64,000 nucleotides of DNA. Source: Lachnospira eligens (GTDB lineage: Bacteria; Bacillota; Clostridia; Lachnospirales; Lachnospiraceae). The notes below the pieces were generated by a model. It did not search any database and was not told the DNA's origin. It worked only from the letters and a program-made list of their open reading frames with translations. Position 1 is the stretch's first letter, and every line of letters begins with the position of its first letter. The DNA is taken from contig NZ_WKRD01000011.1 of NCBI RefSeq assembly GCF_009680455.1, forward strand, positions 1-64,000, written 5' to 3'. A program made the translations under genes and the position numbers. Of this stretch, positions 1 through 64,000 are shown in pieces.

Positions 1-39
1 AATGGTAATATTATCATCAAACTTTTGGAAGAACTATAA

Positions 40-111
40 ATGTCCGAGGTGCCTTTGATTTCGACAAAAAAACAGGCCGAATTGTTACAAAGCTCGGACA
101 TTTCAAAAATT
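40..111. promoter_or_regulatory. Response-regulator box pair, degenerate copy
   Basis: ATGTCCGAGG at the left and TTGTTACAAAGCTCGGACAT at the right form the same inverted pair of TGTCCG/TGTTACA boxes found upstream of both halves of the permease locus (about 3539 and 6052) and of the response regulator (7935). The spacing and left half are more diverged here. It lies beyond the last gene of the operon, so it is either the promoter of a gene off the left edge or a relic of a further duplicated unit. Confidence 0.5.
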
Positions 112-126
112 TTTTGAGAAATGGCG

Positions 127-156
127 AAAAAAGCGGGGCAGCACACGCCGCCCCGC
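127..156 (-). terminator. Intrinsic terminator of the permease operon
   Basis: Read on the minus strand, GCGGGGC and GCCCCGC (with partly paired inner GGC/GCT) form a strong GC stem around a short loop, followed by six T residues at 132-127. It sits 14 bases past the stop codon of the FtsX permease gene. Confidence 0.85.
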
Positions 157-169
157 CGATCCCATACGG

Positions 170-2548
170 TTATTCCATCGTCCGCATTTGTTCAATCAGG
201 GATTGTTTTTTCTGTCTGCGGACTGTCCATACAGACAAAATCAGCTCCATTCCGAATAATACCAGAATGAACAGGCCCATTTCCAAAACCGGGAATTTGT
301 AAGGCACTACCTTTCCGGCAAAAATGGCAATGCTCATTTTTCTGCAAGCAAAGATGGAAGCCGGAAGCCCAACGATCAGCGTCGCCAATGTTGCAAAGAG
401 CGCATAGCACAGGCCCTCGCAGATGTTCATTTTACATAGCTGTTTTTGTGTTAGACCGATGGAACGCAAAACACTGTTTTCCTGCTTTCTGGACATCTGG
501 TTAGAGAGTGTCGTATTGATAAGATTGATAACACCAAAAAGGAATACCAGCCATGAAAGCACCTCCATACTCCCGAATGCCACCTGATCTTTCGACTTCA
601 TATATTCAATCCGTATATTTATTTCATCTAAAGCAAGGTTACTATGGCTGGCAACAATATTTTTTAAGCCAGCTTTTACGATTTCCGCTTTTTTCGGATC
701 GCTTGCAATACTCCACGAATAGTCAAATGAAGTAATTTCCGGGTGTAGTTCACAGAACAAATCCTGTGGTGCAAATGCAACAGCCCCATCAATAAGTAAT
801 TTACCATGCCCGGTATATGTGCCTGGGCCAAATAGCCCTGATATAGTAACAGGAACGGATGACTGCCCCTCTCCGAAAGATATTTCGACCGTTGAACCAA
901 CTCCCATATCTTCATAAGAATCTACAATCGAGCGTGAAATTACGATACTATGAGAATCTGTTGGCATCGTTCCCTCCGTCAATGCAGCCTCAACCTTAGC
1001 ATAATTCTGATCGGTCAGCATATCACAGTTTCCAGTGTTCTGATTGATGTCCCCCTTAAAAGTTGTATGAAGCGTTTGTCTGTTTGCAATTACATCTGTG
1101 ACACCATCAATAGATAAAATTTCCTGCTTTAATTCCTCGTTCAGTGGATTTCCTGCTGCCATAAGTTCTTCTTCTGGCACTTCTGATTGTAGATAAATTT
1201 TATAATCGCCATCTGGAAAATAAAGTCTTGCCCGTGCTTCCGGGGAGCGCGTTAATACAATGGAAGATACCACAAGTAGGATAATTCCGCCCAAACTCAA
1301 TGAGGCTACAATAGCAACGGTCTTTTTTCCGTCACGCTTAAAATTCGCAATTCCCATTGAAACAGGATTGAGCTTGATAGTCTTTTTCCGGCTGCGGATG
1401 TCCTTTTGCGCCGGGGTAAAACGGACGGCTTCAATGGGGGAAATCCCTGCCGCAATTTTCACCGGCTTACGGATGGAAACAGATACCATGATCCAACTGC
1501 TTATAAGCGTTAAAATAACCGTTGCCACATAGGAAACAGCGTTAAAACCCTTGGAAAACAGGAGGAAACCGCCGCATACGCCCAGCACTGTGCCAATCAG
1601 AATCCCGATACTGCCGAGTTTGCGTCCCTCGTTCTTTACAATCCGCTTGATTTGCTTTGGTGTCGCACCAATCGTCCGAAGCTGCCCGTAGCTCTTGATT
1701 TTGTCATTGATGGAAATACGGAAGATACTCTGGATCACAATATAGCCGCCGATCAGAACAATGGCAATCACGCTAGCCATCAGTGGTGCAAAATCAAAGG
1801 ATTTAGAGGCATAAGCAAAATACTTGTTGTTCATTTTGGGTATAGGAAGCTGATATTCCTCCGCAATCTCCCTACAATAAGAGGTCATCAGTTCTTCGTC
1901 CAACTGGTCGCTGTTTTTGAAATGGGCATAGGCACGATACCCAGCGGGGTTAAACCCATCCCATTCTTTCAAGGCAGCTTTGGAAAGAATGATAGCGCAG
2001 GTATTCGCTTCTTTTTCGTTTACGCTGTCCATAATGCCGGTAACAACATAATTACCATGAAAGCTCTCGGTGTCTAAGGTCACAGTGTCCCCAATTTTGG
2101 CATTGTTTCCATAGGTGGAAAGAAAGTATTCGCTTACGACAACTTCATTTGCTTTTTCAGGAACCCGGCCCTCTAACAACTCCATCTGCGCCTTGGTAAT
2201 CTCCATCATTTGCGCGTCGCAATACACATAGGACGCATGATAGCCTTGTTCTGAAAGTTCCTCACCCAGCATATAGTAGCCGCCTACGCGCTCAAACTCC
2301 GGCAGTCCTTTCAGGGTTTCAATGTCGTTTTCCTCTACGCCCATCCAGACCGCCTCATAAGTATCAACAACCTGATTGCGCTGCATTTGTGTCAGGGAAG
2401 TAGATACAATTCCCGTAAAGCAGATCAGAAACGCCGCCAGCGCAACAGCGATCACTACCATCAGATTCCGGCGCTTCTCGCTTTGCAAACTTTTCTTTGC
2501 CAGCTTCTTTGTAATGGCGCTGGTATCATTTTCAAAAGGCCATGTCAT
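170..2548 (-). CDS. FtsX-family ABC transporter permease (BceB/MacB-like)
   Basis: A 792-residue integral membrane permease for the ATPase encoded just upstream. One membrane segment lies near residues 30-52, then a roughly 200-residue extracytoplasmic region, FtsX-type segments near 255-355, another segment at 405-430 starting a second half, and three segments in the last 130 residues. That is the two-FtsX-domain plan of antimicrobial-peptide and macrolide exporters. The start MTWPFENDTSAI is nearly identical to that of the second permease at 6008, so the two are paralogues or share a recombined 5' end. Only 14 bases separate it from the ATPase gene, indicating one operon. Substrate is not readable from sequence; peptide-antibiotic sensing or resistance is inferred from the neighbouring two-component system. 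Confidence 0.88.
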   Translation of the reverse strand: MTWPFENDTSAITKKLAKKSLQSEKRRNLMVVIAVALAAFLICFTGIVSTSLTQMQRNQVVDTYEAVWMGVEENDIETLKGLPEFERVGGYYMLGEELSEQGYHASYVYCDAQMMEITKAQMELLEGRVPEKANEVVVSEYFLSTYGNNAKIGDTVTLDTESFHGNYVVTGIMDSVNEKEANTCAIILSKAALKEWDGFNPAGYRAYAHFKNSDQLDEELMTSYCREIAEEYQLPIPKMNNKYFAYASKSFDFAPLMASVIAIVLIGGYIVIQSIFRISINDKIKSYGQLRTIGATPKQIKRIVKNEGRKLGSIGILIGTVLGVCGGFLLFSKGFNAVSYVATVILTLISSWIMVSVSIRKPVKIAAGISPIEAVRFTPAQKDIRSRKKTIKLNPVSMGIANFKRDGKKTVAIVASLSLGGIILLVVSSIVLTRSPEARARLYFPDGDYKIYLQSEVPEEELMAAGNPLNEELKQEILSIDGVTDVIANRQTLHTTFKGDINQNTGNCDMLTDQNYAKVEAALTEGTMPTDSHSIVISRSIVDSYEDMGVGSTVEISFGEGQSSVPVTISGLFGPGTYTGHGKLLIDGAVAFAPQDLFCELHPEITSFDYSWSIASDPKKAEIVKAGLKNIVASHSNLALDEINIRIEYMKSKDQVAFGSMEVLSWLVFLFGVINLINTTLSNQMSRKQENSVLRSIGLTQKQLCKMNICEGLCYALFATLATLIVGLPASIFACRKMSIAIFAGKVVPYKFPVLEMGLFILVLFGMELILSVWTVRRQKKQSLIEQMRTME

Positions 2549-2562
2549 AGCCTGCCACCTCC

Positions 2563-3228
2563 TTATTCCACAATCTTGCCATCCTCAATGCGGACAATCC
2601 GATCTGCAAGACGGGCAATGTCGTTGTTGTGGGTAATCATCACGACAGTTTGCCGGAACTCCGCACTGGTGCGCTTGATAAGCCCCAGCACCTCGGCACT
2701 GGTCTTACTGTCAAGGTTGCCGGTCGGCTCGTCGGCCAGCACAATAGCCGGTTTGGTAATCAGGGCGCGGGCAATCGCCACACGCTGTTGCTGTCCGCCG
2801 GAAAGATTGTTCGGCATATTTTTCAGTTTATCTTCCAGCCCCAGCAGGTGAACGATCTCGTCCAAAAACTTCTGATCCACCGTGTCCCCGTCCAGCTCCA
2901 CCGGCAGGACAATGTTCTCATACACATTCAGGATGGGAACAAGGTTATAGTTCTGGAAGATAAAGCCGATGTTGCGGCGGCGGAAGATGGTGAGCTGTTC
3001 GTCATTCATTTTCGACAGCTCTTTGTCCCGGACAATCACATTGCCGGAAGTAGGGGTGTCCAGTCCGCCCATCATGTGAAGCAGGGTAGACTTGCCGCTG
3101 CCGGAGGTTCCCACAACGGCCACAAACTCGCCGTCATTTACGGAGAAGTTCACGCCGTCAAGGGCGCGGGTGATATTCGGCTCTGTGCCGTAATACTTTT
3201 TCAGGTCGATAGTCTGTAAAATGCTCAT
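2563..3228 (-). CDS. ABC transporter ATP-binding protein (LolD/BceA type)
   Basis: ATPase subunit energising the FtsX permeases. Walker A GTSGSGKST lies near residue 40, signature LSGGQQQRVAIARAL near 145, Walker B IVLADEPTGNLD near 165 and an H-loop ITHNND near 200. The length of 221 residues is normal for the LolD/MacB/BceA class. The reading frame is open to a TTG at 3237, but the ATG at 3226-3228 has AGGA nine bases upstream and gives the usual N-terminus MSILQTIDLKKYYG, so I chose it. The preceding small membrane gene overlaps the alternative TTG by a few bases, suggesting coupled translation. Confidence 0.92.
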   Translation of the reverse strand: MSILQTIDLKKYYGTEPNITRALDGVNFSVNDGEFVAVVGTSGSGKSTLLHMMGGLDTPTSGNVIVRDKELSKMNDEQLTIFRRRNIGFIFQNYNLVPILNVYENIVLPVELDGDTVDQKFLDEIVHLLGLEDKLKNMPNNLSGGQQQRVAIARALITKPAIVLADEPTGNLDSKTSAEVLGLIKRTSAEFRQTVVMITHNNDIARLADRIVRIEDGKIVE

Positions 3229-3233
3229 AAAAT

Positions 3234-3494
3234 TCAATCCTTTCTTTGTTTGTTGTAAATGCGGAACGCTGCTGCGCCGGTGGCCGCCAACTGTACCAGA
3301 ATCAGCACAGCAAACAGGCCGAAGCTCTCATAGTAGAACAGTTCATCCCAAAACAGGAGAACATCACAGAGAGCAGTCAAGGCAACCGTCCAGCGGATGT
3401 GCCGGGCCAGCCATTGCCGGAATACCAGCACAAGGGCAACGGGCTGGACGATCAGCAGCGCCAGATTCAAAATCAAGGTCGGGGTCAGTTCCAT
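3234..3494 (-). CDS. Small membrane protein of the ABC operon
   Basis: An 86-residue hydrophobic protein with about three predicted membrane segments (roughly residues 5-25, 33-50 and 55-78) and a basic C-terminus ending NKQRKD. It is first in the operon, with GAGGAGGC just before its ATG, and its TGA touches the start region of the ATPase gene. Family not recognised. Its position suggests an accessory or sensor subunit of the ABC exporter, but that is inference. Confidence 0.65.
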   Translation of the reverse strand: MELTPTLILNLALLIVQPVALVLVFRQWLARHIRWTVALTALCDVLLFWDELFYYESFGLFAVLILVQLAATGAAAFRIYNKQRKD

Positions 3495-3517
3495 TGCGTC
3501 GCCTCCTCACTTTTGTT

Positions 3518-3620
3518 GATAAGGTCATTGTAAAACCCAAATGTCCGCGAAATGTTACAGCGGCCAAAAAATTTCATTGAAAATCGGGGTGAAATGTTAC
3601 AACACTCGGACATTTCAAAA
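3518..3620. repeat. About 103-bp direct repeat, copy 1, with promoter and operator boxes
   Basis: From TGATAAGG to the closing CTCGGACATTTCAAA this segment is almost identical to 6029-6131, with only a few substitutions. It contains ATGTCCGCGAAATGTTACAG at 3540-3559 and the inverse TGTTACAACACTCGGACAT at 3595-3613. On the minus strand a TACAAT -10 follows the box GCGGACAT by about ten bases, the same layout as before the other permease and the response regulator. It is therefore a likely response-regulator-activated promoter for the small-protein/ATPase/permease operon. Confidence 0.8.
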
Positions 3621-6008
3621 TCAGTCTGCCATTTTGATCCGTTCCACCAACGAATTTCTGCATTGAATTTTTAGACAGATAGCAGAAATTATAATAGGTG
3701 TTATTATTAAGCAGACACCGTAAATCAGTAATGGAATAAAAGGAAAAGCATATTGAAAATAAGTTAATCCATTCGCAGACAATATCCGTACTAACAAATA
3801 CCCTATCAAGGTTCCTACCACAACCGTAATAATCAAGCATGGAATAATCAGTAAGACACTTTCATGCAGCAGCATTTTCTTTAGCTGCTTTTTTGTCATA
3901 CCGATAGATTCCAATATTCCAAATTCTTTTCTCCTTGTACTGATACGACTAATCAAGGTGTTTGTCAGATTAAAAATGCTAAACATAATGACAAAGGCAG
4001 ATACTCCATAAACTTGTACGCTGGTATTATGAATCGTATTTGCCGAAGATGCTTTTACCTCTTGTAAGGTTTCCATTACCAAATCAGGGTGTCGGGACAG
4101 TATATTATTTAATTTGCTTTCTACTGATTTACCCACTTTTTCATATTCAGGTACGGACAAAGTTAAGGAAGCTGTTAAATCCATATCGCCCCACAACTTT
4201 TCTATGGTTTCTTTGGGGAGATAAAAGCCCTCATTCATACTTTTTTCGGAAGTACCGGCAATCAAAATATCTATGCTGTGTTCAGCCCCATCAAACCATC
4301 GTAATGTCACTTTTTCTCCTATTGACGGGCAAGCATGATAGACTTCTTTCTGTACACTTGTTCCTAATATAACCATAGCGTCTTGTTTCACCAATGTTTC
4401 GTATGTCCAATCAACAGGAAGCGTTTTCAAAATTTCTTCCTGATTATCAGGCGTAATCGGAATAATGGGAATTTCTAATTGTTCATTGTGATACTCAATA
4501 ATGGCTGCGGTTCTCTCCGTAGCATAAATCTCTTTAACTTCCGGGATTTGTTGCAATTCTTCCATGAGTTCCTGTGAAAAAGGCGTATCAACTTGATACT
4601 CCGAAATACCATACGGTTTCGGATTGACTAATGTATTGTGGTTAATCGTAATATAATATTCTCCATCTTCCAAATTCCCCATTCTTGCAAAGGAATCTGG
4701 ATTCCATGATGATATAAAAGTGGCTCCAACCATAAATAAAATCCCGCCGATTGCAAGCGAGGCAATCGTCAGATTGTGTTTTTTTCGATTCTGCTTTTCG
4801 CTCAATACGGCTAAAGAATACGGTGAGAGACGAATATGATTTTTCCTGTTCCGCACTCTACTTTCTTTTAGTTCTGGATTGTTTCCAACATATTTTGTTG
4901 CTTCAATAGGGGAAATATTTGAAGCTATTTGTGCGGGCTTGTATACGGAAATTTGTACGATGATAATGCCTAATATTATTGCGAAAATACTTGTGGCTAT
5001 GGCATTGATAATCGTTATTCCATTCGGCTCTAACAAATATGCAAATATGATACCTACTGTAATACCGGCAGGTATTCCGAACAGGCAGAAACGATACCCC
5101 TCTTTACGAATCATCCGCTTAATTTGTTTTTCTGTCATGCCAATAGTTTTGAGCTGTCCAATCTGCGACACTTGATTTGATACCGAAAGGTAGAACACAC
5201 TGTATATGACAATTCCGCTTGAAAATGCAATAAAAAGAGTAGCTAAAAGAACACCTCCCATTCCTGATCCACTGATAAGTGAGGAACAGAATTTGCTATT
5301 AAAATAAAGCTGGTTCCTGCTTATGTCTTGGGATAAAGCCAGACGATATACTGTATTCTCAAAATCAATAAGTCCCATTTCCGTGGCACCATTTACACGA
5401 ATCAAGGCACTATATGGAATATCAGATAATAACACACCCTGTTCTGCATACGCTGGGGAGACATAAAAGTAAAATGTTCCTGTTTCCACATTATCAGTAA
5501 AACCAGTAATGATGAAATCCTCTGTTTTACTCCCTGCCGTTGGTAAAGTGATGGTATCTCCTATATTTAGCTGATACCCCAGTTCTAATTGCACATTTTT
5601 ATCAATTACAATTTCATTGTACTGTTCTGGACAGGTTCCACTGACTAATTCATAGGATTTTATAATTCCAAAACCAGTCGGCATATAAACCGCTTCAAAT
5701 TTGATCCCATCCATCAGAAAACTATCACTATGCTTATAGGGTACAATATCTTCAAGATCAGGTTCTTTTTTCAGAACTTCTATCTGTTCTGCTGTAAGCC
5801 CCCCGATGGTAGCTTGCTGCATTTGATTCAAAATCTTTTGTTCACTAATTTTGCTGCCTTGTTGGAATAAGGAGATTCCCACAATCAAACTAATTGCCAG
5901 CGCAATGGTCAAAACATTAAAAAAGCAAAAAATACGATTTGAAGATACATTGCGTTTTGCTAATTTCTTTACAATGGCGCTGGTATCGTTCTCAAAAGGC
6001 CATGTCAT
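3621..6008 (-). CDS. Second FtsX-family ABC permease
   Basis: A 795-residue permease with the same plan as the first: a TM near 33-53, a large extracytoplasmic part, FtsX segments near 250-380, a second half starting near 430, and three C-terminal segments. The frame is open to 6125, but the ATG at 6006-6008 has GGAGGTG upstream and starts MTWPFENDTSAI, matching its paralogue; the extra upstream residues are translated operator repeat. It has no ATPase gene of its own, so it probably shares the one at 2563-3228 or is an alternative permease. Its base composition looks clearly more A+T-rich than the flanking ATPase and kinase genes, suggesting a separate origin. Confidence 0.85.
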   Translation of the reverse strand: MTWPFENDTSAIVKKLAKRNVSSNRIFCFFNVLTIALAISLIVGISLFQQGSKISEQKILNQMQQATIGGLTAEQIEVLKKEPDLEDIVPYKHSDSFLMDGIKFEAVYMPTGFGIIKSYELVSGTCPEQYNEIVIDKNVQLELGYQLNIGDTITLPTAGSKTEDFIITGFTDNVETGTFYFYVSPAYAEQGVLLSDIPYSALIRVNGATEMGLIDFENTVYRLALSQDISRNQLYFNSKFCSSLISGSGMGGVLLATLFIAFSSGIVIYSVFYLSVSNQVSQIGQLKTIGMTEKQIKRMIRKEGYRFCLFGIPAGITVGIIFAYLLEPNGITIINAIATSIFAIILGIIIVQISVYKPAQIASNISPIEATKYVGNNPELKESRVRNRKNHIRLSPYSLAVLSEKQNRKKHNLTIASLAIGGILFMVGATFISSWNPDSFARMGNLEDGEYYITINHNTLVNPKPYGISEYQVDTPFSQELMEELQQIPEVKEIYATERTAAIIEYHNEQLEIPIIPITPDNQEEILKTLPVDWTYETLVKQDAMVILGTSVQKEVYHACPSIGEKVTLRWFDGAEHSIDILIAGTSEKSMNEGFYLPKETIEKLWGDMDLTASLTLSVPEYEKVGKSVESKLNNILSRHPDLVMETLQEVKASSANTIHNTSVQVYGVSAFVIMFSIFNLTNTLISRISTRRKEFGILESIGMTKKQLKKMLLHESVLLIIPCLIITVVVGTLIGYLLVRILSANGLTYFQYAFPFIPLLIYGVCLIITPIIISAICLKIQCRNSLVERIKMAD

Positions 6009-6028
6009 AGTTGTATCACCTCCATATT

Positions 6029-6131
6029 TGATAAGGGTATTGTAAACCCCAAATGTCCGCGAAATGTTACAGCGGCCAAAAAATTTCATTGAAAATCGGG
6101 GTGAAATGTTACAACGCTCGGACATTTCAAA
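6029..6131. repeat. About 103-bp direct repeat, copy 2, with promoter and operator boxes
   Basis: Near-perfect copy of 3518-3620. Boxes ATGTCCGCGAAATGTTACAG (6053-6072) and TGTTACAACGCTCGGACAT (6107-6125) face each other. On the minus strand a TACAAT element follows the inner box and leads into the ribosome binding site of the second permease gene. Confidence 0.8.
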
Positions 6132-6170
6132 AAAATTTACGGCGGGCAGCCGGAAATGGCCGTCCGCCGC
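6130..6170 (-). terminator. Terminator after the histidine kinase
   Basis: On the minus strand CGGCGGACGGCC and CCGGCTGCCCGCCG pair imperfectly around ATTT and are followed by a T-rich stretch. It lies directly after the kinase stop codon and separates the regulator pair from the permease transcript. Confidence 0.7.
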
Positions 6171-6173
6171 GTT

Positions 6174-7205
6174 CTATTTTGTAGGCAGCATAATGGAAAA
6201 TTCCGAACCCTTGCCCGGCTCCGAAACCACTTTGATATAGCCGCCCTGCCGCGTTACGATCTCGCGGGCCAGATACAGGCCAATGCCAACGCCCTGCTGT
6301 TCGTGTACTTCTTCCTCACGATAAAAGCGCCGGAAGATAGCGGCCTGATTGCTTTCGGAAATGCCCTTGCCGGTGTCGGTTACTTTAATCTCCACATACA
6401 TTTCCCATAGCACCACCGACACAGCGATTTTTCCGCCCGCCGGGGTGTATTTCACCGCATTGTCCAGCAGGTTAAAGAGGGCTTCGGATGTCCACTTGCT
6501 GTCATGGGAAACGGTCAAATCCTCCGGGCAGTCCACGGACACAGCGATTTCCTTTTTCTCCGCTGCATACACGATCCCACTCATGGCCTGCGCCACAGTA
6601 TCAAAGAGGCGGCCCGGTTTCTTATCCAACTGGATCACGCCTGTTTCCAGACGGGAGGTTTTCACAAGGGCCTGAAAGAGAAAGTCCAGCTTATCCGTCT
6701 GGCTGCGGATTCCCCGGATAAAGTCGGTGCGCTCTGCCTCGGCCATAGGCTTTTCCAGCAGGGTGTCCGTCGCCATTTTCAGATTGCTTACCGGCGTTTT
6801 CACCTGATGGGAAATATCCGATACAAGGGTCTGTAACTCCTGCCGTTCCTCGTCCACCCGGCGGCGGTTCTCCTGCATGATCTGGTAGAGCCTTGCCAGA
6901 CGGTGCCCAATTCTGGCAAGCTGGGTTTCGCTGTCCTCTGGGCGCTGGGGCGCTTCATTCCCGGCGATCATGTGGTCTAAGGTCTGGCACAGGTCAGCGG
7001 TAAACTGCGACAGCCGCTTTCCAAACGCCTGCGTCAGTACGAAAATCCCCACAAGGGCACACAGCAGCAGCGCCCCGCCTGTCAGCAGCACCGCCGTCTG
7101 TTTTGTCACAAAAAACAGGACTATGGTGATCCCGGACATGGAGAGGACAAGCCCTATTGCCACCCGGCCAAACAGCCGCTTTACCGAGAGGTTTTGAACC
7201 TTCAT
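6174..7205 (-). CDS. Sensor histidine kinase (intramembrane-sensing type)
   Basis: A 343-residue kinase. Two adjacent membrane segments (about 12-33 and 38-58) have almost no extracellular loop, the layout of kinases that sense through a partner ABC transporter. The H-box SDISHQVKTPVSNLK near residue 130 carries the phospho-accepting His. The N box (LLDNAVKYTP), G1 (DTGKGIS) and G2 (GVGIGLYLA) boxes follow. The start MKVQNL at 7205 is chosen because it overlaps the regulator stop as ATGA; the longer open frame upstream is the regulator gene read out of frame. It presumably phosphorylates the response regulator next door and reports on the permeases at 170-6008. Confidence 0.93.
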   Translation of the reverse strand: MKVQNLSVKRLFGRVAIGLVLSMSGITIVLFFVTKQTAVLLTGGALLLCALVGIFVLTQAFGKRLSQFTADLCQTLDHMIAGNEAPQRPEDSETQLARIGHRLARLYQIMQENRRRVDEERQELQTLVSDISHQVKTPVSNLKMATDTLLEKPMAEAERTDFIRGIRSQTDKLDFLFQALVKTSRLETGVIQLDKKPGRLFDTVAQAMSGIVYAAEKKEIAVSVDCPEDLTVSHDSKWTSEALFNLLDNAVKYTPAGGKIAVSVVLWEMYVEIKVTDTGKGISESNQAAIFRRFYREEEVHEQQGVGIGLYLAREIVTRQGGYIKVVSEPGKGSEFSIMLPTK

Positions 7206-7894
7206 TTTGCCTCGCCTCCCGTCCATTGATAGCCCATGCCGTAAACAGTCTTGATGTAGGGTGCGCCGCCGTCGGATTCGATCTTGCTGCGAATCCGGCT
7301 GATGGAGGTTGTCAGGGTGTGTTCGTCTACAAACCTCTCGTCTATATCCCACAGCTTTTCCAAAAGCTGCCCACGGGTCAGCACTTGCCGGGGATTTTTA
7401 CGAAACAGGTTCAGCATTTTGTACTCCATCGGGGATAGGGTCAGGGGCTTGCCGTTTAGGGAAGCCGTCTGCTCCGAGAAGTCCAGAAACAGCCGTCCGT
7501 CATCGTAAATGTCCTTAGCCGGTTTGTGGTGTTCCAGCATGGCGAACATGGCTTTGATCTTCCGCTGCAAGGCCCCGATTACAAAGGGCTTTGTGATGTA
7601 GTCCACCGCGCCCACCTCATAGCCCCGTATCTGGTCGCTCTCCTGATCGTTGGCGGTCAGGAATATTACGATGGTGTCCGGGTGCTGGGGCTTTATCAGC
7701 TTGCACAGTTCAAAACCGTTCCCGTCCGGCAGGTTGATGTCCAGCAGCACTAAATCAAATTCCCGCTGGCGGATGGCTTCGGCTGCGGTTCTGGCATTTA
7801 GGGCAGAAGTCACGCCGTAGCCGTCTGCGGTCAGGTTATAGTCTAACATCTTATTCAAAAAACTGTCGTCCTCGACAATTAAAATCTGCTCCAT
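7202..7894 (-). CDS. OmpR/PhoB-family response regulator
   Basis: A 230-residue DNA-binding regulator. The receiver domain occupies residues 1-115, with the acidic pair in IVEDD, phospho-Asp in LVLLDINLPDGNGF and the conserved Lys in YITKPF. A winged-helix output domain covers about 130-228 (LSPMEYKMLNLF, TSISRIRSKIE, TVYGMGYQW). The start MEQILIVEDD at 7894 has GGAAG upstream; residues before it in the open frame are not family-like. It overlaps the kinase gene by four bases. The TGTCCGAGAATTGTTACA box 40 bases upstream, also found before both permease transcripts, suggests autoregulation. Confidence 0.94.
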   Translation of the reverse strand: MEQILIVEDDSFLNKMLDYNLTADGYGVTSALNARTAAEAIRQREFDLVLLDINLPDGNGFELCKLIKPQHPDTIVIFLTANDQESDQIRGYEVGAVDYITKPFVIGALQRKIKAMFAMLEHHKPAKDIYDDGRLFLDFSEQTASLNGKPLTLSPMEYKMLNLFRKNPRQVLTRGQLLEKLWDIDERFVDEHTLTTSISRIRSKIESDGGAPYIKTVYGMGYQWTGGEAK

Positions 7895-7934
7895 ATTCTC
7901 ACTTCCTTTGCTTTTTGCAGATAGTATAACAGGC

Positions 7935-7956
7935 AAATGTCCGAGAATTGTTACAA
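7935..7956 (-). promoter_or_regulatory. Operator box and promoter of the regulator-kinase operon
   Basis: TGTCCGAGAATTGTTACA on the plus strand. On the minus strand the box ends CGGACATTTG and is followed by a TATACT -10 about ten bases later, the same spacing as in the two permease promoters. The box takes the place of a -35, as expected for an activated promoter. Confidence 0.65.
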
Positions 7957-8014
7957 GGACAAATATATTTATCATTTTACAGCTTTTTTATGTGTACTGC
8001 AATTTTATAAAAGA

Positions 8015-8046
8015 AAGGACAGCAGTATCATCAAATTGCTGTCCTT
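8015..8046 (-). terminator. Intrinsic terminator after an XRE remnant
   Basis: AAGGACAGCA and TGCTGTCCTT form a perfect 10-bp stem with a 12-base loop. On the minus strand it is followed by TTTCTTTTAT. Confidence 0.7.
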
Positions 8047-8105
8047 GCGGTTTATTATAGCTGGTAGTGTATAAGCGTGGGTTCATCATATTTGGTGTGG
8101 TATCT

Positions 8106-8231
8106 TTAACTATGGGAAACTCCACGCTCCCATTTGGCATACGCCTGCCTCGATATTCCAATAACCTCTGCGATATCCTCCTGTGTCTTACCTGCAATCG
8201 ACCTCAGCATTATAAGATTTTCCTGTAGCAT
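8106..8231 (-). pseudogene. Truncated XRE-family helix-turn-helix regulator
   Basis: The 41 codons from MLQENLIMLRS to KWERGVSHS encode the first helices and the recognition helix of an XRE/Cro-type HTH (TQEDIAEVIGISRQAYAKWERG) and then stop; intact family members run at least 20 residues further. AAAGGA precedes the ATG. In a second minus-strand frame the text continues as VEFPIVKD, so a frameshift near 8115 may have broken a longer gene. A terminator hairpin follows at 8046-8015. Confidence 0.6.
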
Positions 8232-8457
8232 AATGTCAGTCCTTTCTGTTGTTATGTATGTATTATAGCCCATGTAAAATGTGGATTCCACCAATTGTAG
8301 TTGTCAGAAAAGTGGGAATTGTGGTGGAATTGGTTGCGTGGAGGGGATTGCATTTATCAATCATATTGATCCTGTCAAAAGCGCATAATTTAAAGCCACT
8401 ATTTTGTTTAATAACATATCCTATCTTCAAGAAAATCAAACATATAATTGTATCGTA

Positions 8458-9798
8458 TTTTATATTCCACTATGTAACTATTAATTCCCTGCTTGCTGGA
8501 AGAACATCTTATATCCGCAGTTCATTTACATCCCACTATGTAACTATTAATTCTGCTGCCTTCTGTGCCATATCAAGAAGTTTATCCTCATTTACATCCC
8601 ACTATGTAACTATTAATTCCGATCCTGTTCGATTTCGTATTTCGCCATTAACTCCATTTACATCCCACTATGTAACTATTAATTCAACTGTTGGGGTAGA
8701 GAAAGTAAATACTCTTATGTTATTTACATTCCACTATGTAACTATTAATTCCTCCCCCACACGCGCGAACCTACTGTCCCATTTAAATTTACATCCCACT
8801 ATGTAACTATTAATTCAATTCCCTGGCAGCTCTATCCTGTAATGACATTATGATTTACATCCCACTATGTAACTATTAATTCAGAGGAGAACCAGGACAA
8901 ATTATTTACTTCAAAAATATTTACATCCCACTATGTAACTATTAATTCATAGATTCAATACACATAAAAAGATGACCACCAAAATTTACATCCCACTATG
9001 TAACTATTAATTCGAATTTCTTTTCGATCAGGTCATTCGCGATAGAAAATTTACATCCCACTATGTAACTATTAATTCCACATTAGCGTCTGCTGCCTGC
9101 TGCTCGTTTGCTGTATTTACATCCCACTATGTAACTATTAATTCCTATGCAACTAAAAATGATATTAATAATCTACAAATATTTACATCCCACTATGTAA
9201 CTATTAATTCCTATTTCGACAGAAAATTAAATAAACCTTTTAATTTATTTACATCCCACTATGTAACTATTAATTCTTGCCGCATACCTAATGCCCCAGC
9301 TTTCATATTCATTTACATCCCACTATGTAACTATTAATTCTATATGACAATGACTCTTCACTGTAATCTTTTTCACATTTACATCCCACTATGTAACTAT
9401 TAATTCCGTTATACCATGAGATTTTATCCTGCTTTGAGATAATTTACATCCCACTATGTAACTATTAATTCCATCGGATGCCGTTTTTCCGTCTGCTTTC
9501 TTTGTGATTTACATCCCACTATGTAACTATTAATTCGTATAACAGCTTTTGTTCTCCACCTTTTGTAAGGGTATTTACATCCCACTATGTAACTATTAAT
9601 TCAAAAACAGCAAACAATCATTGAACAGTCGAAAATCGATTTACATCCCACTATGTAACTATTAATTCGGAAGTTACGTATTAAAGTAAGGAGAGAAAGA
9701 AAATTTACATCCCACTATGTAACTATTAATTCCCAAAGTGCAAAAATTGTTTACAATCATAAGCCAGTATTTACATCCCACTATGTAACTATTAATTC
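8458..9798 (-). CRISPR. CRISPR array 1, 21 repeats and 20 spacers, type I-B
   Basis: A 30-bp repeat beginning ATTTACATCCCACTATGTAA on the plus strand and ending CTATTAATTC occurs 21 times with spacers of 34-36 bp. The repeat at 8458-8487 differs at three positions and the one at 8722 by one base (ATT for ATC); most others are identical. The degenerate end is the left, so the leader-proximal end is the right and crRNAs are read on the minus strand with 5' handle ATGTAAAT. The last repeat ends at 9798 and is followed by leader 1. There are no adjacent cas genes; it presumably uses the operon at 12788-21008. Confidence 0.98.
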
Positions 9799-9975
9799 CC
9801 GTAATTTTATATACATCTTTAAACCTCTAATCTAAAGCTGTTATTTGTCGTTCTAATAAAATCTCACATATATTACTAATGTCATTTTCAATAAATTCAA
9901 ATTAAACGCATAAATTAAGCCTTTGTCGACCTTGCTTATATTTTACACTATAATAGGTCGACAAGCAATTTCAAA
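9799..9975 (-). promoter_or_regulatory. Leader of CRISPR array 1
   Basis: It begins CCGTAATT immediately after the last repeat, as does leader 2. Near its far end, TTGTCGACC and GGTCGACAA (9935-9971) form an inverted repeat around TATATTTTACACTAT. The same motif, slightly changed, occupies the same place in leader 2 (about 12750-12788) while the rest of the leaders has diverged. On the minus strand TTGTCG and a downstream TATAAG could serve as promoter elements for pre-crRNA. A binding site for a regulator or the adaptation complex is equally possible. Confidence 0.7.
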
Positions 9976-9996
9976 TATATCTTTATCATTTTTCAC

Positions 9997-10195
9997 TTAT
10001 AACTTTTCTTGCTTTTCCCACAATTCACAAAATACATAAGTCGATGTCAAATCAATGCCATTGCTAATTGTAAAAACAGTGATATTTTTACCCTTGAGAA
10101 TAATTTCATAAGTACCTCTAAAATGTTTTTATATTGTTTAAGGCATTCAAAACTTTGCTATCAGATTCCATATTAAATAAATCTTTTTCATCTCA
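9997..10195 (-). pseudogene. Frameshifted remnant of a small unidentified protein
   Basis: On the minus strand a frame reading DEKDLFNMESDSKVLNALNN ends at a stop, and a second frame picks up at the same place with FRGTYEIILKGKNITVF and continues to ELWEKQEKL and a TAA at 9997-9999. Together they would make one protein of about 65 residues broken by a single-base shift near 10130. The family is not recognised. The rest of 9976-10430 is A+T-rich and shows no other gene. Confidence 0.35.
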
Positions 10196-10430
10196 AAAAT
10201 ATTTTCAATTCCTCAGATTGTCTAATTTGTAAGTCATATTCTTTTAATTTTATCTTTTAAATATATCATTGTTCTGTCTATTTACTACTATATTTTCTCA
10301 CCAGTTCCCTATCGCTGGCATATATTCACCATCAATTTTCTACTGTGATTACCCATGATGCAACCAGCGTATTCATGATAAAAAGGTCAAAAAAGATTAC
10401 AAACAGGATTAGAAACAGCAATATACTGTC

Positions 10431-11117
10431 ATGCTGGTTGATCAGTTTGACAGGCTGTCTAGGTATTCCTTAGACCCGGATAATCAGAAGATGTATGCAG
10501 CTAGGAAGGAACAATGGGAGCAACAATTATCAGATAGTCAGGAATATAGACCGATAATAAGAGACGATAGTAAGACAATCGAGGTTAGACCAGATACAAA
10601 AGTAGATGTAAAAAAGATTAATACATATCAGGAAGATATATATGTATCAGATAATGTTGATATAAAGCCAAGAACATTACACGAGATTTATACCAATACT
10701 GTTAAGGCACTTAAAAAATGGGATATTTCAAAAGATAGGATGCCAGAGATAAGAATATTGTCAAAAGATGAATTAAAGGCATATGGAAAGTATGATGCAG
10801 TAAATAATGTTGTATATTATATCCCAGAAATTGCTAATAAAGACATTGTGGGACAAAAAGGTGTAACAGAGTATCATGAGATGTGGCATATGAAGCAAGC
10901 TGAAAAATTTAGAAGTAAAGGCTGGAATATCACTAAAGAGAACTATAGCGAGTATATTAGAGAATTAAATAAAGAGTGTAAGAAAACAATTGACGCACTT
11001 GGTATAAATGAATATAATGTGGGTAAGATAAGTGATTATGCAAAGAAAATGTATTTTGCAAATCGTTATGATGAAGTTGAAGCGGAATATATGACATTAA
11101 TAAAAAGAAAGGGGTAA
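10431..11117 (+). CDS. Prophage minor-capsid-like C-terminal fragment with HExxH motif
   Basis: A 228-residue frame from MLVDQFDRLS, preceded by an in-frame TAG seven codons upstream and no clear ribosome binding site. The N-terminal SLDPDNQKMYAARKEQWEQQ resembles the C-terminal end of phage head-morphogenesis proteins, so this looks like the 3' part of a longer phage gene. Around residue 145, EYHEMWHMKQAE carries a zinc-metallopeptidase HExxH signature, followed by a Glu-rich YDEVEAEYM that could give the third ligand. A small phage-type gene follows after four bases. It is stranded between the two CRISPR arrays and opposite in direction, so it is probably a decayed prophage scrap. Confidence 0.5.
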   Translation: MLVDQFDRLSRYSLDPDNQKMYAARKEQWEQQLSDSQEYRPIIRDDSKTIEVRPDTKVDVKKINTYQEDIYVSDNVDIKPRTLHEIYTNTVKALKKWDISKDRMPEIRILSKDELKAYGKYDAVNNVVYYIPEIANKDIVGQKGVTEYHEMWHMKQAEKFRSKGWNITKENYSEYIRELNKECKKTIDALGINEYNVGKISDYAKKMYFANRYDEVEAEYMTLIKRKG

Positions 11118-11121
11118 GATT

Positions 11122-11268
11122 ATGCCAGTAAAATATCCAGAAGAGATACAGAAACTTATTGATATTTTTGAACCATTTATGGTTGGGTGTCATCTTGAAA
11201 ATGCCCCTAAAGAAGCAATAGAAGCTGCTGAGAAATTTAAAAAGTGGGCTTGGGAACAGGGACAGTAG
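11122..11268 (+). CDS. Small phage-type hypothetical protein
   Basis: A 48-residue frame starting MPVKYPEEIQKLIDIFEP and ending KKWAWEQGQ, with AAAGGGG before its ATG. I recall similar short proteins downstream of minor capsid genes in Clostridia prophages, but this was not checked. It sits four bases after the capsid-like fragment and just before a terminator. Confidence 0.55.
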   Translation: MPVKYPEEIQKLIDIFEPFMVGCHLENAPKEAIEAAEKFKKWAWEQGQ

Positions 11269-11276
11269 ATGAGTAG

Positions 11277-11306
11277 CCACCAGTCGAGAGATTGGTGGTA
11301 TTTTTA
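11277..11306 (+). terminator. Intrinsic terminator of the prophage scrap
   Basis: CCACCAGTC and GATTGGTGG pair around a GAGA loop and are followed by TATTTTTATA. Confidence 0.75.
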
Positions 11307-11337
11307 TACCCAATTTTAAGAAAGTGAGGATTTAGAA

Positions 11338-11405
11338 ATGAAGAATTATGCAAGAGCAAAATCTTAGGCAGATATGCTTGCAGAAGATTTGTGCATAGTA
11401 GAATA
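11338..11405 (+). pseudogene. Broken start of a further phage gene
   Basis: After AAGTGAGGA an ATG opens MKNYARAKS, then TAG, then ADMLAEDLCIVE and another TAG. The text through the stops stays protein-like, so this looks like the first 20 or so codons of a phage gene (scaffold-like start) inactivated by nonsense changes and cut short by array 2. Confidence 0.35.
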
Positions 11406-11475
11406 ATTCAAAGTTGCACCGGTGCAACAGAATAACGATAAAAAATATTTCTCTTGAAATTACACCTATTCGCAG

Positions 11476-12621
11476 ATTTACATTCCACTATGTATCTATT
11501 AATTTTAAATACTCCGGATGATTAAGCACGCTGTCCTGCCCATTTACATCCCACTATGTATCTATTAATTCTACACGCTCAAGGCTGCCTTCTGGTATCA
11601 TGTCGTAATTTACATCCCACTATGTATCTATTAATTCAATGGAATCCCTGTCCTTGACCATCTTGTCAACGAAATTTACATCCCACTATGTATCTATTAA
11701 TTCGCTAGAGCCGCCCTTATTAGTGCCGTTTGGACTTCATTTACATCCCACTATGTATCTATTAATTCCGGGCTTATATTGTGCTTTTTCGGGGTTGTCT
11801 AAAATTTACATCCCACTATGTATCTATTAATTCGTAAAATGACAGTAAATGAAAAGATATTTGAAATAAATTTACATCCCACTATGTATCTATTAATTCT
11901 CCGTCCAAGCTGTTGTCTAAAGGTTCAACAATAATATTTACATCCCACTATGTATCTATTAATTCTCATACGGAGTCTCCTGTGCTGCCTTGTCATCTGT
12001 ATTTACATCCCACTATGTATCTATTAATTCAGACAACAAAAGCCGCATAACAACACCGCTACTGTATTTACATCCCACTATGTATCTATTAATTCCATTT
12101 TTCTGCCTGTGCTTGTCCTTTGTTATGTACTATTTACATCCCACTATGTATCTATTAATTCTATTAGCAGTAGCAAAACCTTACGACATGATACCGGAAT
12201 TTACATCCCACTATGTATCTATTAATTCCCTTGTCTCCCTGCTTTGCAGATACCAAATATCTTTAATTTACATCCCACTATGTATCTATTAATTCCGTCA
12301 AGCGTATCTTCTCCGTCGTCAAGAATTACATTTACATCCCACTATGTATCTATTAATTCATCTTTGAAGATAATGACTTTTTGTCCTGGTCTTCATTTAC
12401 ATCCCACTATGTATCTATTAATTCGTACAGATATAAATATACAAAATGAGTTAATAGAAATTTACATCCCACTATGTATCTATTAATTCGTAGCGGAGAA
12501 AGAGAAAGAAGCCGCGGAGACATAGATTTACATCCCACTATGTATCTATTAATTCTTCTTTTTCCTGTTTAACTTTTTTAATTTTATTATAATTTACATC
12601 CCACTATGTATCTATTAATTC
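11476..12621 (-). CRISPR. CRISPR array 2, 18 repeats and 17 spacers, type I-B
   Basis: The 30-bp repeat begins ATTTACATCCCACTATGTAT on the plus strand and ends CTATTAATTC. Every copy has T at repeat position 20 where every array 1 repeat has A. The leftmost copy (11476-11505) is degenerate (ATT for ATC and a terminal T), so the leader is at the right, next to cas2. Transcription is on the minus strand with handle ATGTAAAT. Two spacers, 11572-11607 and 12162-12198, overlap in target sequence on opposite strands. Confidence 0.98.
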
Positions 12622-12787
12622 CCGTAATTATTAAAGCCTCTCTGTTTCTCAACTCTGAAGCGTTATTCTGTCTACCCTTTAAATCCGCCAAGAGATTACT
12701 AATACTTTATGCCCTTAATATGCCAGAAGCATAGCAATATCGCCATTGTCGACTCTGTGCATATTTTACACTATTTCTGGTCGACAA
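12622..12787 (-). promoter_or_regulatory. Leader of CRISPR array 2
   Basis: It fills the space between cas2 and the first repeat. It starts CCGTAATT like leader 1 and carries TTGTCGAC and GGTCGACAA flanking a TATTTTACACTAT core at about 12750-12788. The last bases overlap the 3' end of cas2, so the array is probably transcribed from here and also by read-through from the cas operon. Confidence 0.7.
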
Positions 12788-13066
12788 TCAAATTATGAAA
12801 CTCGTCAAATCATCTTCCTTACCCCAAAATTCTTTATCCAGCCATTTTTCACTCCTGCTTTTGAATAAAATGACTGAATCCAGATTAGTATTAACATGTG
12901 GTTTCAACTCACCCCGTAATTTTTCTAATTGAACTGTTGATATTTCTCCTTCAAAGACAGAATTCTGAATATGCGTCAGATACTTTTTGCAGATTTTGAA
13001 AATATGTGACCATCTCTTTTGCCCATTTTCATCTTTACTAACATCATATACAAGTACAATATACAT
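12788..13066 (-). CDS. cas2: CRISPR-associated endonuclease Cas2
   Basis: A 92-residue adaptation protein that works with Cas1 to insert spacers. It starts MYIVLVYDVSKDENGQKRW, where the Asp of the first beta strand is the family hallmark, and has the ferredoxin-like pattern through LDSVILFK. It is the last gene of the cas operon; the ATG begins four bases after the cas1 stop, indicating coupled translation, and its 3' end runs into the leader of array 2. Confidence 0.96.
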   Translation of the reverse strand: MYIVLVYDVSKDENGQKRWSHIFKICKKYLTHIQNSVFEGEISTVQLEKLRGELKPHVNTNLDSVILFKSRSEKWLDKEFWGKEDDLTSFII

Positions 13067-13069
13067 ATA

Positions 13070-14062
13070 CTACCACCATATTCTAAACCCTTCATATTCT
13101 TTCTCACCTATTAAATGCTTTATAAGCTTATATGCTTCTAACCTCATCAGATACTGGTAAGACACCTGTCTTCCCAATTCTTTATGCATTATCGTTTTCT
13201 TCATACGATTCTCAAATTCTGAAACAATAAGTTTAGAAGCTTCTTTCTTAAGATGAAGATAGTTAAGTTCTTTTGTAAAGCTGTCTTCTGTTATCTGTCT
13301 TCTGTTTAACAACGAAAATATCAATCTGTCTCCAATCAATGGTTTAAATACTTCCGATATATCCAGACATAATGAATATCTTCTTACTCCCGGTTCATGC
13401 AGATAACTTATCGTTGGATTCAGTTGTGTATGATATATCTCGCTTAATAAACGCGTATACACTAGGGAATTAACAAATGAAATCAATGAATTAATCATAT
13501 TGTCTGGCGGATGCATAACACGCTTATCAAACTGTATATCCTGATTAACAATCACATTCCACGCTGCATAATATCTCTTTCTTATATTTCCTTCAATTCC
13601 CATCAATTCTTCTATTGTCCTTGCTTTACAAAGAGTTCCACGAAGTGAATCTATATCCCTCATATATTCCGAGACATCTTTTTCTCGGCCATTATAATAT
13701 CTGAGATTTCTATATATATTATCTGCTGCCGCCTGTATAAATTTTATGGCAATATCCAATCTCTTATCATAATCCACATAATGTTCAACCTGCTTAACCA
13801 GCAACTGACCTGCTGGATTTCCATCCTTTGGATAAAAACTTCCTGAATAATAATTATAATAATTAAAGAAATGTATAGGTATTCCATACTGCGATATATA
13901 ATTAAGAAATGTCGTATTAAACGACATTTCAGACATTACATATATATCTGAAATTCTTTCAATTGGAATATCTCTTTTTTCTCCGTCATAAGCAGTGAAC
14001 TGTAATGTATTATCCTTGCGTTTTAAATCCCCATTATTATACACATAAAAACTCTGTTTCAA
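13070..14062 (-). CDS. cas1: CRISPR-associated integrase Cas1
   Basis: A 330-residue protein, normal for type I-B Cas1. The N-terminal beta domain (MKQSFYVYNNGDLKRKDNTL) leads into the alpha-helical catalytic domain. The metal-binding His lies in YLHEPGVRRYSLCLDISEVF, and the Asp in the same stretch and an upstream Glu in LLSEI fit the Glu-His-Asp triad. The start is TTG at 14060-14062, with AAGGTGATG upstream. Twenty bases separate it from cas4. Confidence 0.96.
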   Translation of the reverse strand: MKQSFYVYNNGDLKRKDNTLQFTAYDGEKRDIPIERISDIYVMSEMSFNTTFLNYISQYGIPIHFFNYYNYYSGSFYPKDGNPAGQLLVKQVEHYVDYDKRLDIAIKFIQAAADNIYRNLRYYNGREKDVSEYMRDIDSLRGTLCKARTIEELMGIEGNIRKRYYAAWNVIVNQDIQFDKRVMHPPDNMINSLISFVNSLVYTRLLSEIYHTQLNPTISYLHEPGVRRYSLCLDISEVFKPLIGDRLIFSLLNRRQITEDSFTKELNYLHLKKEASKLIVSEFENRMKKTIMHKELGRQVSYQYLMRLEAYKLIKHLIGEKEYEGFRIWW

Positions 14063-14082
14063 TTATCATCACCTTCTTCTGT

Positions 14083-14577
14083 CTATATAAAACACAAATC
14101 ATAATATGCACATTTTTTGCATATCTTTTTCTCTTCCAGCTTCGGCGGATACTCCTGATTCTTCACACTAATGATTTCTTTTATAATATCGTCTAGTTTT
14201 TTACAGTCCTCATCCGACAATTCTACATCAACATTTTTCTTCAGCAGCGGATAGTCTATCACGCCATGAAGTCCATCCACATTTCTTTTTTTCAGGTAAT
14301 ATAGATAATACTTAACCTGCCATATTCCAGCCTCTTCTATACTCTTGCTCTTCTTTATCTCATGAAGTTCATTTTTTTCATGAATAAAATCAATATTAAT
14401 AATGCCATCTATTTCAATATGCTTATCATCCCGCTTGTAACTGTTCTCATCCAGCAATTTTCCAAGCTGCACATTTTCATTCTCATCTTCCATATTAATC
14501 TGATGACAAAAATACCATAACTTTCTTGAGCACACGAAATAATAATAAATCATCACTCCTGTTATTCTTTCTTCCAT
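14083..14577 (-). CDS. cas4: CRISPR-associated exonuclease Cas4
   Basis: A 164-residue RecB-like nuclease that trims prespacers and helps choose PAM-correct ends. It contains the N-terminal Cys pair in VCSRKLWYFCHQ, a nuclease core with D in GIINIDFI and ExxK in LHEIKKSK, the QVKYYLYYLK motif, and C-terminal CKKCAYYDLC, giving the four Cys of the iron-sulphur cluster. GGAGC precedes the ATG. It lies between cas3 and cas1, the usual I-B order. Confidence 0.94.
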   Translation of the reverse strand: MEERITGVMIYYYFVCSRKLWYFCHQINMEDENENVQLGKLLDENSYKRDDKHIEIDGIINIDFIHEKNELHEIKKSKSIEEAGIWQVKYYLYYLKKRNVDGLHGVIDYPLLKKNVDVELSDEDCKKLDDIIKEIISVKNQEYPPKLEEKKICKKCAYYDLCFI

Positions 14578-14601
14578 AAAATGCTCCTATCGTATGAATA
14601 T

Positions 14602-16872
14602 TCAGACAAATATATCTCTTTCATATTCGCCTAAAACTAACCCTGCTCCTGTTAAATCCACAACATTGAAATCGTACATAATACATGATCTATGAATATC
14701 ACTACCATATATTACATCACGATCTATCCCATCCGGATATTTCTTATAAGCATATAACTGTATAGAAATCACATATGAATCCAGCTTTGTCCTTGCGTCA
14801 TTCTTCTCTCTTCTATCAGCATCAGAGCTATGCATTATATCAATACACTCGCTTATAACTTCACGATTATCTTCATATACGTCATCAGGAATAATTTTAA
14901 TACTGTTAATATCCCTGAATTTTTCATCAGCTTCACTTTTACTGTATTCTGCTGGTGTCAGTTCTTTAAACATTGCAAGAAACTTCTCTATATCCCTGTA
15001 ATAATCCGTATCCTTTATCTCATCTGTACAGTATACTTTATTGATATATTCAGATTTGTCTGATTCTGTCATAACTCTGCCAATATATTTTTCTAAACAC
15101 TCAACAGAACGAGTGTATATCTCACGATTATATATAGCCCGGCTGACTCCTACTCCATTTGCATTAATGTATATATGTATATTGGCCTTATCCGGAATAT
15201 ACCGACCTTTCCTGTTGCATCTTCCCATTCTCTGCATCAAACTATCAGCCGTACTCATCTCTGTATACAACACATCAAAATCAATATCCAGACTTGCCTC
15301 AACTAACTGTGTTGTTACCCATATTCCCGTTTCATTTTCACTATCTGAGAACTTTATAATCTCATTTTCCAGCATTCTCTTATGTTCTTTGGTAAATCGT
15401 GCATGCAGAAGATGAACATTATCTGTTTTTTCGGTCAGGCTTTTATATATCTGCTGTGCCTTTTTTACCGTATTGCATATTACAAGAACCTTTTTATCAT
15501 AGCTATCTTCTACAACCCTATCTATTTCTATATCGCCATCTTTTATATCTATCCAATGTCTTTTAAGATTCGATAATGCAGAAAAATCCCTGTATTCATA
15601 CTGATTATCAGCCATCAATCCATATTTATGCATAAGACTTCCCAATACCGGTGGAAATGTTGCTGTTATTATGGCAAATTTCCCACCCATATCAGTCACT
15701 ATCTTTAATCCATATATTATTGCTGCTATTACTGATGGACTATATGCCTGTATCTCATCAATAATTATCTTAGAATATTTCAATGTAGCTGCAAATATTT
15801 CTGTTCCCAACGCCTTATACACAAACTTAAACAACTGATCTACTGTACATATAGTAAGCGGCTGAGATAATAATTTTGCTTTCTGATATTTTTCATATCC
15901 ATCAGAATCTGTTTCGTTTACCTGGTCTTCAAAATAATAATGCATACTGTCTGAATGAAGTATTGCCACGTCCTTATATTCATACCTGTCTCTTATTCTT
16001 TCATATATTGCATTCGATGATACTACATATGGCAATGTATAAAATCCCTTTTCACCATTAAGCCATAATAATGATGCCTCTGTTTTTCCCATTCCAGTTG
16101 GTGCAACCACAACAAGATTCTTATCACATTTATCTCTCATATACTCCTGAACTGGTCTTAATCCATGCTGTTGAAAAATGTTTTCTATAGATGTTTTAAG
16201 ATATTTTGTTGTGAAAGCAGAACAATCCTCTGCTTCTGTATAACCAGCACTCACTGTATAATCAAATTTATTCAGCAGACCTTTGATTAGCACAAATTCC
16301 TGCCATTCATGCAAATATTCATTCTTATCATAACAGCTCATGATGTATTTGCTTCCCGATATGCTGCCTGTATTTCTGAACAGAAGATATTTATTTATAC
16401 CCGAAACCTTAGCTTTGATACTTTCATCATTTAAAAAATCCCTTATATATGGGTTATAGTATTTCTTACAGAAATTTAATATTATATCATCACCGTTTTT
16501 ATCTTCTCTGACATGATGATGATATACTGCTGTATAGAAAGCTTTATAATCATCATTATCTGCTTCTGGTATATGATTCTTAAATTCTTCAGGCGATGTC
16601 GTCATTGCACTTAAAAATCCGTGTGGTATCTCCTGAGTCTTTATTACATCCAGCTCTTTATTTATCTTAGATTGAAAAACAATGTTTGCCTTTCCCAGGT
16701 CATGCACTCTGCATGCTTCTATTATTATTGCTTTTTCTTTTTCTGTAAAATAATGTCCGAATTTTTCAAAAAAATCCTGTGCACATTTAACTGTATCATC
16801 CAGATGCTGTTTTAATGTCACCTGTTCTTCTTTAGAACCCCCATTCGGAACTGACTTTGCAAAATATTCCAT
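14602..16872 (-). CDS. cas3: CRISPR-associated helicase-nuclease Cas3 (HD + DEAD-box)
   Basis: A 756-residue effector that unwinds and degrades DNA marked by Cascade. The N-terminal HD nuclease has LKQHLDDT near 22 and VHDLGKANIVFQSK near 57. The helicase has Walker A APTGMGKTE near 257, motif II IIIDEIQAYSP, motif III ITATFPP and motif VI QRMGRCNRKGR. The ATG at 16872 has GGAGGGG five bases upstream. The 50-base gap to cas5 holds a degenerate CRISPR repeat in transcript sense (16887-16915), which is unusual. Confidence 0.97.
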   Translation of the reverse strand: MEYFAKSVPNGGSKEEQVTLKQHLDDTVKCAQDFFEKFGHYFTEKEKAIIIEACRVHDLGKANIVFQSKINKELDVIKTQEIPHGFLSAMTTSPEEFKNHIPEADNDDYKAFYTAVYHHHVREDKNGDDIILNFCKKYYNPYIRDFLNDESIKAKVSGINKYLLFRNTGSISGSKYIMSCYDKNEYLHEWQEFVLIKGLLNKFDYTVSAGYTEAEDCSAFTTKYLKTSIENIFQQHGLRPVQEYMRDKCDKNLVVVAPTGMGKTEASLLWLNGEKGFYTLPYVVSSNAIYERIRDRYEYKDVAILHSDSMHYYFEDQVNETDSDGYEKYQKAKLLSQPLTICTVDQLFKFVYKALGTEIFAATLKYSKIIIDEIQAYSPSVIAAIIYGLKIVTDMGGKFAIITATFPPVLGSLMHKYGLMADNQYEYRDFSALSNLKRHWIDIKDGDIEIDRVVEDSYDKKVLVICNTVKKAQQIYKSLTEKTDNVHLLHARFTKEHKRMLENEIIKFSDSENETGIWVTTQLVEASLDIDFDVLYTEMSTADSLMQRMGRCNRKGRYIPDKANIHIYINANGVGVSRAIYNREIYTRSVECLEKYIGRVMTESDKSEYINKVYCTDEIKDTDYYRDIEKFLAMFKELTPAEYSKSEADEKFRDINSIKIIPDDVYEDNREVISECIDIMHSSDADRREKNDARTKLDSYVISIQLYAYKKYPDGIDRDVIYGSDIHRSCIMYDFNVVDLTGAGLVLGEYERDIFV

Positions 16873-16886
16873 CTACCCCTCCATAC

Positions 16887-16915
16887 ATTTAAATCCACAA
16901 TGTAACTATTAATAA
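16887..16915 (-). repeat. Degenerate CRISPR repeat inside the cas operon
   Basis: ATTTAAATCC then ACAATGTAACTATTAATA on the plus strand matches the 30-bp array repeat with one deletion and a few substitutions; the central TGTAACTATTAAT is exact, and the A variant matches array 1. In mRNA sense it gives TTAATAGTTACAT, GTGG and an ATTTAAAT handle, ending just before the cas3 ribosome binding site. A Cas6 cleavage site separating cas3 from the upstream message is the natural hypothesis. Confidence 0.75.
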
Positions 16916-16922
16916 AATCTCA

Positions 16923-18501
<1,579 letters not shown>

Positions 18502-20262
18502 CTAAATAACCTCCTCATTCTTCTTATTCTGTCTGCAACCTTTTAATCCCAAAACAAATGCATATCCATATTCTTCAAATAACTCCTGATTTTTCTGGAT
18601 ATATACAAACTCTCTTGGAATAACTAATTTATCAGCCTGTCCCACTTCAGCTGGCACCTTACAGGTACAATATAATCTCATTACAATATCCAGAAATTTT
18701 CCTGTATTTCTCGTAGATAATGCATTAAGAAGCTGATATATTGTTCCTTTGATACATTCATCATCCTTTGCCCCTTTTGAAGACAATATGGCAGTTCTTA
18801 AAGCAAAACCACTATCCATTACTGTTATACTTCCCATTTCTATAACCTTACCTCCATTTCCTTGCAAATCCTTATCTTTCTTAACAAGTGCACTATACAA
18901 CATTACAACATATATCCAATAAGCAGTTACTATCTGTCCCGCATTATCAGAATCAAGATTATTCTTTAGCACTTTCTTTAGAAGCAATTCCTGACTTCTA
19001 TGTTTCAGAATATTCATAACTACATTTTCGTATATATTAAGATAATCTGCTCCAATTCTTGTGTAAGGATATTCTCCTAAATACTCTAAAGCTTTTCTTA
19101 CCTTTTCATCATTAAATGTCTGAAGTGCTTCATTACTTATTACAGAAAAGATATATTTATCCTTCTCATCTGTTCCCTTTAAAATAACCTGAATATTGTT
19201 AAGTTGTTCAACTTTACAATCCATCAACTGCTTCAACATTCTGGCAAACCATTGTGTATATCGCTCAGCTTCTTTTTTCTCTGCCTCTGTCACAATCTTT
19301 CCACTCCTGCTATTAGAAGCCAGTAACTGATTAATTGATGAATTAGTATTCATAAATGCAAAGCGCTGTCCTAAAAGTGTGAATCCCAGCGGACTGGCAG
19401 CATATACAAATGCGCATGCAGGACACAAAAAGGCATCTACTTTACAATTCCAGAATGCAGACTTTTTTCTCGCAAGATCATCTGCCATATCCTTCATAAA
19501 AGCAATAGAAACACGTTCCTTATTTCCCATTGGTCTTCCACAGTCTATACACATATCCTTATCTTTATCATGATTTGTCCTGATATATTCTTTAAATGGT
19601 TTTGTAAAATCCTGTTCAAACAATATACGCATGTCCTTCTTTGCATTAGCTCTTAGCAGAAAACATTTACCATCCCAGAAACGGTTAATATAGTTATATA
19701 TGACGCTCTTCATTACAAATGTTTCTTTACACTTTGGCTGCATTATAAAGTTCTTGATACCTTCAAGCCTCTGTTTTAGTTCTTGTGATGTTGATTTCGC
19801 ATTTAATTTATTTTGCTGAAGATTCACATATATCTCAGACCCATCAACTTCGTTTCTTATATTTTCAAATCCAGCCTTATAACTATTGGACAAAAGCTTA
19901 TCATTTATAAACTTGATATCTTCCTTATCTTCTTTAACCAGCTTGTCCGGATTCCATTGTTCATTATCAATTTTGCATATAATCTTGTTAATTCTGTCTA
20001 ATATTCCTTTATATACTGTAAAATCTCCATAATAGTTAACACAGGCATCAAAATACATTCCAGTCCAGTCACACTGCTGCACGAAATCCTCGTCAAGCCA
20101 TAATCCCTGCTCATACAGTTCAAGCCCATCTACCGGTCTGTTCTGCATTTTTATGCCATAATCCTTTCCGCTCTCTGCATCTGACATATCCAGCATATAG
20201 TTAAGACCTACTATCCCCGTATTTTTCAGGAAATCTCCCATAGTTACCAGATATTTACCCAC
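18502..20262 (-). CDS. cas8: Cascade large subunit, CXXC-CXXC (Cst1/Cas8) type
   Basis: A 586-residue large subunit that recognises PAM and recruits Cas3. A zinc-ribbon-like pair, CIDCGRPMGNKE near 240 and FLCPACAFVYAASPLGFT near 277, defines the CXXC-CXXC family that accompanies Cst2 in Tneap-type I-B systems. The start is GTG at 20260-20262, with AGGAGGG eight bases upstream; the later ATG would lack this site. Exact assignment to Cas8a or Cas8b sub-family would need a profile search. Confidence 0.88.
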   Translation of the reverse strand: MGKYLVTMGDFLKNTGIVGLNYMLDMSDAESGKDYGIKMQNRPVDGLELYEQGLWLDEDFVQQCDWTGMYFDACVNYYGDFTVYKGILDRINKIICKIDNEQWNPDKLVKEDKEDIKFINDKLLSNSYKAGFENIRNEVDGSEIYVNLQQNKLNAKSTSQELKQRLEGIKNFIMQPKCKETFVMKSVIYNYINRFWDGKCFLLRANAKKDMRILFEQDFTKPFKEYIRTNHDKDKDMCIDCGRPMGNKERVSIAFMKDMADDLARKKSAFWNCKVDAFLCPACAFVYAASPLGFTLLGQRFAFMNTNSSINQLLASNSRSGKIVTEAEKKEAERYTQWFARMLKQLMDCKVEQLNNIQVILKGTDEKDKYIFSVISNEALQTFNDEKVRKALEYLGEYPYTRIGADYLNIYENVVMNILKHRSQELLLKKVLKNNLDSDNAGQIVTAYWIYVVMLYSALVKKDKDLQGNGGKVIEMGSITVMDSGFALRTAILSSKGAKDDECIKGTIYQLLNALSTRNTGKFLDIVMRLYCTCKVPAEVGQADKLVIPREFVYIQKNQELFEEYGYAFVLGLKGCRQNKKNEEVI

Positions 20263-20285
20263 ATTCTGTCCCTCCTTTCCTAAAA

Positions 20286-21008
20286 TTATAGTAATATTTC
20301 GAACTTACCGTGACCTTCTGATCTTCTGGCACCCAGCCCTGCCTGATAAAGAATATTAAGCAGCTCGCAATTACCGCTAATCTTATATATTCCAAGGTTA
20401 GCATCAACCTTTCTTCCAAAGCAGTTAACTACTACTTTTCTTGCTTTGACAGGTTCTATTGATAATCCTTCTGTATCAACCCCGATTTCCATTTTCTGAA
20501 TAAAAATCTCTACATTTTCACATAATGCCTTTGAAAATCCTTCATCTGCATATGTATAATAAATGTCTTTGTTAGTCACACTGTCGTGCCGTCTTACAAT
20601 CAATGGGCTCTGCATCTTTACAATAATTTCATCATCAACAATATCTTTACGATTGTTTGACCTTATTGAAATCAATTTCATAGAATTGCCACTGACAGGA
20701 TACTGCTTGTATCTCATAAGCTGAAAAGCATTAAACCATTCTATAATCTGTCCCATATCAGCATCTGTAAAAAAAACTTTAAATCTGTTGTCCCTAAGAA
20801 ATATAGTGTCACCTTTAAATACCGCACCTGGCAGATATGTACTGAATGTAAATGATTTAATAATTGAATGCTCCTTATTATATAATCGCTCAAACATATC
20901 TTCCGAATAATTCCTGCTTGCTGCTTTTAAGAAACTAACCATCAATCTCTCATATTCCAGCGGTAACTGTGGCTTTTCAAGTTGAAATTCTAAAGATAGC
21001 TGTATCAT
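20286..21008 (-). CDS. cas6: crRNA-processing endoribonuclease Cas6
   Basis: A 240-residue ferredoxin-like RNase that cuts repeats to leave the ATGTAAAT handle. The glycine-rich C-terminal loop GLGARRSEGHGKFEILL is the family signature, and TFSTYLPG and RNYSEDMF lie in the N-terminal half. It is the first gene of the operon, 40 bases after a clear promoter, with AAGGTGATAC before the ATG. Confidence 0.95.
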   Translation of the reverse strand: MIQLSLEFQLEKPQLPLEYERLMVSFLKAASRNYSEDMFERLYNKEHSIIKSFTFSTYLPGAVFKGDTIFLRDNRFKVFFTDADMGQIIEWFNAFQLMRYKQYPVSGNSMKLISIRSNNRKDIVDDEIIVKMQSPLIVRRHDSVTNKDIYYTYADEGFSKALCENVEIFIQKMEIGVDTEGLSIEPVKARKVVVNCFGRKVDANLGIYKISGNCELLNILYQAGLGARRSEGHGKFEILL

Positions 21009-21049
21009 TGTATCACCTTCTTTTGCTTAATTATGTAGTTCATATCTGG

Positions 21050-21078
21050 ATATTACTACTTTAGATTTAAGATGTCAA
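21050..21078 (-). promoter_or_regulatory. Promoter of the cas operon
   Basis: On the minus strand TTGACA (21078-21073), 17 bases, TAATAT (21055-21050): a near-consensus SigA promoter 42 bases before cas6. Directly upstream and touching the -35 lies AATTGATAATT with CCA in front of it (21096-21078), the sequence matched by the spacer of the degenerate mini-CRISPR at 21144-21225. Confidence 0.85.
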
Positions 21079-21143
21079 TATAAATTATCAATTTGGATTA
21101 AAAAACTTTGTTTGATTTTTAATGTCACTTATTATAATATACA

Positions 21144-21225
21144 TATATAATTTTTACATTTTGGGATGTAAATAATTGATAATTAATATAATCAACTTTT
21201 AATAGCTACATTTTGGAATTCTCCC
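21144..21225 (+). ncRNA. Degenerate mini-CRISPR (CreR/CreA-like) facing the cas operon
   Basis: Positions 21144-21173 match the crRNA-sense array repeat at 23 of 30 bases, including TTACAT and the whole GGGATGTAAAT end, so the 8-nt handle is identical to real crRNAs. A 22-bp pseudo-spacer starts AATTGATAATTAATAT. Positions 21196-21225 match the repeat 5' part again (TTAATAG, TACAT). A TATAAT at 21133-21138 would start transcription at the first repeat. The spacer matches the cas promoter at 15 of its first 16 positions; the one mismatch is at position 12, a base that type I crRNAs flip out. Known precedent: CreA and CreR RNAs that guide Cascade to repress a promoter. Confidence 0.8.
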
Positions 21226-21243
21226 ATCCCCCAAACCTTTCCA

Positions 21244-21272
21244 TTGTTATTTCCAATCCCATATATTATAAT
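21244..21272 (+). promoter_or_regulatory. Promoter of the SDF-family symporter gene
   Basis: TTGTTA, 17 bases, TATAAT, with the -10 35 bases before the start codon. It is divergent from the cas promoter. Confidence 0.7.
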
Positions 21273-21307
21273 TTTTCTTAACCAAACAAATGAAGGAGAT
21301 TTATTTA

Positions 21308-22519
21308 ATGAAGAAAAATAGTATCTTTCGCAGCCTGCCGTTTAAATTGCTGGTGGGCGTTATTGCCGGCGTCATGGTGGGACTACTGTTAAGTTCAACT
21401 GATGGCAATTCATTTTCACGCGCCATTTTGAATATCGTTGTAACTCTGAAATATATTCTCAATCAGATAATTAATTTCTGCATACCTCTGATAATCATTG
21501 CATTTATTGCGCCTTCGATTACTCAGATGGGTAAAAATGCATCAAAGCTTCTTCTGATTGCAGTTACAATCGCATATACATCATCAGTTGGTGCTGCATT
21601 TTTCTCTACAGCATCCGGATATCTTTTGATACCACATTTGTCAATATCCTCTACTGCTGATGGATTGAAAGAGCTTCCGGCTGCGGTTTTCGAATTATCA
21701 ATCCCACAGATAATGCCTGTTATGAGCGCACTTGTGTTCTCAATTATGATTGGACTTGCTGCCGCTTGGACAAAAGCAGAATTGATTTCAAATATTCTTG
21801 AAGAATTCCAGAAAATCGTGCTTGCGATAGTTTCAAGAATCATGATACCGATTCTTCCATTTTTCATCGGACTTACTTTCTGCGGACTCTCATACGAAGG
21901 TTCAATAACAAAGCAGGTTCCTGTGTTCCTGAAAATCATAATTATTGTATTAATCGGACATTACATTTGGATGACTCTGCTTTACACAATCGCAGGATTG
22001 TATTCTAAGAAGAACCCGATTGAAGTAATCAGACATTACGGTCCTGCATACCTTACATCAATTGGAACAATGTCATCTGCTGCCACACTCGCAGTTGCAC
22101 TCCAGTGTGCCGGAAAATCAAAGGTTTTGAGAAAGGACATGGTCTCTTTTGGAATTCCTTTGTTTGCAAATATACATTTGTGCGGCTCTGTGCTGACAGA
22201 GGTATTTTTCTGCATGACTGTATCAAAGATTTTGTATGGCACTATTCCATCAGCCGGAACTATGATTCTGTTCTGCGTGCTTCTCGGAATATTTGCAATC
22301 GGCGCACCTGGCGTACCTGGCGGAACAGTTATGGCTTCGCTCGGACTTATTACCGGCGTGCTTGGATTTAACGACACTGGAACTGCCCTTATGCTTACAA
22401 TATTTGCACTTCAGGACAGCTTCGGAACAGCCTGCAATGTAACAGGCGACGGTGCGCTCACACTTATCCTGACTGGATATGCAGAGCGCCACGGCATCAA
22501 AGAAGGCGCTGACAATTAA
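21308..22519 (+). CDS. Dicarboxylate/amino acid:cation symporter (SDF/DAACS family)
   Basis: A 403-residue secondary transporter of the glutamate/aspartate/dicarboxylate family. About eight hydrophobic segments are spread from residue 12 on. Family landmarks are the serine-rich SIGTMSSAATL near 245 (first re-entrant hairpin), IPLFANIHLCGS in TM7 and the glycine-rich second hairpin IGAPGVPGGTVMASLGL, followed by TGDGALTLILTGY in TM8. The frame opens at 21290, but GAAGGAG lies at the first ATG and the true start is 21308. It reads away from the cas operon and appears to be core chromosome. Confidence 0.93.
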   Translation: MKKNSIFRSLPFKLLVGVIAGVMVGLLLSSTDGNSFSRAILNIVVTLKYILNQIINFCIPLIIIAFIAPSITQMGKNASKLLLIAVTIAYTSSVGAAFFSTASGYLLIPHLSISSTADGLKELPAAVFELSIPQIMPVMSALVFSIMIGLAAAWTKAELISNILEEFQKIVLAIVSRIMIPILPFFIGLTFCGLSYEGSITKQVPVFLKIIIIVLIGHYIWMTLLYTIAGLYSKKNPIEVIRHYGPAYLTSIGTMSSAATLAVALQCAGKSKVLRKDMVSFGIPLFANIHLCGSVLTEVFFCMTVSKILYGTIPSAGTMILFCVLLGIFAIGAPGVPGGTVMASLGLITGVLGFNDTGTALMLTIFALQDSFGTACNVTGDGALTLILTGYAERHGIKEGADN

Positions 22520-22597
22520 TATGTTTCTTTGACATATGTAAAGTGCTATAATCATCACATGAATACACGCGCCTGCGGCGCAGAAATGAGGTAACAT

Positions 22598-22942
22598 ATG
22601 CCATTTATTAATTCAAAGATAAGCACTTCTCTTACAGAAGCACAGGAAACTGAAATCAAAACCCGTTTAGGTCAGGCTATCCAGACAATTCCCGGCAAGT
22701 CAGAAAGCTGGCTCATGATCGGCTTTGAACCTGACTACAAGCTCTACTTCAGAGGAAGCAATGCCGAGCCTATAGCTATGGTCGAGGTCAGCGTTTACGG
22801 AAGTGAGAACCCATCTGCCTTTTCTAAACTGACTGGCCAGATATGTGACATTTTTAAAGATGTTCTTGGAATTGCACCAGATCATGTATATGTAAAATAT
22901 CAGGCTGTTTCTAACTGGGGATGGAATGGAGATAATTTCTAA
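22598..22942 (+). CDS. MIF-superfamily tautomerase-like protein
   Basis: A 114-residue protein of macrophage-migration-inhibitory-factor fold. Pro2 after the initiator Met would be the catalytic base, as in phenylpyruvate tautomerases. The C-terminal NWGWNGDNF is the MIF-type tail, and YVKYQAV is the last strand. GAGGTAAC precedes the ATG. An extended -10 (TGCTATAAT, 22544-22552) and a small GCGCC/GGCGC hairpin (22569-22581) lie in the gap after the symporter gene, so it may have its own transcript. Confidence 0.88.
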   Translation: MPFINSKISTSLTEAQETEIKTRLGQAIQTIPGKSESWLMIGFEPDYKLYFRGSNAEPIAMVEVSVYGSENPSAFSKLTGQICDIFKDVLGIAPDHVYVKYQAVSNWGWNGDNF

Positions 22943-22953
22943 TATGCATTAAT

Positions 22954-22989
22954 AAGCGGGACACTCATTTTTTTATGAATGTCCCGCTT
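22954..22989. terminator. Bidirectional terminator between MIF-like and ABC genes
   Basis: AAGCGGGACA and TGTCCCGCTT form a 10-bp stem with T-rich sequence on both sides, serving the plus-strand tautomerase gene and the minus-strand ABC operon. Confidence 0.85.
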
Positions 22990-23001
22990 AAATATTTTTT
23001 T

Positions 23002-23643
23002 CTAAAATTCTTTCTTTTCCATAATCCGGACACTAATTGCATAAGAGAGCAGTATGAGAAGTACTGTCACTACCACTGCAATTCCTGCAAGTATCCAGCC
23101 ATTCATTTGGTTTAAAAATGAAAAGGCACTTAATACATTTGTCTTTACCAGCTCCGCAAATGCAATGACAGACGCTCCCATTACACCACATGCCCCCGAA
23201 ATGACTACTCTGCTCTTTTCTACTCCGGATACTAGCTGCAGCGGAATCAGCAATGCAATCAACAATGCCGTAACCGGCAGGAACACCAATACCATAGGAA
23301 TCTGGGAAGTCATGTCTATCGGCATCTGTTGTCTCATTTCCAAGATTATGTAAAGTCCCGCTGCCACAAGCCATGAAACCGTTCCTCCTGTAAGACAGAA
23401 AATATACTTTTCCCTCACATACATTTCTGCATCAATCGGCAAAGTCATCAAAAATCCATATCCTTTATCAAGCTCGTCATAAGTAACTGTATTTATCAGA
23501 AGAATACTAATTGCAAACGGCAGCCACCCCAGGATAACTGCTTCGTTCTGTAACCCTATCACCACTCCAATGATAAGAAGGAGAATTACTGCCTGTTTAT
23601 TACACCTCATTAACCTGATATCTTTTTCTATTAAACCTGCCAT
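23002..23643 (-). CDS. ABC-2 type exporter permease
   Basis: A 213-residue membrane protein with six hydrophobic segments (about 16-34, 38-52, 85-102, 116-138, 148-168, 185-205) and a cytoplasmic TYDELDKGYGFLMTLPI loop after TM2, as in the ABC2_membrane_5 group. Its ATG overlaps the stop of the ATPase gene. Substrate unknown; the operon type (GntR, ATPase, permease) resembles ytr/bcr-like antibiotic-response exporters. Confidence 0.85.
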   Translation of the reverse strand: MAGLIEKDIRLMRCNKQAVILLLIIGVVIGLQNEAVILGWLPFAISILLINTVTYDELDKGYGFLMTLPIDAEMYVREKYIFCLTGGTVSWLVAAGLYIILEMRQQMPIDMTSQIPMVLVFLPVTALLIALLIPLQLVSGVEKSRVVISGACGVMGASVIAFAELVKTNVLSAFSFLNQMNGWILAGIAVVVTVLLILLSYAISVRIMEKKEF

Positions 23644-24491
23644 TATCTGTACCCTCCCGTCATCATAAGAATTAATTCATCAATTCCACCATGCTCCACC
23701 ACAATCTGCGGATAATTTTCCTGATAAAATCTTCTGTCATTAGTAAAGCAGGCGTAACCATAGGTTTCTTTCTGCGCTTTTATGACTGCTGTCTTGTCTA
23801 ATGTCCTATATTGCTCCTCATCCACCTTTAAAATGCCATACTGCTCTAAAATAACATCTGTATCCTCATGCAAAATAATTTTTCCGTCATGAATGAGATA
23901 AATGTCGTCACAAAGTGACTCCAAATCTGTGGAAATGTGCGATGTAATCAATATTGTGCGCTTCTCATCCTGCGCTATATATTCACGCAGCAAATCAAGT
24001 ATTTCATTTCGTGCTTCCACATCAAGTCCTGCTGTCGGCTCATCTAAAATCAACAAATCGGCTTTATGACTGATTGCCGTCAACACCCTCAGTTTTGCTT
24101 TCATACCGGTGGAAAATTCTTTTAATTTCTTCTTCCGAGGAAGCTTTAACACATCACATTTTTGGTCAAAAAAATCCTTCTGGAAATCAGGATACATTTT
24201 AGCAAGGATATGCCAGACATCTTCCACCGTAAACTGTGAACTAAAGCCCGACTCCGTCAAAGATACTCCGATTTTCTGCTTTACCGCAACCGGAAGCTCC
24301 CCGCCTTCGTTTCCAAGCACACAAATGCTTCCCATGTCCGGCTTTACAAGTCCAAGTATCAGTTTAATTGCTGTACTTTTTCCTGCCCCGTTTTTTCCTA
24401 CAAACCCTGTAATTCTCCCCTCCGGTATTTCCAAAGATAGTTCCAGTTCAAAGTCCTTATATTTTTTTCGGACATTCTGCATTGTTATCAT
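23643..24491 (-). CDS. ABC transporter ATP-binding protein (YtrB-like)
   Basis: A 282-residue ATPase. Walker A GKNGAGKST near 33, a signature degenerate to EFSTGMKAKLRVLTA, Walker B LLILDEPTAGLD and switch His in ITSHIST. The C-terminal 70 residues are a typical extension of single-domain exporters. It lies 11 bases after the GntR-type regulator gene and overlaps the permease gene. Confidence 0.92.
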   Translation of the reverse strand: MITMQNVRKKYKDFELELSLEIPEGRITGFVGKNGAGKSTAIKLILGLVKPDMGSICVLGNEGGELPVAVKQKIGVSLTESGFSSQFTVEDVWHILAKMYPDFQKDFFDQKCDVLKLPRKKKLKEFSTGMKAKLRVLTAISHKADLLILDEPTAGLDVEARNEILDLLREYIAQDEKRTILITSHISTDLESLCDDIYLIHDGKIILHEDTDVILEQYGILKVDEEQYRTLDKTAVIKAQKETYGYACFTNDRRFYQENYPQIVVEHGGIDELILMMTGGYR

Positions 24492-24502
24492 AATTCGCCT
24501 TT

Positions 24503-24877
24503 CTATTTCTCATCAAGTATAAGCTTTACAATCTCTAAAATTTCTTCTTTATTCATGCCAATTGCCACTGCCCGGTCAATGGCTTTGTCAAAGTCCTCTT
24601 CCACAGCAAATCTTCTCGCCTGCGACGCAAGCTGTTTATCCGAAGCGGTCACATATGTTCCCTTTCCGTGAACAGTCGTAACAAAGCCTTCCTCTTCTAA
24701 CTTGTCATAGGCTTTCTTTACGGTCAGTGCGCTGATGCGAAGCTCCCCTGCAAGCGTCCTCACAGACGGAAGTGCCTCTCCCTCTTTTAATACAGACTGG
24801 ATAATCTCTGACTTTATCTGCTCCATAAGCTGTTCGTAAATCGGAACCATGGAAGAATGATTTAATATAATATGCAT
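24503..24877 (-). CDS. GntR-family repressor (YtrA subfamily)
   Basis: A 124-residue regulator. The winged HTH covers residues 10-75 (VPIYEQLMEQIKSEI, LPSVRTLAGELRISALTVKKAY, GFVTTVHGKGTYV), with a short C-terminal arm and no large effector domain, which is the YtrA type. The start at 24877 has AAAGGAG upstream; extra upstream codons are promoter and operator sequence. It likely represses its own exporter operon through the palindromes at 24901-24949. Confidence 0.92.
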   Translation of the reverse strand: MHIILNHSSMVPIYEQLMEQIKSEIIQSVLKEGEALPSVRTLAGELRISALTVKKAYDKLEEEGFVTTVHGKGTYVTASDKQLASQARRFAVEEDFDKAIDRAVAIGMNKEEILEIVKLILDEK

Positions 24878-24900
24878 ATTTTTCTTTTCTCCTTTGTGAT

Positions 24901-24949
24901 AAACAGTATATAACAGTTGATGTGTGTTGTCAACTGTTATATACTGTTT
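24901..24949 (-). promoter_or_regulatory. Promoter with double palindromic operator for the GntR-ABC operon
   Basis: AAACAGTATATAACAGTTGA (24901-24920) and its inverse (24930-24949) form a perfect inverted repeat, and each arm is itself nearly palindromic (ACAGTATATAACAGT). On the minus strand TTGACA (24933-24928), 17 bases, TATACT (24910-24905) give a promoter whose -35 and -10 each sit in one arm, an arrangement that fits repression. Confidence 0.85.
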
Positions 24950-25111
24950 ATTAAAAATATACAAAATAAGAGCCACTCTAAGGTGACTCTCATTTATTTT
25001 TATATTTAACTTAACTAAAATATTTTACCTATTTTTCTGTTAATCTACAAGAAGTTCCCTACAATAATATTTTAATCCTTTTTGAGCATTCTCTTTCTTA
25101 TAAATATAAAA

Positions 25112-25142
25112 ATCGTACCAAACTTTCAAAGTTTAGTACGAT
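25112..25142 (-). terminator. Terminator after the SF1 helicase gene
   Basis: ATCGTACCAAACTTT and its inverse (one mismatch) form a long stem around a single C; on the minus strand it is followed by TTTTTATATTT. Confidence 0.8.
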
Positions 25143-25174
25143 ATCTCCACTATAATAGGATTATTTCCTCTCGA

Positions 25175-27904
25175 CTATCCAACCAGATTATCTAACATTC
25201 CTACAATCTTTTCTCTTTCACCACAGCCATTAGTCTTAAATCTTAATAATGGAATTTCATACAAATCCATTATGCGATCCTTTAATAAATCTCTTGAAGC
25301 CTGTACGGTATCCTTTTTATGAAATTCATATCCATCAACTTCAATCGCTAAAACCGGCTTTTTACTGATTCTGTTGTAAATCAGAAAATCCAGATGTGTT
25401 GCAGGATTCATTGCATACTGGCACTCTCTGTCATTTAATAGTTGAGGATTTTTAATCAGCATATTCAATGGAAAATGACAAATAACATCTAAACTTGAAT
25501 ACTTATTATCCGCAATTATTTCCTGTATCAATGAATACATAAGATTCTCAGAGTCATATTCTGATATCTTTTTATATTTCTGCAAATATGCTATTCTTTC
25601 CTCAGTATACTGCTTGTAAAGATAATCAAAGATTGAATAAATCTTACTCTCAACAACTTCAAAATTATTATACTGAATGTAATCTATTAAATCTGTTATA
25701 TTGTGTTCTTTTGACTGCTCATTTCCAGTCACAACCAACATCAGTTTCTTTTTTGCCCTTGAAACTGCAACATTAATCAAATACGGATTATCCGCAAAAT
25801 CTGATATTTCATCATCTACAGTGGATATAATAATATTGTCTTTCTCCTTGCCCTGAAACTTATGTACGGTAGCTGCATCAATATCTGTTATCTCCCTGTT
25901 CAATGCTTCAACCTGATTCCTGTACGGAGCAATAATCCCCGTTTCTTCCGGGTTGAAATTATATTTAGGCATAATTTCATTTTTTATAACATCTATCTGA
26001 CGCTGACTGTAATGATTTCGTTCATGATTCCCGGCAACTGTTTTCACCACTGACAAAACATCATCTTCACCATTATCCTTTGTCATAATAATCAGTTCAC
26101 CACGATAAAATTTCTGATTACAGAAATTAATTATTTTAGGATGACACCTATAATGCTCTCGCAATAATGTCTGTGTTACATCAGGCATAATATCCAGAAT
26201 TGACTGCAAAAAGCTCTTTGTAAACTGATATCCTTCTTTCAGATTATATGTATCAAATATAGCTTTTGCTCTGACCCTCATATCTTCTGTAACAACATTT
26301 GGAAGCTGCTTAGTATCTCCCACAATAACCACATTTCTCGCACAAGAAAGTGCTAAAGCCCCTGTTGCAATATCTACCTGTGATGCCTCGTCCATAATAA
26401 GATAATCATATACCACATCTGAATTCAGACTATTTCTCGATGAAAATGTGGTACTTAATATAACCGGATACTCCTTCAATACATCATTGGATTCCTTCCA
26501 CAGATTATCCTCACTAAATACTCTCCGGCTGTCGTTCCCTTCATATCTTCTTGCCAGCTTGTCTTTTAGTAAAATCATTGAATTGTCACATAAATCGTCA
26601 AGCAAATGCTTATCAACACCGTTTAAATATCCCTCAATATCTGAAATCTGCTTAGATAATTCTTTTTCTTTTGCCTTATAATACATAGCCTGAAATGTTG
26701 TAATTATCTTTGAAAATTCCTGCTTATAAAAACTCCAGTGTGTTATGCCATACTTGAAAAATGTCTTTATTTTAAACCAGAATCCTATTGTCTTTTTCTC
26801 CTCTGATATTGCCTGACACTCCTGCCATAACATCATCCATTGTTTTGATGATAACATTTTCTTGCACTTTATATTATCTGTATTAACATCGGATTCTTCA
26901 ACATACTGGTTAAAATATTGCTGTTCTGTAACTAATTGAGATAATTCCTGCCTTAAATAAGCAAGTTTTTCCTGTTTATCAAAAAATTCTTTTAACCTAA
27001 CGGATTGCTCTGATATTTTCTTACGCATTTCACCAAATTCTTCAAACATTTTCCAAGTTGAAAAATCAGGATAAGATGAATCCTGATGTTCAACAAATGT
27101 TTTCTTATTTTTAGAACTTCCCAGTGTTGCAGCAACAAATCCCAGATTATACTGTGGCGAAGACAGTTTGTCATATACATTTTCAGTTGCAGAATTATTA
27201 TTAGATACAATCTGTACCGTTTTGTCCAGCATCAATATATTAGCGATAATATTTAATATCGTCTGTGTTTTACCTGTTCCCGGCGGTCCTTGTATTACAC
27301 TTATCTGATTCTCCATCGCATTTTTTACAGCATTATACTGACTGTTATTACAGCCAAATGGAAATATCGGAACATATTCTCCCCCTCTTTTACCAGTATT
27401 CAATAAAGAAGGATTCAAATATTTCGCTAATGCAACCTCATTACCAACATAAGTAATTTTATCAAATCTTTTAGGTGATAATTTTTCCCCCGTCTCTTCA
27501 TTTCTAATATTACTCAATTCAGCAATCTGCTTTATATATTGGAATACATCGGCAGACCTTTTATCATTCAGGCACGACTCCGCAATATGTAAATCGTGCT
27601 CATAGTAATCCCGTTCACTGCCGTCTTTAAAACAAATATGCCAATAAGACTCCTGTCTGCCTCTGAACACAGATATTGCATCTATATCAAAAAACTCCCG
27701 TCCCTCTCTGCTAATACGATACGACTTAGGATTTAAAACATCCGGCTTAGTTAATTTCTCAACATTCATATATGCATAGAGATAGCTTTTCCCATTATTA
27801 AATTTCACGTTCCATTTATGTGTCTCCGTGTCGTACACACATGACATTACTTCGGTTGTCTTTATCTCGCCCTTGATAATAATCATATAATATCTTGTAT
27901 CCAT
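25175..27904 (-). CDS. SF1 helicase (UPF1/DNA2-like) with C-terminal DUF2726 nuclease-like domain
   Basis: A 909-residue protein. An N-terminal region of about 170 residues has no recognised family. Then come Walker A IQGPPGTGKTQTILNII near 205, motif II YLIMDEASQVD near 505, motif III VGDTKQLPNV, motif V TVHKFQGKEKD and motif VI NVAVSRAKKKL. The last 120 residues carry HLDFLIYN, AIEVDGYEFH and LPLLRF-like text, the PD-(D/E)xK-like DUF2726 module. It is a single-gene unit with its own terminator at the edge of the defence island. A role in phage or plasmid DNA restriction is inferred from architecture and position. Confidence 0.85.
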   Translation of the reverse strand: MDTRYYMIIIKGEIKTTEVMSCVYDTETHKWNVKFNNGKSYLYAYMNVEKLTKPDVLNPKSYRISREGREFFDIDAISVFRGRQESYWHICFKDGSERDYYEHDLHIAESCLNDKRSADVFQYIKQIAELSNIRNEETGEKLSPKRFDKITYVGNEVALAKYLNPSLLNTGKRGGEYVPIFPFGCNNSQYNAVKNAMENQISVIQGPPGTGKTQTILNIIANILMLDKTVQIVSNNNSATENVYDKLSSPQYNLGFVAATLGSSKNKKTFVEHQDSSYPDFSTWKMFEEFGEMRKKISEQSVRLKEFFDKQEKLAYLRQELSQLVTEQQYFNQYVEESDVNTDNIKCKKMLSSKQWMMLWQECQAISEEKKTIGFWFKIKTFFKYGITHWSFYKQEFSKIITTFQAMYYKAKEKELSKQISDIEGYLNGVDKHLLDDLCDNSMILLKDKLARRYEGNDSRRVFSEDNLWKESNDVLKEYPVILSTTFSSRNSLNSDVVYDYLIMDEASQVDIATGALALSCARNVVIVGDTKQLPNVVTEDMRVRAKAIFDTYNLKEGYQFTKSFLQSILDIMPDVTQTLLREHYRCHPKIINFCNQKFYRGELIIMTKDNGEDDVLSVVKTVAGNHERNHYSQRQIDVIKNEIMPKYNFNPEETGIIAPYRNQVEALNREITDIDAATVHKFQGKEKDNIIISTVDDEISDFADNPYLINVAVSRAKKKLMLVVTGNEQSKEHNITDLIDYIQYNNFEVVESKIYSIFDYLYKQYTEERIAYLQKYKKISEYDSENLMYSLIQEIIADNKYSSLDVICHFPLNMLIKNPQLLNDRECQYAMNPATHLDFLIYNRISKKPVLAIEVDGYEFHKKDTVQASRDLLKDRIMDLYEIPLLRFKTNGCGEREKIVGMLDNLVG

Positions 27905-28081
27905 TTAGGCCTCACTGTTTCTGGTTGTTATTAGAAAAAATTATTCAAAATAGTACCTTTGAATACATAAATAACTTTTCTTAATCTATTCCTAATCGTT
28001 CATAATCTCTTTTATTTTCTTAATGCAGAAAACACACGCCTTAAAAAATCTATAAAAAGAAAAACCATTTTTACTATTGCT

Positions 28082-28357
28082 TTGTATGTAATTTATTATA
28101 TTGTTATCGTTATTTGTATAATACATTTAGGTTGGAATCTTATGGAGTCTATCACTTATGTGTTAAGTATACCACCTATCATTATTCCTTTTATTATTAA
28201 AATGATTAAACCAGACTTATCTCTCAAAGTCTGGAATCATTCGTATGAAAATAAAGAGACTTATTTCTCAGCAAAAAGAATGCTGGAAACATATCAAGAA
28301 AAAGTAACACAACAAGATGCTTTAGTTAATAAGCTCACACTTGAACAAACCAAGTAA
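28082..28357 (+). CDS. Small hypothetical membrane protein
   Basis: A frame opening at a TTG (28082) encodes 91 residues: a hydrophobic segment near 2-18, a second at 30-42, then a polar tail with YFSAKRMLETYQEKVTQQDA. The frame is open further upstream without an ATG and with no convincing ribosome binding site, so the start is uncertain. A+T-rich sequence with no other gene lies on both sides (27905-28081). Family not recognised. Confidence 0.35.
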   Translation: MYVIYYIVIVICIIHLGWNLMESITYVLSIPPIIIPFIIKMIKPDLSLKVWNHSYENKETYFSAKRMLETYQEKVTQQDALVNKLTLEQTK

Positions 28358-28390
28358 TATTCCAAAAATTATTGTCACTCAACCAAAAAC

Positions 28391-28456
28391 GAGCCAAGAA
28401 AAGCCGTAAATTCGGCATTTCTTGGCTCTTGTACATTACTCGAACTCGCAGAATCT
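28391..28456 (-). other. Element boundary: hairpin and Glu-Phe-Glu-stop tail
   Basis: GAGCCAAGAAA...TTTCTTGGCTC with an inner GCCG/CGGC pair is a long perfect stem (28391-28428), T-rich on the minus strand. Just before it in minus-strand order a frame ends RFCEFE-stop. About 100 bases away, GTACCAATCCAGTACC (28552-28567) is a 5-bp direct repeat. The same ensemble recurs near 47.6, 52.3 and 60.2 kb and is probably the 3' end of integrase-type genes at element junctions. Confidence 0.5.
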
Positions 28457-28713
28457 AGTTTGATTTAGGTTATTTCAATATAGTTATCTATACTGTTTTG
28501 TATTGATATTTACATCTTTTCCACACGTTATTTTTCGTTTCACATATTTTTAGTACCAATCCAGTACCATTACATTCTTTCATTATTGTGTGTAGTTCCG
28601 ATGGCTTGCAGGTTTGTTTACTATTCAGAGAATAATCATCTGATAGTTTGCAAATCCACCTATGGAAATTATAATCTCCGGACGATGTTTCTGCAACTAG
28701 AAATTTTGAGGTA

Positions 28714-29736
28714 CTAATGGATAGCATCATTCTTTTCCATATCATTCATCAATTTATCAAAGTCACTTTCATATAGTGAATCCTGTATAACTCTGTATTT
28801 CTCAAACTCACTTTCTGCAAATTCCTTTGCAATAGCTGCTGTTACTTTTCCTTTATCCTGAAGTACATCCGCATCATTAAATCTAAGAAATGCGTCAAGC
28901 TTTGTTTTCCAATCTTCCATAGTCATAGGAATATGTCTTCGTGCCTGTCTTGTTGCATAATCAAGATACATTGTCACAATCTCATTTAATTCTGCAAGTT
29001 CATCTTTTTCCAAGTAGTTTTTTGCAATTGACACATCTGTTTTTACTATTTTACCATCAGGCGCATTTTTCCATGATTTAAGTCCCATATGTTCCTTATT
29101 ATAATCAGCTCTTGCCACTATCACTTCTGCCGCTGTATTACCATGAACTGCATAATGCATCTTGTTCTGAACTGTTGCATAAAACTCTCTTGTCACCTGG
29201 GAATTCTTATCATAATCAACTGCTGTTGCATATATGTCTGTAATTTTCTGGTAAAATCTTCTCTCACTTGCTCTGATTTCCTGAATCTCAGCAATAAGAT
29301 GCTCAAAATAATCTTCGTCGAAAATCTGTCCATTAATCAATCTGCTTTTATCAAGAACATAACCCTGCTTTGTAAATGTATCCAATACTTTTGTTGCCCA
29401 TGTTCTAAACTGCATTGCCCGCTCTGAATTAATGCGATAACCCACAGCAATAATTGCAGCTAATGAATAAAATTTGTAGTTGTATGTTTTTCCATTATCA
29501 GCAACCTGTGCAAAATTTGCACAAGTTGAATTTTCATTTAATTCCCCCTCTTTAAAAATATTGCTCAGATGTTTTGTAACCACACTTCTATCTACATCAA
29601 AAAGCTGCGAAATTGCTTTCTGCGTAAGCCATACATCACCATTCTGAACCCTGACTTCTATTCCGTCTTCTCCTGCATCTCGTGTGAAAACTAGAAAATC
29701 CACAGTGCTATTTCTTATCTGTAATTCTTTGCTCAT
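28714..29736 (-). CDS. rhuM: RhuM-family protein
   Basis: A 340-residue member of the RhuM family, often found in genomic islands and next to restriction or toxin genes. Typical stretches are GDVWLTQKAISQLFDVDRSVVTKH cut across the HTH-like N-terminus, YNLDMIISVGYR-equivalent YSLAAIIAVGYRINS, and FRTWATKVL. The C-terminal half has ADYNKEHMGLKSW and YLDYATRQA. The ATG at 29736 has AAAGGA upstream. The gene follows an unknown 197-residue gene after 26 bases. Biochemical activity is not established. Confidence 0.85.
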   Translation of the reverse strand: MSKELQIRNSTVDFLVFTRDAGEDGIEVRVQNGDVWLTQKAISQLFDVDRSVVTKHLSNIFKEGELNENSTCANFAQVADNGKTYNYKFYSLAAIIAVGYRINSERAMQFRTWATKVLDTFTKQGYVLDKSRLINGQIFDEDYFEHLIAEIQEIRASERRFYQKITDIYATAVDYDKNSQVTREFYATVQNKMHYAVHGNTAAEVIVARADYNKEHMGLKSWKNAPDGKIVKTDVSIAKNYLEKDELAELNEIVTMYLDYATRQARRHIPMTMEDWKTKLDAFLRFNDADVLQDKGKVTAAIAKEFAESEFEKYRVIQDSLYESDFDKLMNDMEKNDAIH

Positions 29737-29762
29737 AAAAGCATTCCTTTCTCTAGATTCTA

Positions 29763-30356
29763 TCAATACATCTCTATAAAACATTTTCCCCGGTTTCTTT
29801 CAAATATCAAGAAGGGAATTTCTGCTTTTGCCAGCATACTATTATTAACTGGAACATATTCATAATTTTCAATATCTGGTATACACTTTATAGCTTTCTT
29901 TTTATCTATACAATATAGATTATTTTCACTGCTGTTCCATAAAGCCTTTATCTTCAAAACAACACATTTTGTTTGAACCATCACCTTATATTTTTCAAGC
30001 CTGCTTTTTTCTATCTCCTTTGATTTATCACCATAAGAAATAGTAATATATCTGGAATTGGATTTTATAATGTGAACATCTCCATTCCTTACTACCTCTT
30101 TAGGGAATCCCAAATCTTCAAAAAAACTATCATAATCTGTAATGCATTCTGGGAGTTCCATTTTGACTGCATAACTGCTATTTATAATATTCTGTATATC
30201 CTTATCATCAACCCTGAACATATAAATATTCCATCCCGTGCTATCGCCATCATCATCTAATATTGGAATAGAACCATAAGGATTAAACATATGTAAATTA
30301 GACAAATCATCTTTTGTTGGCTTTTTAAATTTGACTATTTCAAATGTTATGCTCAT
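29763..30356 (-). CDS. Hypothetical protein upstream of rhuM
   Basis: A 197-residue protein with no recognised motif or membrane segment. It starts MSITFEIVKFKKPTKDDL, then an acidic patch ILDDDGDSTGWNIYMF, and ends NRGKCFIEMY. AAAAGGAG precedes the ATG. It is probably co-transcribed with rhuM 26 bases downstream. Mixed alpha/beta composition; function unknown. Confidence 0.6.
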   Translation of the reverse strand: MSITFEIVKFKKPTKDDLSNLHMFNPYGSIPILDDDGDSTGWNIYMFRVDDKDIQNIINSSYAVKMELPECITDYDSFFEDLGFPKEVVRNGDVHIIKSNSRYITISYGDKSKEIEKSRLEKYKVMVQTKCVVLKIKALWNSSENNLYCIDKKKAIKCIPDIENYEYVPVNNSMLAKAEIPFLIFERNRGKCFIEMY

Positions 30357-30471
30357 AAATGTTCTCCTTTTCCGTCACTTTTTTAGCGACGAATTATTTT
30401 ATACATCTTGCTTTTCGTCATTGCAAACTAACTTCTTATGCCCAAACAATTGTTTTAACAATTCTTTTGCG

Positions 30472-31056
30472 CTAATGGTTAGAACTGCGATTAGTATCTA
30501 TGTACCTGGTAAAATCAATTACCTTTGCAGGCTTTCTCTTAGTAGCAATCCCTAGTCGTTCCATGTCTAATTTAAAAAGTTCGTTCGGATATCCATACGC
30601 ATCAAATCCCTCTGGCTGGCAAATATCTCTGTTCAGATACTCACTAAGCTCCCATTGATACTTTGCTTCTTTCTCCAGCTTTTTACCAAAATACTGTGCA
30701 TCCATTACCATTCTGTTAATGCCACCAACCGATTTCCTACCATGAGTTTTTGTTACAATTGTATCACCTGACATTTTAAAATACTGCCCTATCTGTTCCT
30801 CGGAATATCCCATTTCCTGCATCACGCCATGAATCACACTGCGAATATACATTGTATAGTAATTCCAGTTTCTTGGTTCAATATCTGTCATTGCTATTGT
30901 ATAACGATTACTGGCATTCACAATAAACAAGACATTTCTTCCTTTTATTTTCGTCAAATGTGTGTCCCAGCAGAACACAAGTGAGTCGCCTTTGCTTTCT
31001 TCAATCTTTGTTGTTTTTAGTCGATCTTGAACTGCTTTTGTTGCACCAATCTCCAT
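30472..31056 (-). CDS. DUF6933-type hypothetical protein
   Basis: A 194-residue protein. CWDTHLTKIKGRNVLFIVNASNRYTI and the later HGRKSVGGINRMVMDA fit my memory of DUF6933, a small family of unknown role found in Firmicutes mobile regions. The frame opens at a GTG (31065), but AGGTG lies just ahead of the ATG at 31056, which I prefer. It follows a frameshifted small gene by 13 bases. Confidence 0.6.
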   Translation of the reverse strand: MEIGATKAVQDRLKTTKIEESKGDSLVFCWDTHLTKIKGRNVLFIVNASNRYTIAMTDIEPRNWNYYTMYIRSVIHGVMQEMGYSEEQIGQYFKMSGDTIVTKTHGRKSVGGINRMVMDAQYFGKKLEKEAKYQWELSEYLNRDICQPEGFDAYGYPNELFKLDMERLGIATKRKPAKVIDFTRYIDTNRSSNH

Positions 31057-31069
31057 ATGTATCACCTGC

Positions 31070-31379
31070 TCATCTCAAGTATTCTTTCACTTCCCGCCTC
31101 ATTTCTCCACTGAATTCTGATAAATCATCATATGTAATTACTTTCAGTCTAATGAGACGAACAATATCCCATATTACCTCTGATTTACTCATATACATGA
31201 TAACACCCGGATGACGCTTATCTTCTTTTATCCGTTTTCAAGTTCCAACAATTTCTCTGATGCAGGCTTTTTATCATCATTCAGAAAATTTGCATACTCT
31301 TTAACAAGACCTTCCATATAATTTTCCTGCCTGATAATCTTTCTCGAAATAATTTCCAATCCTTTTTGCTTATGTCCAT
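31070..31379 (-). pseudogene. Frameshifted small gene of the DUF6933 operon
   Basis: After GAGGAGG an ATG at 31379 opens MDISKKDWKLFRERLSG; a second frame continues YMEGLVKEYANFLNDDKKPA and SEKLLELE; a third continues RIKEDKRHPGVIMYMSKSE to VKEYLR and a TGA at 31070-31072. These join into one protein of about 103 residues with two single-base shifts (near 31310 and 31228). The last frame also has its own ATG (31198) and could still be made as a 42-residue product. Family not named. Confidence 0.6.
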
Positions 31380-31395
31380 GATTTTGAACCTCCTC

Positions 31396-31550
31396 AGTCT
31401 CAAGTTAGTCTCAGCAAACAATTTCAGAAATGAGACTGACTCGAAACTACAACTTTATAATTTACCTGCAAATCCCGGTTTTATCGCGTTTTGCTATATC
31501 ATAGAGTCTCACTCAGTCTCAAATCTCGTGAGACTTCGTTGAGACTAACT
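31396..31550. promoter_or_regulatory. Cluster of seven AGTCTCA/TGAGACT heptamers
   Basis: AGTCTCA occurs at 31396, 31407, 31505 and 31515, and its inverse TGAGACT at 31431, 31529 and 31540. The outer pair extends to AGTTAGTCTCA and TGAGACTAACT. The cluster lies directly upstream of the minus-strand pseudogene/DUF6933 operon, where operators are expected. The remaining sequence from 31551 to 31793 shows no gene. Confidence 0.5.
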
Positions 31551-31793
31551 TTGAAATATTAGTTTTTCAGAAAGCTCTTTAATCGTCTCTCTTTAGAAAG
31601 CTTTTTCTTAGAATATTCTGATTTTAACCACTTGATTTTTCTCAAAATTTCTATGACATTTTCTGTGACATTTCCCATCTTCATTATAAGCGTTACCTAA
31701 AACAAATTTGTACCTTTAATCAATTCAATTTTTACCTTCTCCCTACTTCCATACATAGAGCTTTTACTTTCATCAATAGTCTATATCTGATGT

Positions 31794-33329
31794 TTATTCT
31801 ATGAATACATACTTTCCCTTTCCTTTACCATTTACCACTTTAACAACTTTCATGTCTCTAAGTTTTGTCATGACTGCTCTTGCTGTGGATGGTGAGCAAT
31901 CAAGAATTTCTTTTATTTCTTTTGTTCCAAAAATCTGATTTTTCTCTATTTCATCATACACCTTAAGAATATTTGCCTTCGAAGGTTCATTATATTTTTG
32001 TTGCTCAATCGCCGACTTTATCCTATCAACCGCCGATTTTTTATCGTCAATCGCCGACTTTTCTTCTCCAATCGCCGGCTTTTGGTAATCAATCAACGAC
32101 TTATTGACTGCAACAGCTAATTTTTTTAATGAATCAGCGGTTTTTTCAACAATATTTTTTCCAACTTTTGAATTATAAATAACCGCCTGCAACATAAAAG
32201 CATTTGTATGATAAACAGGATCTTTTAATCCCACCTGCTCCAACTCATTACACATACGATTGACACCTTCTCCAAATTCTTTTACAAATTTATAATTCTT
32301 TAAAAACTCTGCAATCTTAGGGTTTCTGGAAAAATGTGTGAAACGTATATTGTCCGCTCTTACAAGCCCTGGAAGTTTTCCCGGGCTTTCAACTACTATA
32401 TGGTCATCAAACATTTTTATCTGAATATCCGTACCGGTAATACTGTAAGCACGATGAGTAACTGCATTTACGATCAATTCCTGTCTGACAAACTTAGGAT
32501 ATTCCTCATCTGTAACAAATGTTCCATCTGGTCCAAGATATGTTTTTTCTTTTACCTGCGTATCCAAATATGCAATTGCCTCATTTATCATATTAAGTAG
32601 TGTTCCTTCAAAGATAACATCCTTTATAACATTCATTTCTGTTCCAAATTTTTCTTCTGTTCCCTCATAACGTATAAAACGGATCCTAGCACGGGGAAAG
32701 AAATTTTGAGGATTCTTTCCAAATAGCAAAATTGCAGCGGTACTGATTTGAATCTCGCCATCTTTTTCTTTTATGAAGCCTCTGTTTTCTTTGAGATATT
32801 CCAATGGACTTTTCCCATAATCAATCTCATCTATATATTCTTTTACAAAGTCCATATCTATATCATCAATCGTAGCATCAGGCACAGCCTTATCTTCAAA
32901 GTATCGTTCTCCCTTGTCATAATTAAGCTGAAGGCGTTCTTCAAAAGTCTGTAATTTAGATTTATCACCAACTCTTAAGAATACATCATCTGCCTGATTT
33001 GCATGCACTTGTGGACTTGCATCAATATGCATTACAAGTACATGATTCTCTCTTCCCTTTTCATCAACACATGGAACTTTTTCTATTCCGACTTTAATAG
33101 TCGGATTGCAGAAATCAAATGGCACTCTTAGAAGTTCATTTAACTTCTTGGTTTCAAAATCAATGCCTTCAATTCTTTTTGTCTTATCGGTTATACCTAT
33201 TGCAATATCTCCACCATCCGCATTAGCAAATGCAACAATCGGTATTGCCAAATCCTTTGGAGAAATATTTATACTTTTCCGATCAAATGTCTGATTTTCT
33301 TCCATTGATAAAATTTCTTCAATCGTCAT
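31794..33329 (-). CDS. AlbA/Schlafen-like domain ATP-binding regulator
   Basis: A 511-residue protein. The N-terminal AlbA_2 (Schlafen-type) domain at 10-120 has FDRKSINISPKD, VAFANADGGDIAIGI and HVNQADDVFLRVG-like text. A central HATPase-like region at 280-380 has RQELIVNAVTHRAYS and EFGEGVNRM. Residues 415-455 form four to five short repeats (KSAIDDKKSAVDRIKSAIEQ). The winged HTH at 465-511 has SPSTARAVMTKLRDM. Members are common in islands as transcriptional regulators or defence proteins; the activity here is not predictable. It stands alone between the DUF6933 cluster and the ADP-ribosylation operon. Confidence 0.8.
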   Translation of the reverse strand: MTIEEILSMEENQTFDRKSINISPKDLAIPIVAFANADGGDIAIGITDKTKRIEGIDFETKKLNELLRVPFDFCNPTIKVGIEKVPCVDEKGRENHVLVMHIDASPQVHANQADDVFLRVGDKSKLQTFEERLQLNYDKGERYFEDKAVPDATIDDIDMDFVKEYIDEIDYGKSPLEYLKENRGFIKEKDGEIQISTAAILLFGKNPQNFFPRARIRFIRYEGTEEKFGTEMNVIKDVIFEGTLLNMINEAIAYLDTQVKEKTYLGPDGTFVTDEEYPKFVRQELIVNAVTHRAYSITGTDIQIKMFDDHIVVESPGKLPGLVRADNIRFTHFSRNPKIAEFLKNYKFVKEFGEGVNRMCNELEQVGLKDPVYHTNAFMLQAVIYNSKVGKNIVEKTADSLKKLAVAVNKSLIDYQKPAIGEEKSAIDDKKSAVDRIKSAIEQQKYNEPSKANILKVYDEIEKNQIFGTKEIKEILDCSPSTARAVMTKLRDMKVVKVVNGKGKGKYVFIE

Positions 33330-33469
33330 TGCATTTACCTTCCTATAATTTTCCCTAGAATTATTTAACTATTATAGTAATCACTTCCCCTAAATCACAG
33401 ACTTATACCACTGTATTTAGTAACTTTGTTTTTATTTCACAACTATTATACATAATTCATTATTGACAA

Positions 33470-35047
33470 TTACAACAGCTCATATATATTTACGATCTGC
33501 TTCTTTGTCATCTTATACTGCCTCCACTTTGATTTCATCCCATCAATTTGTTCTTTTGAAATTCTATTTTCTTCCTTCATTTTCATAATCTCACATAAAA
33601 TTTCAACAAAATCATTGGCATCAGATACTTTAATTAAAATCTGTTTAATGTCACGTAAATTTTGTACCGTAAACAAAATTTCTGAACTATGTTTTTCGTT
33701 TACTTCATACTGTACGCTCTGTTCTAAATTTAATGCTTTTTTCCCTATTTTCCTCGAGAAAATTGTTTGTCCATATGCTGTTTTCCATATATATACCTTT
33801 ACATACATGTCTGCTCGTTTCGGTTTATCTTCTCTTATCTCCTTTAGTGTTATCTCTCCAAAAGGAAGACACTCTATACTTTCTCCTATTTTCAATGTTG
33901 CCATTTTCTCATTATTAAATAGCTTATATTTTTTATCGCTATTGAGGAAATCACACTTTTCATCCATCATTTGCTCTACAAGGTATTCAAATAATGAATA
34001 GTCTTGTACTCCCCTTAACTCTATTGGAATCCAATCTTTGCCGTTTAGAGCACCAGCCAATCCACCAACCATGGATGCCAATGTATCTGTATCTGCATTA
34101 CTTAAGTTCGCAGTCTCATATATTGCCATTGTAGGATCATCCGCATACTTAGAAAATAAATAGATTGAAACTACCGCTGAGACATTCCCCGCACCATTTA
34201 TTTTCGAATTATAACATCCCAATTTTTGAAGAGTATCATCTCTTAAATCCAAAATGCCTTGATTTAATGCTTCTTTTGCAATTTTTAAATAATTTATTGT
34301 TTCTATTACACATTCATTCCACATTCGGTCATAATCATATTGTGCATATCTTTCAGCTTCACTTTTCCATATAGCAATATTGTTCACCTCTGGAAGTTTA
34401 CTCCATTGTTTCTCTTCTATTAATACATCTATCAATTCTCCATAACTTAACACAACATCCTGTTGTATCAATGTTCTCACTGCCATCGCATATAACATAG
34501 CCCCTATCAATGCTCGTGGATGTCCATGAGTATACATTCCATTTAAAACAACTTGTTCCATGATTTTTTCGGCATTTTCTTCATTTCTAAATATATGTGG
34601 AAGGATTCTCATTGCAACTCCATTTCCACCAGCCATAAAGTAATCCTTTATTTCTAAAGGTGAATTGCTTTTCTCATCCCACGGAGATATATTGTTAGCC
34701 CACTTTTGTGCCGCCCTCTTGGTTGCTCCTCCGCCTCCTCTTTCATACTTCAACCACGCTGGTAATTCTGCTTGGCGAAAAAAATTACTCCATTGGCGAC
34801 CTCTTAATAAACTTCTAGCAGTGGCAATAATTAGTTGTGTATCATCACTATATTCACCCGCACAAATTTTTTCTTCATGTGGCCAGTATTTTCCGCCTGC
34901 ACGACGATTCCACTCCACATATGTTCTTATGCTATTTCTATTCTTTCTAATGTTTTTACTATTTTGTTCATTTGGCCACCCCAATGCGTCACCTATTGCT
35001 GCTCCAATTAACGCCCCTGTATATTTTTCCTTTTTAGAACAACTCAT
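33470..35047 (-). CDS. ADP-ribosylglycohydrolase (DraG/ARH fold) with extra C-terminal domain
   Basis: A 525-residue protein. Residues 8-350 are an ARH: GALIGAAIGDALGWP, the metal-binding EYSDDTQL, GNGVAMRILP, THGHPRALIGAML and NADTDTLASMVGGLAGAL, all metal-site motifs of DraG-type hydrolases. The last 150 residues (from about 375) are a separate domain of unknown type, beta-rich then helical. The ATG has GGGAGGAAA upstream and overlaps the DarT-like gene by 14 bases. It probably removes ADP-ribose added by that enzyme, serving as antitoxin or reset factor. Confidence 0.88.
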   Translation of the reverse strand: MSCSKKEKYTGALIGAAIGDALGWPNEQNSKNIRKNRNSIRTYVEWNRRAGGKYWPHEEKICAGEYSDDTQLIIATARSLLRGRQWSNFFRQAELPAWLKYERGGGGATKRAAQKWANNISPWDEKSNSPLEIKDYFMAGGNGVAMRILPHIFRNEENAEKIMEQVVLNGMYTHGHPRALIGAMLYAMAVRTLIQQDVVLSYGELIDVLIEEKQWSKLPEVNNIAIWKSEAERYAQYDYDRMWNECVIETINYLKIAKEALNQGILDLRDDTLQKLGCYNSKINGAGNVSAVVSIYLFSKYADDPTMAIYETANLSNADTDTLASMVGGLAGALNGKDWIPIELRGVQDYSLFEYLVEQMMDEKCDFLNSDKKYKLFNNEKMATLKIGESIECLPFGEITLKEIREDKPKRADMYVKVYIWKTAYGQTIFSRKIGKKALNLEQSVQYEVNEKHSSEILFTVQNLRDIKQILIKVSDANDFVEILCEIMKMKEENRISKEQIDGMKSKWRQYKMTKKQIVNIYELL

Positions 35048-35714
35048 TTTTTTCCTCCCTATATGGTCTTACTACTGGTTCTACTCCACTTCTTATTTTT
35101 CCACTTGTTGATACATCAAATAATTCTGGTGAAATAAACACATCGATTTTAGGAAATCCCATTACCTTCCATTCAACTATTTTTTGTCTTGCAATTTTCT
35201 CATTTTCAAATACTATTCCTTTAATCATTGATACTGGAATACTCTCATAAACTAACACTTCTGCTTGATCATCTGTAGGTGCATTCTGTAACATATCAAT
35301 TGTCCTATTTTGCCTTCCTACATTTGCTGAAAACATTTCTCGAAATGCTTCTACTCCTTTATAAATATATGCACCATAGCGAGTAGCTGCATTAACCTTA
35401 CAAAATTGTGTCGTTTCAATAGTAGCAACTATAGGATCAATAAATAGGATTGCCCAATCTGAAAATATAGGGTTATTATCTTTTACTCTACGTAAGTACC
35501 ACCAATTGGGATATTGGACAGAACAATTAATATATTCCGTTTTGCCATCTAATCGCAATTTATCATTTTGAATCAAAACATCTTGATTTATAAAATCAAC
35601 AGCTTTAACACCTTCATTGTTGTTCAATATATGTAAAAGTACATTTGTATGAACAAAATGACATAGCCTAGTTATATTTCTTTTTCTAATTTCCTCATAT
35701 ATTTCATCTATCAT
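35034..35714 (-). CDS. DarT-like (DUF4433) ADP-ribosyltransferase
   Basis: A 226-residue protein resembling DarT, which ADP-ribosylates thymidine in single-stranded DNA. The N-terminal ITRLCHFVHTNVLLHIL matches the DarT NAD-pocket start (HFTH-type). YINCSVQYPNWWYL and WAILFIDP follow. DDQAEVLVYESIP places the expected catalytic Glu in AEVLV. It overlaps both neighbours: ATGA with the helicase gene and 14 bases with the glycohydrolase gene. There is no DarG macrodomain gene nearby; the ARH next door would be the functional substitute. Target (DNA or RNA) is inferred from family only. Confidence 0.78.
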   Translation of the reverse strand: MIDEIYEEIRKRNITRLCHFVHTNVLLHILNNNEGVKAVDFINQDVLIQNDKLRLDGKTEYINCSVQYPNWWYLRRVKDNNPIFSDWAILFIDPIVATIETTQFCKVNAATRYGAYIYKGVEAFREMFSANVGRQNRTIDMLQNAPTDDQAEVLVYESIPVSMIKGIVFENEKIARQKIVEWKVMGFPKIDVFISPELFDVSTSGKIRSGVEPVVRPYREEKNELF

Positions 35715-37144
35715 TTTAATTCCCTCTCATCATACAACGATTCATCTACTTCTAACAATAGCTCTGTTTTTTCTGCAGTATACGATAATATTAATCCTCT
35801 TTTTGCTCTTGTTATAGCTACATATAATAATTTTGCTTCTTCCTTTAATGCTTCGTCTCTGCCCTCATTTGCTAAAATTCTTTCTTCTGATGGCAGATAT
35901 TTCACAGAACAAAAAGGTAAAAATACCATATCGAATTCTAATCCCTTAGCTGAATGAAAAGTTCCTATTGAAATTTTTGCATTTAAATCCAATACTCCCA
36001 TCCGATTTTTCAGAATTTGTGGAATAATCTTTTTTGTTCTCAACTTTTCCTCTACTAAATCAACTAGTTCTCGGTTTCTAACCAAAATTGCAATGCTCTG
36101 ATTTCCAGACATTCTTATCGCCGTCTCTACTATCCACTCTAACTCCGTCTCTTCATCTTTGCATTTTACAATTGCAGGCAATGGAGACGATGCTGTAGGT
36201 AATACTGGTTCTACCAAATCCTGCTTATCTTCAAAATATTTTGATTTTGAAATAGCTACTGCAAATTTAGCAATTTCTTTACTATTTCTATAATTACGAT
36301 CAAAATACCATATCTTATTTTTTACTATTTTTAATCCAGCTTCTCTCCACGACAATCGTGATCCATAAATTTGTTGTGCAACATCACCAAAAAAAGTAAA
36401 TGTTCCATCCTCCGGAATAGCTTTAACAAGTGACTTAAGCATTATAGGTGATAAATCCTGTCCTTCATCCACTATAATATGCTTATACATTCTCTTTTCC
36501 GTATCATTATCTAGTTCTTCGTATACTGTTTGTGCTATATCTTCCCAATCATATAAATACCCTTCCTCTTTTCTTACCTCAAGATATGCCTTATATACTT
36601 GAAAAAAATATTTCCTATTTTCTCTTATTATCCGCGTATCAAAGCGTCCAACACGTTCAACTTTCTCATATTCATCAAGTGTTTTTATTCCCATTTTTTC
36701 AATCCAATTTATCTCTTCTAGAAAAACTTCTTCTGATCTTTTTAATGTACTATTAGTTCCATTCTCTGCTTTCACCTTTTCCAATGCTCTTCTTACAAAC
36801 AGTTGCTTTTTATTATCGCCATCTTCCATTCCCGAAACTATACCATTCCATCTCGGCATCTTGTTCCTATGTGCTAAATATCCTCTTGCAAACTTGTGAT
36901 AATTTCTAACATCAATGTTTCTAGGAATTTCTGAGCCAACTATAGCCTCTAAATATTTTACAAGTGTCGTATTAAAAGTAACTAACAACACTCTTTCCTT
37001 ATCATCCAAAGTGGCAAGATAAATTGCTCTATAAATAGCTAATGTTGTTTTTCCACTACCAGCTGTACCCAAAACAACATTATGTCCTTCTGGTTTTAAA
37101 TCTAATACCTCTAATTGTTTTCCTCTCGGCTGTGATAATGCCAT
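35711..37144 (-). CDS. UvrD/Rep-like SF1 helicase of the ADP-ribosylation operon
   Basis: A 477-residue compact helicase. Walker A GTAGSGKTTLA near 28, motif II IIVDEGQDLSP, motif III FFGDVAQQIYG, motif IV-like NYRNSKEIAKFA, motif V FHSAKGLEFDMV and motif VI LYVAITRAKRGL. It is the first gene of the three-gene unit, with GGAGG before its ATG and a four-base overlap with the DarT-like gene. It may present or sense single-stranded DNA for the transferase; that is inference. Confidence 0.88.
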   Translation of the reverse strand: MALSQPRGKQLEVLDLKPEGHNVVLGTAGSGKTTLAIYRAIYLATLDDKERVLLVTFNTTLVKYLEAIVGSEIPRNIDVRNYHKFARGYLAHRNKMPRWNGIVSGMEDGDNKKQLFVRRALEKVKAENGTNSTLKRSEEVFLEEINWIEKMGIKTLDEYEKVERVGRFDTRIIRENRKYFFQVYKAYLEVRKEEGYLYDWEDIAQTVYEELDNDTEKRMYKHIIVDEGQDLSPIMLKSLVKAIPEDGTFTFFGDVAQQIYGSRLSWREAGLKIVKNKIWYFDRNYRNSKEIAKFAVAISKSKYFEDKQDLVEPVLPTASSPLPAIVKCKDEETELEWIVETAIRMSGNQSIAILVRNRELVDLVEEKLRTKKIIPQILKNRMGVLDLNAKISIGTFHSAKGLEFDMVFLPFCSVKYLPSEERILANEGRDEALKEEAKLLYVAITRAKRGLILSYTAEKTELLLEVDESLYDERELK

Positions 37145-37203
37145 ATTTTACCTCCATATATTTATTCATACTATAACACACTTAATGATTTCTTTATACT
37201 CCA

Positions 37204-37224
37204 CCAAGTATTTTGAATACTTGG
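37204..37224. promoter_or_regulatory. Perfect palindrome upstream of the helicase-DarT-ARH operon
   Basis: CCAAGTATT-TTG-AATACTTGG. It lies about 60 bases before the helicase start codon and 20-30 bases before a TATAGT -10 candidate on the minus strand, so it could be an operator; there is no T-run on the minus strand to make it a terminator. The rest of 37145-37441 is A+T-rich without a gene. Confidence 0.4.
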
Positions 37225-37441
37225 TCTCTTATATCACTATAATCCCCTCCCCCCATTTTTGTCACATATATCTTCTATGCCACGTGCAAAATACTTTTCA
37301 TTATCTTATAAAAAATAATTGACACAAACTTCCCTAAACACTTCTGCTTTGTTTTTAAAATCATTTATTATTTTATAAACTAATTTTAGTTTTGCACAAA
37401 TCATACATTTTCTTTTCATCTCAAACTAATCTTTAACTATT

Positions 37442-40400
37442 TTAGTTTCCATATACCTCTCTTTCCTCAGCCACCATCAACACATCATTTTTTTCTTGCA
37501 TATATGTGTATCCGGCTTTTCTAAAATCCACAACCTTTTCTTCTCCCATATCATTATTATCTGTCCAAAGTTCACACTGTGTCATAACAGTCTGAACTGC
37601 ATCCTCCATACCTTCAGGCGGATACTTATGTTTTTTCAGCAGTTTCTTTATAAGCATACGCATTTTTGCTCTTGCCGATTCTCTCTTCTGCCAGTCAATT
37701 GTTTTGTTTCTTCGGAGAGTGTCTGCAAGTTCTTTTGTAATTGCTATCAGTTCTTCATTTTCATAGAAATCCTTTATTGCCTGTGGCTTCGTCAATGCAT
37801 CATAGAAGGCAAGCTCGTCAGCAGTAAGCCCAAGCTGGTCACCTTCCTTTTTGGCTGCTGCAATCTGTTTTGCAAGATTCAGCATTTCCTCAATAACTTC
37901 TTCATTTGTCAACATACCATTAAGATACGCATTAAGCGAACGCTGCATAATTTCACTAAACTTCTCAGATTTAACTACATTAGTTCTGCGATATACTGAA
38001 ACCTGTTCTGCAATCAATTTTTTCAGAAGTTCAACCGCGAGATTCTTTTCTTTCATATTGGCAACTTCTTCAAGAAACTTCGGGTCAAACAGTGAAAATT
38101 CTTCTTTGATATCTGAGAAAAGATTGATAACTCCATCACTCTTGATACTCTGCTTTAAAAGCTCATTTATTCTTGTATTCATTTCTGGAAGAGAAATCTT
38201 CTTCCCAACTCCTGTATTAGTCAGTCTAAGGACAAGAACACGCACTGATTCAAAGAATGCTGCTTCAAATCGACTGTCTTCATCAACCAGAGAAGAGCAA
38301 AGAGACAATGCCTGATGCAGCATAAGTGCTTCTTTTACAAATGAGCCCTTATCATCCACTTTCTCTCTGTCCATAATAAAGTTGACTGCACCACTGATAG
38401 TTTTTGCTCTTTCAAGGTCTGTTCCACCTGTAAACTTCGAGTAATCATATCCGTGAAACATATCCCGACAAACTGAAAGCTTTTCCAAGAACTTCGGATA
38501 TGCTACCTTTGCGACATCAGTATCACCATAATTCTTTTTATCACGAGAAGTATAATCGTTCATTGCCTGTTTCAATGCAGAAGCAATTCCAACATAATCT
38601 ACAACAAGTCCGCCTTCTTTATCACGAAATACACGATTTACACGAGCTATAGCCTGCATAAGATTATGTCCAGACATTGGTTTATAAACATACATAGTTG
38701 CAAGTGAAGGAACATCAAAGCCTGTCAGCCACATATCAACGACAATTGCTATCTTCATAGGGCTGTTATTATCTTTGAATTTCTTAGCAAGTTCATCCTT
38801 ATGATGTTTATTGCCAATAATCTTTCTCCACTCTTCCGGATCATTATTACCAGAAGTCATAACAACTCCAACTTTCTCTGTCCATGCAGGACGAAGTTCT
38901 AAGATACGCTTGTATATCTTCATCGCAATAGGACGAGAGTAAGCAACAATCATTGCCTTTCCTGTTAAAAGATTCTCTCTGTTATTCTCATAATGGTCAA
39001 GAATATCACAGACAAGGGAATTGATAGTATTATCATTGCCAAGAACAGCTTCCATCTTACCAAGTTCACGCTTGCTTTTCTCAACTACTTCTCCATCAGC
39101 ATTTTCAGCCATAACATCATATTCACTATCAATCAACCTAAGAGTATCTTCATCAAGGTTAAGCTTGATAACTCGGCTCTCGTAATAAACAGGTCTTGTT
39201 GCTCCATCCTCAACCGCCTGTGTCATATCATAAATATCAATATAATCACCAAATACTTCACGAGTGCTGCGGTCTTTTGATGAAATAGGAGTACCAGTAA
39301 ATCCGATATATATAGCATTAGGCAGAGTATTTCTGATAATTCGTGCCGTTCCAATTTTTATCTTACCGGTTTTGGCATCAACAGTTTCTGTCAGTCCATA
39401 TTGTCCTCTGTGTGCTTCATCCGCCATAACTATAATGTTGTTTCGCTCCGACAAAGCTTCGTGAGATTCTTCAAACTTCTGCATTGTAGTAAAAATAATA
39501 CCATTTGCCTGTCTGCCGGCAAGCAAAGACTTTAAGTTTTCTCTGCTTTCAGCATGTATCGGCTCTTGTCTTAAGAATTCTTTACACTTTGCAAATTGCC
39601 CATAAAGCTGATCATCAAGATCATTTCTATCGGTAATAACAACTATCGTTGGACTATCCAATGCTTCCTGCAACAAATGTGCATAGAATACCATAGAAAG
39701 TGACTTACCACTTCCTTGTGTATGCCAGAACACGCCACCCTTACCATCCGTAACAGTAGCATGTTTTGTGGATTCAATCGCTTTTCTAACTGCAAAATAC
39801 TGGTGATATCCTGCAAGAATTTTGAATGCATTTATACCCTCATTTGAAAAACAAATGAAGTTCTTTATAATATCAAGCAGTCGTTCTTTCTTGAACATTC
39901 CCTCAAAGAAAGTATCAAACTGTGCAAACTGTGTATTCTCATAATCTCCATCTTTCGTTTTCCATTCCATAAAGCGGTCTTCACCTGAAGTGATTGTACC
40001 TGCCTTAGATGTCAACTGATCGCTCATAACGCAGATAGCATTATAAATAAACATAGATGGGATTTCCTGCATATAATTACGAAGCTGTCTGTATGCTTCA
40101 GAAGCGTCCGTTTCTTCTCGCGAAGGGGATTTCAACTCAACCAATACAACCGGTAAGCCATTTAAAAAGAGAATTACATCCGGACGCTTATTACTATTTT
40201 CAATGAGAGTCCACTGATTCGCTATGATAAATGAATTATTGTCATGATTTTTGTAGTCAACAAGATAAACGATAGAGGAACGCTCCTCACCATCCACAAA
40301 ATATCTTACCGGAATTCCATTTTGCAGATAGTCCATAAAAGCAGCATTTTTCTGCACAAGTTCTCCATTTTCAAAGTTTTTAAGCTTAAATAAGGCATCC

Positions 40401-40585
40401 TGAATAGCATCATCAGGCAGGCCTCTGTTCAAACGATACAGAGAATCAAGCAGAACTTCCTCATATAGCGGATTGTAAAAATCTCTTTCTATATCCGGAC
40501 CATAAACATATTCATAGCCTAAATCATTTCTAAATAGCTCTATAACTGAATTTTCATAATTAGCTTCCGTATAATTAGCTGACAC
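37442..40585 (-). CDS. hsdR: Type I restriction enzyme subunit R
   Basis: About 1047 residues. The N-terminal PD-(D/E)xK nuclease has RPDVILFLNGLPVVLVELKSP split around the D and ExK. The motor has Walker A HTQGSGKSLSM, motif II VMADEAHRGQYG, motif III YIGFTGTPIS and motif VI MQAIARVNR. The C-terminal helical domain contacts the methylase. I place the start at a GTG (40585) with GAGAGGTG upstream, giving SANYTEANYENSVIEL; an ATG at 40603 overlapping the FRG gene is the alternative. Last gene of the restriction operon. Confidence 0.94.
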   Translation of the reverse strand: MSANYTEANYENSVIELFRNDLGYEYVYGPDIERDFYNPLYEEVLLDSLYRLNRGLPDDAIQDALFKLKNFENGELVQKNAAFMDYLQNGIPVRYFVDGEERSSIVYLVDYKNHDNNSFIIANQWTLIENSNKRPDVILFLNGLPVVLVELKSPSREETDASEAYRQLRNYMQEIPSMFIYNAICVMSDQLTSKAGTITSGEDRFMEWKTKDGDYENTQFAQFDTFFEGMFKKERLLDIIKNFICFSNEGINAFKILAGYHQYFAVRKAIESTKHATVTDGKGGVFWHTQGSGKSLSMVFYAHLLQEALDSPTIVVITDRNDLDDQLYGQFAKCKEFLRQEPIHAESRENLKSLLAGRQANGIIFTTMQKFEESHEALSERNNIIVMADEAHRGQYGLTETVDAKTGKIKIGTARIIRNTLPNAIYIGFTGTPISSKDRSTREVFGDYIDIYDMTQAVEDGATRPVYYESRVIKLNLDEDTLRLIDSEYDVMAENADGEVVEKSKRELGKMEAVLGNDNTINSLVCDILDHYENNRENLLTGKAMIVAYSRPIAMKIYKRILELRPAWTEKVGVVMTSGNNDPEEWRKIIGNKHHKDELAKKFKDNNSPMKIAIVVDMWLTGFDVPSLATMYVYKPMSGHNLMQAIARVNRVFRDKEGGLVVDYVGIASALKQAMNDYTSRDKKNYGDTDVAKVAYPKFLEKLSVCRDMFHGYDYSKFTGGTDLERAKTISGAVNFIMDREKVDDKGSFVKEALMLHQALSLCSSLVDEDSRFEAAFFESVRVLVLRLTNTGVGKKISLPEMNTRINELLKQSIKSDGVINLFSDIKEEFSLFDPKFLEEVANMKEKNLAVELLKKLIAEQVSVYRRTNVVKSEKFSEIMQRSLNAYLNGMLTNEEVIEEMLNLAKQIAAAKKEGDQLGLTADELAFYDALTKPQAIKDFYENEELIAITKELADTLRRNKTIDWQKRESARAKMRMLIKKLLKKHKYPPEGMEDAVQTVMTQCELWTDNNDMGEEKVVDFRKAGYTYMQEKNDVLMVAEEREVYGN

Positions 40586-40586
40586 T

Positions 40587-41861
40587 TTATTCACCTCTCT
40601 CATCCGTTGCTGTAATAAAATCTTCAACCATTTGGTTTAATAATGTCACAATCTGTTCTGCCTTTTGCTTCGCGGTATCCCTAGATTGACATTTTTTTAA
40701 ATAATATCCTGTAATAGACATATTTATTTTGCTGAGTATTGGATTACGCTTATACCAATCAACAGTAAAATGCTCTTTTATTATGTTTAATACTTCCCTA
40801 ACATCTTCTTCACCAATAATATCTTTAAATTGATCATCGAAATTATCAAGAATGTATTGTTCAAGTTCCGGTTGTTTTACACCTATATCCTGCTTATTGC
40901 TTGCAGACTCTTCTTCATATTTTGTAAAATCTGTAACAGGATTAACCAGATTACGATTTGCATATTTTATGTAACTTAATTGATGCTCTAATTCAGGAAA
41001 CAAAGTAGCCTCATTTATGTTATACAGATCTAGTTCCTTTAAAATATTTTCTTTATCTTCTCCTGAAATATAAAAACATGTATCGCTAAATTCTTCTTTT
41101 AGTTTTCCCTTTGCTTTTGATATAACAGAATTCTTGACTTCATTCTCTTTATTAAAAGAAAATAGGCTTGTCAGTAAAAATACTCCACTTTGCTTTCTCA
41201 ATCTTTCATTTGTATAAGTTGGCATTACCATGTAGTTATTTTGTATTATTTTTACAAACTCTCCGTAATTTACTAACCAATTATCCTTTGTTCTTTCGTC
41301 TATAATCCGATCATGATATAGTCTTTCAAGAACATCAGACAAAGTATTTTCTTTTTCCAAATCATAACTCGCCAAGGCAGACACGATTTGAATTTCAGTA
41401 TCTGTGGATTGAGATGAGTAGTATTTGTCCGTGTAATAAATCACTCCATATGGTTCTTTTTCCACTTCTCCATCTTCTGTAACGTATTTTACTGTACCAT
41501 GCTTTTTACATGCGAAGTAGAGTGCAACCAACGGATTCGTAGTCAAATCCAAAAGACGAGTACACATCCCATAATGCTGGTACTTAGTCATAATATCAAA
41601 CATCGAATTCAAGTCCCTAAATTCTGTTGGTGACTTCTGCAATGGTATCTGCATCAATTTATGTTCAATACTCAGCATATCATCTCTAAATATACTCGGC
41701 TCAATATCCCAAAATTCAGTCTCCTGACCCCTGAAATACAATTCAGTGGAAGTTCCGTCTTGAGCTTCCTTCGTCTCTTTTACCTGTCTTATCATTTCAA
41801 TAAAAGAACTAACTGAATCAATCAATGTTATATTAGATTCATCAATTTCTTTATATGCCAC
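40587..41861 (-). CDS. FRG-domain protein within the restriction operon
   Basis: A 424-residue protein. The FRG domain is clear at 40-115: LYFRGQETEFWDIEPSIFRD, then YQHYGMCTRLLDLTTNPLVALYFAC, with conserved Phe-Arg-Gly and the RLLD...NPLVALYFA helix. The C-terminal 200 residues are helical and unassigned. AAAGGAG precedes the ATG. It lies between the specificity genes and hsdR, where type I operons often carry an accessory defence gene. The FRG family is widespread in phage-defence loci; the activity is unknown to me. Confidence 0.82.
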   Translation of the reverse strand: MAYKEIDESNITLIDSVSSFIEMIRQVKETKEAQDGTSTELYFRGQETEFWDIEPSIFRDDMLSIEHKLMQIPLQKSPTEFRDLNSMFDIMTKYQHYGMCTRLLDLTTNPLVALYFACKKHGTVKYVTEDGEVEKEPYGVIYYTDKYYSSQSTDTEIQIVSALASYDLEKENTLSDVLERLYHDRIIDERTKDNWLVNYGEFVKIIQNNYMVMPTYTNERLRKQSGVFLLTSLFSFNKENEVKNSVISKAKGKLKEEFSDTCFYISGEDKENILKELDLYNINEATLFPELEHQLSYIKYANRNLVNPVTDFTKYEEESASNKQDIGVKQPELEQYILDNFDDQFKDIIGEEDVREVLNIIKEHFTVDWYKRNPILSKINMSITGYYLKKCQSRDTAKQKAEQIVTLLNQMVEDFITATDERGE

Positions 41862-41881
41862 TTTATCTACTCCTTTGCAAA

Positions 41882-42112
41882 CTAAACGATTATCCTTTGA
41901 AGTGTTTTGGCTAGCAGTGCACCACCTGCCAAATTAGCGCTCATAGTATATAAAATATCAAAAATTACACTTACGAATTCTTTCACTTTACTTCCCATGG
42001 CGTCATCTCCCTTCGCTTTTATTACTATCTTGACAACAGATACAGTAAATAAGACTACAAGCGATGAAATAGCAATTGGTGCAACTAACCCTTGCACTGC
42101 AAGCCAAAACAC
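41882..42112 (-). CDS. Possible small membrane protein
   Basis: A 76-residue frame from a GTG with two hydrophobic stretches (about 8-32 and 48-68) around a charged KAKGDDAMGSKVKE loop. It starts 12 bases beyond inversion site 1, so its link to the promoter changes with the hsdS inversion. No strong ribosome binding site is visible. It could be a real holin-like or accessory protein or a chance frame. Confidence 0.4.
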   Translation of the reverse strand: MFWLAVQGLVAPIAISSLVVLFTVSVVKIVIKAKGDDAMGSKVKEFVSVIFDILYTMSANLAGGALLAKTLQRIIV

Positions 42113-42837
42113 TTCAAAGTATGGTAAACAATAATTTAGAGCAGCAAGCTCAGGCGATATTCAAAGAATGGTTTATAGACAATCCCGAAAACAATGAATG
42201 GTCAACAGGAACATTCTCTGAACTTATTAAATCAACTTTAAATGGCGATTGGGGAAAAGAAGCACCAACAGGCAATAATACTGAAAAGGTTTATTGCATC
42301 AGAGGTGCAGATATTCCCGAAGTCAAAGCAGGCAATAAAGGCAAAATGCCCACAAGGTATATTCTTCCTAAAAACTTTGCCGCAAAACAACTTGCAGCCG
42401 GTGACATTGTTGTTGAAATTTCAGGAGGTAGTCCTACTCAATCAACCGGAAGATGTACAGCTATAACTCAATCATTACTCGATCGTTATGATAGTGGTAT
42501 GGTTTGCACAAATTTCTGTAAGGCAATGAAGCCAAAAGAAGGATACAGTCTGTTTATCTACTATTATTGGCAATACCTGTATGGTAAAGGTGTCTTTTTC
42601 TCTTATGAAAACGGCACAACAGGTATTAAGAACCTTGATTTTTCAGGTTTTATCGAAACGGAAACTATTTTAATTCCGCCAGTAGATAAAATTATAGCAT
42701 TTGACGATTATTGCAAATCAATTTTTAATCAGATTTTTGCCAATGGCAAGCAAAACGAACATCTTGCTGTACTTCGAGATACTCTTTTGCCAAAGTTGAT
42801 GTCTGGCGAGCTTGATGTCTCCGACATGGACCTTTAA
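42076..42837 (+). CDS. hsdS: Silent hsdS C-terminal half (second target-recognition domain)
   Basis: The protein-like part starts at the inversion site (NNNLEQQAQAIFKEWFID) and ends LLPKLMSGELDVSDMDL, the same plan as the second half of the intact HsdS. The codons before NNN are not family-like and there is no ribosome binding site, so it is silent in this orientation. Flanking inverted copies of TAAACAATAATTTAG at 42125 and 42842 allow it to flip and fuse to the half gene at 42834-43373. Confidence 0.85.
   Translation: MVQLTLALQAKTLQSMVNNNLEQQAQAIFKEWFIDNPENNEWSTGTFSELIKSTLNGDWGKEAPTGNNTEKVYCIRGADIPEVKAGNKGKMPTRYILPKNFAAKQLAAGDIVVEISGGSPTQSTGRCTAITQSLLDRYDSGMVCTNFCKAMKPKEGYSLFIYYYWQYLYGKGVFFSYENGTTGIKNLDFSGFIETETILIPPVDKIIAFDDYCKSIFNQIFANGKQNEHLAVLRDTLLPKLMSGELDVSDMDL
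42125..42139 (+). repeat. hsdS inversion site 1
   Basis: TAAACAATAATTTAG, plus orientation, at the 5' edge of the silent C-terminal half; encodes the Asn-Asn-Asn-Leu junction in HsdS. Confidence 0.85.
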
Positions 42838-43373
42838 GCCGCTAAATTATTGTTTATTGCTCTGTTGTTTTTAATCTTTTCATCTATTTTTCGTAAAACG
42901 GAAGATATTCTCTTTTGTTCACCAATTTCTGGCAACTCAAAAGTGTATTCCCTCATTTGCTTTAAAGAAATGTTTTTTATTGTTGTTCCTGTTGCATTGC
43001 TCTCAAGATACTGCTTAAATGTCGGCGATGAAACGATATAATATATAAAATCTTTGTCCACAGATTCTTTAACATTAAAATAGCAGGCACTTTTTCCAAG
43101 AATTATTTTTTCTGAGCCATATACGCCAACATTACCCAAGGTTCCGTTTATGGAAACTAGAATTGTTCTATTTGTTAATGGTTTCTTATACTTATCATAT
43201 TGGCTATAATCAACCCTTTTTGTTTCTTTTTTTATTAGTATTTCACCATCTACGAGGTTATTTCCATTGACAAATGCGTATTCTCCATTTTCTGTATATT
43301 TAGGTGTTCCATGTAGTCCGTCTCCCAAAATATCAGTACATTCTTCCAAGGTAGTGGTTATCCATTCAGCCAT
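42834..43373 (-). CDS. hsdS: hsdS N-terminal half (first target-recognition domain)
   Basis: A 179-residue half-subunit starting MAEWITTTLEECTDILGDG with GAGAGGAAAA upstream of its ATG. It contains a complete first recognition domain (ENGEYAFVNGNNLVDGEIL, GVYGSEKIILGKSACYF) and the conserved helix RKIDEKIKNNRAINNN, then stops within the inversion site as LAA-stop. It is 13 bases after the recombinase gene. Inversion of 42125-42856 would continue this frame into the silent half and make a second full HsdS. Confidence 0.88.
   Translation of the reverse strand: MAEWITTTLEECTDILGDGLHGTPKYTENGEYAFVNGNNLVDGEILIKKETKRVDYSQYDKYKKPLTNRTILVSINGTLGNVGVYGSEKIILGKSACYFNVKESVDKDFIYYIVSSPTFKQYLESNATGTTIKNISLKQMREYTFELPEIGEQKRISSVLRKIDEKIKNNRAINNNLAA
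42842..42856 (-). repeat. hsdS inversion site 2
   Basis: Inverse copy of TAAACAATAATTTAG at the 3' end of the hsdS half gene; preceded by the shared TTTAAGCCGC stop context. Confidence 0.85.
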
Positions 43374-43386
43374 AATATTTTCCTCT

Positions 43387-44370
43387 CTATCCAATGTATT
43401 TTCGGTGGGCAATCTTAACATTGCTCTGTTTGACCATTGCGTATTGCAAGGTCGTATCTATCTTTCTATGCCCCAAAAGCTGTTGAAGCTGCTCAATAGG
43501 CATTCCTTTATCTATCGCCACAGTTGCAAGTGTACGCCTGAACTTGTGCGGGTGTACCTTGTTAATTCCTAATTGCTTTCCAAATTGTCTCAGACGAACT
43601 TCAACGCCGCCGATTTTTAACCTTTTGTGAGGCGATTTCAGCGAAACAAACAATGCCGGATTATCGTCCGTTCTACTATCCAAGTAGTTCTGCAAATGTA
43701 TCTTTGTACGAGCGTCAAAATAGACCACTCGTTCCTTACTACCTTTACCGAACACGATACATTCTCTTTCATTGAAATCAATATCATCTCTGTTGAGCAG
43801 TACCATTTCGCCAACACGCATACCCGTTGAAGCAAGCATATCAATAATCGCCAAGTCTCGAAGCTCTGTGCAGTTATCCCTCATAAGCTCCAACACTTCA
43901 TCGGAGTATGTCTCCTTAATGTTAGTACCAGTTTTTACTCTGTGTATTCGTCTGACTGGGCTTTTCAGTATGTAATCTTCATCCTCTAACCAAGAGAAAA
44001 AGCTGGATAAGATACGGCGGATATTATCTATAGTAACCTTACTTGACTTCTTCTTTTCTTGATATTCTGTCAGGTATCCGCGTATATCGTCTGTTACTAT
44101 GTGTTTAACATCTTTTTGAAGTTCATCAAGCATGGCTTCAATAGTTGCCTTATAGTATTTAAGAGATTTCTCAGAGCAGCCCTCTATTCGCTTTGCTGAT
44201 ATAAATAATTCTATATAGTTCTGCTCCGAGTATTTCTCTTTGTTTTGATTTCCTGTTACCTCATACTTTGCAAGAGTGTATCGCAACACCTCTTGCAGTT
44301 TTTCATTTTGTGCATTATTCAGGTAAGGTAACATTCCCAGAATAACATCTTTGATTAAATCCTGTTTCAC
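43387..44370 (-). CDS. Tyrosine recombinase of the hsdS inversion locus
   Basis: A 327-residue integrase-family recombinase. Core-binding domain at 45-130 (YIELFISAKRIEGCSEKSLK); catalytic domain with Arg in ASTGMRVGEMVLLN, Lys in GKGSKERVVY, HPHKFRRTLATV (His and Arg), LLGHRKIDTTLQYAM (His and nucleophilic Tyr). The GTG at 44370 has AAAGGAG upstream; a TTG two codons earlier is less likely. It sits between two hsdS copies, as in known phase-variable type I loci, and probably acts on the four TAAACAATAATTTAG sites. Confidence 0.92.
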   Translation of the reverse strand: MKQDLIKDVILGMLPYLNNAQNEKLQEVLRYTLAKYEVTGNQNKEKYSEQNYIELFISAKRIEGCSEKSLKYYKATIEAMLDELQKDVKHIVTDDIRGYLTEYQEKKKSSKVTIDNIRRILSSFFSWLEDEDYILKSPVRRIHRVKTGTNIKETYSDEVLELMRDNCTELRDLAIIDMLASTGMRVGEMVLLNRDDIDFNERECIVFGKGSKERVVYFDARTKIHLQNYLDSRTDDNPALFVSLKSPHKRLKIGGVEVRLRQFGKQLGINKVHPHKFRRTLATVAIDKGMPIEQLQQLLGHRKIDTTLQYAMVKQSNVKIAHRKYIG

Positions 44371-44467
44371 AGTCAATTCTCCTTTGAAATATTTTTAGAG
44401 AACGACTATGGGGCGGAAGTCCCCTGATATTAACTCCCGCCACCCACGGAAGTTATGGGATATGTTA

Positions 44468-44482
44468 TAAACAATAATTTAG
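44468..44482 (+). repeat. hsdS inversion site 3
   Basis: TAAACAATAATTTAG, plus orientation, five bases past the stop of the intact hsdS, again in a GTGGCTTAAA stop context. Confidence 0.85.
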
Positions 44483-44486
44483 TGGC

Positions 44487-45638
44487 TTAAATCTTGATGT
44501 TTGAAACATCAAACTCACCAGACATCAGTTTAGGTAAAAGAGTGTCTCGCATTTGCTTTAATGCTTCGTTTTCTTGGCAATTTGCAAATATTTTTTTTGT
44601 AATGTTTCGAGCAATACTATCAAATATTTCTATATCTTCTTTTGAAGCAACATAGATAGAATGTTTGATTATATGAGTTACCTTAATACTTGGTTGAACA
44701 GAACCAATATTGTATGCTACTAAGTCGTTTTTTATGTAATTCAGATATTGATACAAGTAGAGTGGTGATATATCTTTTGTTCTAAATCCTACAACATTTT
44801 GAGCAATGCAGCCTATAGTTCCTAGAAAGATTTTCATTTCAGCCAAACTACCTACAGTTGAAATGAGAATATCATATTCTTTAGGGTGTCCACTTCTGAA
44901 CCAATTATTGTATGTCTCTTTGGAAACGTATTTAGTACAGTTGGTGTAATCAATTATTCTTGAATTACTGGATAATGCTCTAACATCTATTATTGGATAG
45001 TCTGTTGGTTCGTCAGATAATGGTGGTGTTTTCCCTCTGTTATCGACACTTTCAATTAAGTCGCCTAATTTAATGTCACTATTATCAAGAGAATCTATAG
45101 AATGACCAAACATATTTACGAATAAGGCACTTAATTGTTCCTCTAAATTATTGTTTATCGTAGAATTCAGTTCTATTTTTTCATCTAAGCTCCTCAAAAC
45201 ACTTGCTATTTTTCTTTGAGTATCTATATCAAATATCGGCACTTCATATTGCATTATTGAAGTCTTATCGCCTCTTGGCATTTTTGTGCCTTTTGAAGTT
45301 GCCATTGAATAGGCAAAAAAATCATCATTAGCAAGTATATAGTAGAGGAAATCTCCATCTATGTTTGAATTTCCTTGAAATACTAAAACATCATTTGAAC
45401 AACCACCATCACATTTCGCTTGCCATATTTTCTTAAAATATGGTCTGATGTTAGATACAAGGATATCTCCTTTTTTATATTCCTGAGTTAACTGAACTGT
45501 GGGAAGAGAGCTTGCCTCCGTAACCCCTCCTTTATTTGGCAACATATTTTCAGTAGATATATATGTTTTCAAGGTAAGTTTTGACACATCAACTTTCCCC
45601 TTACGAAAAACGCAAATATCCGACAACTTACATTTCAT
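44487..45638 (-). CDS. hsdS: Type I restriction-modification specificity subunit
   Basis: A 383-residue HsdS with two recognition domains: about 1-140 (LSDICVFRKGKVDVSKL, DFFAYSMATSKGTKMPRG) and 185-360 (IKLGDLIESVDNRGKTPPL, YQYLNYIKND), joined by the conserved helix SLDEKIELNSTINNNLEEQ and ending LLPKLMSGEFDVSNIKI. The start at 45638 overlaps hsdM by 11 bases; codons upstream are hsdM out of frame. Inversion site 4 lies in the central helix and site 3 just after the stop, so the second domain is exchangeable. Confidence 0.94.
   Translation of the reverse strand: MKCKLSDICVFRKGKVDVSKLTLKTYISTENMLPNKGGVTEASSLPTVQLTQEYKKGDILVSNIRPYFKKIWQAKCDGGCSNDVLVFQGNSNIDGDFLYYILANDDFFAYSMATSKGTKMPRGDKTSIMQYEVPIFDIDTQRKIASVLRSLDEKIELNSTINNNLEEQLSALFVNMFGHSIDSLDNSDIKLGDLIESVDNRGKTPPLSDEPTDYPIIDVRALSSNSRIIDYTNCTKYVSKETYNNWFRSGHPKEYDILISTVGSLAEMKIFLGTIGCIAQNVVGFRTKDISPLYLYQYLNYIKNDLVAYNIGSVQPSIKVTHIIKHSIYVASKEDIEIFDSIARNITKKIFANCQENEALKQMRDTLLPKLMSGEFDVSNIKI
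45143..45157 (-). repeat. hsdS inversion site 4
   Basis: Inverse copy of TAAACAATAATTTAG within the central conserved region of the intact hsdS, encoding INNNLE. Confidence 0.85.
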
Positions 45639-47133
45639 ACCCAATCGCCCCCAATTTCTTACGAATTTCTTCTTCCAATTCATGAGACTTTGCAAACATA
45701 TCTGAAAGCTCTGATGTAAGGCGTGTCATCTTTTCTTCAAATGGTTCTCCATCATCCGGAGTTTCTTCAATACCAACATATCTGCCCGGTGTAAGAATAA
45801 AGTCCTGCTTTTCGATTTCATTAAGATCTGCTATAGCACAGAATCCTTTCACATCTTCAAGCTTACCATCTTGAAATGCTGTAAATGTACCAGACAACTT
45901 CTGAATATCTTCATCGGTAAAATCTCTATGCTTGCGGTCAACCATATAACCCATCTTGCGGGCATCTATAAATAAAGTTTTACCTTTCTGCTTTTTGTTC
46001 TTAGAAATAAACCAAAGTGTAACCGGAATTGTAACGCTATAAAATAACTGCGTAGGAAGTGCAACGATACCTTCCACAAGATCAGCCTGAATAATATTCT
46101 TTCTGATTTCTCCCTCACCACTAGACTGAGATGATAAAGCTCCATTAGCAAGCACAAGACCGATTTTTCCATTCGGTGCAAGATGATGTATCATATGCTG
46201 AATCCACGCATAGTTGGCATTTCCTGCTGGCGGCGTTCCATATTTCCATCTAACATCATCTTTTAACTTGTCTTGTCCCCAGTTTGAAAGATTGAAGGGC
46301 GGATTTGCCATAATAAAATCAGCTTTAAGCGTTTTATGTAAATCATTGAAAAATGTATCTGCCTGATAAGGTCCAAAATCTGCATCGATACCGCGAATAG
46401 CCATATTCATTTTTGCCATCTTCCAAGTATCTGCATTAGACTCCTGACCATAAACTGCAATTTCGCCACGCTTACCACTATGTGCCTGAATAAACTTTGC
46501 ACTCTGAACAAACATACCACCTGAACCACAACATGGGTCATATACACGACAATTTTTGAATGGTTTCAAAATAGCAACGATTGTTTTAACGATACTTGCA
46601 GGAGTATAGAATTCGCCACCCTTAACACCTTCATATGCTGCAAACTGCTGAATACAATACTCATATGTTCTGCCAAGAAGGTCTTTGCTTTCTTCTGTAT
46701 CGCCCATATCCATATTGGTGAAAAGATCAACAACCTCGCCTAATACTCGCTTATCCAAATCTGGACTTGCATAATTCTTTGGAAGCACATTTTTAAGAGT
46801 TGTATTTTCCTTTTCAATAGCTCTCATTGCCTCGTCGATAACAGTACCGATTTCTGGAGTATGTGCTGCGGAAGCAATCTTGCTCCAACGGGCATCCTCC
46901 GGTACAAAGAAAATATTATCTTCTGCATATGCATCCTTATCATCTTCAAAGCCATCACCCTCTTCAACAAGCTGTTGATAGCGTTTTTCAAATGCACTTG
47001 ATATGTAACGCAGAAAAATAAGTCCTACGATAACCTTTCTGTATTCTGCTGCTGGAATGTGTCCCCAAAGAACACAAGCCGCATCCCATATTTGTTTTTC
47101 AAATCCAATATTAGCATTATTTTGAACTGCCAT
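45628..47133 (-). CDS. hsdM: Type I restriction-modification methyltransferase subunit
   Basis: A 501-residue N6-adenine methyltransferase. N-terminal helical domain at 10-140 (QIWDAACVLWGHIPAAEYR); SAM motif VYDPCCGSGGMF near 200; catalytic IMANPPFN near 280. The C-terminal coiled coil LTSELSDMFAKSHELEEEI contacts HsdS. It lies 68 bases after a small XRE regulator gene, and its end overlaps hsdS. Confidence 0.95.
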   Translation of the reverse strand: MAVQNNANIGFEKQIWDAACVLWGHIPAAEYRKVIVGLIFLRYISSAFEKRYQQLVEEGDGFEDDKDAYAEDNIFFVPEDARWSKIASAAHTPEIGTVIDEAMRAIEKENTTLKNVLPKNYASPDLDKRVLGEVVDLFTNMDMGDTEESKDLLGRTYEYCIQQFAAYEGVKGGEFYTPASIVKTIVAILKPFKNCRVYDPCCGSGGMFVQSAKFIQAHSGKRGEIAVYGQESNADTWKMAKMNMAIRGIDADFGPYQADTFFNDLHKTLKADFIMANPPFNLSNWGQDKLKDDVRWKYGTPPAGNANYAWIQHMIHHLAPNGKIGLVLANGALSSQSSGEGEIRKNIIQADLVEGIVALPTQLFYSVTIPVTLWFISKNKKQKGKTLFIDARKMGYMVDRKHRDFTDEDIQKLSGTFTAFQDGKLEDVKGFCAIADLNEIEKQDFILTPGRYVGIEETPDDGEPFEEKMTRLTSELSDMFAKSHELEEEIRKKLGAIGYEM

Positions 47134-47201
47134 TTATAAATTCCTTTCTATTAGCACCTTGCTATATTTATCTGTACATGTTTCTTCATTTTGCAATATC
47201 A

Positions 47202-47417
47202 CTATCGTTCTATTTCCACAATATCATCAAAGCCACATTTCAATTCAACACATATCCTAGCTAAAATATCTAACGATACTTGTTGGTCGTTGTTCATTTT
47301 GGTAAATGTACTTGGTGCTATCTGTGTTTTCTTTCTTAATTCAGTTTTCGTCATATCCTTATCAATTAACAACTTCCATAAAGGTTTATAAGTTATTTTT
47401 ACTTGATTTTCTGACAT
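47202..47417 (-). CDS. XRE-family regulator of the restriction operon
   Basis: A 71-residue HTH protein (LWKLLIDKDMTKTELRKKTQIAPSTFTKM has the two DNA-binding helices), with CGGAGGAAATAAC before its ATG. It is first in the operon before hsdM, where controller proteins sit. It likely times or tunes expression of the methylase and nuclease; control is inferred from position. Confidence 0.85.
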   Translation of the reverse strand: MSENQVKITYKPLWKLLIDKDMTKTELRKKTQIAPSTFTKMNNDQQVSLDILARICVELKCGFDDIVEIER

Positions 47418-47464
47418 GTTATTTCCTCCGATTATCACGTCAAATAGTCTTTTATTTTAGTCTT

Positions 47465-47493
47465 ATTATATCATTTGTTTTTCACTCATGCAA
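47465..47493 (-). promoter_or_regulatory. Promoter of the XRE-hsdMS operon
   Basis: On the minus strand TTGCAT (47493-47488), 17 bases, TATAAT (47470-47465), 48 bases before the regulator start codon. Confidence 0.75.
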
Positions 47494-47549
47494 TTTTAAC
47501 TTTTGAGTTCTCGAAATTAAGAATATAATTTGTAACCAAACATAAAAAC

Positions 47550-47735
47550 AAAAAGCTCGCAAATGCCCATTTTACTAGGCTTTGCGAGCTTTTGAAAATT
47601 ATTCAAACTCTTGGGCAGAATGATTTATCTGGCTGTTTCTTGGTACACATTTGTTCATTTCATTCTTCATATTCATCTTATTTTTCACCTTTGTGTACCT
47701 CGTCTAGAATTTTTAGAGCCAAAATGGAGCCATTT
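47550..47735 (-). other. Element boundary with ~140-bp repeat, copy A
   Basis: AAAAGCTCGCAAA with its inverse forms a hairpin at 47550-47592, T-rich on the minus strand. From 47594 to 47735 the sequence is about 85-90 per cent identical by eye to 60188-60322. On the minus strand it encodes CVPRNSQINHSAQEFE-stop and, in another frame, GSILALKILDEV. GAGCCAAAATGGAGCCA closes it at about 47718-47735. It looks like the broken 3' end of an integrase-type gene; the hairpin also terminates the RT transcript. Confidence 0.6.
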
Positions 47736-47773
47736 CAAACTCATCATATAGTATTATTTGTAGGTTCCAAACA

Positions 47774-49084
47774 TCAAGAAATATTTTCAATATCCTTTTC
47801 AATATCCCTTATTTCACGCTTCATTATTCTATGAAACTGTATTTCAACAAAATTTTCATCTTTATCAGACAAGTCCATCTGATATATGTCTGATAAAATA
47901 GCTTTCTTATCTTCCAATTTTAAAGCATCTAGATTGGGAATATACTTAGTCTCGTGCAATGCCATATGCATTTCCGCATATGTCCTAACAAATCTCTTTA
48001 TTTTAATTTTACCTTCTAATTTATATCGTTTAATCAATTTTTGCACAACATCATCTAAATGAAAAAGTAAACTTAAATCTGTTATTTGAGAATAGAAAAA
48101 TAGCCAACCATACTTGTGTTTTTCAAGAATAAAACCTGTAATCTTCAAATTTAATTTCCATTGTAAATATCCAATATTTTCTTTTTTTATTGTTCTAAAC
48201 AATTCTTCTAAAGATTGTTCTATTTTTAATACACTACTTTTCCTTACCGTTACTTCACTATCATTTAAAACGTAACCTAAATATTCAAATGATTTTGTTA
48301 CAAATCCCTCATCTTTCTTTTCGTTTAATTCCAATCCAAGTTTTTTTATATCATCACATATATTTTTCTTTACATCAAAATATTTATCTTCATTAACCAA
48401 TATTAATATGTCATCAACATATCTGTAATATGATATGTAATCAAGTTTTCCATATTTTGTGTCAATATCCTGCATATATATGTTAGCCAAAGTATTTGAA
48501 ATAGGCAATCCCTCAGGAACCCCTCTTGTCCTTTCTCCCTTTACAGTCTTTTCCTTTATAGGATAAAGCAGTGCCTCTGTTCTAATCGCGTTCCAAATAA
48601 TTGAAATAATTTCAGTTTTATGTATTTTTCTTTTTATTATTCTAATCAACTTATCTTGATTTATTGAGCCATAAAATGATTTCACATCCAACTTTATAAA
48701 ATGTGTGTACAATGAAATTTTTTTAGAAATATCATCTATAACAAGTTGCGGCATCATGGTCTTACATTTATCTCCATATACCCCCACCAACAATTCATTT
48801 AACACTGATGCTGTTAACTTATCTCTTAGAGTTGGTACACAAATTGCTCTAGGCGGTTTAAACGGTCCTTTCGTAAATAAAAGTTGCTTATATCTTGTAA
48901 AATGATAAGATCCATTCATAGATTTTCGGATAATAATTTCAATATTCTCATTCAAATTTTGTTCAAATTTTCGAGGTGACACTTTATCCAATCCGACAGA
49001 AGGCTTATCTTTTACCTTTTCTTCATAATGTTCAATAAGATGTTTTCTGGTAAATAATTTTTTCCATAAGTACGATGCCTGCAT
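47774..49084 (-). CDS. Reverse transcriptase (defence-associated, SLATT-linked)
   Basis: A 436-residue RT. Motif A FIKLDVKSFYGSINQDKL near 135, motif B GVPEGLPISNTLANIYM near 190, catalytic YYRYVDDILIL near 225, motif D LGLELNEKKDEGF and motif E FEYLGYVL. There is no maturase, HNH or protease domain, so it is not a group II intron RT; the last 150 residues are a helical tail. Its ATG directly follows the stop of the SLATT gene (TAG-ATG). RT-SLATT pairs are among catalogued defence RTs (I recall the label DRT10, not checked). A structured RNA is proposed upstream. Confidence 0.9.
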   Translation of the reverse strand: MQASYLWKKLFTRKHLIEHYEEKVKDKPSVGLDKVSPRKFEQNLNENIEIIIRKSMNGSYHFTRYKQLLFTKGPFKPPRAICVPTLRDKLTASVLNELLVGVYGDKCKTMMPQLVIDDISKKISLYTHFIKLDVKSFYGSINQDKLIRIIKRKIHKTEIISIIWNAIRTEALLYPIKEKTVKGERTRGVPEGLPISNTLANIYMQDIDTKYGKLDYISYYRYVDDILILVNEDKYFDVKKNICDDIKKLGLELNEKKDEGFVTKSFEYLGYVLNDSEVTVRKSSVLKIEQSLEELFRTIKKENIGYLQWKLNLKITGFILEKHKYGWLFFYSQITDLSLLFHLDDVVQKLIKRYKLEGKIKIKRFVRTYAEMHMALHETKYIPNLDALKLEDKKAILSDIYQMDLSDKDENFVEIQFHRIMKREIRDIEKDIENIS

Positions 49085-49645
49085 CTATAACACTCCACAT
49101 ATCCAATATAAAACTACTGGCAATAATATAACACATATTTTTAAAAGTAACCGCCAAGCTACATTACAATAATATCTGCGCCTTACAAATTTCCATTTCT
49201 TATCTCTATATTCGCCAGAACTACCATGAACTGTCTCATAATAATCAAATGATATATGATTACTACTTGAATCTAGTAAGTCGCAATACTTATTATATAT
49301 GTTCTTAATTGACTCTACATCATCAATATCAATACTCTTTAATTCAAATTCAAGTTTTTGTAACTCCGTATAATTTTTCCTATATTCTCTAGCATGCTCT
49401 AAATATTTTTGTCCATTCAAATATAAAATAACAATAAGCAATGATATTGTCATAAATACTGTCATCAAACTTAACTTCTCATTACTATTCAATAATGAAA
49501 GTATAGAAAATATAATTGTAACACATGAATAATAAATGTTAATCCCCTGAAAAAATGCTTCTTTGTTTATTAATCTCTTTTCAGCATTAACTCTCGAAAT
49601 TCTTGTTGTCCATATTTGATCTGGTAAATTTTCATATTTTTCCAA
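49085..49645 (-). CDS. SLATT-domain membrane protein paired with the RT
   Basis: A 186-residue protein. TRISRVNAEKRLINKEAFFQ, then two membrane segments (about 37-58 and 62-82 in this numbering), HAREYRKNYTELQKLEFEL, SSSNHISFDYYE, and a last hydrophobic segment at the C-terminus. This is the SLATT_5-like plan associated with RTs. I place the start at a TTG (49645) because GGAGGG lies seven bases upstream; the longer frame to 49702 would translate through the proposed structured RNA. SLATT proteins are thought to be membrane-acting effectors of nucleotide- or RT-linked defence. Confidence 0.8.
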   Translation of the reverse strand: MEKYENLPDQIWTTRISRVNAEKRLINKEAFFQGINIYYSCVTIIFSILSLLNSNEKLSLMTVFMTISLLIVILYLNGQKYLEHAREYRKNYTELQKLEFELKSIDIDDVESIKNIYNKYCDLLDSSSNHISFDYYETVHGSSGEYRDKKWKFVRRRYYCNVAWRLLLKICVILLPVVLYWICGVL

Positions 49646-49664
49646 TTTATACCCTCCTAAAAAA

Positions 49665-49786
49665 GTATTAGGGTCTCTATATACTAAGTGCAACACCTTC
49701 ATAAGAAAGCCTATGAAATCTTTACAGATTGTTAATTACGTTATCTCCTAAGCGGAAATCATAACTTGCGTTATAAACCCTAATAC
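49665..49786 (-). ncRNA. Putative structured RNA upstream of the SLATT-RT genes
   Basis: On the minus strand GTATTAGGGT (49786-49777) and ACCCTAATAC (49674-49665) are perfect 10-bp complements enclosing about 100 bases. Inside, ATAAC-GCAA-GTTAT is a hairpin with a GNRA-type loop (49774-49761) and TTCATA-GGCTTTCT-TATGAA another (49717-49698). TTTTTT follows the closing arm, then the SLATT ribosome binding site. The arrangement recalls retron or DRT non-coding RNAs flanked by complementary ends and placed before the RT gene. No family match could be run. Confidence 0.5.
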
Positions 49787-49834
49787 AATATTATTTTATC
49801 ACATCATACTATTATTCTCAATCCATCCTTCCCA

Positions 49835-50540
49835 TTATCTTGTCCCATAAGACCTGTCATACCGCCTTATCTGCTGTTCTGTACGCTCCTGTTCCCTTAC
49901 CTTACGAATAATCGTATCAATCTGCTCTGCACCAGCATATCTCTTCACACGCCCCAGATCATCAGCCTTTTCCTGCAACAGCTCTGTCCTATCACTCATA
50001 TCCTTAATCTTACCCTTGTAAAACTCCACATCATCTGACAGTCTCTTCTTTTCCTTCCGAAGCTGTAATACTTCCTCTTTTAGCCTTACGCATTGGATTG
50101 TCAGGTTCTTTATCAAGGTCTTAAGTTTATTCACAAATGGCATTACCACCTTATCCCGAAATGACTTAGCACTTGCAAATGCTCCTGATTCCGGCAATTG
50201 CCACTCCGGTGCTTCATCATACTTCCTTACATCACGCTGTAATAACTGCTCCGACTGCACCATCTGCTCTATATGGCTCTTAAGCTCATTCTGTTGCTTT
50301 TCAAGCTGCACATTATTCTGTTGCAAATCATTGTATTTCTGTCTTAATGCCTGATTATCAGATTTCAATGAATCATTCCTTTGCTCCAGAGTGTGATTGT
50401 CAGCAGATAACTAATCATTCACATTCTTCAATTTACTATTCGTATATTGTAAATCTTCATGCCTTTGTTCCAGTTCTTCATTATCGGTCTGCAACTGTAG
50501 ATGCTTTTGCTTCAAATCATGATTATCCATACGAAGTCTA
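49835..50540 (-). pseudogene. Relaxase (Mob/Pre-like) C-terminal coiled-coil remnant, copy 1
   Basis: Residues ALRQKYNDLQQNNVQLEKQQ through a conserved ESGAFASAKSFRDKVVMPF to RRYDRSYGTR form the C-terminal coiled coil typical of plasmid mobilization relaxases. Upstream in the same frame MDNHDLKQKHLQLQTDNEEL continues but a TAG at about 50411 interrupts it, and the catalytic N-terminus is missing. About 85-90 per cent like 62098-62860. Its 5' side is replaced by the GNAT gene. Confidence 0.75.
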
Positions 50541-51050
50541 TCTTTGCAACTCCCAACTCTTTGTACCAATTATTACATTATCAACACTTTTGTCGGCATG
50601 CAACACAAACCTTTGATTAGGATATCCAAATTCTTCAATCAGCTCGCCCTCTTCAAATCCAAATTTCTTATATAATTTTCTAGGTGCAATTCCTTTAACA
50701 TCATTTTCTCTAAATGTAGACACAGTTATATCTTTATCTCTGTCAAGCTTATCAATTGCTTCTCTTAAAAGAAGCGAAGCAATTCCCCTTTTTCGATAAG
50801 CCGGATCAACAGCCAAACAACATATCATATTATACTTCCTTGAATATAAAAGTACGCCAACAATCTCTTGTTCGTTCTTCACGCACAAAGCACGTTTGTC
50901 ATTCATGAATTTCAGTACTATTATTTTGTGTTCATCTATACTCTGCTCTGTCTCTAATCCTGGAAAATTCCAACTTACTTTTCTCACTAATCGCATCCAT
51001 GAATCAATATCTGATGTTCTGCCAAATTCTACCTTCATATTTTCTATCAT
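50538..51050 (-). CDS. GNAT-family N-acetyltransferase
   Basis: A 170-residue acetyltransferase. The acetyl-CoA site is LAVDPAYRKRGIASLLLREAI (V/I-x-x-x-x-R-x-x-G-I-A), with ALCVKNEQEIVGVLLY as beta2-3 and KLYKKFGFEEGE as the C-terminal motif. GAGGAG precedes the ATG, 11 bases after the NUDIX gene. Its last codons run into the relaxase remnant, so the C-terminus may be fused to foreign sequence. Substrate unknown. Confidence 0.85.
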   Translation of the reverse strand: MIENMKVEFGRTSDIDSWMRLVRKVSWNFPGLETEQSIDEHKIIVLKFMNDKRALCVKNEQEIVGVLLYSRKYNMICCLAVDPAYRKRGIASLLLREAIDKLDRDKDITVSTFRENDVKGIAPRKLYKKFGFEEGELIEEFGYPNQRFVLHADKSVDNVIIGTKSWELQR

Positions 51051-51061
51051 TGACTATCTCC

Positions 51062-51544
51062 TCAAATCTGCTTTGAAACAAAATGTACAATTTCTTTCCC
51101 TGGCTCAAGAATATATGGTATCAACTCCAAAGGATATACCTTAGTACCTTTCTTTAAATCCTCTAGCGGAACCCAGCAGAAATCCAAATCAATTCTCTCA
51201 TTATCCAGCTCATCATATCCATGAAACACTCTATCTAATGGAATATTATCATCCATCAGATGTACATTATAATATAAGCATATCTGATGACAGGGTCTTT
51301 TTCCCCATGGAAAATAAATTTCTCCGATTGCTAACAGATTATCTACCTCTATCTTAGCATGAAGCTCTTCTTCAAATTCCCGTTTAAGAGTTTCCATACT
51401 TGTCTCCATAGCCGCAACATGTCCGCCAATAATGGCATAATCATCATTCTTCGGACGCTGTAACAAGATTTTACCATTATGTTTCAATATACCGCCAACT
51501 CTGTATGAAAATACAAAATCATCATTTTTAAATAAAATATCCAC
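51062..51544 (-). CDS. NUDIX hydrolase
   Basis: A 160-residue protein with NUDIX box GGHVAAMETSMETLKREFEEEL near residue 40 (G-x5-E-x7-REFEEEL). The start is GTG at 51544 with GGAGG six bases upstream. It lies between HD and GNAT genes in one tight minus-strand run. The substrate, a nucleoside-diphosphate derivative, cannot be told. Confidence 0.88.
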   Translation of the reverse strand: MDILFKNDDFVFSYRVGGILKHNGKILLQRPKNDDYAIIGGHVAAMETSMETLKREFEEELHAKIEVDNLLAIGEIYFPWGKRPCHQICLYYNVHLMDDNIPLDRVFHGYDELDNERIDLDFCWVPLEDLKKGTKVYPLELIPYILEPGKEIVHFVSKQI

Positions 51545-51597
51545 TTAACCACCTCCAACCTGTTCATAAAACTTGTAGTAAAAATATATTTATAAGA

Positions 51598-52194
51598 TCA
51601 TAAATTTCCTGTTGCAAATGTATCTTTCTCACATATAAGGTAAATGTCTTTATTCATTTTCCCCTCAAAATATTGTTTCAAATTCATATTGGAATTCCAC
51701 TTGTCCTGCGGATAAAAGCCATACCTTTTCTTTACGTCATTCATCCTATTTTCTATATCAAGAACTCCTTCCGCTCCTGCCAAACAATCGCACAATTGAA
51801 TTAACCGGTCATATTCATCATATATGGTCTTTGCTAATTCAGTTTTTATAATTGTCAATTCTTCATCTGTAACATCAAATTTTCCGATGTATTCATCTAT
51901 CGTATGATTATTAAAAGAATGGGTTAAACATATCTTTGCTACTTCATCATATCCCAATGATTTCATATATACGTATCCATCATAAACATGTCCAAGATGT
52001 CTTACACCAAATTTTCTTCCTATATCATGTAGTAAACCTAATATATATGCTTTCTCAACATCCATATCACCACATGCACCTGCTATTTTTTCTGCACAGT
52101 GTGCTGCTGTTAAACAATGTTTTCCCCAAGGTCCCGGATTAAATAATAACCCATCACGAATTAACTTCAGTGCTTCTTCTCTTGTTGGCAACAT
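51598..52194 (-). CDS. HD-domain phosphohydrolase
   Basis: A 198-residue protein. Metal ligands: first His in GKHCLTAAHCAEK, then LLHDIGRKFG (the HD pair), LTHSFNNHTIDEY and D in LIQLCDCLAGAEG. It is similar to small HDIG-like hydrolases. First of three cargo genes (HD, NUDIX, GNAT) with a weak AAGG site before the ATG. Confidence 0.82.
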   Translation of the reverse strand: MLPTREEALKLIRDGLLFNPGPWGKHCLTAAHCAEKIAGACGDMDVEKAYILGLLHDIGRKFGVRHLGHVYDGYVYMKSLGYDEVAKICLTHSFNNHTIDEYIGKFDVTDEELTIIKTELAKTIYDEYDRLIQLCDCLAGAEGVLDIENRMNDVKKRYGFYPQDKWNSNMNLKQYFEGKMNKDIYLICEKDTFATGNL

Positions 52195-52262
52195 AGCTTG
52201 TACCTTCTTCCTTTTTTATTTACCTTTTCAAAACTGATAACTTCATTACTCTCCCCACAAAT

Positions 52263-52350
52263 AGAGCCAAACCAGAGCCATTTGATAAAACAAATGCCGG
52301 AAGCTCGCATAAATACAGGCTTTCGGCATTTTAGTTCGTTATTCAAACTC
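52263..52350 (-). other. Element boundary: direct repeat, hairpin and Glu-Phe-Glu-stop tail
   Basis: GAGCCAAACCAGAGCCAT (52263-52280) is the 5-bp direct repeat; AATGCCGGAAGC and GCTTTCGGCATT form the hairpin that follows (52291-52333); on the minus strand a frame ends FPWEEFE-stop just before it. Same components as at 28.4, 47.6 and 60.2 kb. Confidence 0.5.
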
Positions 52351-52606
52351 TTCCCAAGGGAAGTATCATCAAATCAAAAATGCTGATTTTATGCGGCATT
52401 CCACCGCATCTGTTTCATCTAATGTTACTCTTTTCATATCGTTTTCAAAAACTTTAGTAGCAAATTAGTTGCAATGATTCACTATTGCTTCTATGAAATT
52501 CTTGGCAGATATAATCTACTTTTACTACTAAAAACGAATAATCAAATGTGGCTTGCGGGTGCTTAACTGTGCCTGCTGCCACCCCCACTATGAAAGGAGC
52601 TTTTCT

Positions 52607-52990
52607 ATGAGCAATCAACACAAACATCCAACTATTAGTTTTAGAATCAGCGATGCTGAACGCAAACAAATCGATGCCCGTATCCTTGCCAGCGGCATGA
52701 TGAAGAAAGATTACTTTGTCCGTTCCTGCCTCTATAACCGCATCTGCGTTGTCGGCAAGAAAGAAACTATATATCCTCTTGTGCAGACTGTTAATGCTCT
52801 GTATCTACAATTACTTAAAATGCAGAAAGCATTTATTGAATGCTGTGAGCACCAAACTTTAAGCAATCTTCCTACAAGCGATGAAATCAAGAAACTGCAG
52901 ACCGACTATAACAATATGCTTACAGCCATCATTGATCTGCTTGATGGTGCTAAGTATCTGTGGGAAGGAGAACACCATGAAACAAAATAA
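52607..52990 (+). CDS. MobC-like mobilization protein (ribbon-helix-helix)
   Basis: A 127-residue relaxosome accessory. HPTISFRISDAERKQIDARI is the RHH-type DNA-binding start, and YFVRSCLYNRICVVGKKETI is the MobC-family core; the rest is helical. GAAAGGAGC precedes the ATG at 52607. It normally precedes a relaxase gene; here only a small gene follows, so the mobilization region is truncated. Confidence 0.82.
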   Translation: MSNQHKHPTISFRISDAERKQIDARILASGMMKKDYFVRSCLYNRICVVGKKETIYPLVQTVNALYLQLLKMQKAFIECCEHQTLSNLPTSDEIKKLQTDYNNMLTAIIDLLDGAKYLWEGEHHETK

Positions 52991-53243
52991 TCCTCGTTAC
53001 CTGTTTGGCATGTATGAACCTGATACAGATTCCGTTATTGTTAATGCTATCAATCATACATATTCCGACACGCCTCTTACTATCAGTTGTGAAAAATGCA
53101 ATTCAGCTGTCTTGCTCGATATATCGGATGATATTGTGTACCTATATAGACTGGCACAAGAGAATCCTCTGCTGTATGCTGAATTGGCTTGCAAACCTAA
53201 TGGATTACAGGATTATGTAGATGCCATGAATGAATTTAATTAA
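52977..53243 (+). CDS. Small hypothetical protein of the mobilization region (DUF6061-like)
   Basis: An 88-residue protein that overlaps the MobC-like gene by 14 bases, with GGAAGGAG before the ATG. ISCEKCNSAVLLDISDD has a CxxC pair, and LYRLAQENPLLYAELACKPN with DYVDAMNEF resembles DUF6061 C-termini. Function unknown. Confidence 0.6.
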   Translation: MKQNNPRYLFGMYEPDTDSVIVNAINHTYSDTPLTISCEKCNSAVLLDISDDIVYLYRLAQENPLLYAELACKPNGLQDYVDAMNEFN

Positions 53244-53608
53244 GTTTATGCTTCATTATGGTTTTGAACTAACCTGACATAATTTTTAACTATCTTTTGA
53301 TTGATAAAATAATTCGTCGCTTTTTTCGTCGCTTTTTATGTGTCGAAAAAGGCATCGAATTATTCTAATTATACATCTAACTCGACATTGACAAGTTAAA
53401 CAACAAATCAAATCTCTTTATAACTCATATTGTAGTTAATTCATTTTATTTAAGTCCCATTCTAATATAAGGCTTATTTTTACATAAGGCACAAAGATTA
53501 TTTAGAGCTATTGAATGGTTGTTGCCAAACCGATGCCATAGAAATATTAATTTTCTTATGTTTCAAAAATACAATAATGTATCAAGAAACAATTCAAAAT
53601 ATCCATTT
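53244..53608. other. Gene-free junction sequence
   Basis: A+T-rich, no supportable gene. AATAATTCG (53308) and CGAATTATT (53356) form an inverted repeat around GTCGCTTTTTTCGTCGC. ATAAAATAATTCGTCGC (53304-53320) is an exact inverse of 30386-30402. It lies where the relaxase gene would be expected. Confidence 0.5.
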
Positions 53609-53974
53609 CTATTTATCACTATTTTTATTGTAGTTAGAGATATTTTCTAATAAATATCGCGATACAAAATAAGGATTATTTTCATTTTTTAATAGTTCAA
53701 TCAGAACAGCATCTTCATCAGTTTCCAAAACCCTATATTTATCGCCTTGCCTAAGAAATACACCTTCATTACTCTTTGCATCACGCATGATTGTATAAAC
53801 AGCATCAGATTTATTTTCCTTACTTTTTACCTTATTCCATAATCTTTCTCCACCCTTAACAGCAAGTCCTCCTATAATCGCTCCCCCACCAGCTATTAAC
53901 GCCACTAGATTTCTTGGTCCTCCTACTTTCTTTGCAAATGTCGTAAGTAATTGATATCCGCCTAAATTACTCAT
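53609..53974 (-). CDS. Small hypothetical protein closing the Gabija-like operon
   Basis: A 121-residue protein. A glycine-rich hydrophobic segment, LVALIAGGGAIIGGLAVKGG near 22-41, could span a membrane; then a basic KVKSKENKSD linker and a compact beta-rich part (YTIMRDAKSNEGVFLRQGDK). It follows the helicase gene after 21 bases. Not recognised; possible membrane anchor or accessory of the system. Confidence 0.6.
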   Translation of the reverse strand: MSNLGGYQLLTTFAKKVGGPRNLVALIAGGGAIIGGLAVKGGERLWNKVKSKENKSDAVYTIMRDAKSNEGVFLRQGDKYRVLETDEDAVLIELLKNENNPYFVSRYLLENISNYNKNSDK

Positions 53975-53995
53975 GAAAATTCATTCCTTTCTACT

Positions 53996-55336
53996 TCAAA
54001 TATATCCTTCAAAGAATTCCATTATTTTCGATTTTGTGTATTTATTCTCAACCTCATTTAATATGTATATAGACAATTCATTCAACGAACGAGTAAGTGC
54101 AACATAAAGTTTATTCTTTGTCTTATTTGTCTCAGTATCATCATTAAATAAATACTCTGCTAAATCATTTGTAAGAATAAATAAGCACTTTTCGCCTTCC
54201 ATACCTTTTATGTAATCTATTGACTTTACATAAATCTTACCTGTTTGTTTTAGCGCACTTTCATCCTCAAAAACATTTATGATAATACCATATCTCCTTG
54301 AATCTATTTTTTCATACTTTCCCAACAATGCCATTGCATCACTTTTCTTTCCAGTATTTCTATACTTTTCAAGCATTTTTCTAGCATAATAATATGCTGC
54401 TTTCTTTACAGCCATTATGTCTTTATTCGGATGATTCTCTAACAACAATGGTTCAAGTTCTTCAGCCAAATTATCTCTCATATTATTTTTTTGATAATCG
54501 TGTGTTTCATATATCCCCTGTTTTTTGGATATATACATCAAATCATATTTGTTGTTTTCAATTAATGTATGGCAATCAATTTCGCTTTCAAAATATACTG
54601 ACAATTGACCATATTCCTTTTCTGATTTCTGTTTTTCATTTTCATCTACAAGATGATTTGACAGTTGTAAATGCAGTTGCGGACATCTATAGCATTCAGA
54701 TATATACCTAACATTTTGTTCATATGTTTCCATAAGATTTCTTAAACAATTAAATCCTTTTAAATCTTGCTTTGGATCTCCCATAAGTGTCAGAGGAATT
54801 CCCATTCTACTCAATTCCTCAATAATTTCTTGCATATGTTTATCTATATCCTGTACCTCATCCACGCAAATTGCACCGCAATACTTAGAGAATGCATTTT
54901 TAATTATCATCCTACCTTCTTTTATGCTTTTTGTGTCCTTTGATTTTTTACATAATATCCATTTGGCATGTTCTGGAATTACTGTTTGGTGAAGTACATT
55001 CATATCATCAAGTCTTTTAATTTTTGCATTTCTATATTTTGCATCTTGTGGTAATTTCGCAACAGAAATTTTTTCATATCTTTTTTCATAAAGGAGATGA
55101 TAATATGGCTTTATTATTTCCTTGTATAAAAACGAATGAATTGTACTAACAATTATACTTTCCGGAATCTGCACATAATGTTCACATAGCTTTTTACGAA
55201 TACAGTCCACAGCACTATTAGTAAATGCAACACAATATATTTTCTTTTCCTCATCAATCTGATTACGAAGAAATATTATTTTATCAGACATTTTTGTTGT
55301 CTTTCCAGCTCCTGCACCTGCTATATTTATTTCCAC
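53996..55336 (-). CDS. gajB: UvrD-like helicase, Gabija GajB-like
   Basis: A 446-residue helicase. Walker A GAGAGKTTK at the very N-terminus, VAFTNSAVD, motif II ICVDEVQDID, motif III LMGDPKQDLKGF, motif V DYIKGMEGEKCLF and motif VI KLYVALTRSLNEL. It lies 13 bases after the OLD-family nuclease gene; that gene order and domain pairing define Gabija and the related class 2 OLD pairs. It is slightly shorter than the GajB length I recall (about 490). Confidence 0.8.
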   Translation of the reverse strand: MEINIAGAGAGKTTKMSDKIIFLRNQIDEEKKIYCVAFTNSAVDCIRKKLCEHYVQIPESIIVSTIHSFLYKEIIKPYYHLLYEKRYEKISVAKLPQDAKYRNAKIKRLDDMNVLHQTVIPEHAKWILCKKSKDTKSIKEGRMIIKNAFSKYCGAICVDEVQDIDKHMQEIIEELSRMGIPLTLMGDPKQDLKGFNCLRNLMETYEQNVRYISECYRCPQLHLQLSNHLVDENEKQKSEKEYGQLSVYFESEIDCHTLIENNKYDLMYISKKQGIYETHDYQKNNMRDNLAEELEPLLLENHPNKDIMAVKKAAYYYARKMLEKYRNTGKKSDAMALLGKYEKIDSRRYGIIINVFEDESALKQTGKIYVKSIDYIKGMEGEKCLFILTNDLAEYLFNDDTETNKTKNKLYVALTRSLNELSIYILNEVENKYTKSKIMEFFEGYI

Positions 55337-55349
55337 TTTGTAACACCTC

Positions 55350-57095
55350 TTATGAAAGAAAATCTATAACCTCTTGTATGTGTTTTGGCATTTGAAATCC
55401 TTCTAACTCTCCAACTGCTAAATCCTTGCAAATTGTAAACATATCTGATGCTTTTGCATTTTTCCACGCTTCCGTAAGTTCTTCAAGTGTCATATTGCTC
55501 CATCCAAAAACATCGCCATATTTTTTCTTCAACAGCTTAAAGTTATTACCCGTATTTACAATTTCCGGTTCTAAAGTATAATATTCTGTTGTCCTAACAC
55601 ATATCTCCTTATCATCGTTATATTTATTATGTTGCTCTTTTGCATTAGGTTGATTATCATAATCACGAATAATACCTAGTTTATTACATGAACCTTCATT
55701 AATTTTTTTCCAAATATTCATTATTTTTTCAAAGCCTTTATGAAATGACAGTACTTCAATATCACTTAATTTTTCTTGTGAGTCAAGATACGAACGAATT
55801 AATAATTCTTCCGATATTCCCTCAAACAAAATACACTTGTTAGAGAAAAACAGTTTAAAGAGATCCAAATTAGGATTCTTTGCTAAATATGCAAAATCTT
55901 CTTCATCCAATTCATCTACAAATGAATAAGCCTTTCCATTATGTAGAACTACCACATTTTTCAAATTCATCTTATTAATAAATTCTGTACTATGCGTAGA
56001 ATAAAACAACTGGATTTTTTTATTTTTATTTGTAAATGCTTTCAAAAAGCTTACCATTAGTCTAACATTATTAATACATAAATGCGCTTCTGGTTCCTCT
56101 ATAGTCAAAACATTCAAAGCAGTATCTGTTTTCTTTCCAAGTAATGAATTAATTAGTACAAATAACAATACCAAATTGCGATACCCCAATCCTTGCATTG
56201 ACAATTCTTCTTCTGCATATCCCAATCGTACACTATTCAAAATAGATTGCATGGGCGGCATGTTAGGAAGAATATTTATATGCGAAAAAAATTTCTTTGC
56301 TTCCTCCATCTCTGATATTTCTTGCCAATTGATTATGTCATTAATATCACTAATTTCCTTTAATGATTCAAAAAAATGACTATACTCTTTTTCTATTATC
56401 AATTTATCCTGATCTGAAAGTCCTTCTTTCAATAAATCGACCAAAGCTTTCGATCCTAATTGATTTTTTGTTCTTGAAAAATCATCTCTTTCTGCTTCAA
56501 GAGCCTCATACTTGAATGTTTTCAATGTATCATACGAAATATTTCTACCATCAGGAATTTTTATTGAATAATTATAATATTCTACAGGCAAAAGGTTCAT
56601 TTTAACTTTTCTCAAATTTTCTTCATTAATTTCATTCTGAGATACGACTTCTTTTACCACTCTAAAAATATCTTCGCAATTCTTAGGAATAAATTCATAT
56701 TTTAATCCGTATTGAATTTTATCATCTGCAATTGCATATGACATATCCTTAACATAATATTCCTCTGGACCATTTGCCTGAATATTTACTTCGACACTTA
56801 CTATCGGTAATAATTTTATAAATTGCTCAACAGTAATTTTATCATCCTTAATTTCTTTCTGGATTTCAATAATTTTCTTATAGTAACGCTCTTTACTTTC
56901 ATTGTTTATGTCAGTCCATGACAATCTTTTACTCGTATGTGTATTATCATCGGTCAAAAAAGGAAGTGTAATCGCTTTTAAAAAATTACTCTTACCACTA
57001 TTGTTTTCCCCTATAACTGCAACTGTATCTGATAATCCTATATCAATATCTTTCAAATTTCTATAATTACATATTTTTACATATGCTATCTTCAA
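55350..57095 (-). CDS. gajA: OLD-family ATPase/TOPRIM nuclease, Gabija GajA-like
   Basis: A 581-residue protein. ABC-type ATPase: Walker A GENNSGKSNFL near 29, signature ELSMQGLGYRNL, Walker B NVLTIEEPEAHL and STHSTEFI. The TOPRIM nuclease starts near 405: CILFEGISEELLI with catalytic Glu, then GIIRDYDNQ with the Asp pair. The start is TTG at 57095, with GGAAG seven bases upstream. In Gabija this nickase acts on invading DNA and is released when nucleotides fall. Length fits GajA (about 580). Confidence 0.85.
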   Translation of the reverse strand: MKIAYVKICNYRNLKDIDIGLSDTVAVIGENNSGKSNFLKAITLPFLTDDNTHTSKRLSWTDINNESKERYYKKIIEIQKEIKDDKITVEQFIKLLPIVSVEVNIQANGPEEYYVKDMSYAIADDKIQYGLKYEFIPKNCEDIFRVVKEVVSQNEINEENLRKVKMNLLPVEYYNYSIKIPDGRNISYDTLKTFKYEALEAERDDFSRTKNQLGSKALVDLLKEGLSDQDKLIIEKEYSHFFESLKEISDINDIINWQEISEMEEAKKFFSHINILPNMPPMQSILNSVRLGYAEEELSMQGLGYRNLVLLFVLINSLLGKKTDTALNVLTIEEPEAHLCINNVRLMVSFLKAFTNKNKKIQLFYSTHSTEFINKMNLKNVVVLHNGKAYSFVDELDEEDFAYLAKNPNLDLFKLFFSNKCILFEGISEELLIRSYLDSQEKLSDIEVLSFHKGFEKIMNIWKKINEGSCNKLGIIRDYDNQPNAKEQHNKYNDDKEICVRTTEYYTLEPEIVNTGNNFKLLKKKYGDVFGWSNMTLEELTEAWKNAKASDMFTICKDLAVGELEGFQMPKHIQEVIDFLS

Positions 57096-57121
57096 ATTTT
57101 CACTTCCTTTTAAATTCTACT

Positions 57122-57799
57122 TTAAAGTACCAATTTATCAATAATATCTTGCACCTTCTCCGACTGTATCAGCATCCTCATCTTCTCATCCCCACATTCA
57201 ACCTCAGGCTTACCACACCTCAGATTATCCGGATGCTCTGACACACAACAATCTTTATACCAGCATTCACCCATAAGAGTTCCTTTAACAGACCACTTCT
57301 CATTTTGTGTAAATTCACCAACCAATGACTTAATCACACGTTCTGTAGAATATCTCTTAAATCCAGCTATGTACTGTAATGTTTTCTTATCATCAATCCT
57401 TGATAAATCTATTCTGTGATTCTCAACTGCCGCCAAAACTTTATCACGGATTTTTATTTTATCGGTCTTTCCGGTGCCTGTCCATTCTACCAGCTTATCA
57501 AATGCAAGAATCAGGTACTCAAAACAAATCATATCCAGAATTACAATCTTTCCTTCCGACGTATCTGTTATTGATTTCAACATACGATACTTGTTGCGAA
57601 TGTCCTGATTATCAACCACATAATCAAACGCAACGAAGTATTCATCTCCATCTTCAGTCTCCAAGTCTATTAATGCATCCAGTAAACCCTGATTGCTCCC
57701 TTTACTCTCAACTACAAGTTCATTGTCAAAAAAAAGCTGATTAACTAATTTCCAGAAGTGAAGTCCTGCACCGGTATCCTCTGTCCATAAATATCTCAT
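57122..57799 (-). CDS. Hypothetical protein, possible TOPRIM-like domain plus Cys cluster
   Basis: A 225-residue protein not assigned to a family. The N-terminus MRYLWTEDTGAGLHFWKLVN with a later FVAFDYVVDNQDI has the acidic spacing of a TOPRIM/DUF4435-like nuclease fold (inference). The C-terminal third has ECWYKDCCVSEHPDNLRCGK and VECGDEK, a likely zinc cluster. Its ATG lies one base after the stop of the ATPase gene, and the OLD nuclease gene follows after 26 bases. Confidence 0.6.
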   Translation of the reverse strand: MRYLWTEDTGAGLHFWKLVNQLFFDNELVVESKGSNQGLLDALIDLETEDGDEYFVAFDYVVDNQDIRNKYRMLKSITDTSEGKIVILDMICFEYLILAFDKLVEWTGTGKTDKIKIRDKVLAAVENHRIDLSRIDDKKTLQYIAGFKRYSTERVIKSLVGEFTQNEKWSVKGTLMGECWYKDCCVSEHPDNLRCGKPEVECGDEKMRMLIQSEKVQDIIDKLVL

Positions 57800-57800
57800 A

Positions 57801-58202
57801 TCACAACTCCTCTTCTAGTGTTATCCTGTTATTATCAAACTTCAGCACCTTAAAGCTCTTATCAGATACATTAAGTCCGTCACAATTTCGCAGGAAGAGC
57901 ATATACTGATTTGATAACTCAAAATTAATGAATCTCCTTACATTATCATTAATCAGACAATCTGCATTATCTATCACAATAAAACTATTTCTACACTGTT
58001 TTATTGCTTCTAAAAAATCATCTGATTTGTAGTTAAATAGCTTGATTGCTTTGTATTCATCTGTCAATCTTATATCTTCCAACATTTCATAAAGTACTGT
58101 TTTACCGGTACCACTGTCTCCACCAACAAGAGTAATTCTGTCATCAAATGTCAAATCATATGAAAATGGAGCTACTTTAAATGTAATATTCTTATAAATC
58201 AT
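57801..58202 (-). CDS. Small P-loop ATPase
   Basis: A 133-residue protein. Walker A LVGGDSGTGKTVLYEML near 22, Walker B-like NSFIVIDNADCL near 75; nothing like an ABC signature or sensor domain, so it is a minimal P-loop protein. I choose the ATG at 58202, with AGGAG eight bases upstream, overlapping the preceding gene by 11 bases. It probably works with the genes on both sides. Confidence 0.7.
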   Translation of the reverse strand: MIYKNITFKVAPFSYDLTFDDRITLVGGDSGTGKTVLYEMLEDIRLTDEYKAIKLFNYKSDDFLEAIKQCRNSFIVIDNADCLINDNVRRFINFELSNQYMLFLRNCDGLNVSDKSFKVLKFDNNRITLEEEL

Positions 58203-58644
58203 CTGCTTCTCTCCTTTCATATTCCTTACTCCACCATGCATTATAACCTCTCCCTCCGGTCACTATATCAGAATCATTGAATCTGATTTGCACATCATCC
58301 GGAATATCAAAAAGCGTTGGCCTCGACATATAAATCTTAATTTTATCCATAGTAAAAATTACTTTAAGAACATTCGGTCCACATTCCTCAACATTTACCA
58401 CCTTATCGGGATGTTTCACAATATTAAGTAATGTCTTACAGCCTGACGATAAATTACGGATTGTACCTAAACCATATTTTGTTTCTATATGTTTATCAGG
58501 TGTCAACTTAGCATCATCTATCTGCTGGATTAAATCAATTTCACTTTGTGTCATTTCTTCATTGCCGGTATTCAGATTGAAGTACAGATCATTCTGAAAT
58601 ATCCAATTTTTTGAATCGCTCTTATTTGTATATATATCTATCAT
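58192..58644 (-). CDS. DUF4869-like hypothetical protein
   Basis: A 150-residue protein. LGTIRNLSSGCKTLLNIVKHPD, VNVEECGPNVLKVIFTM and FNDSDIVTGGRGYNAW follow the DUF4869 pattern as I remember it (conserved SGG/SGCKTL and CG-N). AAAGGAGT precedes the ATG. First gene of a run of six minus-strand genes with gaps of 26 bases or less. Confidence 0.6.
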   Translation of the reverse strand: MIDIYTNKSDSKNWIFQNDLYFNLNTGNEEMTQSEIDLIQQIDDAKLTPDKHIETKYGLGTIRNLSSGCKTLLNIVKHPDKVVNVEECGPNVLKVIFTMDKIKIYMSRPTLFDIPDDVQIRFNDSDIVTGGRGYNAWWSKEYERREADDL

Positions 58645-58713
58645 TTATTGTTACTCCTTTTCGCTGTCACTTCATCCATTTCTATTGTTTATAGATAAAT
58701 AATCTATAAAATA

Positions 58714-59667
58714 TCACCCTCTGTACGATATTTTACTATACCTAAATGCAACATCATTATATTTATACTTTCCACAAAGTAATTGAAAATCTTTCAATAA
58801 TATATGGTTATTTGGACCACTAATAACTTCTTTTATTGGTTTTTCAGATATATCTGATAATTCTAAATGAAAATATGGTACTATGTCATCATTCAAAATA
58901 TTAAAATCAATCTTATTTTTCATCACTTCTACCATTTCATCAAATAGCACGCTTTTATTACGCTCTTCTCCATATATTAATTCTGTTTTTTTCGTAATTG
59001 GATATTTAAAAAACATTCTCCATTCATTTTCCTCTTGAAATGATACATTTTTGTACTGTAATGAATCCATAAAAACCATATTTAGCATTTGAATAAAGAA
59101 AAATATCATATATTCTTCCTGCTTACTATCATCACAATGCAAATTATCTATAATCCATTTACGCAAATTCTTCAACTCATTCAACAAATTATTTGCTTTA
59201 GATATAATAATATCATTTATTTCTTCCACCGTTTTATACTTTACTTTTCCCATTGTTATGATATCTTTGTATTTTCCACTATACTGTGTTAATTCTCTTT
59301 CTGAGAATCCAATAGAAACACCTCTTCCATTATCCGCATAACCTCTCCACTGACTTAACTTGTCACCTTCCTCACAAAAACATATAACAAAATTAGTAAC
59401 CCCACCCTTGTCAAATTCCATTTTAAAATAATCATATGCTAATCTGAAAAGAATCTCCATTCCTCTTTCATCTGTTTCACCCGCAAACTCAAAAGGAAAT
59501 GAATTTTTATAATATACATCCCTCATAGCATATATTATACCTGGAAAAAACATATATACTTCATCGTAATCATTGCTCTTAGTTATATCGCTCATTCTAA
59601 GTTGTCTTCCAGACATAATTCCATACATTTTTTGTGTACTACAATAGTGATACAATATTTTGTCCAT
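58714..59667 (-). CDS. DUF2971-family protein
   Basis: A 317-residue protein. The family core is plain: [25 protein letters not shown], and [21 protein letters not shown] followed by VSIGF, with an ENEWRMFF motif near 215. DUF2971 proteins are frequent in defence islands and abortive-infection contexts; biochemistry unknown. It lies 69 bases upstream of the six-gene run and might share its promoter. Confidence 0.85.
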
Positions 59668-60147
59668 TTACTTTTTCCTCATTTTTCACCAATTTCAAAC
59701 CAATACTAAATTATCTTGTTTAAAATCCTAATATTTCGTAACTTTCCAATTTCTACGAGCAAATAAATCATTTTATTTTTATTATATCATCGAAGCTAAT
59801 ATATTCCAAACCAAATTTAAATATTTATGCAGTATTTGCTGTGTCGTATAACTTTTCCATAGTGCATTCACTCCCTCTCCCCGACAATTGCCCGTATGTA
59901 TGTCAAATTTGCTTTTACAAATATGATATCTCTGGCTCTGCCTCATAAAAACCGAGTATACTTACGAATTGCACATAATTATTCGTAAGATTTTACGCTT
60001 GCTTCATATAATTGGGATAATTTTTGAAAATAAAAAGAAATGTGATAATAGAAAATACTTATGACTCTTCTGTTTAGTACTCATTAATATCTGTGGTACT
60101 ATCAAAAACAGGTATCATATAGGTATCACAATAAAAGAAAAAGCTTC
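59668..60147. other. Gene-free stretch with palindromes
   Basis: No supportable gene. CTTACGAAT (59961) and ATTCGTAAG (59981) form an inverted repeat; an overlapping CGTAA/TTACG pair lies at 59984-59997. AGGTATCATATAGGTATCA near 60110-60129 is a short direct repeat similar in spacing to GAGCC or GTACC repeats at the other boundaries. Recombinase or regulator binding sites are possible. Confidence 0.4.
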
Positions 60148-60322
60148 ATAAATAGCTTGTTTACGCCATTTATGAAGCTCTGTTTACTATTCAAACTCTT
60201 GGGCTGAAAGATTTACCTAGCTGTTTCTTGGTACACATTTGTGTGTTTTATTCTTCATATTCATCTTATTTTGCATTTTTGTTTACCTCGTCCAAAATTT
60301 TTAGAGCCAAAATGGAGCCAAA
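60148..60322 (-). other. Element boundary with ~140-bp repeat, copy B
   Basis: GAGCTTCATAAAT and its inverse (60148-60183) give the hairpin with a minus-strand T-run. 60188-60322 repeats 47594-47735, including the QEFE-stop tail (here also interrupted by TAG in CVPRNS-stop) and the closing GAGCCAAAATGGAGCCA (60304-60320). Remnant of the same integrase-type 3' end; the hairpin likely terminates the HEPN-gene transcript. Confidence 0.6.
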
Positions 60323-60330
60323 ACTTTCCA

Positions 60331-61623
60331 TTACAATGGCGAAGCCGAATTGATTATTATCGCCTCAGAAATATATCTCATTAGTGGAATTTCCATTGTT
60401 AATTCTTGGCTATTTGCAAAAGGATTATATACACCTCTTTCACTTAAACGACTTTCATTCGATTTACTATGTACTAATGCATTTCTAGTCTTATATATCC
60501 TTGCTGCTAACTTTTTAAACACTTTTTCATTTGAAGCATCTCTTAAATCAACAGTATCTCCTTTTGAAAAACTAACCTCTGATGATTTATAATAATCCAC
60601 AATAGAATTACTAAATTCTGTCAAGTCATTAATCAACTCACTTATATTAACAAATTTTTTCAATGTCAATTCTAGTGCTTCCAATTCTGAGCCTTGAAAC
60701 TCTTCCTTATTTTGTCTGTTTTTCTTTTTTATTAAATCCACAATCTTAACGATATCTTTCGTCCTTTTTGCCGAAAAACCGGGGTGCTGTATAATATGCT
60801 GCACACTTTTGAAAATATCTTCGTTATACACTTCTTCATAAAAATGTTCCATTATATGATAAAATCCTACAAACTTTACAAAAGGTTCCTCAGAAGTTAA
60901 TGCCATATAATATTGTTCAACTAATTGCTCTTTATACAAAAGTTGAGGTGCCATAAGTTCTGAAACATTCTGAATTCTTCTTCTTGGCAAAACATTTCTT
61001 TGTGGAAATAAATCATCTATTTCTGTTACCGCTTTAAATACAAAATCAAAATTATATGCAATGTTGAATAAATACGATTTAGCATACCTTTGTAATTGCT
61101 CCCTATTCTTTTTTGTATTCGTTTCTATATATACCGCCAATGGTAAACGTGTAATCATTTTTATCAAGCTAAATATGTCTTTTTCTGCTAAAGTTTCACA
61201 CCTACGTTCAAAAATCTGAGATGGAATACTAGAAAAGACTCTTTTTCTTACATCAAAGTCTTTAATAACATACCAAATCAATTGTCTCGAGATTTCATGA
61301 AACGAATATGTAATATCAGCCTCTTCATCACTTACAATTAATTCCGTCAATTTATCCTCAAGCCCTATGGAAAAACGTCGTCTTGAATCAACATCTGGTA
61401 TATCAACAACTGATTCATAACTATTTCCATCACATATCGAATATCTCTCAAAATCATATTGTTCTGCTTGCTGCCTTAAATCATTATAATTGTCTATTGT
61501 ATATATGTACTCCTGTGTCGCAATAATGTATGAGATTTTATTATTATCATAATTAAATTGCAATCTATTTTTGCAATTTCCTAACATTCTAGAAACTTTT
61601 TCGCAAAATTCATTCCATTCCAT
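60331..61623 (-). CDS. HEPN-like defence protein (hypothetical)
   Basis: A 430-residue protein with no named family. The N-terminal 110 residues are mixed; the middle is helical; near residue 380, ARIYKTRNALVHSKSNE carries an Arg-Asn-x3-His (RN-ALVH) motif, the active site of HEPN RNases. This architecture resembles ApeA-like abortive-infection proteins. It occupies the same slot between relaxase remnant and ~140-bp tail as the RT-SLATT genes in the other element. Confidence 0.6.
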   Translation of the reverse strand: MEWNEFCEKVSRMLGNCKNRLQFNYDNNKISYIIATQEYIYTIDNYNDLRQQAEQYDFERYSICDGNSYESVVDIPDVDSRRRFSIGLEDKLTELIVSDEEADITYSFHEISRQLIWYVIKDFDVRKRVFSSIPSQIFERRCETLAEKDIFSLIKMITRLPLAVYIETNTKKNREQLQRYAKSYLFNIAYNFDFVFKAVTEIDDLFPQRNVLPRRRIQNVSELMAPQLLYKEQLVEQYYMALTSEEPFVKFVGFYHIMEHFYEEVYNEDIFKSVQHIIQHPGFSAKRTKDIVKIVDLIKKKNRQNKEEFQGSELEALELTLKKFVNISELINDLTEFSNSIVDYYKSSEVSFSKGDTVDLRDASNEKVFKKLAARIYKTRNALVHSKSNESRLSERGVYNPFANSQELTMEIPLMRYISEAIIINSASPL

Positions 61624-61737
61624 CTAATCTACCTCCAATTACAAAGAGCACTCGTATCTTTACTTAATAATATATTCTACTACAACAAACTTCATTTTGA
61701 AAGAATCTATCAATATTAGATTATTCAACTCTCATAC

Positions 61738-62076
61738 CTAAAAAAACTCCCTAGCCATCATCTCCGCAGTAGCCCGGTTATACCCCTTCTTCAAATACCC
61801 CTGCACAATCGTCCCAAACATACCCTTGACCATATTATCCTCAATATCACAATATGCCTGCATCTCCCCAGACAAAGCCATTGCCACATACTCTATTGGC
61901 TTGTTATCCAACAACCTATGCAGCTTCGTCAGTGACTGCTCTGTTGTCCTCAGAGCAGCCTCCACTTCTTCGCACTTTATCCGCAACATATTTCCATCTG
62001 TAAACCACACTTCAACATAGCCGTTATCCATGTTATAAGCACATTCTACGATATTATCCATTCGATTATCTTTCAT
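61738..62076 (-). CDS. DUF6061-like hypothetical protein
   Basis: A 112-residue protein. The N-terminus ECAYNMDNGYVEVWFTDGN and LRIKCEEVEAAL fits the short DUF6061 fold; the C-terminal GYLKKGYNRATAEMMAREFF is helical. It sits 21 bases after the relaxase remnant stop, the usual neighbour in mobilizable elements. A second relative may be the 88-residue protein at 52977. Confidence 0.65.
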   Translation of the reverse strand: MKDNRMDNIVECAYNMDNGYVEVWFTDGNMLRIKCEEVEAALRTTEQSLTKLHRLLDNKPIEYVAMALSGEMQAYCDIEDNMVKGMFGTIVQGYLKKGYNRATAEMMAREFF

Positions 62077-62097
62077 ATCATCAATCCATCCTTCCCA

Positions 62098-63080
62098 TTA
62101 TCTTGTTCCATAAGACCTTTCAGATTGCCTTATCTGCTATTCTGTACGCTCCTGTTCCTTTACCTTACGAACAATCGTATCAATCTGCTCTACACCGGCA
62201 TATCTCTTGACACGCTCCAGATCATCAGCCTTTTCCTGCAACAACTCTGTCATATCACTCATATCCTTAATCTTGCCCTTGTAAAACTCCACATCATCTG
62301 ACAGTCTCTTCTTTTCCTTCCGCAGTTGTAAAATTTCTTCTTTCAGCCTTACACACTGGATTGTCAGATTCTTTATCAACATCTTAAGCTTATTCATAAA
62401 TGGCATGACTACTTTATCCCGAAATAACTTAGCACTTGCAAATGCTCCTGGTTCCGGCAACTGCCATTCTGGTGCTTCTTCCTTACATCACGCTGTAATA
62501 ACTGCTCTAACTGCACCATCTGCTCTATATTGTTTTTAAGCTCATTCTGTTGCCTTTCAAGTTGAACATTATTCTGTTGCAAATCATTGTATTTTTGTCT
62601 TAATGCCTGATTATCCGATTGCAACGCATCATTCCTTTACTCCAGAGTATGATTGTCAGCGGATAACCGATCATTCACAGTCTGCAATTCACTATTCGTG
62701 TATTGTAAATCTTCATGCCGCTGTTCCAGTTCCTCATTATCTTTCTGCAACTGTAACTGTTTCTGCTTCAAATCATGATTTTCCATGTGAAGTCTGTCTT
62801 TGCGGATTTCAAGCCTTGAGTTTTCCATTCTCAAATCCTGATTACCTGCAAGCAATATTTCCTTCTCCTATTGTGATGTAGTTTTCTCTCCTTTTGCCTT
62901 CTGTACAGCTTCCTCTGCTAATTCCTTTTCGGCAGATACATTTAGCAATTCCCGTTTCTTTACAGAAACCTCTTCTCCAAGCTGTGCAACCACCGAAGAT
63001 ATTTCCTGCTTCTGGCTATCCAATTCTGCCACTTCCTTTGCCCGCTCTTTCTTGTAAACATAAAAAATCGCACCAAACAT
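62098..63080 (-). pseudogene. Relaxase (Mob/Pre-like) remnant, copy 2
   Basis: Minus-strand pieces in order: KERAKEVAELDSQKQEISSV to KGEKTTSQ-stop (63080-62868), LAGNQDLRMENSRLEIRKD to SADNHTLE-stop (62855-62637), ALRQKYNDLQQNNVQLERQQ to a frameshift near 62480, then PGAFASAKLFRDKVVMPFMN to ERTE-stop and RSYGTR-stop at 62098. All belong to one coiled-coil C-terminus broken by two or three nonsense changes and one frameshift. A hairpin ATCGCAC...GTGCGAT at 63068-63098 cuts its 5' side. Confidence 0.75.
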
Positions 63081-63373
63081 TCAATGTCCAGTGCGATAAC
63101 TCCAATTTAATAAGATGCAATGTATGTAAAATCTTCTCTTATATTCTGGTTTTATGCACTAGACTAAAAGACCTACAAGCTATAACCTAATGCACTAACC
63201 TTGCATGTTTATAGCCGTGTACGTCCGTAATACATGTACATATAATGTCTTGAATATAAGTTCTGATTCATGTGTATGTTCTCCTTCAGCTTTTTTATAA
63301 GATTAATCTATATTCCTTCTTATGTCAATATTTTTATAATAAACACATTACACTCACCCTATTTATGCCAAAC
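63081..63373. other. Gene-free stretch at the right boundary
   Basis: Apart from the hairpin half at its left edge I see no gene. A+T-rich, with no clear promoter for the relaxase remnant. Confidence 0.5.
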
Positions 63374-64000
63374 TTACGATGTCATTCTCTTACACGCGCT
63401 TCTAAATTTTTGCATCAATTGATTAAATTCATCTTCCTTCATTAAAGCATACATTTGTATCATATATTCCCTTTGAAATAATAATATCTTGCGAACTGAA
63501 AAATTGCACTCACGAAATATAGCTGTCCTATGATGCAATCTAATTCTTTTATCTTTTTCTTCTTTAAAAGTCATTCTTAGAAATAACACTTCATATTTTG
63601 AATATAATTCCAATATATATTCTAATGGAATTATCAATATTAAATAAACAATCGGTATCATAAAACTTACCAATGTATTTATTATATTTAATTGCTTGTA
63701 TTCATTTATCCCAATCTTTATTGTCTCATAAAAAATCCAAAATCCAGCGATTGCCAATATACTATCCAATAATTTATGAACACTTTTATATTCTTCTTTT
63801 TTTTCTGCAATTACATTCATAACAGTAATTATTGTAATAACTGGAATAATCGCAAGTTCAATCCATATATTAAATGTAAATGTGCTCATAAAAAATTCTA
63901 AAATCATGGTAAATTTCAAATTATCTTTAAGGATTTTTTTAATGTATGTTTCATCAGCTTCACTCGAAACCGCATTCATACAATATATTAATCCAGAAAA
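63374..64000 (-). CDS. Hypothetical membrane protein, 5' end outside the window
   Basis: The visible 201 residues from an internal Met (63979) include hydrophobic segments near 24-55, 70-90 and 98-122, then a basic C-terminal part with RIRLHHRTAIFRECNFSVR. The frame stays open to the window edge (SGLIYCMNAVSSEADETY) and no ribosome binding site precedes 63979, so the gene very probably begins beyond 64000. Family not recognised. Confidence 0.55.
   Translation of the reverse strand, partial: FSGLIYCMNAVSSEADETYIKKILKDNLKFTMILEFFMSTFTFNIWIELAIIPVITIITVMNVIAEKKEEYKSVHKLLDSILAIAGFWIFYETIKIGINEYKQLNIINTLVSFMIPIVYLILIIPLEYILELYSKYEVLFLRMTFKEEKDKRIRLHHRTAIFRECNFSVRKILLFQREYMIQMYALMKEDEFNQLMQKFRSACKRMTS

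Follow-up and report, generated by a model that had tools for sequence, protein, structure and literature searches.

Two degenerate CRISPR repeats around a short spacer lie upstream of cas6 in Lachnospira eligens, and the spacer matches the promoter of the cas operon itself. What would such a mini-CRISPR do there: guide Cascade back to its own genes, silence a toxin, or nothing at all? The question was addressed in a 64,000-nucleotide stretch of DNA (contig NZ_WKRD01000011.1, positions 1 to 64,000; called the window below) and in the corresponding regions of related genomes. The minus strand of the window carries a complete type I-B operon (21008-12788), with the gene order cas6-cas8-cas7-cas5-cas3-cas4-cas1-cas2 according to NCBIfam models, and two CRISPR arrays:

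20286..21008, minus strand: cas6 (NCBIfam TIGR01877)
18502..20262, minus strand: cas8-like large subunit, assigned by position, with no NCBIfam hit
17632..18501, minus strand: cas7 (Cst2/DevR; TIGR02585)
16923..17672, minus strand: cas5 (Cas5t-like; TIGR02593, above cut-off)
14602..16872, minus strand: cas3 (HD and helicase; TIGR01587/TIGR01596)
12788..14577, minus strand: cas4, cas1 and cas2 (TIGR00372, TIGR03641, TIGR01573)
11476..12621, minus strand: CRISPR array B, with repeat GAATTAATAGATACATAGTGGGATGTAAAT in 18 copies by the pattern used
8458..9798, minus strand: CRISPR array A, with repeat GAATTAATAGTTACATAGTGGGATGTAAAT in 20 copies by the pattern used and one decayed copy at the end

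Gene order and arrays together place the system in type I-B, with cas8 assigned by position only and cas5 scoring 93.9 bits against the I-B model TIGR01895, just under its cut-off of 96.7. A homologue of the cas8-like gene was found in the genomes of all seven relatives identified first (7/7). The arrays, located downstream of the operon, have 30-nt repeats that are one base apart (GTTAC vs GATAC), and a single cas1-cas2 set was seen beside the two.

The mini-CRISPR, its presumed target and the two promoters predicted for the region were located as follows:

21122..21151, plus strand: predicted creR promoter, ATGTCA (21122-21127), 18 nt, TATAAT (21146-21151), the latter inside PsiR1
21144..21173, plus strand: PsiR1, degenerate first repeat (23.5 bits for hairpin and handle)
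21166-21173, plus strand: 8-nt 5' handle of PsiR1, ATGTAAAT, perfect
21174..21195, plus strand: PsiS, 22-nt pseudo-spacer, AATTGATAATTAATATAATCAA
21196..21225, plus strand: PsiR2, second degenerate repeat (16.0 bits)
21094..21096, minus strand: PAM CCA directly 5' of the target, from a scan in which no PAM was imposed
21078..21093, minus strand: site in the cas6 promoter matched by PsiS (its target), 15/16 identical, mismatch at position 12
21050..21078, minus strand: predicted cas operon promoter, TTGACA-17-TAATAT

Direct reading reproduced the coordinates and counts given in an earlier note on this DNA for the first diverged repeat, which is identical to the array repeat at 23 of 30 positions in the crRNA sense and has a perfect handle; the 22-nt pseudo-spacer and the second diverged repeat at 21196-21225 were likewise present as that note had described. 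The hairpin of PsiR1 (TTTACAT..ATGTAAA) is intact, and a -10-like TATAAT lies within its 5' half. PsiR2 retains the 22-nt 3'-handle half (21196-21217; 15 of these first 22 nt are the same as in the repeat) and has lost its final 8 nt, the handle. At 22 nt, PsiS is short compared with the spacers of the window's arrays (34-37 nt). No Rfam family matched in 16800-21400 at E values up to 1. The predicted creR RNA folded no better than shuffled sequences (z 0.24), and the same holds for the half repeat in the cas5-cas3 gap treated below (z 0.07), which limits any structural claim to the short repeat stem.

The match between pseudo-spacer and promoter was recovered as the earlier note had claimed it, at 15/16 on the minus strand from 21093 to 21078, with its sole mismatch at position 12, CCA adjoining it and the -35 element abutted. 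The predicted cas promoter consists of TTGACA (21078-21073) and TAATAT (21055-21050) at a spacing of 17 bp, and the final base of the target coincides with the opening T of the -35. An equally good PAM-flanked match arose in 0/4000 first-order-Markov resamplings of the region, and in 3/4000 (0.00075) when no PAM was required. Within the 64-kb window, both the guide seed (positions 1-5 and 7-11) and guide matches of at least 14/16 occurred only in the cas6 promoter, besides the spacer itself; no further guide targets were found there. Five spacers of the window's arrays match human-gut phage records. Three of the five (A3, A5 and A6) have CCT or CCA 5' of the protospacer, indicating that CCA is a natural PAM of the window's system; TCA precedes the protospacer of B15, and ACA or ACT that of B6, which is mismatched at position 1. 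Four of these spacers (A3, A5, A6 and B6) match one human-gut phage contig (MT835666.1), and two of the four (A5 and B6) also match a second (MT839975.1), a pattern that reads as repeated encounters with one kind of phage.

On one point the earlier note probably needs correcting. It had placed the -10 element of the mini-CRISPR at a TATAAT at 21133, whereas the TATAAT at 21146-21151 is the likelier candidate, judged by an offset that recurs among the related loci described below. The latter motif ends 22 nt before the end of the handle, and in 10 of 15 loci a TATAAT or TATACT ends 22-27 nt upstream of the handle's last base, in each of these ten either inside PsiR1 or spanning its 5' end. In the remaining five the best -10 prediction is 33-49 nt upstream of that base. 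Promoter-like hits are not enriched in this AT-rich stretch (5 versus a shuffle mean of 4.0), so that single promoter calls rest on conservation rather than on the motif; the same scan found no terminator-like site. The -10 of creR is thus likely to lie at or within PsiR1, and the decay of the 5' half of that repeat looks like its conversion into a promoter.

Related loci were collected with Cas6. A first scan of genome contigs gave seven loci, and further ones came from samples that overlap: two at family level (397 and 310 genomes), one at order level (392 genomes) and smaller ones by genus. A locus was taken as testable if its Cas6 was 52-64% identical (first scan) or gave an E value below 1e-100 against the alignment, and if at least 377 bp of upstream sequence was available. 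Sixteen loci including the window, with Cas6 proteins 49-68% identical, qualified; five entries (L009, L032, L033, L044 and L047) are duplicates of others in the set, and one genome (G077; L013/L043), with 94 bp upstream only, was left out of the creR count. The mini-CRISPR unit was found in 15 of the 16 (the window, L001-L008, L010, L011, L012, L014, L015 and L049); L005 comes from Butyribacter intestini TF01-11, a cultured relative. The wider sampling added only two new loci, one positive (L046/L049) and one negative (L045/L048); in the latter (G763), which has complete cas genes, no creR unit was found in 4.5 kb upstream. Sixteen more distant Cas6 loci (L016-L031) yielded no element with this handle pattern, and their best CC-flanked match was a low-complexity 13/17 in L021. 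These were searched with the window-type handle instead of their own repeats, and L026 (111 bp upstream) and L031 (where the Cas6 match began at residue 123) were hardly testable, so that absence from this group is not proven.

In all 15 positive loci the order is PsiR2, PsiS, PsiR1, CCA or CCT, target and cas6, and in each the guide is matched by a CCA- or CCT-flanked site in the promoter of the same locus, although the guides differ between loci and only L003 and L006 share one. Relatives that keep both elements and lose the match, which would have spoken against a functional pairing, were looked for and none was seen: the match is kept in 15/16, and the search of the sixteenth locus, L048, yielded no mini-CRISPR. 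For the co-variation, resampling and mismatch analyses, targets were sought only in CC-flanked places; unrestricted scans nevertheless ranked the same CCA/CCT site first in 15/15, in two of which it shares this rank, in L002 with an AAA site and in L012 with the reverse reading of the same pair, and the third base of the PAM, never imposed, is A or T in 15/15. The PAM is therefore a result and not merely an assumption. Match values for random handles of about 9 to 13 form the background, and the higher ones (L027, 15; L006, 14) lack a CC PAM. Hairpin and handle of PsiR1 are kept in 15/15 (16.1-25.1 bits). PsiR2 scores 10.6-18.9 bits over the 15 loci, those of L004, L010, L014 and L015 (10.6-13.7 bits) falling within the range of stray hits; its 22-nt half, which corresponds to the crRNA 3' tail, is more or less kept, and its handle half is decayed, in L002 only partly. 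Guides are 21-34 nt long, 12 of the 15 at 21-24 nt and the others at 28, 29 and 34 nt. By the predicted promoters, the -35 starts 0-26 nt from the start of the target in 15/15, the cas promoter prediction being poor in L002 and L011; in L015 the target spans the entire -35.

Two relatives show unusual arrangements. In L039/L011 (G356; about positions 345-650 of L039), creR lies about 340 bp from its promoter target, the match being kept over this longer distance, and an inverted repeat, CTCCCACACA...TGTGTGGGAG, lies between creR and target. In L037 (G398), at 4862-7882, a cas3 match covers only residues 10-124 and is followed directly by a 38-copy array, and no cas4, cas1 or cas2 match was found in the 14 kb examined. 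Its genome nevertheless retains the pairing of creR with the promoter (as L008), and L037 is possibly a Cascade-only locus used for regulation.

The position of the target bears on the first alternative, a CreTA-type addiction pair, in which the guide RNA would be an antitoxin silencing a toxin RNA or small protein and loss of Cascade would be lethal. The guide is indeed creA-like, with a seed at 1-5 and 7-11 and a PAM; the architecture is that of creA in the part of the published account available (PMC8501985), which likewise places the creTA of H. hubeiense just upstream of cas; and a 12-codon open reading frame with ATA codons is readable in the cas6 leader of the window. That frame, however, has no clear ribosome site by eye, and the targeted promoter directly heads cas6 instead of a toxin gene. 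In four relatives (L015, L003, L006 and L007) the predicted -10 lies 22, 24, 26 and 31 nt from the cas6 ATG, which leaves little room for a toxin. The earlier statement that no toxin-like gene lies between guide and operon holds to this extent, that cas6 is the first gene and that the leaders of four relatives are short, with the 12-codon frame in the window's own leader. We consider an addiction pair very improbable.

The related loci also allowed guides and promoters to be compared as pairs. When each guide was scored against every promoter in 14 loci (L049 came later), the own-pair sum was 205, compared with a maximum of 185 in 200,000 re-pairings, and guides matched their own promoters at a mean of 14.6/16 positions and those of other loci at 8.4/16. 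Near relatives show paired changes: between the window and L012, both sides changed at positions 4, 10 and 13, the mismatch at 12 being kept in both; between L001 and L008, at 5, 7 and 8, position 6 being the sole one altered on one side; and between L004 and L005, at 8, the one-sided changes being confined to 6 and 12. The co-variation of spacer and promoter among relatives, proposed in the earlier note as a check, is thus found both in the overall sum and in paired changes.

Mismatches are placed just as selectively. Type I effectors bind the guide such that Cas7 flips out every sixth base, leaving positions 6 and 12 unread. Among the 20 mismatches in positions 1-16 of the 15 loci, eight fall at 6 and five at 12, that is 13/20 compared with an expected 2.5 (binomial p about 6e-8), or 12/18 without L006, which shares the spacer of L003. 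L049, found after the rule had been set, fits it, its only mismatches in positions 1-18 being at 6 and 18. As the loci are related, the permutation and binomial figures are descriptive; the near pairs nevertheless show separate paired changes. Both seed blocks (1-5 and 7-11) are perfect in 11 of 15 loci including the window, and the other four have mismatches at 1 (L002, whose match is unremarkable without the PAM, p 0.12), at 11 (L003 and L006) or at 2 and 11 (L007). The sequences, the PAM, the co-variation and the mismatch periodicity are direct observations, and the clustering at 6 and 12 is the footprint to be expected from Cas7 flipping out every sixth base.

These data also bear on the two remaining alternatives. 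A decayed CRISPR array relic of no present function would account for degenerate repeats and a single short spacer, but would keep neither a PAM-flanked match through two-sided changes nor mismatches gathered at 6 and 12, and this explanation is scarcely credible. Equally implausible is an inverted operator pair for a DNA-binding protein unrelated to Cascade: PsiS and target do form an inverted repeat in the DNA, about 80 bp apart (21078-21093 and 21174-21189), but the sites of one protein would share a motif where these vary by locus, CCA/CCT stands on the same side in 15/15, the other copy follows a crRNA-like handle, and the mismatches gather at 6 and 12. Relic, operator pair and addiction pair were accordingly rejected on the co-variation, the mismatch periodicity and the presence of cas6 directly behind the targeted promoter.

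We conclude that the mini-CRISPR very probably encodes a crRNA-like RNA of the CreR kind, predicted to guide the I-B Cascade to the promoter of its own operon and so to repress cas. The preference of the earlier note for CreR-like autorepression over CreTA is supported by the layout and match in 15/16 loci and by a target promoter that heads cas6. In the accessible accounts, CreR RNAs (Liu et al. 2023, Cell Host Microbe) resemble crRNAs, act as repressors of cas promoters and respond to the levels of crRNAs and anti-CRISPRs; they are reported from types I-B, I-E and V-A (PMC12737573, PMC13131331, PMC12948488). As far as these descriptions go, they share with the window's unit a crRNA-like RNA, partial complementarity to the cas promoter and no toxin. 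The loci studied here have the corresponding features: a crRNA-like gene with degenerate repeats beside cas (15/16 testable loci), PAM-flanked partial complementarity to the cognate cas operon promoter, and no toxin coupling. CreR has already been reported for type I-B, and by their sequence features the window and its relatives match as further cases, for which the evolutionary evidence appears unusually strong. Compared with review descriptions only, the -10 inside PsiR1 and a lone Cas6-like site between cas5 and cas3 set them apart.

Other natural guides are similar in part, as far as the published excerpts describe them. CreA of the haloarchaeal I-B CreTA pairs (PMC8501985, PMC9458426) shares two diverged repeats, handles, a PAM, the seed and free positions 6 and 12; its diverged repeats still yield 8-nt 5' and 22-nt 3' handles cut by Cas6, and pairing at 1-5 and 7-11 is needed whereas 6 and 12 are not (PMC8501985). 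CreA, however, silences a toxin where the window's guide has a cas promoter as its target, and its PAM is TTC in place of CCA/CCT. Tracr-L of Streptococcus pyogenes II-A (PMC8616872) is also a natural guide to its own cas promoter, with a short match and no cutting, but involves Cas9 and an extended tracrRNA and no mini-CRISPR. DevTRS of Myxococcus xanthus I-C (PMC8616872) shares Cascade-like proteins, a DevR-family Cas7 and a proposed negative autoregulation of cas, but has no known target-matching spacer.

From these features we infer transcription, processing, binding, repression and feedback of creR in the following way. RNA polymerase would start in or beside PsiR1, and Cas6 would cut after nucleotide 22 of both PsiR1 and PsiR2, giving an RNA with an 8-nt handle, a 22-nt guide and a 22-nt tail. 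Cascade loaded with this RNA would recognise CCA, pair at guide positions 1-11 and 13-16 (6 being unread) and sit against the -35 of the cas6 promoter; Cas6, Cas7, Cas5 and Cas3 are present for such an effector, and Cas8 by position. With a short guide and pairing that ends near 16-21 nt, recruitment of Cas3 is not expected, and the complex would block instead of cut. A precedent is the type I-B system of P. thermoglucosidasius, in which, in the portions of the report available, complementarity of up to 26 nt represses without cleaving and long guides cleave (PMC10551041); a good PAM need not, then, mean self-cutting. Short guides in that system also led to primed adaptation against the genome (PMC10551041), a cost that the autorepression reading must assume to be avoided here. 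Array crRNAs would compete with the creR RNA for Cascade, so that many crRNAs, or an anti-CRISPR, would lift the repression.

A further repeat-derived element was found inside the operon:

16894..16915, minus strand: lone half repeat resembling a Cas6 site, TTATTAATAGTTACATTGTGGA, in the cas5-cas3 gap of the cas mRNA (18.9 bits)

It is the top score on either strand of the 8.7 kb scanned, with the expected cut after 16894. No second repeat was seen beside it in the window, so by appearance it is not another CreR. When 15 operons were scanned with nucleotides 7-22 of the repeat model, a half repeat of at least 15 bits, a line set after the scores were known, was found in the cas sense in ten (the window, L004, L005, L007, L037-L040, L043 and L048); L003, L006, L041, L042 and L049 scored lower. 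In those ten and in L041 (12.4 bits), the half repeat outscores all same-sized cas-sense stretches elsewhere in the operon, a comparison that leaves out 40 bp beside the cas5-cas3 gap. L048, in which the half repeat is present though creR was not found upstream, reaches 17.5 bits elsewhere, so that single hits of 15-17 bits are no proof, and position and recurrence carry the case. The consensus, TAATAGnnACATnTTGGA, extends to repeat nucleotide 22, where Cas6 should cut if the usual 8-nt handle applies. Only L007 has the whole 8-nt handle; parts of it remain in the window, L004 and L005. A model ending at nucleotide 22 contributes to the sharpness of this edge, but it does not account for the missing handle. 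The cas5-cas3 gap of L007 (14032-14115) contains two repeat-like hits 66 nt apart, of 15.0 and then 14.3 bits, the former with a complete handle (ATGTAAAG); they may form a further mini-CRISPR that lies within the operon and is co-transcribed with it.

The simplest reading of the half repeat is a predicted Cas6 site at which the mRNA would be split, cas3-cas4-cas1-cas2 being separated from the part for Cascade, which suggests a second feedback at the level of the mRNA. No Cas6 site between cas5 and cas3 is described in the literature that we found, including the accessible parts of PMC10013973 and PMC12817955; this silence is weak evidence of novelty. Tentatively, and as a proposal whose chances we put a little below even, decayed repeats may thus supply two Cas6-dependent feedback loops. 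A CreR RNA from a promoter inside PsiR1 would silence the cas promoter; and at the half repeat, kept up to the cut site without the handle, Cas6 would cut the mRNA between cas5 and cas3, with the result that Cascade and cas3-cas4-cas1-cas2 are set separately and Cas6 remains bound to the 3' end newly formed on the Cascade mRNA.

The fifteen guide-target pairs, with two-sided changes across the match and one-sided ones at 6 and 12, amount to a natural mutagenesis set. Repression by Cascade of its own genes would explain the low cost of carrying a type I system, and also a rise in cas expression when anti-CRISPRs or many crRNAs drain Cascade. If the half repeat is cut, a post-transcriptional loop would separate expression of the interference complex from that of the nuclease and adaptation genes; and if the two-loop reading is true, each product of Cas6 cutting would act back on the operon that encodes the enzyme.
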